A stretch of DNA of 51,185 nucleotides. Source: Streptomyces sp. adm13(2018). GTDB lineage: Bacteria; Actinomycetota; Actinomycetes; Streptomycetales; Streptomycetaceae. Made by a program: the position numbers and the translations under genes. The notes beneath the pieces are model-generated. The model worked only from the letters and a program-made list of their open reading frames with translations, was not told the DNA's origin and made no database searches. The DNA lies in NCBI RefSeq assembly GCF_008042145.1, contig NZ_RDBH01000129.1, positions 395,314-446,498 on the forward strand, read 5' to 3'. This document shows, piece after piece, positions 1-51,185 of the stretch (position 1 is the first letter of the stretch; each line of letters begins with the position of its first letter).

Positions 1-36
1 GAGTGGGGCGTCTGGAAGGACCAGGGCGCCTGCTGA
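1..36 (+). CDS. C-terminal end of an unidentified protein (partial)
   Basis: The window opens inside a reading frame that gives EWGVWKDQGAC and then a TGA at 34-36. It is followed by a strong hairpin at 71-109, as expected for the end of a transcription unit. Only 11 residues are visible, so no family can be named. A terminal Cys and aromatic-rich tail would suit a secreted enzyme, but that is a guess. Confidence 0.4.
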   Translation, partial: EWGVWKDQGAC

Positions 37-70
37 CGCCCCGCACCACCCGCTGAACCCCGCATGAACC

Positions 71-109
71 ACTGCCCCCGCCCGGAATGTCCCTCCGGCC
101 GGGGGCAGT
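71..109. terminator. Convergent terminator hairpin
   Basis: A 15-bp inverted repeat (arms 71-85 and 95-109, one mismatch, 9-nt loop) lies between the plus-strand gene end at 36 and the minus-strand stop at 155. It probably serves both genes. Confidence 0.7.
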
Positions 110-154
110 TCCATGCCCCGGCCCGGCGCCCGGGGGCGTCCGGGCCGCCGGGCC

Positions 155-2122
155 TCAGGCCGGCAGTGGCTCCGAGCCGAGCAGTTCCGGGATGCGGTCC
201 GGCGCCACCGCCCGCGAGTACAGCCAGCCCTGCCCCGTGTCGCAGCCGATGCTGCGCAGCCGGTTCGCCTGCCCCGAGGTCTCGACGCACTCGGCGGTGA
301 CCGTCAGCCCCAGCCGGTGCGCCAGCTGCACCAGCGCCTCGACGATCAGCTCGTCGGCCGGGTTGGCGTGCTCCTCGTCCTGGAAGCCCCGGACGAACGC
401 GCCGTCCAGCTTGAGGACGGAGACCGGCAGCCGGCTCAGGTAGGCCAGGTTCGAGTAGCCGGTGCCGAAGTCGTCGATCGCGATCCGCACCCCCATGTCG
501 CTCAGCGCCTGGAGCGCCTGGAGCGGCCGCCCGGCGGAGCCCATCACCGCGGACTCGGTCAGTTCCAGCTGGAGCAGGTGCGGGGCGAGCCCCGTCTCCG
601 CGAGGATCCCGGCCACGTCGGTGACCAGGTCGGAGTCCCAGACCTGGCGGACCGCCACGTTGACGCTGACGAAGATCGGGCGCTCGTCCGGACGGTCCTG
701 CTGCCACTGCCGGGCCTGGAGGCAGGCCGAGCGCAGCACCCAGCGGCCGAGCTCCACGATGGAGCCGTCCTCCTCGGCGATCCCGACGAACCGATTCGGC
801 GGCAGGGTGCCGAACTGGGGGTGGTGCCAGCGCACCAGCGCCTCCACCCCGCGCACCGCGCCGTCCGTCAGATCCACCAGCGGCTGGTACTCCAGGGCGA
901 ACTCCCCCCGCTCCACGGCCGGCCGGAGCGTGGAGGAGAGCGACTGCCGGGTCATCCGGTGCGCGTTGCGCTCCGGGTCGAAGAAGGTCCAGCGGGCCTT
1001 GCCGTCCGCCTTCGCCCAGTACAGCGTGGTGTCGGCGTCCTGCATCAGGGCCGTCGCCGTGGTGCCGGCCCCCGAGCGCTCGACCACGCCGATCGACGCG
1101 GAGACCGAGAGCCGCCGGCCGCCCAGGTCGAAGGGCTCCTGGAGGGCGCACAGCACCGAGCGGGCCAGGTCGGCCAGTTGCTCGGTGCCGGTGGAGTCCT
1201 CGACCAGGATGGCGAACTCGTCCCCGCCGAGCCGGGCCACCAGATGGCCGCCGCTGCGGGTGTAGCCGTCGCCGTCCGCGCACTCCGTCAGACGGGCGGC
1301 CGCGGCGGCGAGGAGCCGGTCGCCGACCCGGTGGCCGAGGGTGTCGTTGACCGCCTTGAAGCCGTCGAGGTCCAGGTAGCAGAGACCGATCCGCCCTGTT
1401 CTGCCATACCCGTACGACTCGTAGGAAGAGCTGATCGCCCTGCGGCGGGCCGCCGTGCCCGCCGTGCCGTCCGCCGTGCCCGCGGTGGTCGGGGTGCTCG
1501 CGGTGCCCGCGATGGACGCCGCGCTCGCCATGTCCGCCGCGTCCTGCGCCGAGGACTCCAGGGCGGCCGAGAGCCGCTCGAAGAACAGGGCGCGGTTGGG
1601 CAGCCGGGTCACCGGGTCGTGCATCTGGAGGTGCCGCAGCCGCGCCTGGAGCTCGCGCCGGTCGCTGATGTCCGCGATCGACACCAGGACGCGCGGACTG
1701 TCGGGCACCGGGGCCACGGTGACCTCGACCCACAGCGAGCGGCCGTCGGCGTGCTTGAGGCGGCGGGTGCAGCGGAAGCGGGAGCGGCGGCCGCGCAGCA
1801 CCTCGCTGTACGCGTGCCAGGTGCGCCCGTCGGACCCGAGGTCGACGAGGTCGGCGGCGGCCTGGTCCCGCAGTGCCTCCGGCGCGGCGCCGAGGAGGGC
1901 GCCGAAGGTGTCGTTGGCCGTGACGACGAGGCCGTGCTGGTCGACGAGGGCCATCGCGAGCGGGGAGGCGCGGAACGCGGCGCGGTGATCCCGGAGTTCC
2001 GAGGGGGAACAGCCGACGCGGTGCTCGGCTCCGTACGGGGGGTGACGCTCCGTGAGTGCGGACTCCGCCGCGCGCGTCTCCGGCGGCTCTGGGTGCACCG
2101 GTCCTTCGGGGGTTCCGCTCAC
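155..2122 (-). CDS. cdgA: PAS-GGDEF-EAL cyclic-di-GMP synthase/phosphodiesterase (CdgA-like)
   Basis: 655 aa, cytosolic, no membrane segment. An N-terminal PAS sensor (about residues 45-160) is followed by a GGDEF domain with an intact GGDEF motif at 299-303 and an EAL domain with EAL at 427-429. The EAL part also keeps the ELTES and DDFGTGYSN motifs that carry metal ligands, so both synthesis and hydrolysis of c-di-GMP look possible. No RxxD inhibitory site is seen at the usual place before GGDEF. A low-complexity Ala/Thr stretch links PAS to GGDEF. The start is a GTG with GGGAG upstream. Domain order and position relative to adpA and the des genes match the Streptomyces developmental regulator CdgA, a BldD target. 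The symbol rests on synteny and architecture, not on alignment. Confidence 0.88.
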   Translation of the reverse strand: MSGTPEGPVHPEPPETRAAESALTERHPPYGAEHRVGCSPSELRDHRAAFRASPLAMALVDQHGLVVTANDTFGALLGAAPEALRDQAAADLVDLGSDGRTWHAYSEVLRGRRSRFRCTRRLKHADGRSLWVEVTVAPVPDSPRVLVSIADISDRRELQARLRHLQMHDPVTRLPNRALFFERLSAALESSAQDAADMASAASIAGTASTPTTAGTADGTAGTAARRRAISSSYESYGYGRTGRIGLCYLDLDGFKAVNDTLGHRVGDRLLAAAAARLTECADGDGYTRSGGHLVARLGGDEFAILVEDSTGTEQLADLARSVLCALQEPFDLGGRRLSVSASIGVVERSGAGTTATALMQDADTTLYWAKADGKARWTFFDPERNAHRMTRQSLSSTLRPAVERGEFALEYQPLVDLTDGAVRGVEALVRWHHPQFGTLPPNRFVGIAEEDGSIVELGRWVLRSACLQARQWQQDRPDERPIFVSVNVAVRQVWDSDLVTDVAGILAETGLAPHLLQLELTESAVMGSAGRPLQALQALSDMGVRIAIDDFGTGYSNLAYLSRLPVSVLKLDGAFVRGFQDEEHANPADELIVEALVQLAHRLGLTVTAECVETSGQANRLRSIGCDTGQGWLYSRAVAPDRIPELLGSEPLPA

Positions 2123-2476
2123 GCTCGCTCCCGTAGTGCAGTCGGGCCGGTCGCAGAGGTCGGAACGGTCGGCCGAGGAAGAGTGTGCCGATCATAGAGC
2201 CCGTACGGGGGAGCGTTCCAGCTCCACGGTGCCTCCGGGGGACGGCCGATCCGGTGAGGCCTCCCGCCGGAACACCCCGCCCGATCGTTTCTGCTCAGGT
2301 CTGACACGGGTCGACGCCGACGTGACCGAAAGTGACTTTCCGTGAGCTGAAGCGCGTCCGTGTCGCGTCGACGCCATGGCGCGCCCTCACCCGACCGGGG
2401 CAGCGGAAACATGCGAAACGTCGCAAACCATCACAAGGTGGTTGAGGTGTCCCGCATTCCCGATCCGGAGGTCCAC
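2123..2476. promoter_or_regulatory. Divergent promoter region, cdgA / M6 protease
   Basis: 354 bp without a gene. On the minus strand a good -10 (TATGAT, 2191-2196) with a weak -35 (TGGAAC, 2215-2220) and an 18-nt spacer could drive cdgA. At 2322-2336 GTGAC occurs twice as a direct repeat (GTGACCGAAAGTGAC). BldD half-sites resemble this, but BldD sites are usually inverted, so a BldD role is only a suggestion. The protease RBS GGAGG is at 2467-2471. Confidence 0.4.
2191..2220 (-). promoter_or_regulatory. Candidate cdgA promoter
   Basis: Minus-strand -10 TATGAT (2191-2196), 18-nt spacer, -35 TGGAAC (2215-2220). The -10 is close to consensus and the -35 is poor. A transcript would carry a leader of roughly 60 nt before the GTG at 2122. 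Confidence 0.45.
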
Positions 2477-3727
2477 GTGAGGGGTCAGCAGCCACTCGGG
2501 GGAGTGGAACGCTCGCGGCTGCGTGCCGGCGCGGCGGCCCTCACCTCGTTCGCCGCCCTCGCCGCCACCGGGCTCGTCGCCGGGCCCGCCGTCGGAGCCC
2601 CGGCGGCCGGGCCCTGCGTCCTGCCCCGCACCGCGGCCCATCACTCGCTCGGCCTCGACACCTGGAACAGGTCGTATCCGCGCCCCGACCGCCCCCTCGA
2701 CGCGGTCATGATCTTCCTGTCGTTCCCGGACTCCGAGCCACTCAACGACCCGGCCGAACTGGCCGCCGACCACTTCCCCGCCACCAGCGAGTTCTTCACC
2801 CGCGCCTCCTACGGGCGGTTCACCCTGCGCCCGGACATCCAGCGCGTCTGGACCGCCATGCCGAAGGAGTCGGGCGCGTACGACATACGGCGCGACTGGG
2901 ACGCCGGTCAGCGCGCCGCCTACCTCCGGGACGCGATCGACGCCGCCGACGCGAGCGTCGACTTCTCCCGGTACGACATCGTCTACCTGGTCGCCGACCC
3001 GGACGCGCCCGGAGTGGACTCCGACGCGACCAAGGTCGTCAACCTGGAGAAGCCGCTGGAGGTCGACGGCACCGAGATCAGGCGGGTGGTCACCGTCTTC
3101 GAGCGGCACCCGCCGGACCGGAACGTGCTGGCGCACGAGACCGGGCACGTCTTCGACCTGCCCGACCTCTACCGCCGCCCGGTGGACGGCAAGGGCGACT
3201 GGGACACCCATGTGGGTGACTGGGACGTCATGGGCAGCCAGTTCGGGCTGTCCCCCGACCTCTTCGGCTGGCACAAGTGGAAGCTCGGCTGGCTCTCCGG
3301 CGCGCAGATCGCCTGTGTCCAGGGGACGGACCCCCGGATGGTGACCCTGGAGGCGACCGACGCCCAGCCGGCGGCCGGGGCCACGCTCGGGACCCGGCTC
3401 GCCGTGGTCCGCACCGGCCCCGACAGCGTTCTCGCGATCGAGGCGCGGGGCCGGGCCGGGAGCAACGCCGACACCTGCACCGAGGGCGTCCTCGTCTACC
3501 GGATCCGCGGCACCGCCGCCTCCGGCGACGGGCCCGTCGAGGTCGTCGACGCCCATCCGCGCACCGAGGCCTGCTGGGACCGCTCCGTCTACCCGCCGCT
3601 CGCGGACGCCCCGCTGGAGGAGGGCGAGACGCTCACCGTGCCCGGTACGGGGGTACGGGTGGAGGTCGCGGAACGCACCGCGGCGGGCGCCTGGACGGTC
3701 CGGATCACCCCGCCCCCCGTCGGCTGA
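2477..3727 (+). CDS. Secreted M6-type zinc metalloprotease
   Basis: 416 aa from a GTG that has GGAGG five bases upstream; an in-frame ATG at 2411 would add 22 residues without an RBS. The N-terminus (MRGQQPLGGVERSRLRAGAA, then a hydrophobic Ala/Leu run ending near AVGAPAAG) looks like a signal peptide. The zinc motif HETGHVFDLPDLY (H220, E221, H224) is that of the immune-inhibitor-A/M6 peptidase family. The downstream WDVMGSQFGLSPDLFGWHK segment is also typical of that family. The C-terminal 120 residues look like a beta-sandwich. Probably an exported protease. It ends in a hairpin at 3757-3790. The natural substrate is unknown. Confidence 0.8.
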   Translation: MRGQQPLGGVERSRLRAGAAALTSFAALAATGLVAGPAVGAPAAGPCVLPRTAAHHSLGLDTWNRSYPRPDRPLDAVMIFLSFPDSEPLNDPAELAADHFPATSEFFTRASYGRFTLRPDIQRVWTAMPKESGAYDIRRDWDAGQRAAYLRDAIDAADASVDFSRYDIVYLVADPDAPGVDSDATKVVNLEKPLEVDGTEIRRVVTVFERHPPDRNVLAHETGHVFDLPDLYRRPVDGKGDWDTHVGDWDVMGSQFGLSPDLFGWHKWKLGWLSGAQIACVQGTDPRMVTLEATDAQPAAGATLGTRLAVVRTGPDSVLAIEARGRAGSNADTCTEGVLVYRIRGTAASGDGPVEVVDAHPRTEACWDRSVYPPLADAPLEEGETLTVPGTGVRVEVAERTAAGAWTVRITPPPVG

Positions 3728-3756
3728 GAGCCGGATCCCGGGACGGCCGGGAACAC

Positions 3757-3790
3757 GAAGAAGCCCCCCGCTTCCGCGAGGGGCTTCTTC
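3757..3790. terminator. Bidirectional hairpin between protease and tRNA-Lys
   Basis: Perfect 11-bp stem (arm GAAGAAGCCCC at 3757-3767, complement at 3780-3790) with a 12-nt loop. It lies just after the protease stop and just after the 3' end of tRNA-Lys on the other strand. Confidence 0.8.
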
Positions 3791-3796
3791 TGTCGG

Positions 3797-3870
3797 TGCG
3801 CCGCCAGGGACTCGAACCCCGGACCCGCTGATTAAGAGTCAGCTGCTCTAACCAACTGAGCTAGCGGCGC
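3797..3870 (-). tRNA. tRNA-Lys (anticodon CTT)
   Basis: A complete cloverleaf reads on the minus strand: acceptor GCGCCGC paired with GCGGCGC, an anticodon stem GCTGA/TCAGC around loop CTCTTAA, and a GGTTCGA T-loop. The discriminator base is A, and the next bases are CCG, so CCA is not encoded. The 5' ten bases overlap the 3' end of the upstream same-strand ORF. Confidence 0.95.
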
Positions 3871-4514
3871 CTGCTGACGTCGTAGACATTAGCATCCGGA
3901 TCGGCGGGAGGAAAAATCGATACCCGCACGTCGGCGGCGGATGCCGAGCGGGCGGCCCGGACGCAGGCCCAGAGCACGACCTCGGGTCCGGGCAGCCACG
4001 GACTGCGCGTGTCGGGTGCCACGAGCCAGCGGGGTCCCTCGCCGTCGGACGGCACCAGCGGCGGCACGGTCACGGCGTCCCCGAGCCCGTGGCAGAGCGG
4101 CCGGGGGACGCTGTCGCCCCAGTCCTCCCAGTCGAGCAGGGCCGGCAGCCGCTGGGCGGTGCCCGGCGCGGCGAACAGCATCATCCGGCCCCGGTGCACC
4201 GCGACGGGCCCCGAGCCCGGGCCCTCCTCCCAGAGCCGGTCCAGCATCCGGCGCCCGAAGACCGGGTCCACGTTGACGACGTCGAAGACGGTCCCGCAGG
4301 GCAGTGCGGCCGGGGAGGACGGCCGCGACTCCCAGCGGGTCAGCGCGGCCTCGCGGCTCCCGGTGGCGGAGGTGAGCCAGGAGGCGCCGTCGGCGGTCAC
4401 CCGGGCGGGCTGGTGCCGCCCCTCGTCGCCCTCCCCGGGGAACCGGAGGATCCGGGGCACCCAGGGCGTCCGGGTGATGTCGTGCGGGGCCTCGTCGCGC
4501 GTCCACGTCGTCAT
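3861..4514 (-). CDS. Short bifunctional primase/polymerase-like protein, stop inside tRNA-Lys
   Basis: 217 aa, ATG start. It resembles the small actinobacterial proteins annotated as bifunctional DNA primase/polymerase (prim-pol) domain proteins. I do not see a convincing set of catalytic acidic residues, and it is much shorter than replicative prim-pols, so enzymatic activity is doubtful. The C-terminus carries a WACVRAARSASAADVR segment. Its TAG stop uses bases that are part of the tRNA-Lys gene (10-bp overlap on the same strand), so mRNA and tRNA probably share a primary transcript. A divergent hydrolase-like or regulatory role cannot be excluded. Confidence 0.65.
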   Translation of the reverse strand: MTTWTRDEAPHDITRTPWVPRILRFPGEGDEGRHQPARVTADGASWLTSATGSREAALTRWESRPSSPAALPCGTVFDVVNVDPVFGRRMLDRLWEEGPGSGPVAVHRGRMMLFAAPGTAQRLPALLDWEDWGDSVPRPLCHGLGDAVTVPPLVPSDGEGPRWLVAPDTRSPWLPGPEVVLWACVRAARSASAADVRVSIFPPADPDANVYDVSRRR

Positions 4515-4650
4515 GCTCCAGATCTACCGGGAGTCACGTAACCGTCGCCGAGAGTTCACGGAATCCCGGACAGGAGGGGAGGGCGAGGAGTATCGTGCCC
4601 TCCCGGCATATGCCAGGGGTGGTATTCCAGCCACCCATGACCAAGCCCCC

Positions 4651-4706
4651 GCACGCTCCGGGCCTCCGGCCGCCTCCGTGGAGCCGGCCGGAGGCCCGGG
4701 GCGTGC
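4651..4706. terminator. 22-bp stem terminator behind the 118-aa gene
   Basis: Arms 4651-4672 and 4685-4706 pair over 22 bp with a single G-T wobble and a 12-nt loop. It starts six bases after the minus-strand stop at 4712. Confidence 0.85.
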
Positions 4707-4711
4707 GCGGC

Positions 4712-5068
4712 TCAGTCCTCCGCCGGCCGCCCGTTCGTCCTGATCAGGTCGTGGCCGAACTCGATCATCTTCCGGGCGTAGTCCTCGGTCCACTGCGCCC
4801 GCTCGGCGACGTCCGCGGGCGTCAGCCGGTCGAACCGGCGCGGGTCCGCCAGCTGCGCCGCCGCGATCGCCTGGAACTCGGTCGCCCGGTCCGTCGCCGC
4901 GCGGAACGCCAGCGTCAGCTCCGTCGCGCGGGACAGCAGCTCCCGGGGGTCGTCTATCGACTCCAGGTCGAAGAAGTGCTCCGGGTCGGCGGTCGCCTCG
5001 GCAGGCTCGAAGACCAGCGGTGCCGGCCTGAGCCGCCGCTGTCCGCTCCGCTCCGCGGGTTCCGCCAT
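4712..5068 (-). CDS. Small conserved-type hypothetical protein
   Basis: 118 aa from an ATG at 5068 with GAGGAG about seven bases upstream. A much longer open frame runs through it to 6217, but that part is a shadow of the helicase gene. The protein is acidic and mostly helical in appearance. The C-terminal segment LTPADVAERAQWTEDYARKM could be a helix-turn-helix-like or protein-binding helix pair. I do not recognise the family. It lies 190 bp behind the helicase and has its own RBS and a strong terminator, so it is probably a separate unit. The 5' flank holds a short tandem repeat (GTTCCCGTTCAC, GTTCCCGTTGCC) near 5099-5124. Confidence 0.65.
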   Translation of the reverse strand: MAEPAERSGQRRLRPAPLVFEPAEATADPEHFFDLESIDDPRELLSRATELTLAFRAATDRATEFQAIAAAQLADPRRFDRLTPADVAERAQWTEDYARKMIEFGHDLIRTNGRPAED

Positions 5069-5259
5069 CGTCGCTCTCCTCTTCACGTCCATGTGCACGT
5101 TCCCGTTCACGTTCCCGTTGCCCCGGTACGGCACCGGCACGTCGCGCACCGGCTCCCCGCACACGGGCGGCCCGGAACCCCGGGCCGCTCTCCATTGTCC
5201 CGCGCCCCGCAAGAGGGCGTCGGGCCGTGGCGCGCACGGGCCGCCCGGCCCCGCCGCGG

Positions 5260-6630
5260 TCAGGGCGTCCAGGTGACGCGGTGCTCCTCCAGGTGGGAGA
5301 GGACCGCGTGGTTCGCCTCCCAGCCGTCCGGGAACGACACGGCGGCGCCCAGCTGCACCGGCTCGGTCGACGGGTGGGCGTCGAGCAGGTCCGCGACGCC
5401 CGCCCGGCAGACCACGACGCACGCGTGCCGGTGCCGGGAGGCGAGCACGCACAGCCGGCCCGTCTCCAGGTGGAAGGCGGTCGCGTCGGGCCGGCCGGAC
5501 AGCGGGTGGAGGACGACCGTCACGTCGTACTCGCGTCCCTGGAGCCGGTTCGCGGTGTCCACCGTCACGCCCGTGACGCCCAGCCCGGCGAGGGCCGCGC
5601 GGACCGCCGCCGCCTGGTCGCGGTGCGCGGTGCCGACCGCGACCCGGTCGGGCGTCAGCGGCACGGGGGTCTCCGAGCGCTCGGAGACCGCGGCCCCGCC
5701 CCGGTCGAGGAGCCGGCGCACCACGACGGCGACCGCGGCCACCGCCTCCGGGTCGGTGCGGGGGGTGTGCCGGGCGGGCAGTTCGAGCAGGCCCCAGCCC
5801 GACTCCGCCGCCTCGTCCAGCACCCGGTCGGGCCCCGAGCCGTCCGAGGCGACCGCGAAGGAGAGCCGCCGGTCGCCGGGCCCGGTGCCGCTGCGGAACG
5901 GCGTGAACGGATAGAACGCGTCCGAGACCAGCGGCGCCGCCGAGGCCGGCAGCCGCCAGGACACCGGCAGCCGGTGCTGCGGCAGGTCGGGGTTGTGCGC
6001 GAGCAGGGTGGAGACCGCGCTCGCCGACGGGTCGTACGAGAGTCCCGCCCACTGCTCGGCGCCCACCACCGAGAACGGGTCCAGCTGCCCGGGATCGCCC
6101 ACGAACAGGGCCCGCTCGAAGAGCCCCGCCACCGCGAGCAGCGCGTCCGAGCGCATCTGGTACGCCTCGTCGACGATCGCGTGCGCCCACGGCTCGACGT
6201 TCTTCACGTGCGCCCACTTGGCGGCCGTGGAGAGGACCACCGGCAGCCCGGCGAGCTCACCCGCCTTCGCCGACTTCCGTACGTTCTCCAGGTCGTTCAG
6301 CGCCTTGTCGTACGGGTCGCTGTCGTTCGAGTGGAGCCGGCCGACCTCCAGGTCCGGCTCCTTCTCGGCGAGCCGCAGCACCAGGTCGTCCACCTGCGCG
6401 TTCGTCTGGGCCACCACCATCAGCGGGCGTCCCTCCGCGGCCAGTTCGAGGGCGGCCCGCACCACCAGCGTCGACTTCCCGGCGCCGGGCGGGGAGTCCA
6501 CCACCACCCCGCGCGCGGTGCCGTGCAGGGTGGCCGCGAGGATGTCGGCCGTCGCCCGGCCCGCGGCGGCCGAGGGGTCGAACGGCGCCGCGTCCCCGAC
6601 GGGCGGCCTCGACAGGTCGAACACGGTCAC
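5260..6630 (-). CDS. SF1-type DNA/RNA helicase, third gene of the split Dna2-like operon
   Basis: 456 aa from a GTG that overlaps the upstream stop (GTGA). Walker A is SPPGAGKST (K52), Walker B/motif II is IVDEAYQ (D154, E155), motif III is VGDPGQLDP (from about 178). Near the end come a QGREYDVTVVL motif and an ASRHRHACVVV motif, the standard motif V/VI region of superfamily 1 helicases of the AAA_11/AAA_12 (UvrD/Dna2/Upf1-like) class. At 456 aa it is a bare motor with no nuclease or accessory domain. The nuclease is supplied by the first gene of the operon. Likely role: ATP-driven unwinding coupled to nucleolytic processing in repair or defence. The partner assignment is inferred from gene order and overlap. 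Confidence 0.85.
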   Translation of the reverse strand: MTVFDLSRPPVGDAAPFDPSAAAGRATADILAATLHGTARGVVVDSPPGAGKSTLVVRAALELAAEGRPLMVVAQTNAQVDDLVLRLAEKEPDLEVGRLHSNDSDPYDKALNDLENVRKSAKAGELAGLPVVLSTAAKWAHVKNVEPWAHAIVDEAYQMRSDALLAVAGLFERALFVGDPGQLDPFSVVGAEQWAGLSYDPSASAVSTLLAHNPDLPQHRLPVSWRLPASAAPLVSDAFYPFTPFRSGTGPGDRRLSFAVASDGSGPDRVLDEAAESGWGLLELPARHTPRTDPEAVAAVAVVVRRLLDRGGAAVSERSETPVPLTPDRVAVGTAHRDQAAAVRAALAGLGVTGVTVDTANRLQGREYDVTVVLHPLSGRPDATAFHLETGRLCVLASRHRHACVVVCRAGVADLLDAHPSTEPVQLGAAVSFPDGWEANHAVLSHLEEHRVTWTP

Positions 6631-8216
6631 AGCACGTCCTCCGGGGTCACGGCGTCGGGCAGTTCCACGGCGTCGGCCCGCGGCGGACCGCCGTGCGTCC
6701 AGGGCGTCTCCTCGGCCTCCGGCAGCTGCGGCCCGACCCGCTGGTCGTGCTCGAACAGGGTGAAGGCGATCCGCTCGCCCTTCTCCGGCACCGAGCCCTC
6801 CGCCGGCTCCTTCGAGCGGCCCATCCGGTCGAGGAGCCGCAGCAGCAGCGCCCCGTCCTCCTCGTACCGCACGAACTCCGCCGACTGCGGCTTCCCGTCG
6901 AGCGAGCGGTACACCTTCACCTTCTCGCCCAGATGCGGCCGGTCCTCGGTGCGGACCGTGAGGAGCGGCCGCGGGGCGGGCCGCTTGGACTCCGTCCACG
7001 CCATCGTCACCTCGACCACCTCGGCCGCGAACGCCTCGCCCGACAGCCGCCGTCCGGCGAGCACCAGCGGATCGTCCAGGGCCTCCTGCGCCTCCAGCTG
7101 ACCCTGCGCCTGCTCCCGCGCGGCGAGCTTCCGGGCCGCCGTCACGGCGTCGTCCCGGCGCGGCTGCGGCGGCTCGCCCGCGGTGACCCGGTCCCGGTGG
7201 GCGGTGAACGACCAGCGGTCGCGGGTCCAGCGGTCCTCGACCCTGGCCCCCTCCGGCAGCTCCCGCAGCAGACCGACCGCTCGCCAGACCGCGTCCCAGG
7301 TGGGCCGCAGCTGGGAGACGACCAGCCGCCGCACCTCCCGCTCCGCCCGGTGCAGCTCACCGAGACCGCGCTCGGCCGCCTCGCCGTCCTCGGCCGCGCC
7401 GACCGCCTGCCGCGCCCGGTCGTACCGCTCGATCGCGGGCGCGAGCAGCCCGTTGTCGAAGGCGGGATCGGTGGCGGGCCCGGCGGGCGGACAGAACAGC
7501 TGCCCCCGCGGGTCCCGGCCCGTCTCGGCCCGCAGCGCCGCCTCGGCGCCCGGCCCCCCGTCGTACGGGTCGATCCACGCGAGCAGCGCCCCCAGGTGCT
7601 GGTCCTCCAGCGAGGACTGACCGGTCGCCCAGTGCCGGTTGAGCAGGTCGGTCGCGCTGAGCAGCAGCGAGGACCCGGGCACCCGGGCCCGGTCGCCGAA
7701 GTGCGTCAGCCACCGCCCGAGCAGCGGCACCCGGGGCGGCGCGGGGAACGGCGTCTCCGGGTCCTGCTCGGCCGTCCGGCGGAACCGCGTGGACCGCCCG
7801 AGCAGCCGTACGTACTCGATGCCCGCCCGGCTCGGCACGATCAGCTGCGGCGCGTCCGCGCACAGCTCGACCTCGACCTTCACCTTCTTGCCGGATTCGG
7901 GGTCGACCTCGCTCTTCTCCGCCGCCTCGACGGCCGCCGCGAAGGAGTCGACGTACGGCAGGACCTCCTCGGCCAGATCGGCGAGGAAGGCGAACCGCAG
8001 CTCCCGGTCCCGGGGCTGGGCCACCACCAGGAGCCTCGGCTCCTCCGGGTCGGTGCCGACGAGCGCCCCCAGCGGGGCACCCGCCTCACCGGCCGTGGTC
8101 AGCGGGACGAGGACGAGGGGCCGTGCGGAGAGCCGCCGGTGCCGGACGGTGGCCAGCGGCTGCGCGCGGCCGGACTCGACGGCCTCCATCCGGGCCAGGG
8201 TGGAGATCAGCGACAT
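6627..8216 (-). CDS. Protein of unknown function between nuclease and helicase
   Basis: 529 aa, ATG start, overlapping the nuclease gene by 10 bp and the helicase gene by 4 bp. I recognise no family. The sequence is soluble, rich in Arg/Glu, with a charged stretch around residues 95-110 (EKSEVDPESGKKVKVEVEL), a helical middle that looks coiled-coil-like (AAERGLGELHRAEREVRRLV), and a C-terminal part near 400-480 (VKVYRSLDGKPQSAEFVRYE) that could be a small beta-barrel of the kind inserted in SF1 helicases. Strict overlaps on both sides argue that it is made in step with both enzymes and is a structural or loading subunit. That is inference from context only. Confidence 0.8.
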   Translation of the reverse strand: MSLISTLARMEAVESGRAQPLATVRHRRLSARPLVLVPLTTAGEAGAPLGALVGTDPEEPRLLVVAQPRDRELRFAFLADLAEEVLPYVDSFAAAVEAAEKSEVDPESGKKVKVEVELCADAPQLIVPSRAGIEYVRLLGRSTRFRRTAEQDPETPFPAPPRVPLLGRWLTHFGDRARVPGSSLLLSATDLLNRHWATGQSSLEDQHLGALLAWIDPYDGGPGAEAALRAETGRDPRGQLFCPPAGPATDPAFDNGLLAPAIERYDRARQAVGAAEDGEAAERGLGELHRAEREVRRLVVSQLRPTWDAVWRAVGLLRELPEGARVEDRWTRDRWSFTAHRDRVTAGEPPQPRRDDAVTAARKLAAREQAQGQLEAQEALDDPLVLAGRRLSGEAFAAEVVEVTMAWTESKRPAPRPLLTVRTEDRPHLGEKVKVYRSLDGKPQSAEFVRYEEDGALLLRLLDRMGRSKEPAEGSVPEKGERIAFTLFEHDQRVGPQLPEAEETPWTHGGPPRADAVELPDAVTPEDVL

Positions 8217-9418
8217 GTCCGCGCCTCCGCCCCCGCCAGGGCCTCCTCGCGCAGGGCCCGCGCCCGGCGCAGCGCCGCCACCGCCGGGTCGTCCGGGTCC
8301 CCCTCCTCGCCCCGGGCGGCCCGGAGGACCGCGCCGACCGTCGTCAGCCCGCCCAGCTCACCCCGTACCGAGCGGCCCAGGGTCTCCACCGCCTCCGCCT
8401 CCCGGGCCCGCGAGCGGCAGTGGAAGGCCAGCTCGCAGGCGGCCAGGCACTCCGACGCGTACTGGTGGGGCACGCACTCCACGGCCGCCGCCAGCTCCTC
8501 CGCCGAGCGCTCCGCCAGGTCGAAGCCGACGCCCTCGGGCAGCGCGGCGGCGATCTCGTCGACCCGGGTCAGCCGGTCGAGCTGGCGGCGGGTCACCGAC
8601 CGCTGCTTGCGCACGTCGACGACCGAGGCCGTCGGCAGGTTGGAGAAGTCCTTCGGGCAGACGAGGAGCACCGAGGGGGCCACCCGGGCGCCCTCGGTGA
8701 CCGCCGCCACCCGTTCGAGCGCGAGCACGTACACGGCGGCCTGCCGGGCGGCCGCGCCGACCTTGGAGGCGTCCGCCGCGCCGTCGACCATCGGGAAGGA
8801 CTTGATCTCCACGACCGTCCACCCGCCGTCGGGGCGGACCACCACGGCGTCCGGCTCCAGGTAGACCGGCGAACCGGCCACCTCCAGGGCGAGCAGCGGG
8901 TGGTCGAGGAGAGTCCACGCGCCGGCCGCGGTCGCCTCCCGCAGGGCGAGGGCGGTGCGGGCCACCCGCCCCTCGGGTCCGGCGGCCGTCAGCTCGGGCA
9001 CGGAGACCGCGCCCGGCTCCTCGACGCCGATCAGCCGCAGCAGCTCGCGGCCGCCGTCGGCCTTGACCTTCGCCTCGAAGGAGTTCCCCCGGACGATCGC
9101 GAACTGGGACTGCCCGAAGGGGGCGGGCGAGCCGAGCCTCTCGGCCAGGGCGGACTTGTCGACGCCCGCGCCGTCGAGCAGGGCCCGGCGCCGGCAGCCG
9201 GGGTTCGCGGCCAGCGCCGCGAGGGCCCGCGCGTCGAGCGGACGCGGCGGGGTGGCCGGTCCGCGCAGCTCAGCGAGCCTCTCCCACGCTCTCTGCTTCG
9301 CCGGAGCTGGAGCTGGAGCAGGGGAGGCCCCTGGTCGACGTGTCGTCTGCGGAGGTCGGGAAGGTCCGCTGTCCGGGGATGCGCTCACCCGCGGAAGTCT
9401 CGCATCCGCCACTGACAA
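8207..9418 (-). CDS. Cas4/RecB-family Fe-S nuclease (PD-(D/E)XK), first gene of the operon
   Basis: Up to 403 aa from a TTG at 9418; a GTG at 9412 or 9388 is also possible because no strong RBS decides. The nuclease core is clear: D190 in LEPDAVVV, E204 and K206 in VVEIKSF, and Q226-x3-Y230 (QAAVY), the RecB-family QxxxY motif. Cysteines C75 and then C324, C328 and C334 (C-x3-C-x5-C) flank this core, the layout that holds a 4Fe-4S cluster in Cas4, AddB and Dna2. The N-terminal 60 residues are a Pro/Ala-rich tail. Predicted role: metal-dependent ssDNA exonuclease or nicking activity. No cas genes or repeats are nearby, so it is not a CRISPR adaptation protein here. The 5' end overlaps the PAP2 gene in another frame. 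Confidence 0.83.
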   Translation of the reverse strand: MSVADARLPRVSASPDSGPSRPPQTTRRPGASPAPAPAPAKQRAWERLAELRGPATPPRPLDARALAALAANPGCRRRALLDGAGVDKSALAERLGSPAPFGQSQFAIVRGNSFEAKVKADGGRELLRLIGVEEPGAVSVPELTAAGPEGRVARTALALREATAAGAWTLLDHPLLALEVAGSPVYLEPDAVVVRPDGGWTVVEIKSFPMVDGAADASKVGAAARQAAVYVLALERVAAVTEGARVAPSVLLVCPKDFSNLPTASVVDVRKQRSVTRRQLDRLTRVDEIAAALPEGVGFDLAERSAEELAAAVECVPHQYASECLAACELAFHCRSRAREAEAVETLGRSVRGELGGLTTVGAVLRAARGEEGDPDDPAVAALRRARALREEALAGAEARTCR

Positions 9419-10160
9419 CCGGGGGAGCTTCCGCCGTTCCGCGCAGTCGCCGGGCGAGCCGCAGCACGGGCGGGGTGAGGAGCAGACCGGCCCCCATCAC
9501 GGCCGCGCCGGCGACCGCGTCCAGCAGGTAGTGGTTGGCGGTGCCCATCACGACCACCGTCGTGAGCAGCGGATACGCGACCCCGAGGGCCTTCGCGGCC
9601 GGGGTCCGCCCGTACCGCCAGAGCATCACCCCGCACCACAGGGCCCAGCCGACGTGCAGGCTGGGCATGGCCGCGTACTGGTTCGTGAGACCGCCGAGCC
9701 CGCGCGGCGCGCTGGCCTCGCCGCCCCACCAGCCGTACGCGCTGAAGTGCGCCATCGTGTCGGTGAAGCCGTGCACCGGGTCGAGCAGCCGGGGCGGGCA
9801 GGTGGGCAGCAGGGTGAAGCCGACCAGGCCGAGCAGGGTGGAGACCATCAGCCAGGTCCGGGCGGCCCGGTAGTGGGCGGGGCGGCGGCGGAAGAGCCAC
9901 AGCAGGATCGCCGGGGTGACCAGGTAGTGCAGGGAGGCGTACGCGAAGTCCGCCGGGATCCCGAGCGCGGGCACGTCCGTGAACAGCCGGTTCAGCGGAT
10001 GTTCGGCGTCGATGCCGAGCAGCCGCTCCAGGCGCAGGATCGCCAGCCCGTGCTCGACGGCCGAGGCCTCGTCGCCGCGGACGAGCAGCCGCCCGCCCGA
10101 GTAGGCCGCGTACACGACCCCGATCAGTGCCAGTTCCGCCCACCAGCGTGGCTTGCGCAT
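9270..10160 (-). CDS. PAP2-superfamily membrane phosphatase / inositolphosphotransferase-like
   Basis: 296 aa from ATG 10160 (MRKPRWWAELALIGVVYAAY); the open frame reaches further upstream without support. Several membrane helices are visible (about residues 8-25, 85-100, 120-140, 185-205, 215-245). Catalytic motifs of the PAP2 fold are present: MPSLHVGWA and ANHYLLDAVAG, giving the two His and one Asp. The family acts on lipid phosphates at the outer membrane face. The last 45 residues are a polar Ser-rich tail that lies over the start of the nuclease gene in a different frame. Confidence 0.8.
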   Translation of the reverse strand: MRKPRWWAELALIGVVYAAYSGGRLLVRGDEASAVEHGLAILRLERLLGIDAEHPLNRLFTDVPALGIPADFAYASLHYLVTPAILLWLFRRRPAHYRAARTWLMVSTLLGLVGFTLLPTCPPRLLDPVHGFTDTMAHFSAYGWWGGEASAPRGLGGLTNQYAAMPSLHVGWALWCGVMLWRYGRTPAAKALGVAYPLLTTVVVMGTANHYLLDAVAGAAVMGAGLLLTPPVLRLARRLRGTAEAPPVVSGGCETSAGERIPGQRTFPTSADDTSTRGLPCSSSSSGEAESVGEAR

Positions 10161-10308
10161 ACGAAAGGTCCCCCACCCCGACTGCCGGTCGCCCCGGGGG
10201 AGGGGACGCCGGACGCCGCCCGCGGGTTGCCCCCACGTCACCCCGAATCCACGTGGGCGATGATGGAGGAGGCACGTCCGCACCGTGAACCTCTGGAGAT
10301 TCCTTCCC

Positions 10309-10902
10309 ATGGCACCGCGCATCCTGCTCGCCCGGCACGGCCAGACCGAGTGGTCGCTCCTCGGCCGGCACACCGGCAGGACCGACATCCCGCTGCTCGA
10401 CGAGGGGCGGCGCGGCGCGAAGCTCCTCGGCGAGCGCCTCCACCGGGGCCCCTGGGCGGGGCTGCCCGGCGTGGAGGTGCGCACCAGCCCGCTGGTCCGG
10501 GCGAGCGAGACCTGCGAACTCGCCGGCTTCGGCGAGCGGGCCGAGCCGTGGGACGCGCTGATGGAGTGGGACTACGGGGCGTACGAGGGGCTGACCCCGC
10601 CGCAGATCCAGGACATCCGGCCGGGCTGGTTCATCTGGCGCGACGCGGTACCGGACGGCGAGACCCTGGCGCAGCTGTCGGACCGCGCCGACGAGATCGT
10701 GAACTGGGCCCGCTCGGCCGACCGCGACGTCCTGGTCTTCGCGCACGGCCACATCCTGCGGTCGATCGGCGCCCGGTGGCTCGGCGAGGACGTCTCCTTC
10801 GCCTCCCGCATCCGCCTGGACCCGACGAGCCTGTCCGTCCTCGGCTGGGCGTACGGGGCGCCTGCGGTCGAGCGCTGGAACGACACCGGGCACCTGGAGT
10901 AG
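10309..10902 (+). CDS. Histidine phosphatase family protein (phosphoglycerate mutase-like)
   Basis: 197 aa from ATG 10309, preceded by GGAGA nine bases upstream; a GTG at 10285 would add eight residues. The catalytic RHG motif is seen in [10 protein letters not shown], the second His in FAHGHILR, and the acid Glu in EWDYGAYEG. This is the phosphoglycerate-mutase-like phosphohydrolase fold (CobC/GpmB type). Substrate cannot be told; most actinobacterial members are general sugar-phosphate or nucleotide phosphatases. It is divergent from the PAP2 gene with about 150 bp between. Confidence 0.85.
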
Positions 10903-10938
10903 GCGCCCCGGCCGCGAGAGTCGCCGGGCGGTCTCCGG

Positions 10939-12225
10939 TCAGTACGCGGCGAGGGCCCGGCGGGTGTCGACGAGCATGTCGCGGATCCTGGCCGAGGCGA
11001 TGCCCTCCAGGGAGTCGATCACCCGCCGCGCCTCCGCCTCGGCCTCGTCCGGGCGGCCCGCGTGCGCCAGGTTCTTGGCGAGGTGGGCGCGGTAGAGCGC
11101 CAGGTTCCGCGCGAAGTGCGGGTTCTGCAGGACGGCGGCCCGGTGGGCGTGCCGGGCCGCGCGGCCCCAGTCGCCGAGGGCCGACCAGCACTGGGCCTCC
11201 AGGGCCTCCCGCTCCGGCTCCCCGAAGAACGACATCCACTCGGGGTCGTCCTCGGCCGTGCCGCGGTCGAAGAAGCCGTGGGCGCGGCCGAGGGCCTGCT
11301 CGCAGGCCGACCGGTCGCCGAGCCCGGCCCAGGCGGCGGCCTCGCGCAGCGAGAGCAGCGACCGCAGCCGGTCCGAGTCCAGGCCCTGCGCGGCCCGCAG
11401 GCCCGCCTGCGCGGCCCGGACCGCCTCGCGGAACCGGCCGGTGTCCCGGGCGAGGAAGGAGGTGTTGCAGAAGGCGTGCGCCTCCAGGGCGGCGTTCCCC
11501 GCCACGCGCGCGGTGGCCAGCGCCTCGGCGTAGTGCGAGCGGGCGTCCTCGGGCCGGCCCGAGTCGTGGGCCAGCCAGCCCACCGAGAGGGAGAGTTCGC
11601 CCGCGCCCGCGTGCAGTCGGTCCTCGGTGGAGCGGCGGGCCATGGTGCCCGTGTCGAGCAGCGCGTAGGCGGCCCGGAGCGGGTGGGCGGCGACCTTGTA
11701 GAGCCCGTCGGCGCCGTGCCGGTCGTCGAGCAGGCGGATCTGCCGTACGGCGTCCTCGACGGCCCGCACCTCGGCGTCGCCGATCCGGTGGGTGCCGCGG
11801 GGGGAGGGGATCGCGACGGCGGGGCCGCCGAGTCCCAGAGAGGTGGCCGCCAGGGTGGCGGAGCCGCTCGTCATGAATGCGCGACGCAGCACGTCGCTCT
11901 CCTCATCGTTCCGGGTCGGGAGTGCCGCGGGAGCCGGAGCCCCGGCCGCGACCGGCTGTCGCCGGCCGCGCACCGTCTCCCGCGCGGAGAAGCCCAGGTC
12001 CGACAGACCCAGACCGGGGAACATGTGCAGGAACACCCGCTCGTACGCGTAGTTGGGACAGCGGATCTCGCCCGCCTCCACGCGCCCGATGTAGCGGGCG
12101 TCGCACGCGACCTGTTCGCCGATCTCCCGCGCCGCCCGCCGGACGGCCGCGGCGAACTCCGCCGGCGAGTGCTGCCCGCGGAGCCTGCGGAAGGCGAGAT
12201 TGGGAACTGCCCGTGACGTCGCCAT
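10939..12225 (-). CDS. XRE-family regulator with tetratricopeptide-like repeats
   Basis: 428 aa from ATG 12225, with GGAGAGGG upstream. The N-terminal 100 residues fit a helix-turn-helix that starts FRRLRGQHSPAEFAAAVRRA and includes DARYIGRVEAGE. A hydrophobic segment near 125-145 (RRAFMTSGSATLAATSLG) is common in Streptomyces regulators of this build. The C-terminal 280 residues are repeated helix pairs rich in Ala and Arg (AHDSGRPEDARSHYAEAL, ALGDWGRAARHAHRAA, NLAHAGRPDEAEAEARR), TPR-like. Such proteins (NsdA-type) tend to repress development or antibiotic production. The target here is unknown. Confidence 0.8.
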   Translation of the reverse strand: MATSRAVPNLAFRRLRGQHSPAEFAAAVRRAAREIGEQVACDARYIGRVEAGEIRCPNYAYERVFLHMFPGLGLSDLGFSARETVRGRRQPVAAGAPAPAALPTRNDEESDVLRRAFMTSGSATLAATSLGLGGPAVAIPSPRGTHRIGDAEVRAVEDAVRQIRLLDDRHGADGLYKVAAHPLRAAYALLDTGTMARRSTEDRLHAGAGELSLSVGWLAHDSGRPEDARSHYAEALATARVAGNAALEAHAFCNTSFLARDTGRFREAVRAAQAGLRAAQGLDSDRLRSLLSLREAAAWAGLGDRSACEQALGRAHGFFDRGTAEDDPEWMSFFGEPEREALEAQCWSALGDWGRAARHAHRAAVLQNPHFARNLALYRAHLAKNLAHAGRPDEAEAEARRVIDSLEGIASARIRDMLVDTRRALAAY

Positions 12226-12425
12226 GGCCGAGCCCTCTCCTGTGCTGCCGGGTGGTCCGGCGGCAAGAACGTACCTGCTGTGACCGGATGGACACACAGA
12301 GTTCCGCAACAAATCGGATATCTCGCCTGCGATCTGCCATGAACTGCCATCCTTTGCGGCGGCATGGCGCCGTAGCCGTTGACGCGCCCGGGCGTTGAAC
12401 CGTATGGGAGAGACGGAACGTGTCT

Positions 12426-12619
12426 CCTCAGGAGCGAGGAGGGGTTCCCATGTCGGAGATCGGTTCCCAGTCGGCCACGCGGCACGCGCCCGCCCCGGAC
12501 GCCCGCGCGCCCCGGTCCTGGGGGGCGGTCCGGGGCGCGCGGGCGTCCGGGGCGGGCGCGTGCCGCCTGGCCGACTGGGAACCGATCCCCGACATGGGAA
12601 CCCCTCCTCGCTCCTGAGG
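12426..12619. repeat. 194-bp near-perfect palindrome (90-bp arms, 14-nt centre)
   Basis: Arms 12426-12515 and 12530-12619 are reverse complements at 88 of 90 positions. The two differences are an A/G in the third codon of the arm ORF and a C/G near codon ten. Each arm holds a strong RBS (GAGGAGGGG) and an ATG, so nearly identical 55-aa reading frames face each other on the two strands (plus 12450-12617, minus 12595-12428). A transcript of this segment would fold into a roughly 90-bp double-stranded stem that buries the RBS. No transposase, terminal repeat or target duplication is seen, apart from a GGTCC pair (12514-12518, 12619-12623) at the edges of the extra copy. Confidence 0.95.
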
Positions 12620-12995
12620 GTCCGCGGAACCGTGGGACCTGGTCACCGTGCCCGTCCGGCAGGGCCTGGAGGCCGTCGACATCCTGCGCCGCGGCGCAGT
12701 CCCCGCCGTCGGCCCCGTCGTCCACGACGGCACCTGCGACACCCTCGGCTTCCTCGTGCCGCCCGGCACGGCCGCCGGCTGGGACATGCCCGGCAGCGCC
12801 TGTACCAGGACCTCGGGCCGCGGCCTGCGCCTGCCCGAGCTGCCCGAACTGCCGGAACCCGCGGGGGACGCGCCCCGCCCCGCCGGCTGGCTGCTGCCCC
12901 CGGGCGACGCCGACCCCGTCACCGACCCCGTCGTGCTGCGCGAGGCGCTCGGCGAGGCGGCCCGGCTCATCGAGGCGGCGGACGGCTGCCACTGA
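12450..12995 (+). pseudogene. Hypothetical gene interrupted in frame by the palindrome
   Basis: An ATG at 12450 with an ideal RBS begins MSEIGSQSATRHAPAPDARA, meets TGA at 12615-12617 inside the right arm, and the same frame then continues SAEPWDLVTVPVRQGLEAVD to a stop at 12993-12995. Leaving out 105 nt (35 codons) between the two GGTCC copies restores one 146-aa frame. The natural reading is that a complete gene received an inverted copy of its own first 90 bases. The remaining 3' part could be translated alone from GTG 12648 (115 aa), but no good RBS precedes it. The protein family is unknown to me; conserved-looking parts are GTAAGWDMPGSACTRT and DPVVLREALGEAARLIEAAD. Confidence 0.7.
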
Positions 12996-13052
12996 GCCGC
13001 CGCGACCGCCGCCGGGCCCGGGGCCGCGCGGCGGGGCCGGGGCGAATGCCCC

Positions 13053-13058
13053 GATAAT
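13053..13058 (+). promoter_or_regulatory. Candidate -10 for a leaderless transcript
   Basis: GATAAT ends seven bases before the GTG start at 13065, where a transcript from this element would begin. No RBS is present between them. No -35 of note was seen. Confidence 0.35.
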
Positions 13059-13064
13059 GGCCCT

Positions 13065-13928
13065 GTGGCCAGGAACAGACAGCGCGACCGGGCGCCCGCC
13101 GCCTCCGTCGTCGAGACCGTCGACGGCGGGCTCGCCGAACTCATACCCGACCGGGAACGCCCCCGCGCGTGGACGCTGCTGATCGACGGCGCCCCGCAGT
13201 CCCACGTGGACCTCGACGACCCGGCCCACCTCACCTTCGAGTACCAGCGGCGCCTCGGCCACATCGCCGACCTCGTCGCCCCGCCGCAGCGGCCGCTCCA
13301 GGCCGTCCACCTCGGCGGCGGCGCCTTCACCCTCGCCCGGTACGTCGCCGCGACCCGGCCCCGCTCCACCCAGCAGATCGTGGAACTCGACGGCCTCCTC
13401 GTCCAGCTCGTCCGCCGCGAACTGCCCCTCGACGCCGGGGCCCGCATCCGGGTCCGCTCCACCGACGCCCGCGCCGGGCTCGCCAAGGTCCAGGACGGCT
13501 GGGCCGACCTGGTCGTCGCCGACGTGTTCAGCGGCGCCCGCACCCCCGCCCACCTGACCAGCACCGAGTTCCTCGGCGAGGTGCGCCGGGTGCTGCGGCC
13601 CGGCGGCTTCTACGCCGCGAACCTGGCCGACGGCCCGCCGCTGACGCATCTGCGCGGCCAGATCGCCACGGCCGCGGCCGTCTTCCCCGAACTGGCCCTG
13701 GCCGCCGACCCGACGGTGCTCCGCGGCCGGCGCTTCGGCAACGCGGTGCTGCTCGCCTCCGACCGGGAGCTCCCGGTGGCCGAGCTGACCCGCCGGGTGG
13801 CCACCGACCCGCACCCGGGCCGGGTCGAACACGGAAGGGCGCTCGCCGAGTTCGCCGGGGGAGCGGTGCCGGTCACCGACGCGAGCGCCAAGCCCTCGCC
13901 CGTACCGCCCGCGTCCGCCTTCCGCTGA
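13065..13928 (+). CDS. Spermidine-synthase-like methyltransferase-fold protein
   Basis: 287 aa, GTG start without an RBS, possibly leaderless. The Rossmann nucleotide-binding part is visible as AVHLGGGAFTLARYVAATRP and the following acidic VELDGLLVQLVR. A DVFSGARTPAHLTSTEFL segment follows, as in spermidine synthases, then a PGGFYAANLADG strand. It lacks an obvious membrane domain, unlike the fused MFS-type synthases. Many Streptomyces carry such stand-alone homologues whose substrate is unproven, so polyamine synthesis should not be assumed. It faces the next gene tail to tail. Confidence 0.78.
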   Translation: MARNRQRDRAPAASVVETVDGGLAELIPDRERPRAWTLLIDGAPQSHVDLDDPAHLTFEYQRRLGHIADLVAPPQRPLQAVHLGGGAFTLARYVAATRPRSTQQIVELDGLLVQLVRRELPLDAGARIRVRSTDARAGLAKVQDGWADLVVADVFSGARTPAHLTSTEFLGEVRRVLRPGGFYAANLADGPPLTHLRGQIATAAAVFPELALAADPTVLRGRRFGNAVLLASDRELPVAELTRRVATDPHPGRVEHGRALAEFAGGAVPVTDASAKPSPVPPASAFR

Positions 13929-13953
13929 CCGCGCCGGGACCCGGGGCGCCGGT

Positions 13954-14535
13954 TCAGAGCCGGCGGTCGTCGATCTCCACGCGGGGCGCGGTGTCGTGCC
14001 AGACGCAGAAGACGGACAGCTCGCGGCCCTCCCCGGTGAACGTCACCCGGATCCAGCTCGTCTGCTTCCACACCTGCATCTGCCAGCCGGACGCGGGGAT
14101 CGCCGAGACCAGTCCGGCCGAGTCCGCGCCCATGTCGAAGGTGACCCGGCCGCCAACCACCGTGTAGGTCTTCACGTTCGAACCGGTCGAGGGGGCGGTC
14201 GTCGCGGGGGGCGGCTGCGTCGTCGGCCGCGGTGTCCGGGAGGGGGCCGCGGACGGCGTCGCCGAGGTCGAACCCGTGCCGTCGGGCGTCGGCTTGCGCG
14301 TGACGGCCGCGGTGGGCTCGACGGTCTCGGGCCGCCGGGTCGAGGAGGTCAGCGGATCGCCGCCGACCGGGTCCGGTTCGCCGGCGCCGCCGGCCGGGAG
14401 GGGCAGCGCGCGCGGGGGGTCGTACACCGTTCCGGACAGGACCGTGTGCACTCCCCACCAGGAGAGCGTGACCGCCGCGCCGGTGGCGAGCGACCAGGCC
14501 AGGGCGTGAACGAGTCCTCTTCGCATCCGGGCCAT
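13954..14535 (-). CDS. Membrane-anchored protein with Pro/Thr-rich linker
   Basis: 193 aa from ATG 14535 (an ATG at 14526 is also possible). One N-terminal hydrophobic segment (LVHALAWSLATGAAVTLSWW) follows basic residues and acts as signal or anchor. A 70-residue Pro/Thr/Ser linker leads to a C-terminal domain of about 70 residues (TYTVVGGRVTFDMGADSAGL ... SWIRVTFTGEGRELSVFCVW) that looks like a small beta-sandwich, probably outside the cell. It is divergent from the response regulator, with 78 bp between. Function unknown; a sensory or wall-associated role linked to the two-component system is possible. Confidence 0.7.
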   Translation of the reverse strand: MARMRRGLVHALAWSLATGAAVTLSWWGVHTVLSGTVYDPPRALPLPAGGAGEPDPVGGDPLTSSTRRPETVEPTAAVTRKPTPDGTGSTSATPSAAPSRTPRPTTQPPPATTAPSTGSNVKTYTVVGGRVTFDMGADSAGLVSAIPASGWQMQVWKQTSWIRVTFTGEGRELSVFCVWHDTAPRVEIDDRRL

Positions 14536-14613
14536 ACTGCACCACGCCGCCGGGTGCCCCGCCGCAGGGTGCGCCGTGCCGCGCGTTCGCCCGGATGGCG
14601 TACGGTGCGGCCC

Positions 14614-15315
14614 ATGGCAAGTGTGCTCGTGGTCGAGGACGACCAGTTCGTGCGCTCCGCCCTCATCCGCCGGCTCTCCGAGGCCTCCCACACGGTACGG
14701 AGCGTCGGTACGGCCCTGGAGGCGCTGCGCGAGGTCGCCCATTTCCGGTTCGACGTGGTCATCCTGGACCTCGGACTGCCCGATCTGGACGGGTCGGAGG
14801 CGCTCAAGATGCTGCGCGGGATCACCGACGTACCGGTGATCATCGCGACCGCCCGCGACGACGAGGCGGAGATCGTCCGGCTCCTCCACGCGGGCGCCGA
14901 CGACTACCTCGTGAAGCCCTTCTCGGTCGACCACCTCTCGGCCCGGATGGCCGCCGTCCTGCGCCGGGCCCGGTCCGCCGCGGGCGAGGCCCCGCCGCCC
15001 CGGGTGATCCGGGTCGGCGGACTCACCGTCGATCCGCTGCGCCGTCAGGCGGAGCTGGACGGGGGTCCGCTGGACCTCACCCGCCGCGAGTTCGACCTGC
15101 TGGCCTTCCTCGCCGGACGGCCCGGCGTCGTCGTCCCGCGCAAGGAGCTGCTCGCCGAGGTGTGGCAGCAGTCGTACGGGGACGACCAGACCATCGACGT
15201 ACATTTGTCATGGCTACGGCGGAAGTTGGGCGAAACGGCCGCCCGGCCCCGTTATCTGCACACCCTGCGCGGGGTCGGCGTCAAGCTGGAACCGCCCCGG
15301 GAGTCCCAGCCGTGA
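14614..15315 (+). CDS. OmpR-family response regulator
   Basis: 233 aa from ATG 14614. The receiver domain has the acidic pair VVEDDQ, the phosphoacceptor D52 in VVILDLGLPDLDG, a conserved Thr region (IIATARDDEA) and K in YLVKPFS. The C-terminal winged helix (LTVDPLRRQAELDG ... LTRREFDLLAFLA ... TIDVHLSWLRRKLGE ... LHTLRGVGVKLE) is the OmpR/PhoB DNA-binding domain. The stop overlaps the kinase start (GTGA), so the pair is translationally coupled. Confidence 0.93.
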   Translation: MASVLVVEDDQFVRSALIRRLSEASHTVRSVGTALEALREVAHFRFDVVILDLGLPDLDGSEALKMLRGITDVPVIIATARDDEAEIVRLLHAGADDYLVKPFSVDHLSARMAAVLRRARSAAGEAPPPRVIRVGGLTVDPLRRQAELDGGPLDLTRREFDLLAFLAGRPGVVVPRKELLAEVWQQSYGDDQTIDVHLSWLRRKLGETAARPRYLHTLRGVGVKLEPPRESQP

Positions 15316-16721
15316 GATGGGCGCTCGTCAAGGTGTCGCTCGCCGTCACCGCCATGGTCGTCGTCGCCTTCGCCGTACCCCTCGGGCTCGTCGTCAAGGA
15401 GATGGCCCGCGACCGGGCCTTCTCCAACGCCGAACGGCGGGCCGCCGGCCTCGCCCCCGTCCTCGCCATCACCACCGACCGCGAGGAACTCGACAAGGCC
15501 GTCGCCACCACCGAGGACGGCGCCGCCGGACGGCTCGCCGTCCATGTCCCAGCCGCCCGACCCGGCGACCCGGGGCTGGAGATCGGCACCCGCCGGGCCG
15601 GCGAGGCGGAACTGGCCGCCACCCGCAGGCTCGGCCGGGCCTCCATCGCCGAGGTCCCCGGCGGCTTCGCGCTGCTCCAGCCCACCGCGCTCAGCAGCGG
15701 CCAGGTCGCCGTCGTCGAACTCTTCGTCGCCGAGGGCGAGGTGTCCAACGGCGTCGCCACCGCCTGGCTGGTCCTGGCCGGCGTCGGCATCGCCCTGATC
15801 GTCGGCTCCGTCGCCGTCGCCGACCGGCTCGGCGTCCGGATGGTCCAGCCCGCGCAGCGCCTCGCGGGCGCCGCCCACGACCTCGGCGAGGGCCGGCTCG
15901 GCGCCCGCGTCCCCGAGGAGGGGCCGCCCGAACTCAAGTCGGCCGCCGTCGCGTTCAACTCCATGGCCGACCAGGTCGTCCAACTCCTCGCCAACGAACG
16001 CGAACTGGCCGCCGACCTCTCCCACCGGCTGCGCACCCCGCTCACCGTCCTCCGGCTCAACGCGGCCTCGCTGGGCTCCGGTCCGGCCGCCGAGCAGACC
16101 CGCGCCGCCGTCGAGCAACTGGAGCGCGAGGTCGACATCATCATCAGGACCGCCCGTGACGCCAAGCCGCAGACCCAGGCCACCGGCCCCGGCGCCGGCT
16201 GCGACGCCGCCGAAGTGGTCCGCGAGCGGATGGAGTTCTGGTCGGCGCTCGCCGAGGACGAGGGCCGCCTGGTCCGCGTCGCCGGCGTCGACCGGCCGGT
16301 CCGCATCCCCGTCGCCCGCCCCGAACTCGTCGCCGCCCTCGACGCGCTCCTCGGCAACGTCTTCCGGCACACCCCCGAGGGCACGGCCTTCTCCGTCGAC
16401 GTCCACAACGGCGAGGACGCGGTCATCGTCCTCGTCTCCGACGCGGGCACCGGCATCGCCGACCCGACCGCCGCCCTCGCCCGGGGCAACAGCGGTTCCC
16501 GGGACGGCTCCACGGGCCTCGGCCTGGACATCGTGCGGCGGATGGCGGAGACCACCGGCGGCGACGTCCGCCTCGGGCACTCGGTCCTCGGCGGGACGGA
16601 GGTCCGGATCTGGATCGGCCTCGACGGACGCCGCACGGGCGGCGCGACCGGCCGCCGAGGCCACCGCCCCGCCCGCCGCCGCCGCGGAGGTGGCGGCACC
16701 CGCCGGGCCGCCGAGAGCTGA
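15312..16721 (+). CDS. Membrane sensor histidine kinase
   Basis: 469 aa from GTG 15312. TM1 is near residues 5-27, an extracellular sensor of about 120 residues follows, and TM2 lies near 150-172, then a HAMP-like segment. The H-box is ADLSHRLRTPLTVLRL with H238. The ATPase core has an N-box (LLGNVFRHTPEG), a DAGTGI box and a GSTGLGLDIVRRMAE box. It pairs with the upstream regulator. The signal is unknown. The C-terminal 30 residues are a Gly/Arg-rich tail that runs into the region where the next gene has lost its 5' end. Confidence 0.92.
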   Translation: MRWALVKVSLAVTAMVVVAFAVPLGLVVKEMARDRAFSNAERRAAGLAPVLAITTDREELDKAVATTEDGAAGRLAVHVPAARPGDPGLEIGTRRAGEAELAATRRLGRASIAEVPGGFALLQPTALSSGQVAVVELFVAEGEVSNGVATAWLVLAGVGIALIVGSVAVADRLGVRMVQPAQRLAGAAHDLGEGRLGARVPEEGPPELKSAAVAFNSMADQVVQLLANERELAADLSHRLRTPLTVLRLNAASLGSGPAAEQTRAAVEQLEREVDIIIRTARDAKPQTQATGPGAGCDAAEVVRERMEFWSALAEDEGRLVRVAGVDRPVRIPVARPELVAALDALLGNVFRHTPEGTAFSVDVHNGEDAVIVLVSDAGTGIADPTAALARGNSGSRDGSTGLGLDIVRRMAETTGGDVRLGHSVLGGTEVRIWIGLDGRRTGGATGRRGHRPARRRRGGGGTRRAAES

Positions 16722-17718
16722 CCGCCGGGGACGTTCGGGCCGCCGAGGGCTGACGTCCCCCGGGGCCGGCCCGCGCGCCCTGACCTCCCCCCCCCCGACG
16801 CCCACCGCGACCGGCGCGCCCGCCACCGCCGCCCGGTTCGCCCCCTACGTCGACACCTCGCTCTACCCGGCGTACGACCTGCTCGCCACCGCCGACGCCA
16901 CCGGCGTGAAGGAGTTCAACCTCGCCTTCATCACCTCCGGGGGCTCCTGCGCCCCGCTGTGGGGCGGCGTCACCGACCTGGCGAACGACCGGGTCGCCGC
17001 CCAGATCGGAGCCCTGCGCGCCAAGGGCGGCGACGTCCGGGTCTCCTTCGGCGGTGCCGCGGGACACGAACTCGCCCTGAACTGCTCCTCCGCGTCGGCG
17101 CTGGCCGCCGCGTACGGCAAGGTCGTCGACCAGTACAGGCTGACCAAGGTCGACTTCGACGTCGAGGGCGCGGCGCTGCCCGACACCGCCGCCAACACCC
17201 GCCGCTCCCAGGCGATCGCCCAGCTCCAGAAGTCCCACCCCGGTCTGAACGTGTCCTTCACCCTGCCGGTCATGCCCGAGGGCCTGACCCAGCCGGGCGT
17301 CGATCTGCTCGCCGACGCGAAGCGCAACGGGGTCCGCGTCGACGCGGTCAACATCATGGCGATGGACTACGGGCCGGCCTACAGCGCCGACATGGGCACC
17401 TACGCCGTCCAGGCCGCGACCGCGACGCAGGCGCAGATCAAGGGCGTCCTCGGGCTCTCCGACGCCGCCGCCTGGAAGGCCGTCGCCGTCACCCCGATGA
17501 TCGGCGTCAACGACGTCGTCAGCGAGGTCTTCAGGGTCGACGACGCCACCCAGCTCGTCGACTTCGCGAAGTCCAAGGGGATCGGCTGGCTCTCGATGTG
17601 GTCCTCGACCCGCGACAAGCAGTGCCCGGGCGGCGCCGTGAACCACGCCGACGCGACCTGCTCCTCGATCCTCCAGCAGCCGCTGGCCTTCACCAAGGCC
17701 TTCGCCGCCTACCGGTAG
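16690..17718 (+). CDS. GH18 chitinase-like enzyme with missing or damaged 5' end
   Basis: Conserved sequence begins around 16837 (RFAPYVDTSLYPAYDLLATA) and runs to the stop; the start 16690 (GTG) is only a placeholder without RBS. The catalytic strand reads TKVDFDVEGAAL, keeping the D-x-D-x-E of glycoside hydrolase family 18, and the SFGGAAGHELA strand is also typical. Family members of this type are secreted, but no signal peptide can be found in any frame upstream: the kinase gene ends at 16721, and only Pro/Ala/Thr linker-like sequence follows. A run of ten C residues near 16788-16797 and a near-duplicate 18-bp stretch around the kinase stop suggest a deletion or a frame error. Expected function is chitin hydrolysis, doubtful here. 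Confidence 0.65.
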   Translation: MAAPAGPPRADRRGRSGRRGLTSPGAGPRALTSPPPTPTATGAPATAARFAPYVDTSLYPAYDLLATADATGVKEFNLAFITSGGSCAPLWGGVTDLANDRVAAQIGALRAKGGDVRVSFGGAAGHELALNCSSASALAAAYGKVVDQYRLTKVDFDVEGAALPDTAANTRRSQAIAQLQKSHPGLNVSFTLPVMPEGLTQPGVDLLADAKRNGVRVDAVNIMAMDYGPAYSADMGTYAVQAATATQAQIKGVLGLSDAAAWKAVAVTPMIGVNDVVSEVFRVDDATQLVDFAKSKGIGWLSMWSSTRDKQCPGGAVNHADATCSSILQQPLAFTKAFAAYR

Positions 17719-17750
17719 GCACCCCCGAGATCCATCGCGCCCCCCACACC

Positions 17751-17794
17751 GCGCGCCCCGGCCGGAGACACCCCACCTCCCGGCCGGGGCGCGC
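17751..17794. terminator. Convergent terminator, chitinase / aspartate decarboxylase
   Basis: A perfect 15-bp stem (arms 17751-17765 and 17780-17794) with a 14-nt loop separates the two convergent stops. Confidence 0.85.
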
Positions 17795-17813
17795 ACCCCT
17801 GTGTCCGCGGCCC

Positions 17814-19463
17814 TCAGTCCGTGGCGGCCCGCCACTCCTCCGCGTAGTCGTTGAAGATGGCCCGCAGGTGATGGCCGATCTTCAGGTAGTCCAGGTCGTC
17901 GAGGTTGGCGAGCGACACCCGGACCGACCACTCGGGGCCGTCGAAGCCGCCGCCGTTGAGGAGGACGACGCCGGTCTGCTCGGCGAGCCGGAACAGCGGG
18001 TCGACCGGTTCGTAGTTCTTCTCCAGGAAGTCCGCGAACTTCTTCCCGTGCACCCGCTCGGCCTCGGCGAGCAGGTCGAGCTCCACGTAGTAGGCGGCCC
18101 GCTTCACGTCGTCGGCGATCTTCATGTGGGCGCCTTCGAGGAGCAGTTCGAGGCGCCTGCGGACGATGCCGCGGATCCGCTCCTTGTAGGCCTGGCCCTC
18201 GGGCAGCAGGTCGAACAGCGAGAACAGCGTCATCATGACCTGCTGGGGGAGCGAGAGGCCCGCCGTGTGGTTGAGGGCGACCTGACGGGAGTCGGCGACC
18301 AGGCGGTCGATGAACCGGATCTTCTCCGGCTCCAGGGACAGCGTCCCGTACCGCTTGTTCAGGCGCTCCTTCTGCTCCGGCGGCAGGTTCGCCAGCATCT
18401 CGTCGACGACGTTGTCGTCGTGGAGGCCGATGACGCCGAGCCGGTGCCCGGTGCAGCCGTAGTGCTTGGAGTACGAGTAGACGAGCAGCGTGTTGCGGGG
18501 CAGGTCGGCGGCGATCGAGCGGAAGCCCTCGACGAAGGTGCCGTACACGTCGTCCGTGACGATCAGCAGGTTCGGGTTGCTGGTGGCGACGATCTCCTGG
18601 ATCTGGCTCGCGACCCGGTCGCTCAGCGCGAGCGAGGGCGGGTTCGAGGGGTTCACCAGGCAGACCAGCTTCACCGAGGGGTCGGCGAGCTTGGCGACCT
18701 CCTCGGCCGGGTAGCGCCACTCGCGCACGCCCGTCTCGGTGAACAGGTTCGCCTCGACCGTCACGACGTCGAAGTCGTAGGTGTCGAGCTCGGGGATCTC
18801 GATGTACGGGGTGAAGACCGGCACCATCAGGGCGATCCGGTCGCCCTTCCGCAGGATGCCGTTCTTCATCAGGGAGTCGAAGATGTAGCACATGGCGGCC
18901 GTGCCGCCCTCGGTCGCGAACAGCGCCATGGTCCCGGCGGGCGGCCGCTTGCCGAACATCTCGTCGTCGAGGTAGCCGCGGACGATCTGCTCGGCGTGCG
19001 GCAGCATCCGGTCCGGCACCGGGTAGTTGTCCCCGATCGAGCTGTCGGTCAGCTCGTGCACGAACGCATCCTTGCCGAAGCCGAAGCGCTCGATGGCGTA
19101 CTCCACGCAGCTCTGGAGCAGCTCGATCCCGGGCAGGTCCGGGTGCCGCCGCACGAAGGCGTCGAAGCGGTCCCCGGAGCCGTGGAGTTCCGGCATGCCG
19201 CCGAGGTCGTCGGCGGTCCAGACGCGGCGGGACTCGGAGAGCGCGAAGTGGCCGAGGGCGAGGAAGGCCTCGCGGGGGCCGGTGGCGACCCAGTTGGGGT
19301 TGCCGCGGCCCGCGTTGAGCATCTGGGTCTGCGACTTGTCCTTCTGGCCGGGCTGGTCGGCCTGCGCGGCCTGCGCGAGCTTGATGAACTTGTCCTTCAG
19401 CTCGAACGGCGAGAGCTGCGCGAAGGACTGGATCTCCTCGCGGGTGAAGGTGGTCCTGGGCAC
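17814..19463 (-). CDS. aspD: Aspartate 4-decarboxylase (bifunctional aspartate aminotransferase)
   Basis: 549 aa, GTG start with AAGGAAG upstream. A fold-type I PLP enzyme: the Schiff-base lysine is K333 in YSYSKHYGCTGHRLG, and VNPSNPPS and TDDVYGTF are the cofactor-contact motifs. Length above 500 aa and the AGRGNPNWVATGPREAF start distinguish it from ordinary aspartate aminotransferases (about 400 aa) and match L-aspartate beta-decarboxylase, EC 4.1.1.12, which makes alanine and CO2. It is the last gene of an operon with two AspT-type exchangers, which would bring aspartate in and alanine out. Decarboxylation consumes a proton in the cytosol. Confidence 0.88.
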   Translation of the reverse strand: MPRTTFTREEIQSFAQLSPFELKDKFIKLAQAAQADQPGQKDKSQTQMLNAGRGNPNWVATGPREAFLALGHFALSESRRVWTADDLGGMPELHGSGDRFDAFVRRHPDLPGIELLQSCVEYAIERFGFGKDAFVHELTDSSIGDNYPVPDRMLPHAEQIVRGYLDDEMFGKRPPAGTMALFATEGGTAAMCYIFDSLMKNGILRKGDRIALMVPVFTPYIEIPELDTYDFDVVTVEANLFTETGVREWRYPAEEVAKLADPSVKLVCLVNPSNPPSLALSDRVASQIQEIVATSNPNLLIVTDDVYGTFVEGFRSIAADLPRNTLLVYSYSKHYGCTGHRLGVIGLHDDNVVDEMLANLPPEQKERLNKRYGTLSLEPEKIRFIDRLVADSRQVALNHTAGLSLPQQVMMTLFSLFDLLPEGQAYKERIRGIVRRRLELLLEGAHMKIADDVKRAAYYVELDLLAEAERVHGKKFADFLEKNYEPVDPLFRLAEQTGVVLLNGGGFDGPEWSVRVSLANLDDLDYLKIGHHLRAIFNDYAEEWRAATD

Positions 19464-19502
19464 GGTGACTTCCTTACGTACGAGAGGGGGAGGACGGTCG
19501 GC

Positions 19503-21206
19503 TCAGTGGGTGAGGATGACGATCACGGCGCCCCAGATGGTCAGCAGGACGTTGCCCACCGCGTAGGGGATCGTGTAGCCGAGCGTGGGGATCTGGGACC
19601 GGGACTGTTCGTTGATCGCGCCGATCGCCGCGGTCGTCGTCTGACCGCCGGCCAGGACGCCCATCAGGATCGGGAAGCGGATCTTCTGGATGTGGTGACC
19701 GACGCCGAAGCCCACCAGCAGCGGCACCACCGTCGCCACCGCGCCCCAGACGAGCAGCCCCCAGCCGGCCGTCGAGAGACCGCTGGTGAAGCTCGGGCCG
19801 GCGTTGATGCCGACGACCGCGACGAAGAGGCAGAGGCCGAGGGTGTCCATGAACCACTGCGCGCCGGGCGGCACGTTGCCGTACGTCGGGTACTTGCCGC
19901 GGATCCAGCCGAAGACCAGACCCATGATCAGCGCGCCGCCCGAGGTCGACAGCGAGATCGGCACCCCCGACACGGTCAGCGCCGGGATGCCGATGCAGCC
20001 GCCGAGGAAGATGCCGAGACCCACCCAGAGCATGTCGGTGGCGAAGGAGGTCGGCACGGGCTTGCCGATCGCCCGGCCGGCCGGGTCCACCAGACGCTTG
20101 GGACCGGTGAGGATCACCGTGTCGCCGCGCTCCAGGGTCGTGGAGAGCCGGTACGGGAACTCCGCGCCCGAACGGTAGACCTTGTCGACGTACACGCCGA
20201 CCATGAACGGCTCGCGGCGCAGGTCGGCGATGGACTTGCCGAGCTGCGCCTTCTCCGAGGCGACGACGTGCAGGGTCTCGGTCCGGTAGCCGAGCAGCTC
20301 CACGTCGTCGGTCTCGGGACCGATGTGGGTGCGGGCGTCGAAGTCGACGAGCGAGCCGCGCAGGGCGCTGAGGGCGACCACGTCGCCGGAGCGCAGCACC
20401 GTCTGCTGGTCGTGGTCGAGGATCAGGCCCTCGCGCCGGACCCGGGTGATGTAGATGCGGTGCCCGAGCTCCTTCTGCTGGTTCTCGAAGTCGTCGATGG
20501 TCCGGCCGACCAGCGCCGGGCGGTCCAGCCGGTACGCGCGCAGGACGACCTCGTAGTAGCCCTCGGCCAGGTCGGGGTCGTCCTCGGGGGCGTCGAGCTC
20601 CTTGGCCAGCCGCGCGGACTCCTCGGCCAGATCCCGCTTGTACAGCCGGGGCAGGACGTTGGCGAGGAGCATCGCGCAGAGGATGGTGCCGAGGGGATAG
20701 GTGACGGCGTAGCCGATGGCGACCAGGTTCTCCTCGGTCTTCACCTGCTGGGCGGAGAGCCCCGGCAGGGTGCCGATGGCGTCCTGGGCGACACCGATGA
20801 CCGCGGACTGGGTGAGCGCGCCGCCGAGCAGGCCGGCGGAGAGGCCGGGGCCGTAGCCGAGCATCACGGCGAAGCCCCAGGAGACGAGGAGCCCGGTCAC
20901 GCAGACCACGACGGCGTTGACGACCTGCGGAACGCCGTCCTTCCTCAGGCCGCGGAAGAACTGGGGGCCGACCTTGTAGCCGAGGGCGAAGAGGAACATC
21001 GTGAAGAAGAGGTTCTTCACCGTGCCGTCGATGGTGACCTTGAACTGCGCGCCGAGGAGCAGGCCGGCCACCAGGCAGCCGGTGACGGCGCCGAGGGCGA
21101 TCGCCTTGTAGCGGAGCTTGCCGAAGAGGAAGCCGAGCGCGACGGTGAGGAAGACGAGCAGTTCGGGGTGGGGCTGGAAGATGTTCCGGTTGAGGAAGTC
21201 GATCAT
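19503..21206 (-). CDS. AspT-family aspartate:alanine antiporter, second paralogue
   Basis: 567 aa, ATG start. The AspT/YidE layout is present: five or so N-terminal membrane helices, a hydrophilic centre of about 180 residues with two TrkA-C (RCK_C) domains (near residues 205-375), and a second helix block. The C-terminal block holds GGALIMGLVFGWIRGKYPTYG and QTTTAAIGAINEQSRSQIPT, which mirror the N-terminal GGALTQSAVIG. It starts 10 bp after its paralogue and ends 39 bp before aspD. In Tetragenococcus AspT exchanges aspartate for alanine. Whether this copy works alone or with the other is unknown. Confidence 0.85.
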   Translation of the reverse strand: MIDFLNRNIFQPHPELLVFLTVALGFLFGKLRYKAIALGAVTGCLVAGLLLGAQFKVTIDGTVKNLFFTMFLFALGYKVGPQFFRGLRKDGVPQVVNAVVVCVTGLLVSWGFAVMLGYGPGLSAGLLGGALTQSAVIGVAQDAIGTLPGLSAQQVKTEENLVAIGYAVTYPLGTILCAMLLANVLPRLYKRDLAEESARLAKELDAPEDDPDLAEGYYEVVLRAYRLDRPALVGRTIDDFENQQKELGHRIYITRVRREGLILDHDQQTVLRSGDVVALSALRGSLVDFDARTHIGPETDDVELLGYRTETLHVVASEKAQLGKSIADLRREPFMVGVYVDKVYRSGAEFPYRLSTTLERGDTVILTGPKRLVDPAGRAIGKPVPTSFATDMLWVGLGIFLGGCIGIPALTVSGVPISLSTSGGALIMGLVFGWIRGKYPTYGNVPPGAQWFMDTLGLCLFVAVVGINAGPSFTSGLSTAGWGLLVWGAVATVVPLLVGFGVGHHIQKIRFPILMGVLAGGQTTTAAIGAINEQSRSQIPTLGYTIPYAVGNVLLTIWGAVIVILTH

Positions 21207-21216
21207 GGCCGTCCTC

Positions 21217-22899
21217 TCACGCTCCGAGGATGCCGACGAGCAGCGGGCCGGTCAGCGGGAGCAGGAAGTTCGAGAGCGTGTACGTGATCGTGTAGCCGAG
21301 CATCGGGACCGAGCTCTGGGCGACCTGGGTCACCGAGGTGATCGCCGGGGTCGAGCACTGCTGGCCGGCGATCGCGCCGATGAGCAGCGGTTTCTCGATG
21401 TCGAGGAGCTTGCGGCCGACGAAGAGCGAGATCGTCGCGGGGATCAGGACCATCGCGATCCCGGCGAACGGCAGCAGCGCCCCGTACTCCTTGAGCAGCG
21501 GCCAGGCCTGCGGGCCCGAGACCAGGCCCGTGCACGCGATGAAGATCGCCAGGCCCATGTCCTTGAGGGTGGCGGCGGCCTGGGGCGGGAAGGCCCCGAA
21601 GGTCTGCGTACGCGAGCGGAACCAGCCGAACAGCAGGCCCGAGATCAGGCAGCCGCCGCCGGTGCCGAGGGACATGGGGACGTCGCCGAACTCGACGACG
21701 ACCTGTCCGAGGAGCGAGCCGCAGACGATGCCGAGGCCCAGGTAGATGAAGTCGGTGGCGTCGTTCCGGACGACCGCGCCGACCTTGGAGGCCAGCCTGC
21801 CGAGGCTCGCGCGGGCGCCGACCAGGGTGAGGACGTCGCCGCGGGCCACGACGGTCTCCGGGGTCGCCGGGAGGTGCTGGTCGTTGCGGAGCACGTCCGT
21901 CACGTACACCCCGCCGGAGGAGAACTCCGGGTGCTCCCGGGCGAGGGTGTCCAGGGACTTGCCCGTCGCGCTCCGGTCGGTCAGCGAGACCTGGGTGGTG
22001 GCGAGCGGGGTGTCCAGGCCCGGGACGGCCGGGGTCTCGGGGCCGATGACCCGGCCCGCCTCGATGATGTTGGCCCGCCGTCCGACGGTGAGGACCAGGT
22101 CGGAGAGCGTCAGCTCGAAGTCGGGCGGGGGAGGGGTGAGGACCTTGCTGCCCCGCTTCACCGCCTCCACGGTGACCCGGCCGCCGAGCGCGTGCTCCAG
22201 GTCGCCGACCCTGGTGCCGTCCGCCTGGGTGACCAGGAAGGTCCGGCCGACCATGCCGGGCAGCGCCTCGCGCTCGTCGTCCTCCAGACCGCCGCCGGAG
22301 CCGCGCATCTTCTCCCACAGCTCGCGGCAGGCGTCGCGGAGGTTGATCCGCATCATCATCGGCATGATCTGGCTGGTGTAGATGACGATGGTGATGAGGC
22401 CGAACAGGTAGCAGACGGTGTACGCGGTGGCCACATGGCCCTGGTACTGGGTGATCTGCTCCTGGGTCAGGTCGGACAGGTTGCCGATGGCCTCGGTGGC
22501 CGTGCCGACGACGGCCGACTCGGTGGCGGCCCCGGCGAGGATGCCGGCGGCGGTGCCCACGTCCAGGTCGAAGCCCTCGGCGAGACCGAGGGCGATGCCG
22601 ACGACACAGACGACCTCGATGAGGCAGAGGGCGAAGAACCGCAGGCTCTTCTTGTTGAGGTTGGCGAAGAACTGGGGTCCGGCCATGTAGCCGAGCGAGA
22701 AGATGAAGAGCGCGAAGAAGATCGTCTTCACGTCGTCGGAGATCGTGAGCTTGGTCCAGGCGCCGACGAGCAGCGAGACGATCAGGGTTCCGCAGATGCC
22801 GCCGAGGGTGATCGGGCCGACCCGCAGCTTGCCGACGAGGTAGCCGGCGGAGAGGCAGAGGAAGAGGGCGAGTTCGGGGTGGTCGCGCAGGACTCCCAT
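21217..22899 (-). CDS. AspT-family aspartate:alanine antiporter, first paralogue
   Basis: 560 aa, ATG start, first gene of the minus-strand operon. Same architecture as its neighbour: N-terminal helices (LALFLCLSAGYLVGKLRVG), two RCK_C domains (near 215-370), and C-terminal helices with GGCLISGLLFGWFRSRTQTF and AGQQCSTPAITSVTQ. The repeated G-x4-S-A-V-V-G motif (GAATESAVVGTATEAIG) is typical. Both copies keep the full domain set, so neither looks like a remnant. The two could form a mixed complex or favour different substrates. Confidence 0.85.
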   Translation of the reverse strand: MGVLRDHPELALFLCLSAGYLVGKLRVGPITLGGICGTLIVSLLVGAWTKLTISDDVKTIFFALFIFSLGYMAGPQFFANLNKKSLRFFALCLIEVVCVVGIALGLAEGFDLDVGTAAGILAGAATESAVVGTATEAIGNLSDLTQEQITQYQGHVATAYTVCYLFGLITIVIYTSQIMPMMMRINLRDACRELWEKMRGSGGGLEDDEREALPGMVGRTFLVTQADGTRVGDLEHALGGRVTVEAVKRGSKVLTPPPPDFELTLSDLVLTVGRRANIIEAGRVIGPETPAVPGLDTPLATTQVSLTDRSATGKSLDTLAREHPEFSSGGVYVTDVLRNDQHLPATPETVVARGDVLTLVGARASLGRLASKVGAVVRNDATDFIYLGLGIVCGSLLGQVVVEFGDVPMSLGTGGGCLISGLLFGWFRSRTQTFGAFPPQAAATLKDMGLAIFIACTGLVSGPQAWPLLKEYGALLPFAGIAMVLIPATISLFVGRKLLDIEKPLLIGAIAGQQCSTPAITSVTQVAQSSVPMLGYTITYTLSNFLLPLTGPLLVGILGA

Positions 22900-23051
22900 C
22901 CGCCCTCACCCCGCCCAAACGGGTCGAATAGTGAGGATATTGGACATAAGGGGACGCTAACAGGGCGGCAGGGGGAGTGGATCAACGCCTCACCCGAACG
23001 CGCCTGAACGGGTGGGCCGCCGGGTCCTCGGCGCTCGCGGGGCCGTGACAT

Positions 23052-23090
23052 GACTCAGGCCCCGGTTCGAAACGAACCGGGGCCTGAGTC
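23052..23090. terminator. Terminator of tRNA-His
   Basis: A perfect 18-bp stem with a 3-nt loop (arms 23052-23069 and 23073-23090) starts a few bases after the tRNA 3' end on the minus strand. Confidence 0.85.
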
Positions 23091-23096
23091 GTAAGG

Positions 23097-23168
23097 GTGA
23101 GTAACGGGACTCGAACCCGCGACATCCTGGACCACAACCAGGTGCTCTACCGTCTGAGCTATACCCAC
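23097..23168 (-). tRNA. tRNA-His (anticodon GTG)
   Basis: A full cloverleaf reads on the minus strand. The anticodon loop gives TTGTGGT with anticodon GTG. The 5' end has the extra G-1 that pairs with C73, the identity mark of tRNA-His. One G-T wobble lies in the acceptor stem. CCA is not fully encoded (CCT follows). Confidence 0.95.
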
Positions 23169-23235
23169 CATGACCGGCGGTTTCCCGAGGGTTTCCCCGA
23201 CCGGCCGAGAAGAAGTCTACAGGGTCCTGGAGGGT

Positions 23236-23267
23236 GCTCGCGCCCGCATTGATCTGCGGGCACGAGC
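23236..23267 (-). terminator. Terminator of oligoribonuclease gene
   Basis: Hairpin with arms GCTCG-C-GCCCGCA (23236-23248) and TGCGGGC-A-CGAGC (23255-23267), one internal mismatch and a 6-nt loop, 19 bp past the minus-strand stop at 23286. Confidence 0.75.
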
Positions 23268-23285
23268 GGCCCTCCGCGGCGGGGG

Positions 23286-23888
23286 TTATTCGGCCGGGAC
23301 GACGTGCCGGGCCGCGATCCGCTTCGCGGTCTCCGAGTCGGGACCGGGCTGCGGGACGAAGACGGCCTCGCGGTAGTAGCGCAGCTCCGCGATGGACTCG
23401 CGGATGTCGGCGAGCGCCCGGTGGTTGCCGTTCTTCTCCGGACTGTTGAAGTACGCCCTCGGGTACCAGCGGCGGGCCAGCTCCTTGACCGAGGAGACAT
23501 CGACGATCCGGTAGTGGAGGTGGCCCTCCAGGGCGGGCATGTCCCGGGAGAGGAAGCCGCGGTCCGTGGAGACCGAGTTCCCGCACAGGGGCGCCTTGCC
23601 GGGCTCCTTGACGTGCTCGCGGATGTACGCGAGGACCTGCGCCTCCGCGTCGGCGAGCGTCGTGCCGCCGGCGAGCGCGTCGAGCAGCCCCGAGGACGTG
23701 TGCATCTGGCGCACGATCTCGGGCATGGTCTCCAGGGCCGCGTCCGGCGGGCGGATCACGATGTCCACCCCGTCGCCGAGCACGTTCAGTTCCGAGTCGG
23801 TGACCAGCGCGGCCACCTCGATGAGTGCGTCGTCCGTCAGCGAGAGCCCGGTCATCTCGCAGTCGATCCACACCATGCGATCGTTCAT
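23286..23888 (-). CDS. orn: Oligoribonuclease
   Basis: 200 aa, ATG start. A DEDDh-family 3'-5' exonuclease: D9 and E11 in WIDCEMTGL, a central Asp in [13 protein letters not shown], and His and Asp in [14 protein letters not shown]. Length and sequence match bacterial Orn, which degrades 2-5-nt RNA and the linear dinucleotide pGpG produced from c-di-GMP. It lies downstream of adpA on the same strand, the known Streptomyces arrangement (ornA). A strong hairpin lies between the two genes, so expression by read-through must pass it or a separate promoter must exist. Confidence 0.95.
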
Positions 23889-23990
23889 GCGTCCACCTTA
23901 GGGGCTCTTTCCCCGGCCGGAGCGGGCCGAGTCGCCCCGGCACCGCTCGTTCCGGCGCCTCTTCCCCGTCGCGCGGCGGGCGAGGAGCGC

Positions 23991-24028
23991 CGACGGGCCC
24001 CCGGGGGGATGTCCCCGGGGGCCCGTCG
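23991..24028 (-). terminator. Hairpin between adpA and orn
   Basis: A perfect 16-bp GC-rich stem (arms 23991-24006 and 24013-24028, 6-nt loop) lies 65 bp after the adpA stop and 100 bp before the orn start. It can end adpA transcripts or attenuate read-through. Confidence 0.8.
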
Positions 24029-24092
24029 TTCCTGCGTCGCGCCGCTTGTGGCGGCGGCGGTCTCCTTCTCGCGGAGCCCTACGGAGCACCGC

Positions 24093-25262
24093 TCAGGGCG
24101 CGCTCCGCTGGCCCGGGAGCGCGGGGCGCCCCGGAGCGTAGGTGTCCGACTGCGGCTTCCCCTGGTCCAGCGGGGACATCGGGCGCCTGATTCCGGCCAC
24201 GACCTGCGCGGGCACGACCGGGTCGAGCACGGCCGTGGCCGTCTCGCCCTGCGGCCGCCGCGCACGGTACGCGGCCCGGTAGGCGGCCGGCGAGGAGCCG
24301 AGCTGCCGCCGGAAGTGGCCGCGCAGCGCCACCGGCGAGCGGAAGCCGCACCGGCCGGCGACCTCGTCCACCGAGTAGTCGGAGGTCTCCAGGAGCCGCT
24401 GCGCCTGGAGCACCCGCTGGGTGATCAGCCACTGGAGGGGGGCCGAACCCGTCAGCGAGCGGAACCGGCGGTCGAAGGTCCGCCGGGACATGTAGGCGCG
24501 GGCGGCCAGGGTCTCCACGTCGAACTGCTCGTGGAGGTGCTCCAGCGCCCAGGCGACGACCTCGGCCAGCGGGTCGGCGCCGATCTCCTCGGGTAAAGAC
24601 CTGTCGAGATAGCGCTCCTGACCGCCGCTGCGCCGCGGCGGGACGACCAGCCGGCGCGCCAGGGCGCCCGCGGCCTCCGTGCCGTGGTCGGTCCGCACGA
24701 TGTGCAGACACAGATCGATTCCGGCCGCCGTGCCCGCGGAGGTCAGCACGTCCCCGTCGTCGACGAAGAGCTCCCGGGGGTCCACGTGGACCGACGGGTA
24801 GCGCTTGGCGAGCGTCGGCGCGTACATCCAGTGCGTCGTCGCCGGGCGGCCGTCGAGCAGGCCGGCTGCGGCGAGGACGAACGCGCCGGTGCACAGGCCG
24901 ACGATCCGTGCGCCCTCCTCGTGGGCGCGGCGCAGCGCTTCGAGCGCCTCCGGCGGTGGCGGCGAGGTGATCGACCGCCAGGCCGGGACGACGACGGTGC
25001 CCGCCCGGCTGATGGCCTCCAGGCCGTACGGCGCGGTCAGTTCGAGGCCACCGGTGGTCCGCAGCGGTCCGTCCTCACCCGCACAGACGAGCAGTCGGTA
25101 GCGGGGCACTCCGGCGTCCTGCCGGTCGATGCCGAACACGGAGAGCGGGATGGAACTCTCGAAGATGGGGCCGCCGCTGAACAGCAGCACCGCGACGACT
25201 TCGCGACGGCGGCGCCCGGTCAGCTTCCGTGCGGCCTCCGGTGCGGTGGAGTCCTGGCTCAT
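24093..25262 (-). CDS. adpA: AdpA-type AraC-family developmental regulator with a TTA codon
   Basis: 389 aa, ATG start with GAGGGGGG upstream. The N-terminal half is a DJ-1/PfpI-like dimerisation domain (VAVLLFSGGPIFESSIPLSV; RIVGLCTGAFVLAAAGLLDG). The C-terminal half is an AraC/XylS DNA-binding domain with two helix-turn-helices (VETLAARAYMSRRTFDRRFR; VDEVAGRCGFRSPVALRGHF). The Leu in RSLPEEIG is codon 223 at 24594-24596, a TTA. It falls between the two domains, where AdpA proteins carry their bldA-dependent TTA. Order with orn downstream agrees. AdpA controls aerial growth, secreted proteases and antibiotic genes. The last 70 residues are a divergent tail. Confidence 0.95.
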   Translation of the reverse strand: MSQDSTAPEAARKLTGRRRREVVAVLLFSGGPIFESSIPLSVFGIDRQDAGVPRYRLLVCAGEDGPLRTTGGLELTAPYGLEAISRAGTVVVPAWRSITSPPPPEALEALRRAHEEGARIVGLCTGAFVLAAAGLLDGRPATTHWMYAPTLAKRYPSVHVDPRELFVDDGDVLTSAGTAAGIDLCLHIVRTDHGTEAAGALARRLVVPPRRSGGQERYLDRSLPEEIGADPLAEVVAWALEHLHEQFDVETLAARAYMSRRTFDRRFRSLTGSAPLQWLITQRVLQAQRLLETSDYSVDEVAGRCGFRSPVALRGHFRRQLGSSPAAYRAAYRARRPQGETATAVLDPVVPAQVVAGIRRPMSPLDQGKPQSDTYAPGRPALPGQRSAP

Positions 25263-25912
25263 GACGCTAAGCCCCCCTCGGTGTTCGCGTCTCCCTGGTC
25301 GTGTCGCTCCTGCACGTTTCCCCTCGGTTTTGCACGAGACCCCAGTCTTCGGTACCCATGATCGAATCTACTGCGTCCTGTGGCGCCGGCGTGACAAGTT
25401 CTTCATCCGGTGGATTGTCGACAAGGCCACTTGGCGTGAAGCGATCGATCGCGAAGTCTTCCGCAGGGAGGGGCCCTGTTGCGCCGCTCGGAACGGGGCA
25501 TGCGGAGCGAGGGGGGGACGGGAAACGGAGGAGCGGAACAACGGGTGGCGGCGGTCGATGGTGCGTGCACGGGCGGTCTCCCTGCGACGGTGGGCTGGAC
25601 CTGTGGCAACGAGAAGCGGAACGTTACGGTCACTCTCGGCGACGTCCGTTTGGCCCCCGTACGGACACCTGTAGGGCACATCCGGCATTGCCAGATCCCG
25701 AGACCCTCGTGCATGCTCCCTGGGACGCCGCGCGCGAGCGGGGTCACGCCGGGGAGCGACGCGGCGGGCTCTGGGCAGGAGAGGAGTGTCGCCGTACCCT
25801 TGGGGGTATGGGCTTGGGAAGATGATTCCCGGACACAGCTCCGCCGCCACCCGTTGTTCCGCTCCTCCGTTTCCCGTCCCTTCCCACGAGGACCCTCTTC
25901 GCCGAGACACCG
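25263..25912. promoter_or_regulatory. Long adpA / stress-protein divergent regulatory interval
   Basis: 650 bp without a credible gene; open frames on both strands overlap each other and lack RBS. Visible items: a weak adpA -35/-10 pair on the minus strand (TTGTCA 25392-25397, CAGTAG 25368-25373, 18-nt spacer), which gives a leader of about 100 nt. A 10-bp palindrome TTGTCGACAA lies at 25415-25424. A TGGCGTGAAG at 25432-25441 matches the published AdpA consensus (TGGCSNGWWY) at nine of ten positions, in keeping with autoregulation. A 40-bp inverted repeat is listed separately. Operator claims are consensus matches only. Confidence 0.4.
25515..25880. repeat. 40-bp perfect inverted repeat flanking a 286-bp segment
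   Basis: 25515-25554 and 25841-25880 are exact reverse complements over 40 bp, with 286 bp between. The arms begin GGGACGGGAAACGGAGGAGC on the plus strand. The right arm ends 32 bp before the stress-protein ATG; the left arm lies about 250 bp upstream of the adpA start. The spacing is too long for a terminator. The geometry suits an invertible segment or a long-range stem in a transcript. No recombinase gene is nearby. Confidence 0.95.
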
Positions 25913-26434
25913 ATGGCCGGTCACGAATTCTCCGAACCCGCGGACCGCAAGCGCGTCGCCGATTCCACGGTCGACCCCCTCGCGGTCGAACAGCCACGTC
26001 ACGCCTGCGACCCGGCCTTCCGGCACGGCGTCGTCATCGGCTTCGACGGCTCCACGTCCAGTGAGCGCGCCCTCGCGTACGCCATCGGCATGGCCCGCCG
26101 CTCCGGCTCCGGCCTGATCATCGTGCACGTGGCCAACCGGCTGCCCACCACGGTGTGGGCCGGCTGTGAGCCCCCGGTCTTCGTCGACGTGCCCGACCAC
26201 CGGACCGAGGTCCTCGGCCTGGAGCTGGCCTGCGCCGAACACCTCTCCGAGGTGCCCTGGATCCTCGTCGAGCGCGGTGGCGACATCTGCCACGAGCTGG
26301 AGGAGGTCGGCCGGGAGTACTCCGCCGACGCGATCGTGGTCGGCTCCACGCACGGGATCGTCGGCCGGATCTTCGGCTCGGTGGCCGGCCGCCTCGCCCG
26401 CCGCGCCCAGCGGCCCGTGATCGTCATCCCGTAG
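25913..26434 (+). CDS. Universal stress protein (single UspA domain)
   Basis: 173 aa, ATG start, weak RBS. After an N-terminal extension of about 38 residues comes one UspA domain: VVIGFDGSTSSERALAYAIG at the start, and the ATP-binding loop GSTHGIVGRIFGSVAGRLARR near the end (G-x2-G-x9-G-S/T). Such single-domain proteins dimerise and bind ATP. Neighbours are adpA (divergent) and a transporter (same strand, 248 bp away). No partner is visible. Confidence 0.85.
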   Translation: MAGHEFSEPADRKRVADSTVDPLAVEQPRHACDPAFRHGVVIGFDGSTSSERALAYAIGMARRSGSGLIIVHVANRLPTTVWAGCEPPVFVDVPDHRTEVLGLELACAEHLSEVPWILVERGGDICHELEEVGREYSADAIVVGSTHGIVGRIFGSVAGRLARRAQRPVIVIP

Positions 26435-26682
26435 GGCGTACGAGAACTCCCGCCGGTCCCGCAGGACGTACGAGGTCTCCTCCTGCCGTCCCGCCCGAGG
26501 TCTCAACCGCCCCCGGCACCCCGCCCGTTGCGTACGACCCGTCAGGTCGCATCCCCAACTCACGTCATCGCGCCATAAATTCGGCCTTCCTCAGGTGAAT
26601 TGTGTGCTTGTGAAGGGTACATAAGCGTCACCGGAACACTGCAGCTCACGCAGGACACCTGCGCACCTGAAGGGAGCCCGCC

Positions 26683-27246
26683 GTGGACAACGACGTCGCC
26701 GCGGGAAACACCACCTCCACTCTCGGCCACCTCGCACTCGGACTGACCCTGCTGGCCTTCGGCCTGGGCGGCACGGGGATCATCGACAACGTCGCGGCAA
26801 CGGATGCCGCGGGCCTCGCCACCTGGGTCGGCGGGGTCACGCTCTTCCTCGTCGGTCTGCTCGCCCTCCGCGCGGGCGACAGGGGCGACGGCACGGCGTT
26901 CACGGCGCTCGGCGCCTTCTGGTTCACCTGGGGCACCGCGACCGGCGGCGGGACGTCCGCCGACGCCGTGGGCGTCTTCCTGCTCCTGTGGGCGCTCCTG
27001 GCGCTCACCCTGACGCTGGCCGCCTCGGGCAGCGGGCTGTTCGGGCAGGGTGTCCACGGGCTGCTCTTCCTCGCGCTCGTGCTGCTCGGCATCGGGGCGC
27101 TCGCCGACAACGGCGCGCTCGGGAAGGCGGGCGGCTGGGTGGCGGCCGTCGCGGGTCTGGTCGCCTGGTACGGCGCGACGGCGGCGGTGGCCGGCTGGCC
27201 GACGGCGCTCGGCCGGGCGAACCGCGGCGCGGCCACGGCGAGCTGA
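26683..27246 (+). CDS. GPR1/FUN34/YaaH-type transporter
   Basis: 187 aa, GTG start with GAAGGGAG upstream. Six hydrophobic helices fill nearly the whole chain (LGHLALGLTLLAFGLGG; WVGGVTLFLVGLLAL; ALGAFWFTWGTATGGG; VFLLLWALLALTLTLAA; LLFLALVLLGIGALA; AAVAGLVAWYGATAAVAG). The AFWFTWG segment matches the family signature. Known members move acetate or succinate (SatP). Substrate here is not proven. It is monocistronic between a 248-bp upstream gap and a hairpin. Confidence 0.8.
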   Translation: MDNDVAAGNTTSTLGHLALGLTLLAFGLGGTGIIDNVAATDAAGLATWVGGVTLFLVGLLALRAGDRGDGTAFTALGAFWFTWGTATGGGTSADAVGVFLLLWALLALTLTLAASGSGLFGQGVHGLLFLALVLLGIGALADNGALGKAGGWVAAVAGLVAWYGATAAVAGWPTALGRANRGAATAS

Positions 27247-27275
27247 CGGCGGGACGTACGGACAGCACGAAAGGA

Positions 27276-27318
27276 GAAGCGGTCCCCCGTGCACCTGGGA
27301 TGCACGGGGGACCGCTTC
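27276..27318. terminator. Convergent terminator, transporter / glmS
   Basis: A perfect 18-bp stem (arms 27276-27293 and 27301-27318, 7-nt loop) between a plus-strand and a minus-strand gene end. Confidence 0.85.
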
Positions 27319-27385
27319 GTGTCCGGTCGAACCGCCGGGGGACAGGCCCGGCGGCGAGGCTCGGGGGGACAGGCCCCGGGCGCTG

Positions 27386-29203
27386 CTACTCGACCGTGAC
27401 GGACTTGGCCAGGTTGCGCGGCTTGTCGATGTCGCGGCCCATGGCGAGCGCCGTGTGGTAGGCGAGGAGCTGGAGCGGGATGCCCATCAGGATCGGGTCC
27501 AGCTCGTCCTCGTTCTTCGGCACGACGATGGTGTGGTCGGCCTTGGCCTGCGGCTGGTGCGCGACCGCGAGGATGCGGCCGCTGCGGGCCTTGATCTCCT
27601 CCAGGGCGGCGCGGTTCTTCTCCAGCAGGTCGTCGTCGGGGACGATCGCGACCGTCGGCAGGGCCGGCTCGATGAGGGCGAGCGGGCCGTGCTTGAGCTC
27701 GGAGGCGGGGTAGGCCTCGGCGTGGATGTAGGAGATCTCCTTGAGCTTGAGGGAGGCCTCCAGGGCCACCGGGTAGCCCCGGACGCGGCCGATGAACATC
27801 ATCGACTGGGCGCCGGCGTACTCCGCGGCGATCTTCTTGATCTCGTCCTCGATCTCCAGGATCTCCTGGATCTGCGCGGGCAGCTTGCGCAGGCCCTCGA
27901 TGATCCGCTTGCCGTCGGTGACGGACAGGTCGCGGATGCGGCCCAGGTGCAGGGCGAGCAGCGCGAAGGCGGTGACCGTGTTGGTGAAGCACTTGGTGGA
28001 GACGACGCAGACCTCGGGGCCGGCGTGCACGTACACGCCGCCGTCGGCCTCGCGGGCGATGGCGGAGCCCACCACGTTGACCACGCCGAGGACGCGGGCG
28101 CCCTTGCGCTTGAGCTCCTGGACGGCGGCGAGCACGTCGTAGGTCTCACCGGACTGGGAGACGGCGATGTAGAGGGTGTCGGGGTCCACGACCGGGTTGC
28201 GGTAGCGGAACTCCGAGGCCGGCTCGGCGTCGGCGGGGATGCGGGCCATGGACTCGATGAGTCCGGCGCCGATGAGGCCGGCGTGGTACGAGGTGCCGCA
28301 GCCGAGGATCTTGATGCGGCGGATGGTGCGGGCCTCGCGCGGGTCCAGGTTCAGGCCGCCCAGGTGCACGGTGGAGAAGCGGTCGTCGATCCGGCCGCGC
28401 AGCACGCGGTCGACCGCGTCGGGCTGCTCGGAGATCTCCTTGTGCATGAAGGTGTCGTGGCCGCCCATGTCGTACGAGGCGGCCTCCCACTCCACGGTCT
28501 CCGGGGTGGCGGTGGTGGTCGCGCCCGAGGTCGTGTAGGTGCGGAAGTCGTCGGCCTTGAGGGTGGCCATCTCGCCGTCGTCGAGGGTGACGACCTGGCG
28601 GGTGTGGGCGATCAGGGCGGCCACGTCGGAGGCGACGAGCATCTCCTTCTCGCCGATGCCGAGGATGACCGGCGAGCCGTTGCGGGCCACGACGATGCGG
28701 TCGTTGAAGTCGGCGTGCATCACGGCGATGCCGTAGGTGCCCTCGATGACCTTGAGCGCTTCGCGGACCTTCTCCTCCAGGGTGGAGGCCTGGGAGCGGG
28801 CGATGAGGTGGGTGATGACCTCGGTGTCCGTCTCGGAGGCGAAGACGACGCCGTCGGCCTCCAGCTTGGCGCGGAGCTCCTGGGCGTTGTCGACGATGCC
28901 GTTGTGGACGACCGCGACCTTGTTCTCGGGGTCCATGTGCGGGTGCGAGTTGATGTCGCTCGGCGCGCCGTGGGTGGCCCAGCGGGTGTGGGCGATGCCG
29001 GTGGTACCGGTGAAGCGCTTGGGGACCCGGGCCTCCAGGTCGCGGACGCGGCCCTTGGCCTTCACCATCTTCAGGCCGGAGGCCTTCGGGCTGGTGACGA
29101 CCATGCCGGCCGAGTCGTAGCCCCGGTACTCGAGGCGCGCCAGGCCCTCCAGGAGCAGGGGGGCGACGTCGCGCTTTCCGATGTAACCGACAATTCCGCA
29201 CAT
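27386..29203 (-). CDS. glmS: Glutamine-fructose-6-phosphate aminotransferase (GlmS)
   Basis: 605 aa, ATG start. It begins MCGIVGYIGKRDVAPLLLEG, with Cys2 as the N-terminal nucleophile of the glutaminase domain. Two SIS sugar-phosphate isomerase domains follow (GCGTSYHAGLIG; SQSGETYDVLAAV; FIGRVRGYPVALEASLKLKE), and the chain ends PRNLAKSVTVE, the standard GlmS tail. It makes glucosamine-6-phosphate for wall precursors. Near a dre-like site and a hexosaminidase gene, it probably takes part in amino-sugar control. No glmS ribozyme is expected in this lineage and none was seen. S. coelicolor has two copies; this position fits the one near adpA. Confidence 0.96.
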   Translation of the reverse strand: MCGIVGYIGKRDVAPLLLEGLARLEYRGYDSAGMVVTSPKASGLKMVKAKGRVRDLEARVPKRFTGTTGIAHTRWATHGAPSDINSHPHMDPENKVAVVHNGIVDNAQELRAKLEADGVVFASETDTEVITHLIARSQASTLEEKVREALKVIEGTYGIAVMHADFNDRIVVARNGSPVILGIGEKEMLVASDVAALIAHTRQVVTLDDGEMATLKADDFRTYTTSGATTTATPETVEWEAASYDMGGHDTFMHKEISEQPDAVDRVLRGRIDDRFSTVHLGGLNLDPREARTIRRIKILGCGTSYHAGLIGAGLIESMARIPADAEPASEFRYRNPVVDPDTLYIAVSQSGETYDVLAAVQELKRKGARVLGVVNVVGSAIAREADGGVYVHAGPEVCVVSTKCFTNTVTAFALLALHLGRIRDLSVTDGKRIIEGLRKLPAQIQEILEIEDEIKKIAAEYAGAQSMMFIGRVRGYPVALEASLKLKEISYIHAEAYPASELKHGPLALIEPALPTVAIVPDDDLLEKNRAALEEIKARSGRILAVAHQPQAKADHTIVVPKNEDELDPILMGIPLQLLAYHTALAMGRDIDKPRNLAKSVTVE

Positions 29204-29256
29204 AAAGGTGAAACCCCTCCAGGTTGGTGAGTGTGTCCGCGTGCCCGCCGCGCGGG

Positions 29257-29532
29257 TCAGCCGTAGACGATCCGGCGCAGCTGCCGGAGCGAGAGCTCCG
29301 GCGGCGCCACGGCCCGGTGGGGCAGTTCCCCCGAGATCCGTTCGAAGATCTCGGCGTTCACGGCCCCGCCGGACTGCAGTTCGCGGTGTCGGCGGCGGAC
29401 GAACTCCTCGGTCGTCTCGTCGAAGTACGCCAGCACGTCGAGGATCACCCGGGCGGCCTCACCGCGCTGGAGCGCGGTGCTGCGGACCAGGTGGTCGATG
29501 AGGTCGTCGTGCGACGGGCGGCGTTCGAGCAC
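29257..29532 (-). CDS. Small hypothetical protein upstream of glmS
   Basis: 91 aa, GTG start without a strong RBS. A compact, charged, helical protein (HDDLIDHLVRSTALQRGEAA; YFDETTEEFVRRRHRELQSG) with a conserved-looking C-terminus (ELSLRQLRRIVYG). It ends 53 bp before glmS on the same strand, so both are probably on one transcript. No family recognised. A 20-bp palindrome lies 40 bp upstream of its start. Confidence 0.65.
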   Translation of the reverse strand: MLERRPSHDDLIDHLVRSTALQRGEAARVILDVLAYFDETTEEFVRRRHRELQSGGAVNAEIFERISGELPHRAVAPPELSLRQLRRIVYG

Positions 29533-29571
29533 CCATGAATACTGGGCTGTACGGACGTCATCCGCAAGAAT

Positions 29572-29591
29572 CCTGCCCGATATCGGGCAGG
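29572..29591. promoter_or_regulatory. 20-bp perfect palindrome, operator candidate
   Basis: CCTGCCCGATATCGGGCAGG is a perfect 20-bp palindrome without loop, placed 40 bp upstream of the 91-aa gene and 31 bp from the dre-like site. The form suits a dimeric repressor rather than a terminator. Confidence 0.5.
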
Positions 29592-29621
29592 GTCGTCATG
29601 ATCCGCCCCTTCTTCGGGGCC

Positions 29622-29637
29622 GTTGGTCCAGACCTTG
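29622..29637. promoter_or_regulatory. DasR-like dre site
   Basis: GTTGGTCCAGACCTTG keeps TGGTC and GACC of the dre consensus (TGGTCTAGACCA), with two differences in that 12-bp core. It is about 100 bp upstream of the hexosaminidase, a type of gene controlled by the GlcNAc regulator DasR. Confidence 0.6.
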
Positions 29638-29734
29638 ACGGGTGGGGACCTCGGCGGTACGCATGGTGACGGTTCGGATATAGAACTCGACAGACGCGTC
29701 CCACGACGATCCCACGCCCGATAGGGGACCAGCC

Positions 29735-31354
29735 TTGACCCAGCGCCGAAGGATTCCGCGCCTGATCGGATCCCTGCTCCTGGTCGCCGCCGCCGGCGTC
29801 GGCTGCGGCGAGGCCGCCGCCGACGCACAGAAGGCCGCGGCCGCCGAGCCCGAGGTCCGCCCGCTCGGCCGTATCGTGCCCGTGCCCGCCTCCGTCGCGC
29901 CCGAGGGCGAGCCCTTCGCCCTCTCCCGGACCACCCGCATCGGCGCCGACACCGCCGACCGCGAGACCCGCGACCTCGCCCGCTACCTCGCCGGACTGCT
30001 CCGCCCCGCCACCGGCTTCCCGCTGCCCGTCGTCGACGACCAGGCCGCCCGCGGCGGCATCCGGCTCCGCCTCAGCCCCGCCGCCACCGAACTCGGCGAC
30101 GAGGGCTACCGGCTCCACTCCGCCCCCGACGGCGTCACCCTCACCGCCCGCGCACCCGCCGGGCTCTTCCGCGGCGTCCAGACCCTCCGCCAGCAGCTGC
30201 CCTCCGCCGTCGAGCGCAAGAGCGTCCAGACCGGACCCTGGAAGATCGCCGGCGGCACGATCACCGACACCCCGCGCTACGCCTACCGGGGCGCCATGCT
30301 CGACGTCTCCCGGCACTTCTTCACCGTCGACGAGGTGAAGCGGTACATCGACCAGCTCGCGCTCTACAAGGTCAACACCCTCCATCTGCACCTCTCCGAC
30401 GACCAGGGCTGGCGCATCGCCGTCGACTCCTGGCCCCGCCTCACCACCCACGGCGGTTCCACCGAGGTCGGCGGCGGCCCGGGCGGCTTCTACACCAAGG
30501 CGCAGTACCGGGAGATCGTCGAGTACGCGGCCTCCCGCTACCAGGAGGTGATCCCCGAGATCGACCTCCCCGGCCACACCAACGCCGCCCTCGCCTCCTA
30601 TGCCGAGCTCAACTGCGACGGCGTCGCCCCGGAGCTCTACACCGGCATCAAGGTCGGCTTCAGCTCCCTGTGCGTGCCCAAGCCCGTCACGTACGACTTC
30701 GTCGACGACGTGATCCGCGAGATCGCCGCCCTCACCCCCGGCCGGTACATCCACATCGGCGGCGACGAGGCACACTCCACCAGCCACGCCGACTACGTGA
30801 CCTTCATGGACAAGGTCCAGCCGGTCGTCGCCAAGTACGGCAAGAAGGTCGTCGGCTGGCACCAGCTGACCGGCACCACCCCGGCGGAGGGCGCCCTCGT
30901 CCAGTACTGGGGCCTCGACCGCACCCCCGCCGCCGAGAAGGAGCGGGTCGCCGCGGCCGCGCGGAACGGCGCCGGCCTCATCCTCTCCCCGGCCGACCGC
31001 TCCTACCTCGACATGAAGTACACCGCGGACACCAAGCTCGGCCTCGCCTGGGCGGGCTACGTGGAGGTCCGCAGGTCCTACGACTGGAACCCGGCCGGCT
31101 ACCTCGCCGGCGCCCCCGCGGACTCCGTCCGGGGCATCGAGGCCCCGCTGTGGACGGAGACCCTGGCGACCACGGACGACCTGGACGTCATGGCCTTCCC
31201 GCGCCTCCCGGGCCTGGCGGAACTGGGCTGGTCGCCGGCGGCCACCCACGACTGGGACACCTACAAGGTCCGCCTGGCGGAACAGGCCCCGCGCTTCGAC
31301 GCCCTGGGCATCGACTACCACCGCTCACCCGAGGTGCCCTGGCCGGCGGAGTAG
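29735..31354 (+). CDS. Beta-N-acetylhexosaminidase, GH20, lipoprotein-type
   Basis: 539 aa, TTG start (TTGACCCAGCGC) with AGGGGACC upstream. The N-terminus MTQRRRIPRLIGSLLLVAAA ends in GVGC, a lipobox-like Cys, so the enzyme is probably a surface lipoprotein. A GH20b-type N-terminal domain is followed by the GH20 barrel (RYAYRGAMLDVSRHFFTVDE; LHLHLSDDQGWRI). The catalytic pair D344-E345 lies in HIGGDEAHSTSH. It releases N-acetylglucosamine from chitobiose or wall fragments. The dre-like site and neighbouring glmS fit GlcNAc-linked control. It ends in a strong hairpin. Confidence 0.93.
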   Translation: MTQRRRIPRLIGSLLLVAAAGVGCGEAAADAQKAAAAEPEVRPLGRIVPVPASVAPEGEPFALSRTTRIGADTADRETRDLARYLAGLLRPATGFPLPVVDDQAARGGIRLRLSPAATELGDEGYRLHSAPDGVTLTARAPAGLFRGVQTLRQQLPSAVERKSVQTGPWKIAGGTITDTPRYAYRGAMLDVSRHFFTVDEVKRYIDQLALYKVNTLHLHLSDDQGWRIAVDSWPRLTTHGGSTEVGGGPGGFYTKAQYREIVEYAASRYQEVIPEIDLPGHTNAALASYAELNCDGVAPELYTGIKVGFSSLCVPKPVTYDFVDDVIREIAALTPGRYIHIGGDEAHSTSHADYVTFMDKVQPVVAKYGKKVVGWHQLTGTTPAEGALVQYWGLDRTPAAEKERVAAAARNGAGLILSPADRSYLDMKYTADTKLGLAWAGYVEVRRSYDWNPAGYLAGAPADSVRGIEAPLWTETLATTDDLDVMAFPRLPGLAELGWSPAATHDWDTYKVRLAEQAPRFDALGIDYHRSPEVPWPAE

Positions 31355-31387
31355 CCCGTACGGCGGCCGAGCGAGCCCGTACACAGG

Positions 31388-31432
31388 GATGCGAGCCCCG
31401 GCGGAGGACCGTACTCCGCCGGGGCTCGCATC
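31388..31432. terminator. Convergent terminator, hexosaminidase / desD
   Basis: A perfect 18-bp stem (arms 31388-31405 and 31415-31432, 9-nt loop) ends 10 bp before the desD stop. Confidence 0.88.
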
Positions 31433-31442
31433 GGTCACGGGG

Positions 31443-33230
31443 TCACGCGAAGCGGGCGATCGGGTTCACCAGGTCGCCGACGAGCTGGAGGGCCGCCGAC
31501 GGGTCCGAGAGGTCGACCATCTGCTTGTTGTTGCGGAGCTGGAGGCGGTTCAGGGCCGACAGCGCGAAGGTCTCCGCGAACATGTCGTACTGGGCGAACC
31601 GGTCCGCCAGCTCCGGCTTCGACCGCTCGTAGCCGCGCACGCACTCCGCGACCGTCCGCCAGAAGTCGTCCTCGCCGAGGACGCCCTCCGCGGCGAGCGT
31701 CGACGCCAGGAAGCGGAAGAAGCAGTCGAAGACGTCCGTGAAGACCGACAGGAGCTTCATGTCCTCCGGGATGTCCGCACGGACCCGCTCCACCGCCGGC
31801 GGCAGGACCGCCGCCGGGTCCATGACGACGATCTCCTCGGCGATGTCCTTGAAGATCGCCCGCACCACCGCGCCGCGCTCGTCGAGGACCAGGATCACGT
31901 TCTCGCCGTGCGGCATGAACGCCAGGTCGTACGCGTAGAAGCTGTGCAGGACCGGGAGGAGGTAGGCGTCCAGGTACTGCCGGAGCCACCCGGTCGGCTC
32001 CTGGCCCGACTCCTTGATCAGCGCGCCCGCGAACGACGCGCCCGCGCGGTCCACGTGCAGGAGGGACGCCATCGTCGCCGGCCGCTCGCCCTCGGCGAGG
32101 GTCGGCACCGGGGACTCGCGCCAGAGCGCCGCCAGCATCTTGCGGTACGGCGAGTAGCGGTCGGTCGCCGCCTCGTACTCCAGGTGCCGGTAGCCCACGG
32201 CCGCCCGCTCCCGGATGATCGAGAAGCGCGCCGCCGCGAAGACGGAGTCCGACTCGATCAGGGTGTGCAGCCAGTCGTTGATGGCCGGCGTGGCCTCCAT
32301 GTACGCGGCCGACAGGCCCCGCATGAAGCCCATGTTGAGGACGGAGAGCGCCGTCTTCACATAGTGCTTGGCCGGGTCCGAGGTGTTGAAGAAGGTACGG
32401 ATCGACTGCTGCGCCAGATAGGTGTCGTCGCCCTCGCCCAGGTACACCAGGCGCTGCTGCGCCACCTCGGCCGCGAACGTCACCGACAGCTTGTTCCACC
32501 ACTGCCAGGGGTGCACCGGCATCAGGAGGTAGTCGGCCAGGTCCAGGCCGCGGGCCGCCAGGGTCGCCGCGAAGGCGTCCACCGCCGCGTCGCCGAGCTC
32601 CTCGCGGACGAAGACCTCGTAGTCGATGCCCGCGCCGGCCGTGAAGGTGGTCCGGTCGCGCCGCGCCGCCAGCCAGATCAGCCGGATGTCGCTCGCCGCC
32701 TCGGGGGCGTACGCGCGGAACTCGTCGACGCCGAAGCCGAGCCGGCCGTTGTTGGCGACGAAGCAGGGGTGGCCCTCGGTCATCCCCGTCTCGATCGCCT
32801 GGAAGCCCGCCCGGGCCAGCTCGGCGGAGGTCACCGGCTCCTTGGTCGCCTTGAAGGCCGTGCCCGCCAGCGTGGAGGAGATCTCCTCCAGGTACACCGG
32901 CAGGACCTCGTCGCTCAGGCCGAGGGCGCCGCGCAGCTCGGTCACGAACTGGAGGGCGTCCAGCGGGAGCTGCTCGTCGCCGCGGTGGCGGCTGATCGAC
33001 TCGGCGTAGACCTGCCAGTGGTCGAGGGCGAACCGGTCCGCGGTGAAGCGGTACTCGGTGGCGCCGTCGTCCGACCGGACCACGTACCGGCTGTCGCCGA
33101 GCTCCCGCGGGTCCAGCAGCCGCTCGTGGGCGAACTCGGCGAGGCCCTTGCGGATCAGCGCGCGGTTGGCCTCGGCCCAGAGCTCGGGCGTGAGGTGCGC
33201 GACGGGGTTCGCGCGGTCGGTGGCGCTCAT
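31443..33230 (-). CDS. desD: DesD, desferrioxamine NRPS-independent siderophore synthetase
   Basis: 595 aa, ATG start overlapping desC (ATGA). An IucA/IucC-family NIS synthetase with the family motifs GHPCFVANNGRLGFGVDEFR, LMPVHPWQWWNKL and AFMPHGENVILVLDERG (ATP and acceptor sites). It adenylates and joins N-hydroxy-N-succinyl-cadaverine units, then closes the ring to desferrioxamine E. Last gene of desABCD, terminated by the hairpin at 31388-31432. Confidence 0.96.
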   Translation of the reverse strand: MSATDRANPVAHLTPELWAEANRALIRKGLAEFAHERLLDPRELGDSRYVVRSDDGATEYRFTADRFALDHWQVYAESISRHRGDEQLPLDALQFVTELRGALGLSDEVLPVYLEEISSTLAGTAFKATKEPVTSAELARAGFQAIETGMTEGHPCFVANNGRLGFGVDEFRAYAPEAASDIRLIWLAARRDRTTFTAGAGIDYEVFVREELGDAAVDAFAATLAARGLDLADYLLMPVHPWQWWNKLSVTFAAEVAQQRLVYLGEGDDTYLAQQSIRTFFNTSDPAKHYVKTALSVLNMGFMRGLSAAYMEATPAINDWLHTLIESDSVFAAARFSIIRERAAVGYRHLEYEAATDRYSPYRKMLAALWRESPVPTLAEGERPATMASLLHVDRAGASFAGALIKESGQEPTGWLRQYLDAYLLPVLHSFYAYDLAFMPHGENVILVLDERGAVVRAIFKDIAEEIVVMDPAAVLPPAVERVRADIPEDMKLLSVFTDVFDCFFRFLASTLAAEGVLGEDDFWRTVAECVRGYERSKPELADRFAQYDMFAETFALSALNRLQLRNNKQMVDLSDPSAALQLVGDLVNPIARFA

Positions 33231-33757
33231 ACGGCGGCTCCCACGGCGGCCTCGAACTGCTCCCGGGTGCAGAAGCTCAGCAGGGCCTTCTTCTCGGGCT
33301 TCTGGATCTCCCGCTCGGGCACGAAGCCGACGACCGCGTTGAGCGCGTGGACGGCCTTGTTGGCCACGTCCGGCTCGACGACGACCCGCTTCGTCGCCGG
33401 ATCGGCGAACAGCTCCGTCATCACGGCGGTGATCACGGTCCGCGTGAAGCCGTGCACGGGGGTGTCGGTGGGCGCGACGAGGAAGTGCATGCCGACGTCG
33501 CCGGGGAGCGGGTCGTAGAGCCCGACCAGCTCCAGGTGCGCGGGGTCGTACCGCTCCATCAGGAAGGCGGGCTCGCCGTCGACCAGACCGATGAAGACAT
33601 GGTGGTGCGGGTGGGCGCTGAACGCCGCGTACTCGCGCTCGACGTCCTGGAGCGTGGCGTCCTGCATCATCCAGTAGGCGGCCTTGGGGTGGGTGACCCA
33701 GGGATGGATCAGCGCCGCGTCCTTCAGCGGGTCGAAGGGGCGTATCGATACGGTCAT
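33227..33757 (-). CDS. desC: DesC, N-hydroxycadaverine acyltransferase
   Basis: 176 aa from ATG 33757, overlapping desB (ATGA) and desD (ATGA). A GNAT-fold acyltransferase of the IucB/RhbD type: [16 protein letters not shown] at the start, [20 protein letters not shown], then [13 protein letters not shown] and the CoA-binding half ([20 protein letters not shown]). It transfers succinyl or acetyl groups to N-hydroxycadaverine. Confidence 0.93.
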
Positions 33758-35037
33758 GCCGCGAACTCCTGGAAAGCGATGGTCTTCTCGACGGGGTAGT
33801 ACTCGTAGCCCAGCATCGCCCCGATGATGTACGCGTTGCGGTACGCCCCCATGCCGAGGTCGGGCGAGGTGATCGAGTGGGTGTGCACGGAGGAGTTCTG
33901 GACGAACACCCCGCGGCCCGTCGTGTCGACGGCGTAGTTGCGGGCCACGTCGAAGCGGCCCCGGCCGTCCCAGTTGAGGCGGTCGCGGACCGGCTCCAGG
34001 AAGGCGGGGACGCTGTACCGGTAGCCGGTGGCGAGGATCAGGCCCTCGGTGTCCAGGGTGAAGTCCCGCTCCTGCTCCTCCTGGCGGAAGCCGAGGGTGT
34101 ACGTGCCCGTCGACTCCTCGTACGCGGCGTCGTGCAGCGCGGAGTTGGTGAGGAGCCGGGTGGGGACGGGGCCGTTCAGGTTCTTCTGGTAGAGCAGGTC
34201 GAAGATGGCGTCGATCAGCTCGCCGTCGATGCCCTTGAAGAGGCCCTTCTGCTCGGTCTCCAGGCGGTAGCGGGTCCGCTCGGGCAGCGCGTGGAAGTAG
34301 TCCACGTACTCCGGGGACGTCATCTCCAGGGTGAGCTTGGTGTACTCCAGCGGGAAGAAGCGCGGGGAGCGCGTCACCCAGTTCAGCCGGTACCCGTGGA
34401 CGTCGATCTCGCTCAGGAGGTCGTAGTAGATCTCCGCGGCGCTCTGGCCGCTGCCGACCAGGGTGATCGACTTCTTCTTCTGGAGCGCCTCCTTGTTCGG
34501 GAGGTAGCGCGAGTTGTGGATGAGGTCGCCGCCGAGGCCCCGGCAGTTCTCGGGGACGTACGGCGGGGTGCCGGTGCCCAGCACCAGACGGCGGGCGCGG
34601 AACGTCTCCCCGGCCTCGGTCGTCACCGCGTACACCTCGGCCGCCTCGTCGAACTCCACGGTCGCGACGGTCGTCGAGAAGCGGACCGAGGAGAGGCGCC
34701 CGGCGGCCCAGCGGCAGTAGTCGTTGTACTCGGTGCGCAGCGGGTAGAAGTTCTCGCGGATGTAGAACGAGTACAGCCGGCCCTTGTCCTTGAGGTAGTT
34801 CAGGAACGAGTACGGCGAGGTCGGGTCGGCCATCGTGACCAGGTCCGACATGAACGGGGTCTGGAGGTGCGCGCCCTCCAGGAACATCCCGGAGTGCCAC
34901 TCGAAGTCGGGCTTGGACTCCAGGAAGAGGCCGTTCAGCTCGTCGATCGGCTCGGTCAGGCAGGCGAGACCGAGGTTGAACGGACCGAGTCCGATGCCGA
35001 TGAAGTCGTGGATCTCGGTCGTCTCAGGCGTGGACAA
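33754..35037 (-). CDS. desB: DesB, cadaverine N-monooxygenase
   Basis: 427 aa, TTG start, overlapping the desA stop by 14 bp. FAD-binding [14 protein letters not shown] at the N-terminus, an NADPH site ([16 protein letters not shown]), and the late [15 protein letters not shown] motif. This is the lysine/ornithine N-hydroxylase family (IucD, SidA), which here acts on cadaverine from DesA. FAD and NADPH dependent. Confidence 0.95.
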
Positions 35038-36502
35038 GGGTCTCTCCCAGGTACTGCTCGGCGTGGCCGGCGATCAGATCGAGGACGGCGGCGATGTCGG
35101 CCGCGGTGGTCTCGGGGTTGAGCAGGGTGAACTTGAGGTACTGGCGGCCGTCGACCTTGGTGCCCGCGACGACGGCCTCGCCGGAGGCGAACAGGGCCTT
35201 GCGGGCGTGCAGGTTGGCGCGGTCGATCTCCTCGGGGGAGGCGGCGGCGGCCGGGATGTAGCGGTAGACGAGGGTGGAGAGCTGCGGCTCGACGACGACG
35301 TCGTAGCGCGGGTCGGCGGCGAGCAGGGCGAAGCCCTCGGCGGCCAGGTCGCAGACCTCGTCGAAGAGCGAGCCGACGCCGTCGGCGCCCATCACGCGCA
35401 GCGTCATCCAGAGCTTGAGCGCGTCGAAGCGGCGGGTGGTCTGGAGGGACTTGTCGACCTGGTTGGGCAACCGCTCGGCGAGCATGGGGGTCCCCCCTGT
35501 TCGAGCGGAGTCGAGAACGTGGGGGAGGGCCGGGTTCAGGTAGTCGGCGTGGTAGGTCGCGTGGCGCAGGGTCGCCCCGTCGCGGACCAGGAACGCGGAG
35601 GAGCTCACCGGCTGGAAGAACGACTTGTGGAAGTCGACGGTGACCGAGTCGGCCTTCTCGATGCCGTCCAGGAGGTGGCGGCGGGTCGGCGAGGCGAGCA
35701 GTCCGCAGCCGTAGGCCGCGTCGACGTGCATCCAGGCGCCGTACTCGTCGGCCAGCGCGGCGATCTCGTGCAGCGGGTCGATGGAGCCGAAGTCGGTGGT
35801 GCCGGCGGTGGCGACGACCGCCATCGGGACGAGGCCCTCGGCGCGGCAGGCCTCCAGCTCGGCGGCGAGGACGACGGACTGCATGCGCTTGTTCCGGTCG
35901 ACCGGGATGGAGACGACGGCGTCCATGCCGAGGCCGAGGAGCTTCGCCGACTTCTGGACGCTGAAGTGGCTGCACTCGGACGAGAAGATCCGCAGCTTCG
36001 ACAGGTCGGTGCTCTTCGCCTCCTCGCGGGCGAGCAGCAGCGCCTGGAGGTTGGACTGCGAACCGCCGCTGGTGAACACGCCGTCGGCGGCCGGGCCGAA
36101 GCCGACGCGGCCGTTGGTCCAGTCGACGAGCTTGCGCTCGATGAGGGTGCCGCCGGCGCTCTGGTCCCAGGTGTCCAGCGAGGAGTTGACCGCCGAGAGG
36201 ACGGCCTCGCCGAGGACGGCCGGGATGACCACGGGGCAGTTGAGGTGGCCCAGGTAGCGGGGGTGGTGGAAGTAGACGGCGTCGCGGAGGTAGACGTCCT
36301 CCAGCTCGTCGAGCGCGGCGGAGGCGTCGCCCAGCGGCCGGTCGAGGTCGACGGCGTCGATGGCGGGCGCGAGCTCGGCCGGGGTCACTCCGGTGAACGG
36401 GCCCCGGGTCGCGGCGAGTTTCCCCGCCACCCGCTCGACTCCCTCGGTGACGGAGCGTCGGTAGCTCTCCGCCGTGGCGTCGTTGAGCAGGTGAGAGCGC
36501 AT
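35024..36502 (-). CDS. desA: DesA, lysine decarboxylase, with an in-frame repeat insertion
   Basis: 492 aa from ATG 36502 ([18 protein letters not shown]), with GGAGG nine bases upstream; the open frame reaches 36580 but without an RBS. A PLP group II decarboxylase: K293 in [15 protein letters not shown] is the Schiff-base lysine, with HVDAAYGCG upstream. It turns lysine into cadaverine. Residues about 325-340 ([16 protein letters not shown]) are encoded by a short repeat of a kind scattered in Streptomyces genomes and look like an insertion into a loop. Transcription is expected from an iron-repressed promoter under the iron box at 36578-36596. Confidence 0.95.
35483..35528 (-). repeat. REP-like short palindromic insertion in desA
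   Basis: About 46 bp. On the minus strand it reads CCCCCACGTTCTCGACTCCG followed by CTCGAACAGGGGGGACCCCC. I know very similar C-run/CTCGA/G-run sequences from many Streptomyces loci. Here it is in frame and adds about 16 residues. The copy is imperfectly palindromic. Confidence 0.6.
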
Positions 36503-36553
36503 GTGGGGGGCCTCCAGGCACGGGGCTGGGTCGCGCCCTCCGGACAGGGGAAA

Positions 36554-36623
36554 GGGGCGAGGGGCGACACGGTGAAACAAGGTTAGCCTAACCTAACTCT
36601 TTCACCGTGTCGTCCCTCGCCCC
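36554..36623. repeat. 24-bp inverted repeat surrounding the desA iron box
   Basis: Arms 36554-36577 and 36600-36623 are reverse complements at 23 of 24 positions and enclose 22 bp that hold the iron box. The inner 13 bp of each arm (CGACACGGTGAAA and complement) are perfect. Confidence 0.9.
36578..36596. promoter_or_regulatory. DmdR-type iron box of desABCD
   Basis: CAAGGTTAGCCTAACCTAA matches the 19-bp actinobacterial iron box (TTAGGTTAGCCTAACCTAA) at 17 positions. It lies about 75 bp upstream of the desA ATG. Iron-loaded DmdR1/DtxR-like repressor should shut the operon off. Confidence 0.9.
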
Positions 36624-36664
36624 CCATGGGACACAGGAGTTGACGTGTGTAACGTCCGGAGTGT

Positions 36665-36688
36665 CCGGTTCGTCGGCCGGCGAACCGG
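36665..36688 (-). terminator. Hairpin directly after desF
   Basis: Arms CCGGTTCG (36665-36672) and CGAACCGG (36681-36688), 8-bp stem and 8-nt loop, touching the TAG stop at 36689. It separates the siderophore-interacting gene from the desA promoter. Confidence 0.6.
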
Positions 36689-37552
36689 CTACAGGTCTTC
36701 CTGGGTGGCGTCCGGAACCTCGCGCAACGCGTCCTCGGAGAGGCCCTTGCGCCAGTAGCCCACGAACGTCACCCGGCGCCGGTCGAGTGCGCGGTCCCGC
36801 ACGAAGTGACGGCGCAGCGCCTTCACCGCGCCCGACTCGCCCGCGATCCAGACGTACGGCGCCTCCCCGGGCAGTTCGACCCCGCGCACCGCCTCCACGG
36901 CCGAGGGCGCGCCCTCCTCGCGCACCAGCCAGGTGACGGTCACGTCGGCCCGGGTGGCGAGTTCGGCGCGGTCGCCGGAGTGGGGCACCTCCAGGAACAC
37001 CTGGGCGCGGGTCCCGGCCGGCAGCCACTCCAGGATCGCCGAGGCGGCCGGAAGGGCCGTCTCGTCCGCCCAGACGAGGACGGAGTCGGCGTCCGCGGGC
37101 GGCCGGAAGCGGACGGCGGTGTTGTCGGCGACCGCCGGGCCGAGGACGGCCACCTGGTCGCCGGGGGTGGCCCGGGCGGCCCAGCGGCAGGCGGGACCGC
37201 CGTCCTCGTGGAGCGCGAAGTCGATGTCGACGGCGTTCTCGCCGTGCTCCCGCTCGGTGCGCTGCTCGCGGACGGTGTACGAGCGCATCACGGCCCGCAC
37301 GTCGTGGGGCATCGCGCGCCAGGCGCCGAGGATCGCGTACATGTCCTGCGGGGCGTCCAGCGGCGGCAGGACCGGGGCGTCCTGGCCGGGGTGCGGCAGG
37401 AAGAGGGAGAGCGACTGGTCGCGGCCGCCGGCGGCGAAGCCCTTGAGCTCGTCGCCGGTGAAGGTGACGCGGACCAGGGAGGGGCTGAGCCGCCGGGTCC
37501 GGTCCACCCGCAGGCGGAAGAACTGGAAGGGGGCGGTCTCAGGTGTCGTCAT
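36689..37552 (-). CDS. desF: Siderophore-interacting protein, probable ferrioxamine reductase (DesF-like)
   Basis: 287 aa, ATG start. A SIP-family flavoprotein: N-terminal FAD-binding barrel (SPSLVRVTFTGDELKGFAAG; MRSYTVREQRTEREHG, the FAD R-x-Y-T motif) and C-terminal NADPH half (DSVLVWADETALPAASAILE; WIAGESGAVKALRRHFVRD; VTFVGYWRKG). Such enzymes reduce ferric siderophores and free the iron. The next-door iron box and desA agree. The start is only six bases from the iron box, so its mRNA may be leaderless. Confidence 0.92.
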   Translation of the reverse strand: MTTPETAPFQFFRLRVDRTRRLSPSLVRVTFTGDELKGFAAGGRDQSLSLFLPHPGQDAPVLPPLDAPQDMYAILGAWRAMPHDVRAVMRSYTVREQRTEREHGENAVDIDFALHEDGGPACRWAARATPGDQVAVLGPAVADNTAVRFRPPADADSVLVWADETALPAASAILEWLPAGTRAQVFLEVPHSGDRAELATRADVTVTWLVREEGAPSAVEAVRGVELPGEAPYVWIAGESGAVKALRRHFVRDRALDRRRVTFVGYWRKGLSEDALREVPDATQEDL

Positions 37553-37558
37553 GGGAAC

Positions 37559-37577
37559 ATAGGTTAGCCTAACCTCA
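37559..37577. promoter_or_regulatory. DmdR-type iron box of desF
   Basis: ATAGGTTAGCCTAACCTCA matches the iron box consensus at 17 of 19 positions. It starts seven bases from the desF ATG and must cover the promoter itself. Confidence 0.9.
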
Positions 37578-37595
37578 TAAGTCCTGGGGTGTGGG

Positions 37596-37627
37596 GGAGG
37601 GCCCCACCCCGCGGGGTGGGGCCCTCC
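37596..37627. terminator. Terminator of the leucine-catabolic operon
   Basis: Arms 37596-37610 and 37613-37627 form a perfect 15-bp stem around a two-base centre, 67 bp after the acdH stop on the minus strand. Confidence 0.85.
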
Positions 37628-37693
37628 GTCAGGACCCTCCGTCCGGACCCTCCCGTCCGGGGCCGGCCGTCCTCGTCGGGACGGCCGGGCCGG

Positions 37694-38854
37694 TCAGCCC
37701 TGGAGGCCCAACTCCCGGGCGATCAGCATGCGCTGGACCTCGCTCGTGCCCTCGCCGATCTCCAGGATCTTCGAGTCGCGCCACATCCGGGCCACCGGGT
37801 ACTCGTTCATGAAGCCGTAGCCGCCGTGGATCTGGGTCGCCTCACGGGCGTTGTCCACGGCCACCGTCGAGGAGTACAGCTTCGCGATCGCCGCCTCCTT
37901 CTTGAAGGTCTGACCGAGGACCAGCCGGGAGGCCGCGTCCCGCCAGCCGATCCGGGCCATGTGCGCCCGCATCTCCATGTCGGCGATCTTGAACTGGATG
38001 GCCTGGTTGTCGCCGATCGGACGGCCGAAGGCGTGACGCTCCTTCGCGTACTTCACCGACTCGTCGACACAGCCCTGCGCCAGACCCGTCGCCAGCGCCG
38101 CGATCGCGACCCGGCCCTCGTCCAGGATCCGCAGGAACTGCGCGTACCCGCGGCCCTCCTCGCCCAGCAGGTTCTCCACCGGGACGCGCACGTCGTCGAA
38201 GGACAGCTCCCGGGTGTCCGAGGCGTTCCAGCCGACCTTCGAGTAGGGCGCGGCCACGGTGAAGCCGGGGGTGCCGGACGGGACGATGATCGAGGAGATC
38301 AGCGGACGGCCGTCGGGCTTGCGGCCGGTGACCGCCGTCACCGTCACCAGACCCGTGATGTCCGTACCCGAGTTGGTGATGAAGCACTTCGAGCCGTTGA
38401 TCACCCACTGGTCGCCGTCGCGCACGGCCGTGGTCCGGGTGCCGCCCGCGTCCGAGCCGGCGCCCGGTTCGGTGAGGCCGAAGGCGCCCAGCAGCTCGCC
38501 GGCGCAGAGCCGCGGCAGCCACTCGCGCTTCTGCTCGTCCGTACCGAAGAGGTACACCGGCATCGCGCCGAGCGAGACGCCGGCCTCCAGGGTGATCGCC
38601 ACCGAGGAGTCGACCCGGGCCAGCTCCTCCAGGGCGATCCCGAGCGCCAGGTAGTCACCGCCCATGCCGCCGTACTCCTCGGGGAACGGCAGCCCGAACA
38701 GGCCCATGCGGCCCATCTCGCGGACGATCTCGTACGGGAACTCGTGCCGCTCGTAGTAGTCGCCGATCTTCGGCGCCACGACGTCGTGCGCGAACGCCTC
38801 GACGGTACGGCGGAGTTCCTCGTGCTCTGCGGAGAGCCGGTGGTCGAGGGACAT
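37694..38854 (-). CDS. acdH: Acyl-CoA dehydrogenase of branched-chain amino acid catabolism
   Basis: 386 aa from ATG 38854 with GGAG upstream; a coupled GTG at 38866 is an alternative. FAD and substrate motifs are FGLTEPGAGSDAGGTRTTA and FITNSGTDITGLVTVTAV. The C-terminal IGEGTSEVQRMLIARELG holds the catalytic Glu at the short-chain dehydrogenase position, and ILDEGRVAIAALA lacks the helix-G Glu of mammalian isovaleryl-CoA dehydrogenase. Position in the operon points to isovaleryl-CoA oxidation. Gene order agrees with S. coelicolor acdH/fadE4. Confidence 0.9.
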   Translation of the reverse strand: MSLDHRLSAEHEELRRTVEAFAHDVVAPKIGDYYERHEFPYEIVREMGRMGLFGLPFPEEYGGMGGDYLALGIALEELARVDSSVAITLEAGVSLGAMPVYLFGTDEQKREWLPRLCAGELLGAFGLTEPGAGSDAGGTRTTAVRDGDQWVINGSKCFITNSGTDITGLVTVTAVTGRKPDGRPLISSIIVPSGTPGFTVAAPYSKVGWNASDTRELSFDDVRVPVENLLGEEGRGYAQFLRILDEGRVAIAALATGLAQGCVDESVKYAKERHAFGRPIGDNQAIQFKIADMEMRAHMARIGWRDAASRLVLGQTFKKEAAIAKLYSSTVAVDNAREATQIHGGYGFMNEYPVARMWRDSKILEIGEGTSEVQRMLIARELGLQG

Positions 38855-38862
38855 GTCTTTCG

Positions 38863-39792
38863 TCACTCCTTGTGGGAGAGGGCGCGGACGGTACGGGAGG
38901 GGCTGGGGCGGCCCAGCTGTTCGGCCATCCACACGCTCGTGGCGGTGAGGGCGGCCAGATCGACCCCGGTCTCGATACCGAGGCCGTCGAGCATCCACAC
39001 GAGATCCTCGGTGGCGAGATTGCCGGTCGCGCTCTTCGCGTACGGGCAGCCGCCCAGGCCGCCGGCGGAGGCGTCGACGGTGGTCACTCCGTGGCGGAGG
39101 GCGGCCAGCGTGTTGGACAGGGCCTGGCCGTAGGTGTCGTGGAAGTGCACGGCGAGGCGGGAGGCCGGGACACCGGCCTCGTACAGGGCCGTGAGCAGGG
39201 CCTGGACGTGGCCGGGGGTGGCGACGCCGATGGTGTCCCCGAGGCTCAGCTCGTCACAGCCCATGTCGGCGAGGGCCCTGGTGACGCGGACGACCTGCTC
39301 GATCGGGACGGCGCCCTCCCAGGGGTCGCCGAAGCACATCGAGAGATAGCCGCGGACCTTGAGGCCGGACTCTATGGCCCGGGTGACCGTCGGCGCGAAC
39401 ATCGCGAGCGCCTCGTCCACGGTCCGGTTCAGATTGGCCTTCGCGAAGGACTCGGTCGCCGAGGCGAACACCGCCACCTCGCGCGCCCCGAGCGCGAGGG
39501 CGCGGTCGAGACCCCGCTCGTTCGGCACGAGCACCGGAAGCCGGACGGGCAGATCGCGGACCTGGGGGAACAGGTCCTCGGCGTCGGCGAGTTGGGGCAC
39601 CCACCTGGGGTGCACGAAGCTGGTCGCCTCGATCGTGCCGAGCCCGGCGGCGGCGAGCCGCCGGACGAACTCGGCCTTCACGCCGGTCGGGACGGCCGTC
39701 TTCTCGTTCTGCAGCCCGTCCCTGGCCCCCACCTCGTGGATCCGCACCCGGGCGGGGAGCGACGGGTCCCCCACGGTCATCGGCAGGCTCAC
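38863..39792 (-). CDS. hmgL: Hydroxymethylglutaryl-CoA lyase
   Basis: 309 aa from GTG 39792, which overlaps the carboxylase stop (GTGA); ATG 39780 is the other choice. Motifs: [13 protein letters not shown] (catalytic Arg and Asp), [12 protein letters not shown] (metal-binding His pair) and [18 protein letters not shown] (active-site Cys). It splits HMG-CoA to acetyl-CoA and acetoacetate, the last leucine step. Length is usual for the bacterial enzyme. Confidence 0.95.
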
Positions 39793-41714
39793 GCGTCCTC
39801 CTCCTCGCGGGGCGTCACCACGGCCAGCACCTGGTCCATGGCGACGGTCGCACCGGGCGTGACGTCCAGCTCGGTGACGGTGCCGGCGTGCGGGGCGGAG
39901 ATGACGTGCTCCATCTTCATCGCCTCCACCACCAGCAGGCTCTGCCCGGCCTCGACCTCGTCCCCGACGGCCACCTTCACCACGGTCACGGTCCCGGGCA
40001 TCGGGGCGGCCAGCGTGTCGGCGCCCCCGAGCCGGGCGCCGGAGAGCGCGGCGGCGACCGGGTCGTGGTCCATGACGTGCCAGGAGTCGCCGTCCCGGCC
40101 GAGCCAGTCGCCCGTCCGGTGGAAGCGGTGGACGACACCGTCCACGGTGACCGTCACCGACGTGCCGGTGACGCGGGCGCCGGCCGGCGCCTCGGCCGGG
40201 ACGGGCTCGTGGCCCGCCACCCGCACGGGGAAGGGGAGCGGCGCCGGGCTGCCGCCCAGCCGCCAGCCGCTCGGCACCGAGAACGGGTCGGTCCAGCCGT
40301 CCCGCGCCGCCGGGGCCAGCTCCGCGAGCCGGACGGCGGCCGCCGCCGCGTACACCTCCGCCGGGACGCCCGCGGGGATCAGGCTCTCCGCGTCCCGCTC
40401 CACCAGACCCGTGTCCAGGGCGCCCGAGACCACGTCCGGATGCGCGAGCAGCCGGCGCAGGAAGCCCGCGTTGGTCGGCACCCCCAGGGTCACCGTGTCC
40501 GCCAGGGCCGCGCGCAGCCGGCGCAGGGCCGTCGGGCGGTCCTCGGCGTGGACGATCACCTTCGACAGCATCGGGTCGTAGAGGGACGAGACCTCCGTGC
40601 CCTGCGAGAGGCCCGAGTCCGTCCGGACCCCGGCGCCCGAGGGCTCGTTGAGGGCCAGGACCGTACCGCCCGAGGGCAGGAAGCCCCGGGACGGGTCCTC
40701 GGCGCAGATCCGCGCCTCGATCGCCCAGCCCGTGAGGGTGATGTCCTCCTGCGCGAAGGGCAGCGGCTCGCCCGCCGCCACCCGCAGCTGCCACTCCACC
40801 AGGTCCACCCCGGTGATCAGCTCGGTCACCGGGTGCTCGACCTGGAGGCGGGTGTTCATCTCCATGAAGTAGTACGAGGACGGGTCGCCGCCCGGGACGA
40901 TGAACTCGACCGTGCCCGCCCCCACGTACCCGCAGGACCGCGCCGCCTCGACGGCCGCGGCGCCCATCGACGCCCGGATCTCCGGGGTCAGCAGGACGCT
41001 CGGCGCCTCCTCGATGATCTTCTGGTGCCGGCGCTGGAGCGAGCACTCGCGCTCGCCCAGGTGGATCACGTTCCCGTGGGCGTCCGCCAGGACCTGGATC
41101 TCGATGTGCCGGGGCCGGTCGATCCACCGCTCCACCAGCAGGGTGTCGTCACCGAAGGACGCGCGCGCCTCCCGGCGCGCGGAGGCGATCTCCTCCGTCA
41201 GCACCGACAGGTCGCGGACCAGCCGCATGCCCTTGCCGCCGCCGCCCGCGCTCGGCTTGAGCAGCACCGGGGCCCCCAGCTCGCGCGCCGCGGCCTCCAG
41301 TTCGGGGTCGGCCGCGCCGGGGACGACGGGCACGCCCGCCGCCTTCACCGTCTCCTTCGCCGTGATCTTGTCGCCCATCAGGGAGATGGCCTCGGCCGGC
41401 GGGCCGATGAAGACGAGTCCCGCGTCCGCGCAGGCCCGCGCGAACCCGGCGTTCTCCGCGAGGAAGCCGTACCCGGGGTGCACCGCCTGCGCGCCCGTCC
41501 GGCGGGCCGCGTCGACGAGCGCCTCCGCCGACAGGTACGACTCCGAGGCCGGCGGCGGGCCGATCCGCACCGCCGTGTCCGCCTCCCGCACGTGCCGGGC
41601 GTCGGCGTCCGCGTCGCTGTACACCGCGACCGAACGCACCCCGAGCGCCCGCAGGGTGCGGATGACCCGCACCGCGATCTCGCCGCGGTTCGCGACGAGC
41701 ACTGTGTCGAACAT
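39789..41714 (-). CDS. accA1: Acyl-CoA carboxylase alpha subunit (biotin carboxylase + BCCP), methylcrotonyl-CoA type
   Basis: 641 aa from ATG 41714. Starts [20 protein letters not shown] (biotin carboxylase), with the ATP-grasp Gly loop [14 protein letters not shown] and [14 protein letters not shown]. The biotin-acceptor K600 lies in [12 protein letters not shown] near the C-terminus. Operon context (IVD-like dehydrogenase, HMG-CoA lyase) favours 3-methylcrotonyl-CoA carboxylase over acetyl or propionyl-CoA carboxylase. The middle part between the two domains is the usual linker for this class. Confidence 0.93.
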
Positions 41715-41730
41715 GGACGTCCTCACACCC

Positions 41731-43338
41731 TCACATCCGGAAGACGCCGAACTGGGGGTCTCCCAGGGGCGCGTTGGCACAGGCGGTCAGGGCCAGCCCG
41801 AGGACCTGCCGGGTCTCCAGCGGGTCGATGACCCCGTCGTCCCAGAGCCGGGCGCTCGCGTAGTAGGCGCTGCCCTGGGTCTCGTACTGCTCGCGGATCG
41901 GCGCCTTGAACGCCTCTTCCTCCTCGGCGCTCCAGCCGTCGCCGAGCTGGTCGCGCTTCACGGTCGCAAGGACCGAGGCGGCCTGCTCGCCGCCCATGAC
42001 CGAGATCTTGGCGTTCGGCCACATCCACAGGAAGCGCGGCGAGTACGCCCGGCCGCACATCGAGTAGTTGCCCGCGCCGTACGAACCGCCGACGACGACC
42101 GTGAGCTTCGGGACCCGGGTGGTGGCCACGGCCGTGACCATCTTCGCGCCGTGCTTGGCGATGCCGCCGTGCTCGTACGCCTTGCCGACCATGAAGCCCG
42201 TGATGTTCTGCAGGAAGACCAGCGGGATGCCGCGCTGGTCGCACAGCTCGATGAAGTGGGCGCCCTTCTGGGCGGACTCGGCGAACAGGATGCCGTTGTT
42301 GGCGACGATGCCGACCGGGTGCCCGTGGATCCGGGCGAAGCCGGTGATCAGCGTCTGCCCGTACTCGGACTTGAACTCCTGGAAGCGGGAGCCGTCCACG
42401 ACCCGGGCGATGACCTCGCGCACGTCGTAGGGGGTGCGGGAGTCCACCGGCACCGCGCCGTACAGCCCGTACGGGTCGACCTTCGGCTCCTCGACGGGCT
42501 CGACGGACCAGGGCAGCGGGCCGCGCCCGGGGAGCGTCGCCACGATGTTCCGGACGATCCGCAGCGCGTGGGCGTCGTCCTCGGCGAGGTGGTCGGTGAC
42601 GCCGGAGATCCGGGAGTGGACCTCGCCGCCGCCCAGCTCCTCCGCCGTCACGACCTCACCGGTCGCCGCCTTCACCAGCGGCGGACCGCCGAGGAAGATC
42701 GTGCCCTGGTTCCGCACGATCACGGCCTCGTCGGACATCGCCGGGACGTACGCGCCGCCGGCCGTGCACGAGCCGAGGACGGCCGCGATCTGCGGGATGC
42801 CCGCGGCGGACATCCGGGCCTGGTTGTAGAAGATCCGGCCGAAGTGCTCCCGGTCGGGGAAGACCTCGTCCTGCATCGGCAGGAACGCGCCGCCCGAGTC
42901 GACCAGGTAGAGGCAGGGGAGACGGTTCTCCAGGGCCACCTCCTGGGCCCGGAGGTGCTTCTTCACCGTCATCGGGTAGTACGTGCCGCCCTTGACCGTG
43001 GCGTCGTTGGCGACGATCACGCACTCGCGGCCCGAAACCCGGCCGATGCCCGCGATGACGCCGGCCGCCGGGGCCGCGTCCCCGTACATGCCGTTCGCCG
43101 CCAGCGGCGCCAGCTCCAGGAAGGGCGAACCGGGGTCGAGCAGGGTGTCCACCCGGTCCCTCGGCAGCAGCTTCCCGCGCGCGGTGTGCCGGGCCCGGGA
43201 CTTCTCACCGCCGCCCAGCGCCGCCGCCGCGAGCCTGGCGCGCAGGTCGGCCGCCAGCTCGTGGTGGGCCGCCTCGTTCGCCTGCCAGGCCGGCGAGGCG
43301 GGGTCCGCCGCACTCGCCAGCACAGGTGCCTGCTGCAT
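41731..43338 (-). CDS. accD1: Acyl-CoA carboxylase beta subunit, methylcrotonyl-CoA type
   Basis: 535 aa, ATG start. Carboxyltransferase domains with [40 protein letters not shown], and [20 protein letters not shown] then [20 protein letters not shown]. The SGGAFLPMQ and QNITGFMVG variants are those of methylcrotonyl-CoA carboxylases. It starts the operon and lies divergent from the TetR regulator, with two operator-like repeats upstream. Confidence 0.94.
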
Positions 43339-43358
43339 CCGTCGAGCTCCCTTGCTCG

Positions 43359-43374
43359 GTTAATGAGCGTTAAC
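43359..43374. promoter_or_regulatory. Operator candidate 1 of the leucine-catabolic promoter
   Basis: GTTAATGAGCGTTAAC is an inverted repeat GTTAA-N6-TTAAC, 20 bp upstream of the carboxylase beta start. Confidence 0.65.
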
Positions 43375-43386
43375 GTATGGCGTTCA

Positions 43387-43404
43387 GGTTAACGACCGCT
43401 AACC
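43387..43404. promoter_or_regulatory. Operator candidate 2 of the leucine-catabolic promoter
   Basis: GGTTAACGACCGCTAACC is an imperfect inverted repeat with the same TTAAC/GTTA core as the first, 13 bp away and 21 bp before the TetR start. Confidence 0.65.
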
Positions 43405-43425
43405 GGGTTGTCTAGAATCGAATCC

Positions 43426-44034
43426 ATGACCACCACCCCGACCACGGCCCGGACCGCCACCGGCAGGACCGACGCCCCGACGCGGCGCGAGCAGATCCTC
43501 AAGGAGGCCGCCCGCCTCTTCGCCGAGCGCGGCTTCCACGGCGTGGGCGTGGACGAGATAGGGGCGGCGGTCGGCATCAGCGGCCCCGGCCTCTACCGCC
43601 ACTTCCCCGGCAAGGACGCGATGCTCGCCGAGCTCCTCGTCGGCATCAGCGAGCGGCTCCTCGACGGCGGCCGGCTGCGGGTCGGCGAGACCACCGGCGA
43701 CCCCGAGGCCCTGCTCGGCGCCCTCATCGACGGCCACATCGACTTCGCCCTCGACGACCGGCCCCTGATCACCCTCCACGACCGCGAGCTGGACCGGCTC
43801 AAGGACGAGGACCGCAAGCGGGTGCGGCAGCTCCAGCGCCAGTACGTCGAGCTGTGGGTGGCGGTGGTGCGCGAGCTGTACCCGGACGCGGGGGAGTCGG
43901 AGTCGCGGACGGCGGTCCACGCGGTGTTCGGCCTGCTCAACTCGACGCCGCACCTCGACGCCGTGGGTCGCCGGCCCATGGAGGACCTCCTCAGACGCCT
44001 CGCCCACGGGGCCTTCGGGGCGCTCGGACGCTGA
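43426..44034 (+). CDS. TetR-family regulator, divergent to the leucine-catabolic operon
   Basis: 202 aa from ATG 43426; a TTG at 43408 is less likely. The N-terminal helix-turn-helix reads RREQILKEAARLFAERGFHG and then VDEIGAAVGISGPGLYRHFP, classic TetR. The C-terminal ligand domain is unremarkable. It is separated from the carboxylase gene by 87 bp with two related inverted repeats, so self- and operon repression is likely. Ligand could be an acyl-CoA of the pathway; this is inference from context. Confidence 0.88.
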   Translation: MTTTPTTARTATGRTDAPTRREQILKEAARLFAERGFHGVGVDEIGAAVGISGPGLYRHFPGKDAMLAELLVGISERLLDGGRLRVGETTGDPEALLGALIDGHIDFALDDRPLITLHDRELDRLKDEDRKRVRQLQRQYVELWVAVVRELYPDAGESESRTAVHAVFGLLNSTPHLDAVGRRPMEDLLRRLAHGAFGALGR

Positions 44035-44110
44035 GCCGCGCCCCGGTCCCGCCGGGTCCACGGGGCGGAACGATTGCCCACGGCGACGGGCCGTCGTCCA
44101 GAATGAACCC

Positions 44111-44884
44111 ATGCCGATACTCAGCCGCCCCGCCCTCGTCGAGCACCTCGTCCGCAGCCGGATCGCGGGAGACGTCGCCACCCCGCGCGACAACAACCTC
44201 TCCCACTACCGCAAGCTCGCCAACGGCGACCGGCACTACTGGCTCGGCCTGGAGCTCGGCGACCGCTGGACCGACGAGCAGGACGTGCTCGCCGTGATGG
44301 CCGAGCGCTGCGGCGTGATCGACGACCCGGCCCACCGTTCCGGCCAGGACACCATCGACCCCGAGCTGACCGTCGACGGCCTGGAGCGGATGGCCGCCCG
44401 GCTGCGCAAGGCCGCCGACGGCCGGGAGCGGGTCCTCTTCGCCACCGGCCACCCCGGCGCGCTGATCGACGTGCACCACAAGGTCGCGGCGGCGCTGCGG
44501 GCCGAGGGCTGCGACATCGTGAAGATCCCCGGCGGGCTCGTCGCCGACGAGGGGTACGTCGTGCAGTTCGCCGACGTCGCCGTCTTCGAGCGCGGCGCGA
44601 GCCTCTGGCACACCCATTCCCCGGAGCCCATGAACGCGATCCTCGACGCGCTCGGCGAGGACGGCCGCCCCGACCTGGTGATCGCGGACCACGGCTGGGC
44701 CGGGCGCGCGGGCCAGCGGGGGATCGACTCCGTGGGCTACGCCGACTGCAACGACCCCGCCCTCTTCATCGGCGAGGCGGAGGGCACGATGCAGGTCACG
44801 ATCCCCCTGGACGACCACGTCCTTGACCCGCGCTACTACGAGCCGATGACGGCGTACACGCTGAACGCGGCGGGCCTCCTCTAG
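44111..44884 (+). CDS. Phosphatase-family protein (PF15698-type), substrate unknown
   Basis: 257 aa, ATG start. I place it in the actinobacterial family named simply Phosphatase, based on overall pattern: FATGHPGALIDVHHKVAAAL, VKIPGGLVADEGYVVQFADV, WHTHSPEPMNAIL and VIADHGWAGRAGQRGIDSVG. Several His/Asp clusters look metal-binding. The C-terminus IPLDDHVLDPRYYEPMTAY is also typical. Biochemistry of the family is little known. The following hairpin at 44916 ends the unit. Confidence 0.72.
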   Translation: MPILSRPALVEHLVRSRIAGDVATPRDNNLSHYRKLANGDRHYWLGLELGDRWTDEQDVLAVMAERCGVIDDPAHRSGQDTIDPELTVDGLERMAARLRKAADGRERVLFATGHPGALIDVHHKVAAALRAEGCDIVKIPGGLVADEGYVVQFADVAVFERGASLWHTHSPEPMNAILDALGEDGRPDLVIADHGWAGRAGQRGIDSVGYADCNDPALFIGEAEGTMQVTIPLDDHVLDPRYYEPMTAYTLNAAGLL

Positions 44885-44915
44885 CCGCCCGGAGCCCCCG
44901 GCCACGGTGACGGGA

Positions 44916-44943
44916 ACGCCCCGCGCCGGGGGGCGCGGGGCGT
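44916..44943. terminator. Convergent terminator
   Basis: A 12-bp perfect stem (arms 44916-44927 and 44932-44943, GGGG loop) between the phosphatase gene and the minus-strand stop at 44978. Confidence 0.8.
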
Positions 44944-44977
44944 CCGTGTCCGGGGTCCCCCCCTCTGCGGTGAGGGA

Positions 44978-47188
44978 TCAGAAGACGACGGGGGCGGGGG
45001 CGTCGTACGGGGAGCTGTACGGCGAGACGACGCCGAGGTGCGTTCCCCGCCCGAACGGGGCCTTCCAGTCGCCGGTGCCCTTGTAGACGTGGAGCAGCGT
45101 GGACTGCGGCAACCCGCTCTCCGCGATCAGGTCCGCCCGGCCGTCCCGGTCCACGTCGCCGACGTTGCCGATGTGCCGGAACTGCTTCCACCCGTCGCCG
45201 ACCTTGCTGCGGGCCGCGAACGTGCCGTCGCCCTTGCCGAGGTACAGCCACAGCACGCCGTCCCGGTCGCGGGCCAGGAGGTCGCCGGACTTCGCGCCGC
45301 CGATGTCGCCCGGGGCGGTGAGCAGGTCGTACGTGTTCCACCCGCCGCCGACGCGGACGCGCGCCTCGAACGGCTTGGCGGCGTCGCCGGTGGCCTTGTA
45401 CAGCCACAGCACACCCGCCGTGTCGGTGGCGACGAGGTCGGGGCGGCCGTCACCGGTCAGGTCGGAGCCCGCCGCGAACGTCGTGTAGACGCCCCATCCG
45501 GAGCCGACCCGGACCCGCGGCGCGAGGGAGTGTCCGGTGCCCGGGTAGAGCCACAGCACGCCGTCCTTGTCGCGGGCGACGACGTCCGCGTACGGGGTCG
45601 CGTCGAGGTTCCCGGCGGACAGCAGCCGGTCGTACACGGACCAGCCGCCGCCCCGCTCGGTCCGCTCCCACGGCTCCGTCGGGTGCGCGACGAACTGCCG
45701 GACGTCGTACGAGGCGAGGCGGCCGGTGCTGTCGCGGACGAGCAGGTCGGGGGAGCCGCTGTCGGAGTAGTCGTGCGGGGCGGTGCCGCTGGCGACCTGG
45801 AGGGTGCCGTTCCGCGTGACCGACCCGCCGACGCCGTTGAGGGGCGAGACGTCCACCTCCCACGCGTAGGCGCCGTTGTATGCGGCGGTCCCGTTCGTGA
45901 AGGTCCCGTCCCAGGCGAAGGCGGCCTCGGTGGCCGTCCCCAGGAGGTCCTTGCCGACCGTCCAGGACTTGCCCGTCGCCTTGTGCGTCAGCTTGAGGCT
46001 GACCTTCACGTCGCCCCGGTTGAGCTTCCACCGCAGCTCCGCCGTGGACCCGGCCGTGCCGAAGCCCGCGGTGGCGGGCACCTGCTCGTCCACGACGGCG
46101 ACGGGCGTCCGCACGCCGTCGGTCGCCACCTGGGTCACGGCGGGTCGGCCGTCACCGTCGGGAGCGATGCGGTACAGGCCCTTGCCGTGCTCCGCGGTGC
46201 TGCCCTGCGCCAGCAGGCCGTCGCCGGACGCCGACATGTTCCGCAGGCCGCCGAGGAGACCGGTGACGGTCGTGCCGTCCTTGAGGGAGACGGCCGAGAG
46301 CTCCCTCTCGGACGCGCCGGACAGGACCCAGTCGCCGAGCAGGGCGATCGATGCGAAGAGCCCGCCGTCGGTGTCGAGCGTCGAGTGCCGCGTCGACCCC
46401 GCCGCTCCCCGAACGGCCGTCACCAGGGTCACGGAGCCGTCGGGGTTGCTCTCGGACCAGGCCAGGTGGGTGGCCGAGATCGCGATCTGGGACGCGTAGT
46501 AGAGGCGGGGTACGGCCCGGTCCTCGACGACCTTCGCCTCCGCGAGGTCGACGACGGCCAGGTGCTTCACGCCGGAGACCTCGTACCAGACGACGAGAGC
46601 GCCGGAGGGCGAGTACCTGAGGTCCCGGATCTGCGCATCCGCGGGAAGGCCCTGCACCTGGCGGTGCACGACGGAACTCGCGGGCTTGGAGACGAGGTGG
46701 AGGCTGTTACCGCCGCGGACCATCACGAGGGTGTCCCTCGCGACCTCCCAGAGCTCCGCCCCCTCGCCGACGGAGCCGGCGTCGATGTCGACGGGCTCGC
46801 CGCCCGCCATGTCCAGGAGCCGGTAGCTGCTCACTCCCGTCTGCACCGCGACGAGGTCGCTGTCCGTGGCCGCGGTGGGGTTGACGAAGTCGGGAGCGCC
46901 CTTGGGCAGGGTGGTCGCGGACCCGTCCGCGGACCGGCGCCACTGCCAGGTGGTGTTCACGCCGTCGTGGGACCGGACGAAGGTCACGAAGCCCGTCGAG
47001 CCGGCACCGTACAGCGCCTCGCCGGAGGCGAGGGCGAAGGGCCCCGTCTGCTGCTCCACCGCGACGGCGGTGGCGGCCCTGGGGGCCGCGAGGGCGGGGG
47101 CGGCGGCCATGGCCGTCCCTGCCGTCACGGCGAGGGTGACGGTGACCGCGACAGCGAGATTCCGGCCGGCCGGGGTGAGGTACTTCAA
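44978..47188 (-). CDS. Secreted FG-GAP/VCBS repeat protein
   Basis: About 736 aa if started at the TTG near 47188, which is preceded by GGAGGAAG; the open frame reaches 47257. A signal peptide is plain (LKYLTPAGRNLAVAVTVTLA, then AAAPALA). The N-terminal 350 residues look like a beta-propeller. A middle FlgD-like segment (LLGTATEAAFAWDGTFTNGT) follows. The last 250 residues carry about five repeats of the form D-x-L-x-x-R-D-x-x-G-x-L-W-L-Y (VVARDKDGVLWLYPGTG, LVATDTAGVLWLYKATG, LLARDRDGVLWLYLGKG), the FG-GAP/VCBS type with Asp loops that may bind calcium. Extracellular; binding or adhesion role likely, ligand unknown. Confidence 0.82.
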   Translation of the reverse strand: MKYLTPAGRNLAVAVTVTLAVTAGTAMAAAPALAAPRAATAVAVEQQTGPFALASGEALYGAGSTGFVTFVRSHDGVNTTWQWRRSADGSATTLPKGAPDFVNPTAATDSDLVAVQTGVSSYRLLDMAGGEPVDIDAGSVGEGAELWEVARDTLVMVRGGNSLHLVSKPASSVVHRQVQGLPADAQIRDLRYSPSGALVVWYEVSGVKHLAVVDLAEAKVVEDRAVPRLYYASQIAISATHLAWSESNPDGSVTLVTAVRGAAGSTRHSTLDTDGGLFASIALLGDWVLSGASERELSAVSLKDGTTVTGLLGGLRNMSASGDGLLAQGSTAEHGKGLYRIAPDGDGRPAVTQVATDGVRTPVAVVDEQVPATAGFGTAGSTAELRWKLNRGDVKVSLKLTHKATGKSWTVGKDLLGTATEAAFAWDGTFTNGTAAYNGAYAWEVDVSPLNGVGGSVTRNGTLQVASGTAPHDYSDSGSPDLLVRDSTGRLASYDVRQFVAHPTEPWERTERGGGWSVYDRLLSAGNLDATPYADVVARDKDGVLWLYPGTGHSLAPRVRVGSGWGVYTTFAAGSDLTGDGRPDLVATDTAGVLWLYKATGDAAKPFEARVRVGGGWNTYDLLTAPGDIGGAKSGDLLARDRDGVLWLYLGKGDGTFAARSKVGDGWKQFRHIGNVGDVDRDGRADLIAESGLPQSTLLHVYKGTGDWKAPFGRGTHLGVVSPYSSPYDAPAPVVF

Positions 47189-47291
47189 GAGGCTTCCTCC
47201 GAGCTGTGGTTGCGGCGTCCCTACGCCACAACCACTGGACCCGCGACCGCCCCGCAAGGTTGTGCGGAATGCGCAAGGAAGATCGATTTCG

Positions 47292-48251
47292 TCAGATCGG
47301 GTCCGGATCGGAGGGCCGCCGCTCCCGGCGCTGCCCCACGCCCGGCGTCGGGTCCAGGTACACCCGGCGGATCGACGGGAAGCGCTCCCGGAGCTGGGAC
47401 TCGGCGTCCTCGCACGCCCACTCGACCTGCGCCGCGGACGCCACGTCCCGGAAGTCGACCTTCGCCGCGATCAGCACCTCGCCCGGCCCCTGGATGAGCG
47501 TCGTCAGGTCGAGGACGTCCACGATGTGCGGGACGGAGAGCAGTTCCTCGCGGATCTCGGCCCGCACCCGCTTCGGGAGCGGCCGGCCGATGAGGAGTTC
47601 GGCGTTGGAGCGGCCCAGCACCCAGGCCACGTACACCAGGAGCAGGCCGATGAGGATCGACGCGACGCCGTCCCAGACGCTGGAGCCGGTGAGCTGCACG
47701 CCGAGGAGGCCGCCCGCCGCCAGCATCAGGCCGGCCAGGGCGGCGGAGTCCTCCATCACCACCGCCTTCACCGTGGTGTCGGGGGTGAGGCGGAGGTAGC
47801 GGGCGAAGGGGATCCGGGAGCGTTCCGCCTCGGCCCGCATCTGCCGCACGCCGGTCCTGAGCGAGAAGCCCTCCAGGACGAAGGCGACGGCCAGCACGAT
47901 GTAGGAGATCAGCGGGTCGCCGACCTCCTCGCCGTGGGTGAGGGTGTGGACGCCGTCGTAGACCGAGAAGACCGCGCCGCCGACGAAGGTCGCCACGGCC
48001 GCGAGCAGCGCCCAGACGTACCGCTCGCCCGCGTAGCCGACGGGATGGTCCTCGTCGGCCGGCTTCTCGCTCCGCTTGAGCGCGGTGAGCAGCATGACCT
48101 CGGTGACGGTGTCGGCGACCGAGTGGGCGGCCTCCGACAGCATCGCGCTGGATCCGCTGACGATGCCGGCGACGGCCTTGGCGGCGGCGATCCCCAGATT
48201 CGCCACCGCCGCCACGATCACCGTGAACGTGCTCTCGCCCTGTTCCGCCAT
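47292..48251 (-). CDS. Cation diffusion facilitator (Zn/Mn/Fe efflux type)
   Basis: 319 aa from ATG 48251; a much longer open frame continues upstream only as a shadow of other genes. Six membrane helices can be traced. TM2 holds the metal site H-x3-D in MLSEAAHSVADTVTEV. TM5 has VVMEDSAALAGLML, the E-D-S variant seen in the SLC30A9-like branch, not the plain H-x3-D. The C-terminal 90 residues form the cytoplasmic ferredoxin-like domain (VDVLDLTTLIQGPGEVLIAA). Metal not determinable. It begins 20 bp after the thioesterase stop. Confidence 0.88.
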   Translation of the reverse strand: MAEQGESTFTVIVAAVANLGIAAAKAVAGIVSGSSAMLSEAAHSVADTVTEVMLLTALKRSEKPADEDHPVGYAGERYVWALLAAVATFVGGAVFSVYDGVHTLTHGEEVGDPLISYIVLAVAFVLEGFSLRTGVRQMRAEAERSRIPFARYLRLTPDTTVKAVVMEDSAALAGLMLAAGGLLGVQLTGSSVWDGVASILIGLLLVYVAWVLGRSNAELLIGRPLPKRVRAEIREELLSVPHIVDVLDLTTLIQGPGEVLIAAKVDFRDVASAAQVEWACEDAESQLRERFPSIRRVYLDPTPGVGQRRERRPSDPDPI

Positions 48252-48271
48252 GGACCGGACGTTATGTCCGG

Positions 48272-49144
48272 TCAGTCGCGGGGAACGCGAACGACACCCT
48301 CCTGGATGACCGAGATGGCGAGCCTGCCGTCCTGGGTGTAGATCCGTGCCTGGCCCAGGCCGCGCCCGCCGGACGCGGTGGGCGACTCCTGGTCGTAGAG
48401 GAGCCATTCGTCGGCCCGGAAGGGGCGGTGGAACCACATCGCGTGGTCCAGGGACGCCCCGACGACGTCCCCGACGGCCCAGCCGCCCCGCCCGTGCGCG
48501 AGCAGGACGGAGTCGAGCAGCGTCATGTCGGAGACGTAGGTGGCGAGGACGACGTGCAGCAGGGGGTCGTCGGCCAGCTTGCCGTTGGTGCGGAACCAGA
48601 CCTGGGAGCGCGGCTCGCGCGGCTCGCCGACCGAGCCCCACGGGGGGACGTCGGCGTAGCGGAGGTCGACGGCCGCCCGGGCCTCGATCAGCCGGTCCGC
48701 GACCGCGCGCGGGAGGTGACGGGGCAGCATCTCGGCCGGGGTGGGCAGCGACTCCGGGTCCGGCGCGGCCGGCAGGGCGGCCTGGTGGTCGAGCCCCTCC
48801 TCGTACGTCTGGAACGACGCCGAGAGGTGGAAGATCGGCTGTCCGTGCTGGACGGCGACGACCCGCCGGGTGGTGAAGGAGCGTCCGTCGCGGATGCGGT
48901 CGACCGTGTAGACGATCGGCGCGCCCGGATCCCCGGGGCGGAGGAAGTACGCGTGGAGCGAGTGCGCCGGGCGGTCCTCGGGCACGGTCCGGCCGGCCGC
49001 CACCAGGGCCTGGGCGGCCACCTGGCCGCCGAAGACCCGGGGGACGAGCGCGGAGCGGGACTCGCCCCGGAAGATGTCCCGCTCGATCCGCTCCAGGTCG
49101 AGCAGATCGAGCAGGCCATCCAGCGCCGTGGGGGCGTGGGGCAC
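48272..49144 (-). CDS. tesB: Acyl-CoA thioesterase II (TesB)
   Basis: 290 aa, GTG start directly after the upstream TAG, without a gap. Double hot-dog fold: RVFGGQVAAQALVAAGRTVP, HSLHAYFLRPGDPGAPIVYT and RSFTTRRVVAVQHGQPIF in the first half. The second half has SLDHAMWFHRPFRADEWLLY, with the catalytic Asp. Cleaves acyl-CoA to free acid and CoA. Gene partner is the acyl-CoA dehydrogenase upstream. Confidence 0.92.
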   Translation of the reverse strand: MPHAPTALDGLLDLLDLERIERDIFRGESRSALVPRVFGGQVAAQALVAAGRTVPEDRPAHSLHAYFLRPGDPGAPIVYTVDRIRDGRSFTTRRVVAVQHGQPIFHLSASFQTYEEGLDHQAALPAAPDPESLPTPAEMLPRHLPRAVADRLIEARAAVDLRYADVPPWGSVGEPREPRSQVWFRTNGKLADDPLLHVVLATYVSDMTLLDSVLLAHGRGGWAVGDVVGASLDHAMWFHRPFRADEWLLYDQESPTASGGRGLGQARIYTQDGRLAISVIQEGVVRVPRD

Positions 49145-50302
49145 CTACAGGCCCATCGACTTGGCGATGATCGACTTCATGATCTCGCTGGTGCCGCCGT
49201 AGATGCGGTTGACGCGGTTGTCGGCGTACAGGCGCGCGATCGGGTACTCGTTCATGTAGCCGTAGCCGCCGTGCAGCTGGAGGCAGCGGTCGATGACGCG
49301 GTGCGCGACCTCGGTGCAGAAGAGCTTGGCGCTCGCGGCCTCGGCCGGGGACAGCTCGCCCGCGTCCAGGGCCTCCAGGGCGCGGTCCGCGACCGCCTCG
49401 GCGGCGTCGACCTCGGCCTGGCAGGCGGCCAGCTCGAACTTGGTGTTCTGGAAGTGCGCGACCGGCTTGCCGAAGACGGTGCGGTCCTGCACGTACTCCT
49501 TGGCGAACCGGACGGCGGCCTTGGCCTGCGCGTACGCGCCGAAGGCGATGCCCCAGCGCTCGGAGGCCAGGTTGTGGCCGAGGTAGGAGAAGCCCTTGCC
49601 CTCCTCGCCGAGGAGGTCCTCGACGGGCACCTTGACGTCGACGAAGGCCAGCTCGGCCGTGTCGGAGGTGCGCAGGCCGAGCTTGTCCAGCTTGCGGCCG
49701 ATGGAGTAGCCCTCGGACTTCGTGTCCACGGCGAAGAGGGAGATGCCGAAGCGGCGGTCCTCGGCCGTGGGGGCGGAGGTGCGGGCGCAGACGATCACGC
49801 GGTCGGCGTGGACGCCACCGGTGATGAAGGTCTTCGAGCCGTTGAGGACGTAGTGCGTGCCGTCCTCGGAGAGCTTGGCGGTGGTCTTCATGCCCGCGAC
49901 GTCGGAGCCGGTGCCCGGCTCGGTCATCGCGAGGGCCCACATCTCCTCGCCGGTGACGAACTTCGGCAGGTAGCGCTTCTTCTGGTCGCCGGTGGCGAGC
50001 ATCTTGATGTACGGCAGGGCCAGCAGCACGTGGACGCCGGAGCCGCCGAACTGCACGCCCGCGCGCGAGGTCTCCTCGTAGAGGACGGCCTCGAACTTGT
50101 GGGTGTCCAGGCCCGCGCCGCCGAACTCCTCGGGCACGTTGATGCCGAAGACGCCCAGCTCGCCGAGCTTGTCGTAGAACGCGCGCGGCGCCTGGCCGGC
50201 CGCGAACCACTCGTCGTAGACCGGCACGACCTCGGCCTCGATGAAGGCGCGGATGGTCTCCCGGAACGCCTCGTGGTCCTCGTTGAATACGGTACGGCGC
50301 AC
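49145..50302 (-). CDS. Acyl-CoA dehydrogenase, long-chain type
   Basis: 385 aa, GTG start with GGAGG upstream. Motifs ALAMTEPGTGSDVAGMKTTA and FITGGVHADRVIVCARTS bind FAD and substrate. The C-terminal RIYGGTSEIMKSIIAKSMGL has Gly where short-chain dehydrogenases have the catalytic Glu. A Glu in LASERWGIAFGAYAQA sits at the helix-G position used by long-chain and isovaleryl enzymes, so the active site is probably intact. It is first in an operon with tesB and perhaps the cation transporter. Promoter and operator are described separately. Confidence 0.92.
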   Translation of the reverse strand: MRRTVFNEDHEAFRETIRAFIEAEVVPVYDEWFAAGQAPRAFYDKLGELGVFGINVPEEFGGAGLDTHKFEAVLYEETSRAGVQFGGSGVHVLLALPYIKMLATGDQKKRYLPKFVTGEEMWALAMTEPGTGSDVAGMKTTAKLSEDGTHYVLNGSKTFITGGVHADRVIVCARTSAPTAEDRRFGISLFAVDTKSEGYSIGRKLDKLGLRTSDTAELAFVDVKVPVEDLLGEEGKGFSYLGHNLASERWGIAFGAYAQAKAAVRFAKEYVQDRTVFGKPVAHFQNTKFELAACQAEVDAAEAVADRALEALDAGELSPAEAASAKLFCTEVAHRVIDRCLQLHGGYGYMNEYPIARLYADNRVNRIYGGTSEIMKSIIAKSMGL

Positions 50303-50332
50303 GGTGCGGCTCCTCCGGTGTGCGGGCCCAGT

Positions 50333-50362
50333 TGTCTAAGCGCTTGCTCAGTCTGTCGTCAA
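50333..50362 (-). promoter_or_regulatory. Promoter with embedded operator for acyl-CoA dehydrogenase operon
   Basis: Minus strand: -35 TTGACG (50357-50362), 18-nt spacer, -10 TAGACA (50333-50338). The spacer and -10 contain CTGAGCAAGCGCTTAG (50336-50351), an imperfect palindrome with the form of TetR-type acyl-CoA regulator sites. A bound repressor would block RNA polymerase directly. The regulator is not in this window. Confidence 0.6.
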
Positions 50363-50378
50363 CGAAGTTACCCAGCAG

Positions 50379-51173
50379 TCACCCGCCCTGTCCAGACTCC
50401 TCGCCTGTGATCCAGGCCCGCCCCACGGAGTCGTACCCGTACACGGGCCGCCCCTTCGCCCCGCTCGTCCGGAACGGCGCGCCGTCCTCGTCCCCGATCC
50501 GGACCGTCCCCCGGCGCCCCTCCGAGCTCCACTCCAGCTCCAGGTACCAGCGGCAGTCGCAGCCCGCCGTCCCCGCCGAGACCAGCAGTTCCTCCGGCTC
50601 GCCGACGCTCACCGCGTACGGGAAGGAGACCGCCGGAATCGTCCGGCCCTCCTGCCCGGAGGCGTCGTACCCGTCCCGCGCCCGCGCCACCGGCCGGGGC
50701 CGGTCCAGGTCCACCTCGAAACGGCGCGGGGTCACCGCCCCGCCGCACCCGTCGTCCATCCGGTACGCCGTCCACGGCAGCGGCCTGCCGCGCTCGACCA
50801 CCCGCACGTGCAGGGCCTGGAGCACCACGGCCGCCGTGCCCTTCCCCTGCACCGACACCCGCACGAGCGTCTTCCCGCCGTCCACGGCGCCCCGCGCCGC
50901 CGCCCAGCTCCGCGCGTCGGCGGCCTCCGGCGGGGGAGGGGGCGTGCGCCGGACGAGGTAGGTGTGCCCGCAGCCGTTCTCCCAGAGGTCGGAGGCGACC
51001 GTCCAGGTGAGCGGCGCCGGTGGCGCGGCGGGCTGCCGGGGGGCCTTCCCGGGCAGGAGTACGGCTCCGAGGGCGACCGTCACCACGACCGCCAGCGCCC
51101 CGCCGACCACGCCCGGCCACCCCCAGCGACGCCTCCGCCGCTCGGACGGGAGGCCGGACGCGCGCGCGTGCAC
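50379..51173 (-). CDS. Membrane-anchored hypothetical protein, possibly cut by the window edge
   Basis: 264 aa if started at GTG 51173. The frame stays open to the window end, so the protein may be longer. Basic residues (SERRRRRWGWPG) precede a single membrane helix (VVGGALAVVVTVALGAVLLP), and a 200-residue outer domain follows. That domain has two Cys pairs (NGCGHTY ... DDGCGG; GCDCRWY) that could make disulfides, and a beta-rich look. Function unknown. Confidence 0.7.
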   Translation of the reverse strand: MHARASGLPSERRRRRWGWPGVVGGALAVVVTVALGAVLLPGKAPRQPAAPPAPLTWTVASDLWENGCGHTYLVRRTPPPPPEAADARSWAAARGAVDGGKTLVRVSVQGKGTAAVVLQALHVRVVERGRPLPWTAYRMDDGCGGAVTPRRFEVDLDRPRPVARARDGYDASGQEGRTIPAVSFPYAVSVGEPEELLVSAGTAGCDCRWYLELEWSSEGRRGTVRIGDEDGAPFRTSGAKGRPVYGYDSVGRAWITGEESGQGG

Positions 51174-51185
51174 AGGGTCCAGCTC

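Follow-up and report, generated by a model that had tools for sequence, protein, structure and literature searches.

A three-gene Streptomyces locus that probably encodes a Dna2-like nuclease-helicase in separate subunits

Eukaryotic DNA2 combines an Fe-S RecB-type nuclease and an SF1 helicase in one chain, with its domains in the order nuclease, barrel, helicase. A locus of Streptomyces sp. adm13(2018) raises the question of whether an enzyme of this kind may also be assembled from three small proteins encoded by overlapping genes, and what such an enzyme would do for its host. In this work we analyze that locus in a window of 51 kb (the whole stretch of DNA under study, 51,185 nucleotides) and in its relatives. 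The original prediction had described three genes joined by overlaps of 10 and 4 bp, and the reading of open reading frames (ORFs) returned the same coordinates:

8207..9418, (-) strand: nuclease gene, Cas4/RecB-type PD-(D/E)XK, Fe-S cluster predicted; 403 aa, TTG start
6627..8216, (-) strand: middle gene; 529 aa, ATG start
5260..6630, (-) strand: helicase gene, bare SF1, DNA2/UPF1 type; 456 aa, GTG start
8207..8216, (-) strand: overlap of the nuclease and middle genes, 10 bp, from ORF coordinates
6627..6630, (-) strand: overlap of the middle and helicase genes, 4 bp, from ORF coordinates
4712..5068, (-) strand: downstream neighbour, 118 aa, no family assigned; has a match in 72 of 80 named Streptomyces loci, several loci stopping short
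9270..10160, (-) strand: upstream neighbour, PAP2_3 membrane phosphatase (Pfam PAP2_3, 7.2e-68); matched in 56 of the 80 named loci

The window and the relatives examined all encode nuclease, middle protein and helicase as separate ORFs, with no one-chain form of the trio among them. These are not chance ORFs, since at least 80 named Streptomyces contigs encode a middle protein 75-96% identical to that of the window with its partners beside it; among the contigs listed, the nuclease gene adjoins in 77 and the helicase gene in 79, the four misses falling at contig ends. The 118-aa gene, which has no Pfam match, and the PAP2_3 gene are conserved neighbours, and their membership in the trio is putative.

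Against Pfam, the nuclease yielded a weak PDDEXK_1 row below the cut-off (E 0.0037), and its PDB profile matches, two designed proteins over 33 residues, were dismissed as low-complexity. Its AlphaFold model (mean pLDDT 67.6) matched the folds of Cas4 (Z 10.2), AddAB (8.8), MGME1 (8.8), EXO5 (8.6), AdnA (7.2) and Dna2 (6.0), and judged from this model the fold would belong to the Cas4/AddB/EXO5/Dna2 class. In a 10-row alignment, residues D190, E204, K206, Q226, Y230, C75, C324, C328 and C334 do not vary. They were also counted in a wider set from which a length filter had removed one of 118 nucleases and one of 120 helicases, and whose rows, being mostly from Streptomyces, are not independent:

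8849..8851, (-) strand: D190, nuclease motif; 117 of 117
8801..8809, (-) strand: E204-I205-K206, nuclease motif; E204 in 114 and K206 in 115 of 117
8729..8743, (-) strand: QxxxY motif, residues 226-230; Q226 in 116 and Y230 in 117 of 117
9194..9196, (-) strand: C75, first predicted Fe-S ligand; invariant in the 10-row alignment, 115 of 117 in the wider set
8417..8449, (-) strand: C324, C328 and C334, remaining predicted Fe-S ligands; 117 of 117 each

The motif residues singled out in the original prediction are thus kept in 114-117 of 117 nucleases, and the four cysteines proposed as ligands of a predicted Fe-S cluster in 115-117. The last three cysteines are spaced C-X3-C-X5-C, a detail absent from that prediction, and the regions holding the four (residues 53-85 and 325-343) have pLDDT values under 50, so that any geometry of the predicted cluster is provisional. 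Loss of catalytic residues in most homologues, named beforehand as evidence against a Dna2-like enzyme, was not observed, these residues being retained in 114 of 117 nucleases; their loss in the other 3 implies that catalysis by the nuclease subunit is not always required.

The helicase matched the Pfam families AAA_11 (9.4e-12) and AAA_12 (1.4e-6), with no UvrD row, and its best PDB profile matches were DNA2 (7.7e-10), IGHMBP2 (9.8e-9) and UPF1 (1.3e-6). These profiles place it among the SF1B helicases of the DNA2/UPF1 type, with DNA2 its nearest solved relative. Together with the invariant residues of two motifs, these matches bear out its earlier description as a bare SF1 helicase:

6472..6492, (-) strand: Walker A PPGAGKS with K52; K52 invariant in 11 rows and in 119 of 119
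6160..6171, (-) strand: Walker B D154-E155-A156-Y157; invariant in 11 rows, D154 and E155 in 119 of 119

Across 120 helicase homologues the Walker lysine stands at median residue 43 (range 29-78), so near the N-terminus that the chain has no room for a stalk/1B domain. AddAB and AdnAB likewise pair a RecB-type nuclease with an SF1 motor, but in them the nuclease is joined to a motor of the UvrD/Rep type (SF1A), whereas the trio consists of three small chains with an AAA_11/AAA_12 motor.

The middle protein had no match in Pfam, NCBIfam, PADLOC, PHROGs or, by sequence or profile, the PDB; its sole Pfam rows lay far below the cut-off (for example, Caa3_CtaG, E 0.024-0.13). Its AlphaFold model has a mean pLDDT of 71.0 and a pTM of 0.57, with pLDDT values of 81-92 over residues 391-490. 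The structure alignments were built from 61 of the 80 middle and 48 of the 77 nuclease sequences of the named loci. Two regions of the middle protein were delineated by VIA-align:

6741..7154, (-) strand: residues 355-492 of the model, a long helix and a beta-barrel resembling an SF1B stalk and 1B domain
7227..8126, (-) strand: residues 31-330, a possible RNase H/DnaQ-type exonuclease fold; weak match

Residues 355-492 aligned with Ighmbp2 (Z 9.2; 118 aligned, rmsd 5.2), Senataxin (Z 8.7; 127 aligned, rmsd 6.7), Sen1 (Z 8.6; 83 aligned, rmsd 2.5) and Dna2 (Z 7.3; 103 aligned, rmsd 3.4). Ighmbp2, Senataxin and Sen1, each through its stalk/1B region, supplied the best four of 999 aligned chains for this C-terminus; other barrels, such as those of ferredoxin reductases, scored as high as Z 8.1, less than 1 below Senataxin and Sen1. 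Residues 31-330 aligned weakly with family-B DNA polymerases over their exonuclease domains (Z 7.4-8.1; 168-182 residues), at values near 8 that, by the tool's own caution, can reflect a common arrangement. Profile comparison returned no sequence homology for either the stalk/1B or the RNase H-type likeness. With Foldseek, neither the middle nor the nuclease model had a match at E 0.001 or better, and the top rows for the middle protein (APPL BAR-PH, F1-ATPase barrels) were unrelated.

The original prediction of a 529-aa protein of no known family therefore agrees with the profile searches, which match no described family. Its corollary, an entirely new middle subunit, holds to that extent and gives way at the C-terminal part, which in the model resembles the stalk/1B barrel missing from the helicase, so that the latter seems to be divided between two genes. 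Ighmbp2, Senataxin, Sen1 and UPF1 have a similar helicase core and a stalk/1B like the middle C-terminus, but they carry the barrel within the helicase chain, whereas the trio has it on a separate gene. The gene order of the trio (nuclease, barrel, helicase) equals the domain order of eukaryotic DNA2, which is the closest solved relative of the helicase and also matches the nuclease (Z 6.0) and the barrel (Z 7.3); DNA2 is, however, a single chain, and nothing in it is recognised as matching the N-terminal half of the middle protein.

Of 296 genomes of the class, 48 have all three genes and the remaining 248 have none. The genes are adjacent in 46 of the 48; in the other two, which belong to one family, 36 and 49 kb separate the helicase gene from the nuclease-middle pair, and that all three are nonetheless kept speaks for a functional link over and above co-transcription. 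Linkage, whose strictness the original prediction proposed to check, is thus broken in just 2 of 48 genomes, and the commonly unlinked homologues that would have spoken against it were not encountered. Trees of the middle and helicase proteins (38 chosen loci) recovered the same main groups. Within Streptomyces, the core copy is present in 187 of 199 genomes; the middle gene is absent in 12, of which 8 are assemblies of 480 or more contigs, and the absence of the trio from some Streptomyces implies that it is dispensable. None of the phage and viral contigs searched carries the trio, and plasmid carriage comprises three records, including a Nonomuraea replicon of 11.85 Mb that bears the label of a plasmid.

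A bacterial enzyme of this kind is already known, and the three chains constitute the variant: Wilkinson et al. (2020, PMC7430649) described Bad, a DNA2-like helicase-nuclease of bacteria in one chain. Its central domain, absent from eukaryotic DNA2, has an unknown role according to that paper. We take the TIGR03491 proteins of Actinomycetes to be, probably, the second, mycobacterial class of Bad that the paper describes. Bad/TM0106 and the trio share a plan (Fe-S RecB-type nuclease, central domain and SF1B helicase, in that order), but the former is one chain of ~1150 aa and the latter three genes. Within the open-licence PMC literature, Bad was the one close relative of the trio, and no link between Wadjet and Dna2 was found. 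NCBIfam TIGR03491 matched none of the three window proteins, and the window's own genome has no match to it either.

In profile comparisons using every fourth of loci L031-L110 and 18 of 20 one-chain regions, the trio helicase aligned with the one-chain profile along its length (E 3.7e-26) and the nuclease reached 42% probability (E 2.6e-4), while the middle protein, whole or in slices, had no match to the one-chain enzyme or to the RNase H segment of that enzyme. In the one-chain enzyme, an RNase_H_2 domain occupies the place corresponding to the middle protein, and a median of 279 residues separates the RNase H motif from Walker A (11 of 20 measured). The idea that the trio represents the TM0106 enzyme divided between its domains was rejected, the helicase aligning clearly, the nuclease weakly and the middle protein not at all; for the middle protein we claim similarity of plan, not descent. 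The one-chain enzyme is found in 100 of the 296 genomes and coincides with the trio in 2 of the 48 trio genomes against 16.2 expected (Fisher 2e-7, a value that ignores kinship), and in families f73 and f74 no genome holds both.

Second, divergent sets of all three genes are present in genomes G182, G321, G397 and G441, and in 16 divergent loci a new protein of ~280 aa is encoded in front of the trio. SbcCD adjoins 5 of these 16 four-gene loci, and in four loci the genes that follow immediately downstream are those of Wadjet I, Wadjet II or Hma. PADLOC covered the genes downstream of five of the loci, those of G447, G321, G397, G182 and one plasmid. Linkage to JetABCD is not constant: type I genes adjoin the divergent trio in just two loci, both on plasmids, and type II in one (G447); the Hma genes are those of G321. 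Although direct neighbours of divergent copies, Wadjet (JetABCD) and Hma have no homology to the nuclease or middle protein of the trio. When PADLOC 2023 was applied to the window trio and the plasmid copy, nuclease and middle protein had no match and the helicase matched Mokosh and other helicases partially. Neither the window nor the 80 named core loci contain SbcCD, Wadjet type I or the 280-aa gene. A role in phage defence was among the original proposals, and movement into defence islands among the checks suggested; linkage to defence genes belongs to the divergent copies beside Wadjet and Hma, elsewhere than in the window.

The nuclease fold, a helicase nearest to DNA2, the constant three-way linkage and the conserved active sites uphold the original view of the trio as a Dna2-like set of parts. 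We consider it probable that the trio is one three-subunit Dna2-like nuclease-helicase, a housekeeping enzyme in Streptomyces that has been reused beside defence systems. In such an enzyme the small SF1B helicase, by its motifs and its nearest solved relative, would be the motor; the middle protein would tie it to the nuclease, its stalk and beta-barrel supplying, if the fold match extends to assembly, the helicase chain's missing DNA-gripping 1B domain; and the Fe-S Cas4-type nuclease would, by its motifs, cut the single strand fed to it. By analogy with DNA2 and Bad, loading may take place at a 5' end and travel run 5' to 3'. The Streptomyces trio would then be a near-universal chromosomal enzyme that processes DNA ends, flaps or stalled forks, a job that Bad/TM0106 may do in related genera. 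In the divergent lineage, gene order suggests that the trio and the ~280-aa protein may degrade DNA cut by neighbouring systems. The fuller proposition, of a helicase split between a motor chain and a second chain that bears the 1B domain and also carries the nuclease, within an obligate three-subunit Dna2, together with a mobile four-gene plug-in that combines with SbcCD and with unrelated cutters such as Wadjet I, Wadjet II and Hma and degrades the DNA cut by them, is advanced tentatively, at somewhat less than even chances.

The neighbours of the divergent copies (Wadjet I, Wadjet II, Hma and SbcCD), and the DNA methyltransferase gene that adjoins the Bad gene in Geobacillus (PMC7430649), could also be taken to indicate that the trio acts primarily in defence against mobile elements everywhere, with the Streptomyces copy as a domesticated or resident version. 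We regard this as unlikely, given a core copy in 187 of 199 Streptomyces genomes with neighbours conserved in 72 and 56 of 80 loci, none of the 280-aa, SbcCD or Wadjet I genes near the 80 core loci or in the window, and no carriage among the phage and viral contigs searched. That the genes encode three functionally separate, co-transcribed proteins, such as independent DNA-repair factors, would fit the helicase genes found 36 and 49 kb away and the inferred status of the joint complex; it is improbable in view of the joint presence or absence of all three genes in every one of 296 genomes, those with separated genes included, and of a middle protein that seems to hold the missing domain of the helicase. 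Least probable of all, in our estimation, is a middle protein that does the main enzymatic work on nucleic acid as an RNase H/DnaQ-type exonuclease, assisted by the other two: its alignment with polymerase exonuclease domains and the RNase_H_2 domain at the corresponding place of the one-chain enzyme favour it, but the first strand has no DxE motif (its consensus is L-V-L-V-P-L-T), the profile comparison was null and the Z values near 8 may reflect a common arrangement.

If the preferred reading of a three-subunit Dna2-like enzyme is correct, the middle protein would offer a free-standing counterpart in which to test the role of the central domain of Bad (PMC7430649). The motor, barrel and nuclease of a Dna2-type enzyme would be separable, so that each could be studied and swapped singly, and the gene order with Wadjet and SbcCD would provide a testable answer on the fate of plasmid DNA after a Wadjet cut. 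Streptomyces chromosomes are linear, and their ends need protection from end-processing enzymes; the trio would add to these a conserved, uncharacterised end-processing enzyme in nearly all Streptomyces.

The nuclease, middle-protein and helicase genes make up a real, conserved three-gene Dna2-like system, observed in its parts, motifs, linkage and fold resemblance. The window (G000:C34:395314-446498) belongs to a Streptomyces-like genome, every named close relative among the matches listed being from that genus. In the window the trio comprises the following open reading frames (ORFs):

8207-9418, minus strand, nuclease gene (403 aa)
6627-8216, minus strand, middle-protein gene (529 aa)
5260-6630, minus strand, helicase gene (456 aa)

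The ORF coordinates bear out the gene overlaps of the original prediction (10 bp between nuclease and middle genes, 4 bp between middle and helicase genes), and the nuclease, cysteine and helicase residues it named are all present and conserved in homologue alignments. In profile and protein searches each of the three proteins matches 48 of the 296 genomes sampled from the class, with identical genome lists, and the coordinates place the three genes at most 1.5 kb apart in 46 of these 48. In G204 and G394, two genomes of the same family, nuclease and middle genes are adjacent and the helicase gene lies ~36 and ~49 kb off; in another trio genome, G350, a contig break falls inside the middle gene. 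The middle protein is found in 10 of 217 genomes of a phylum-wide sample, in 27 of the 28 Streptomyces genomes of the class sample (G432 lacks it) and in 187 of 199 Streptomyces genomes, 8 of the 12 without it being assembled in at least 480 contigs.

A few helicase or middle genes of family f74 (L140 and L152/L166) are interrupted, in pieces or by an internal TGA, reflecting either errors or decay. Downstream of the trio, a gene for a 118-aa protein with no Pfam family (window 4712-5068, minus strand) is kept in 72 of 80 named Streptomyces core loci among the matches listed. Elsewhere in the window, a PAS-GGDEF-EAL protein, a cyclic-di-GMP enzyme, is encoded at 155-2122 (minus strand), and genes for an IucA/IucC synthetase with an FhuF domain, a lysine/ornithine monooxygenase and a pyridoxal-dependent decarboxylase stand in a row at 31443-36580, an arrangement like that of hydroxamate siderophore clusters of the desferrioxamine type.

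The nuclease is barely seen by sequence families, its Pfam match falling below cut-off. Its AlphaFold model matches Cas4, MGME1, AddAB and EXO5 and, lower, AdnA, RecB and Dna2, as would be expected for the Cas4/RecB/DNA2 class. Downstream of the first cysteine the others follow a C-X3-C-X5-C pattern; because the cysteine-bearing regions are poorly modelled, the predicted Fe-S cluster is deduced from cysteine conservation. All five active-site residues are retained in 114 of 117 nuclease sequences, the exceptions being L155, without E204, and the near-identical pair L157/L158, without E204 and K206, all of which keep the three C-terminal cysteines. No other operon pair lacks both residues in its own nuclease, and L157 and L158 are each adjoined by a divergent gene for an additional PD-(D/E)XK nuclease (L157:11238-12875, plus strand; L158:2395-4032, minus strand), which may be a replacement.

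The helicase carries Pfam domains AAA_11 and AAA_12, and its best relatives by profile comparison with PDB sequences are DNA2, IGHMBP2 and UPF1. In PDB numbering, a stalk and 1B domain occupy ~200 residues ahead of the motor in those enzymes; across 120 sequences of the trio helicase the Walker A lysine falls at a median position of 43, close to the start of the chain, so stalk and 1B domain are missing.

The middle protein was recognised by none of the sequence libraries searched, and its AlphaFold model (mean pLDDT 71, pTM 0.57) gave no Foldseek match at E 0.001 or better, with Upf1 at rank 21 amid unrelated proteins. When the model was structurally realigned with Foldseek's top 1000 chains, the top four rows were SF1B helicases, Ighmbp2 (6-145), Senataxin (1139-1287) and two entries of Sen1 (1177-1286), aligned to middle-protein residues 355-503; Dna2 (456-569) stood at rank 46 (Z 7.3). 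Since other six-stranded barrels reach Z 8.1, only Ighmbp2 lies more than 1 Z above them. Trust in the 1B match is raised because the domain was expected from sequence before the model was made and because it is what the helicase is missing. Over residues 31-330 the model resembles the exonuclease region of family-B polymerases (Z 7.4-8.1), which hints weakly at a fold of RNase H type; no DxE motif is seen in the first strand of this region. A PWTH motif near the C-terminus, at residues 505-508 (W, T and H in 121 of 121 sequences, P in 120) could be a contact site.

The one-chain counterparts, the published enzyme Bad and the TM0106 family (NCBIfam TIGR03491), hold nuclease and helicase in one chain; the trio spreads over three genes. 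PMC7430649 describes Bad as combining a motor that travels 5' to 3' with an Fe-S nuclease and a central domain whose function is unknown; its authors report a second class in Mycobacteria and suggest a restriction role. TIGR03491 proteins of two genomes combine the Pfam domains RNase_H_2 and AAA_11/AAA_12 in ~1200 aa, PDDEXK_1 exceeding cut-off in one of them. Against a profile of 18 one-chain sequences, the trio helicase matched at E 3.7e-26 and the nuclease at E 2.6e-4 (42% probability); the middle protein gave no match. The one-chain family occurs in 100 of the 296 genomes and coincides with the trio in two (G050 and G447) versus 16.2 expected (P = 2e-7, a value that ignores kinship); within family f73, 7 genomes carry the trio and 13 the one-chain enzyme, in f74 the numbers are 10 and 14, and neither family has a genome with both. 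Counted by genus, the two types coincide in 2 of 12 trio genera, which does not fall clearly short of the chance expectation, so replacement is suggested rather than shown.

Two Streptomyces plasmids, from NBC_01244 (linear) and WAC00288 (record labelled circular), carry a divergent set, its middle protein only ~41% identical, with a ~280-aa gene ahead of it. This gene accompanies the set in 16 distinct loci and is confined to divergent versions; its profile matches 15 of the 296 genomes, two partially, but not the window's own genome, and none of the 80 listed core loci from named Streptomyces contigs contains the gene. The protein, which matched no known family, has a heptad-like N-terminal helix and an LRRDEERS...RPYY motif (L170:9971-10813, plus strand, and 15 other loci). 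SbcC and SbcD genes divergently adjoin it in 5 of the 16 loci; on the WAC00288 plasmid (L169:208-2251) they seem broken into short frames and are intact in the related plasmid. The SbcCD-linked loci and G439 form one group in trees of the middle protein and helicase from 38 chosen loci (support 96/94 and 99/94).

Both plasmids also bear a complete Wadjet type I system (JetA-D) ~150 bp 3' of the helicase gene on the same strand. A complete Wadjet type II begins directly after the trio helicase gene in G447 (L236, G447:C4:22500-36000), and HmaA, HmaB and HmaC lie 3' of the helicase in a divergent trio of G321 (L237, G321:C8:236000-252500); 3' of the set, nothing beyond a weak match to a restriction enzyme appeared in G397, and in the same position G182 encodes a restriction-enzyme-related helicase. 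Chance adjacency is conceivable since Wadjet is common, occurring in 42% of Actinobacteria genomes according to PMC10482375; it is unlikely because in four loci same-strand defence genes begin no more than ~160 bp downstream. Linear DNA escapes Wadjet, which cleaves small circular plasmids, as described in PMC10586767.

By analogy with DNA2 and Bad, the trio machine would load on a 5' single strand, move 5' to 3' and cut en route. The middle protein would join motor to nuclease and lend its barrel to the motor. On Streptomyces chromosomes the machine would serve to trim ends, flaps or forks. The mobile form would act with SbcCD to break down DNA already cut by Wadjet or Hma, the ~280-aa protein possibly serving as adaptor. 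The proposed relocation of a helicase domain to another gene is the one unusual claim made for this system, and one worth testing.
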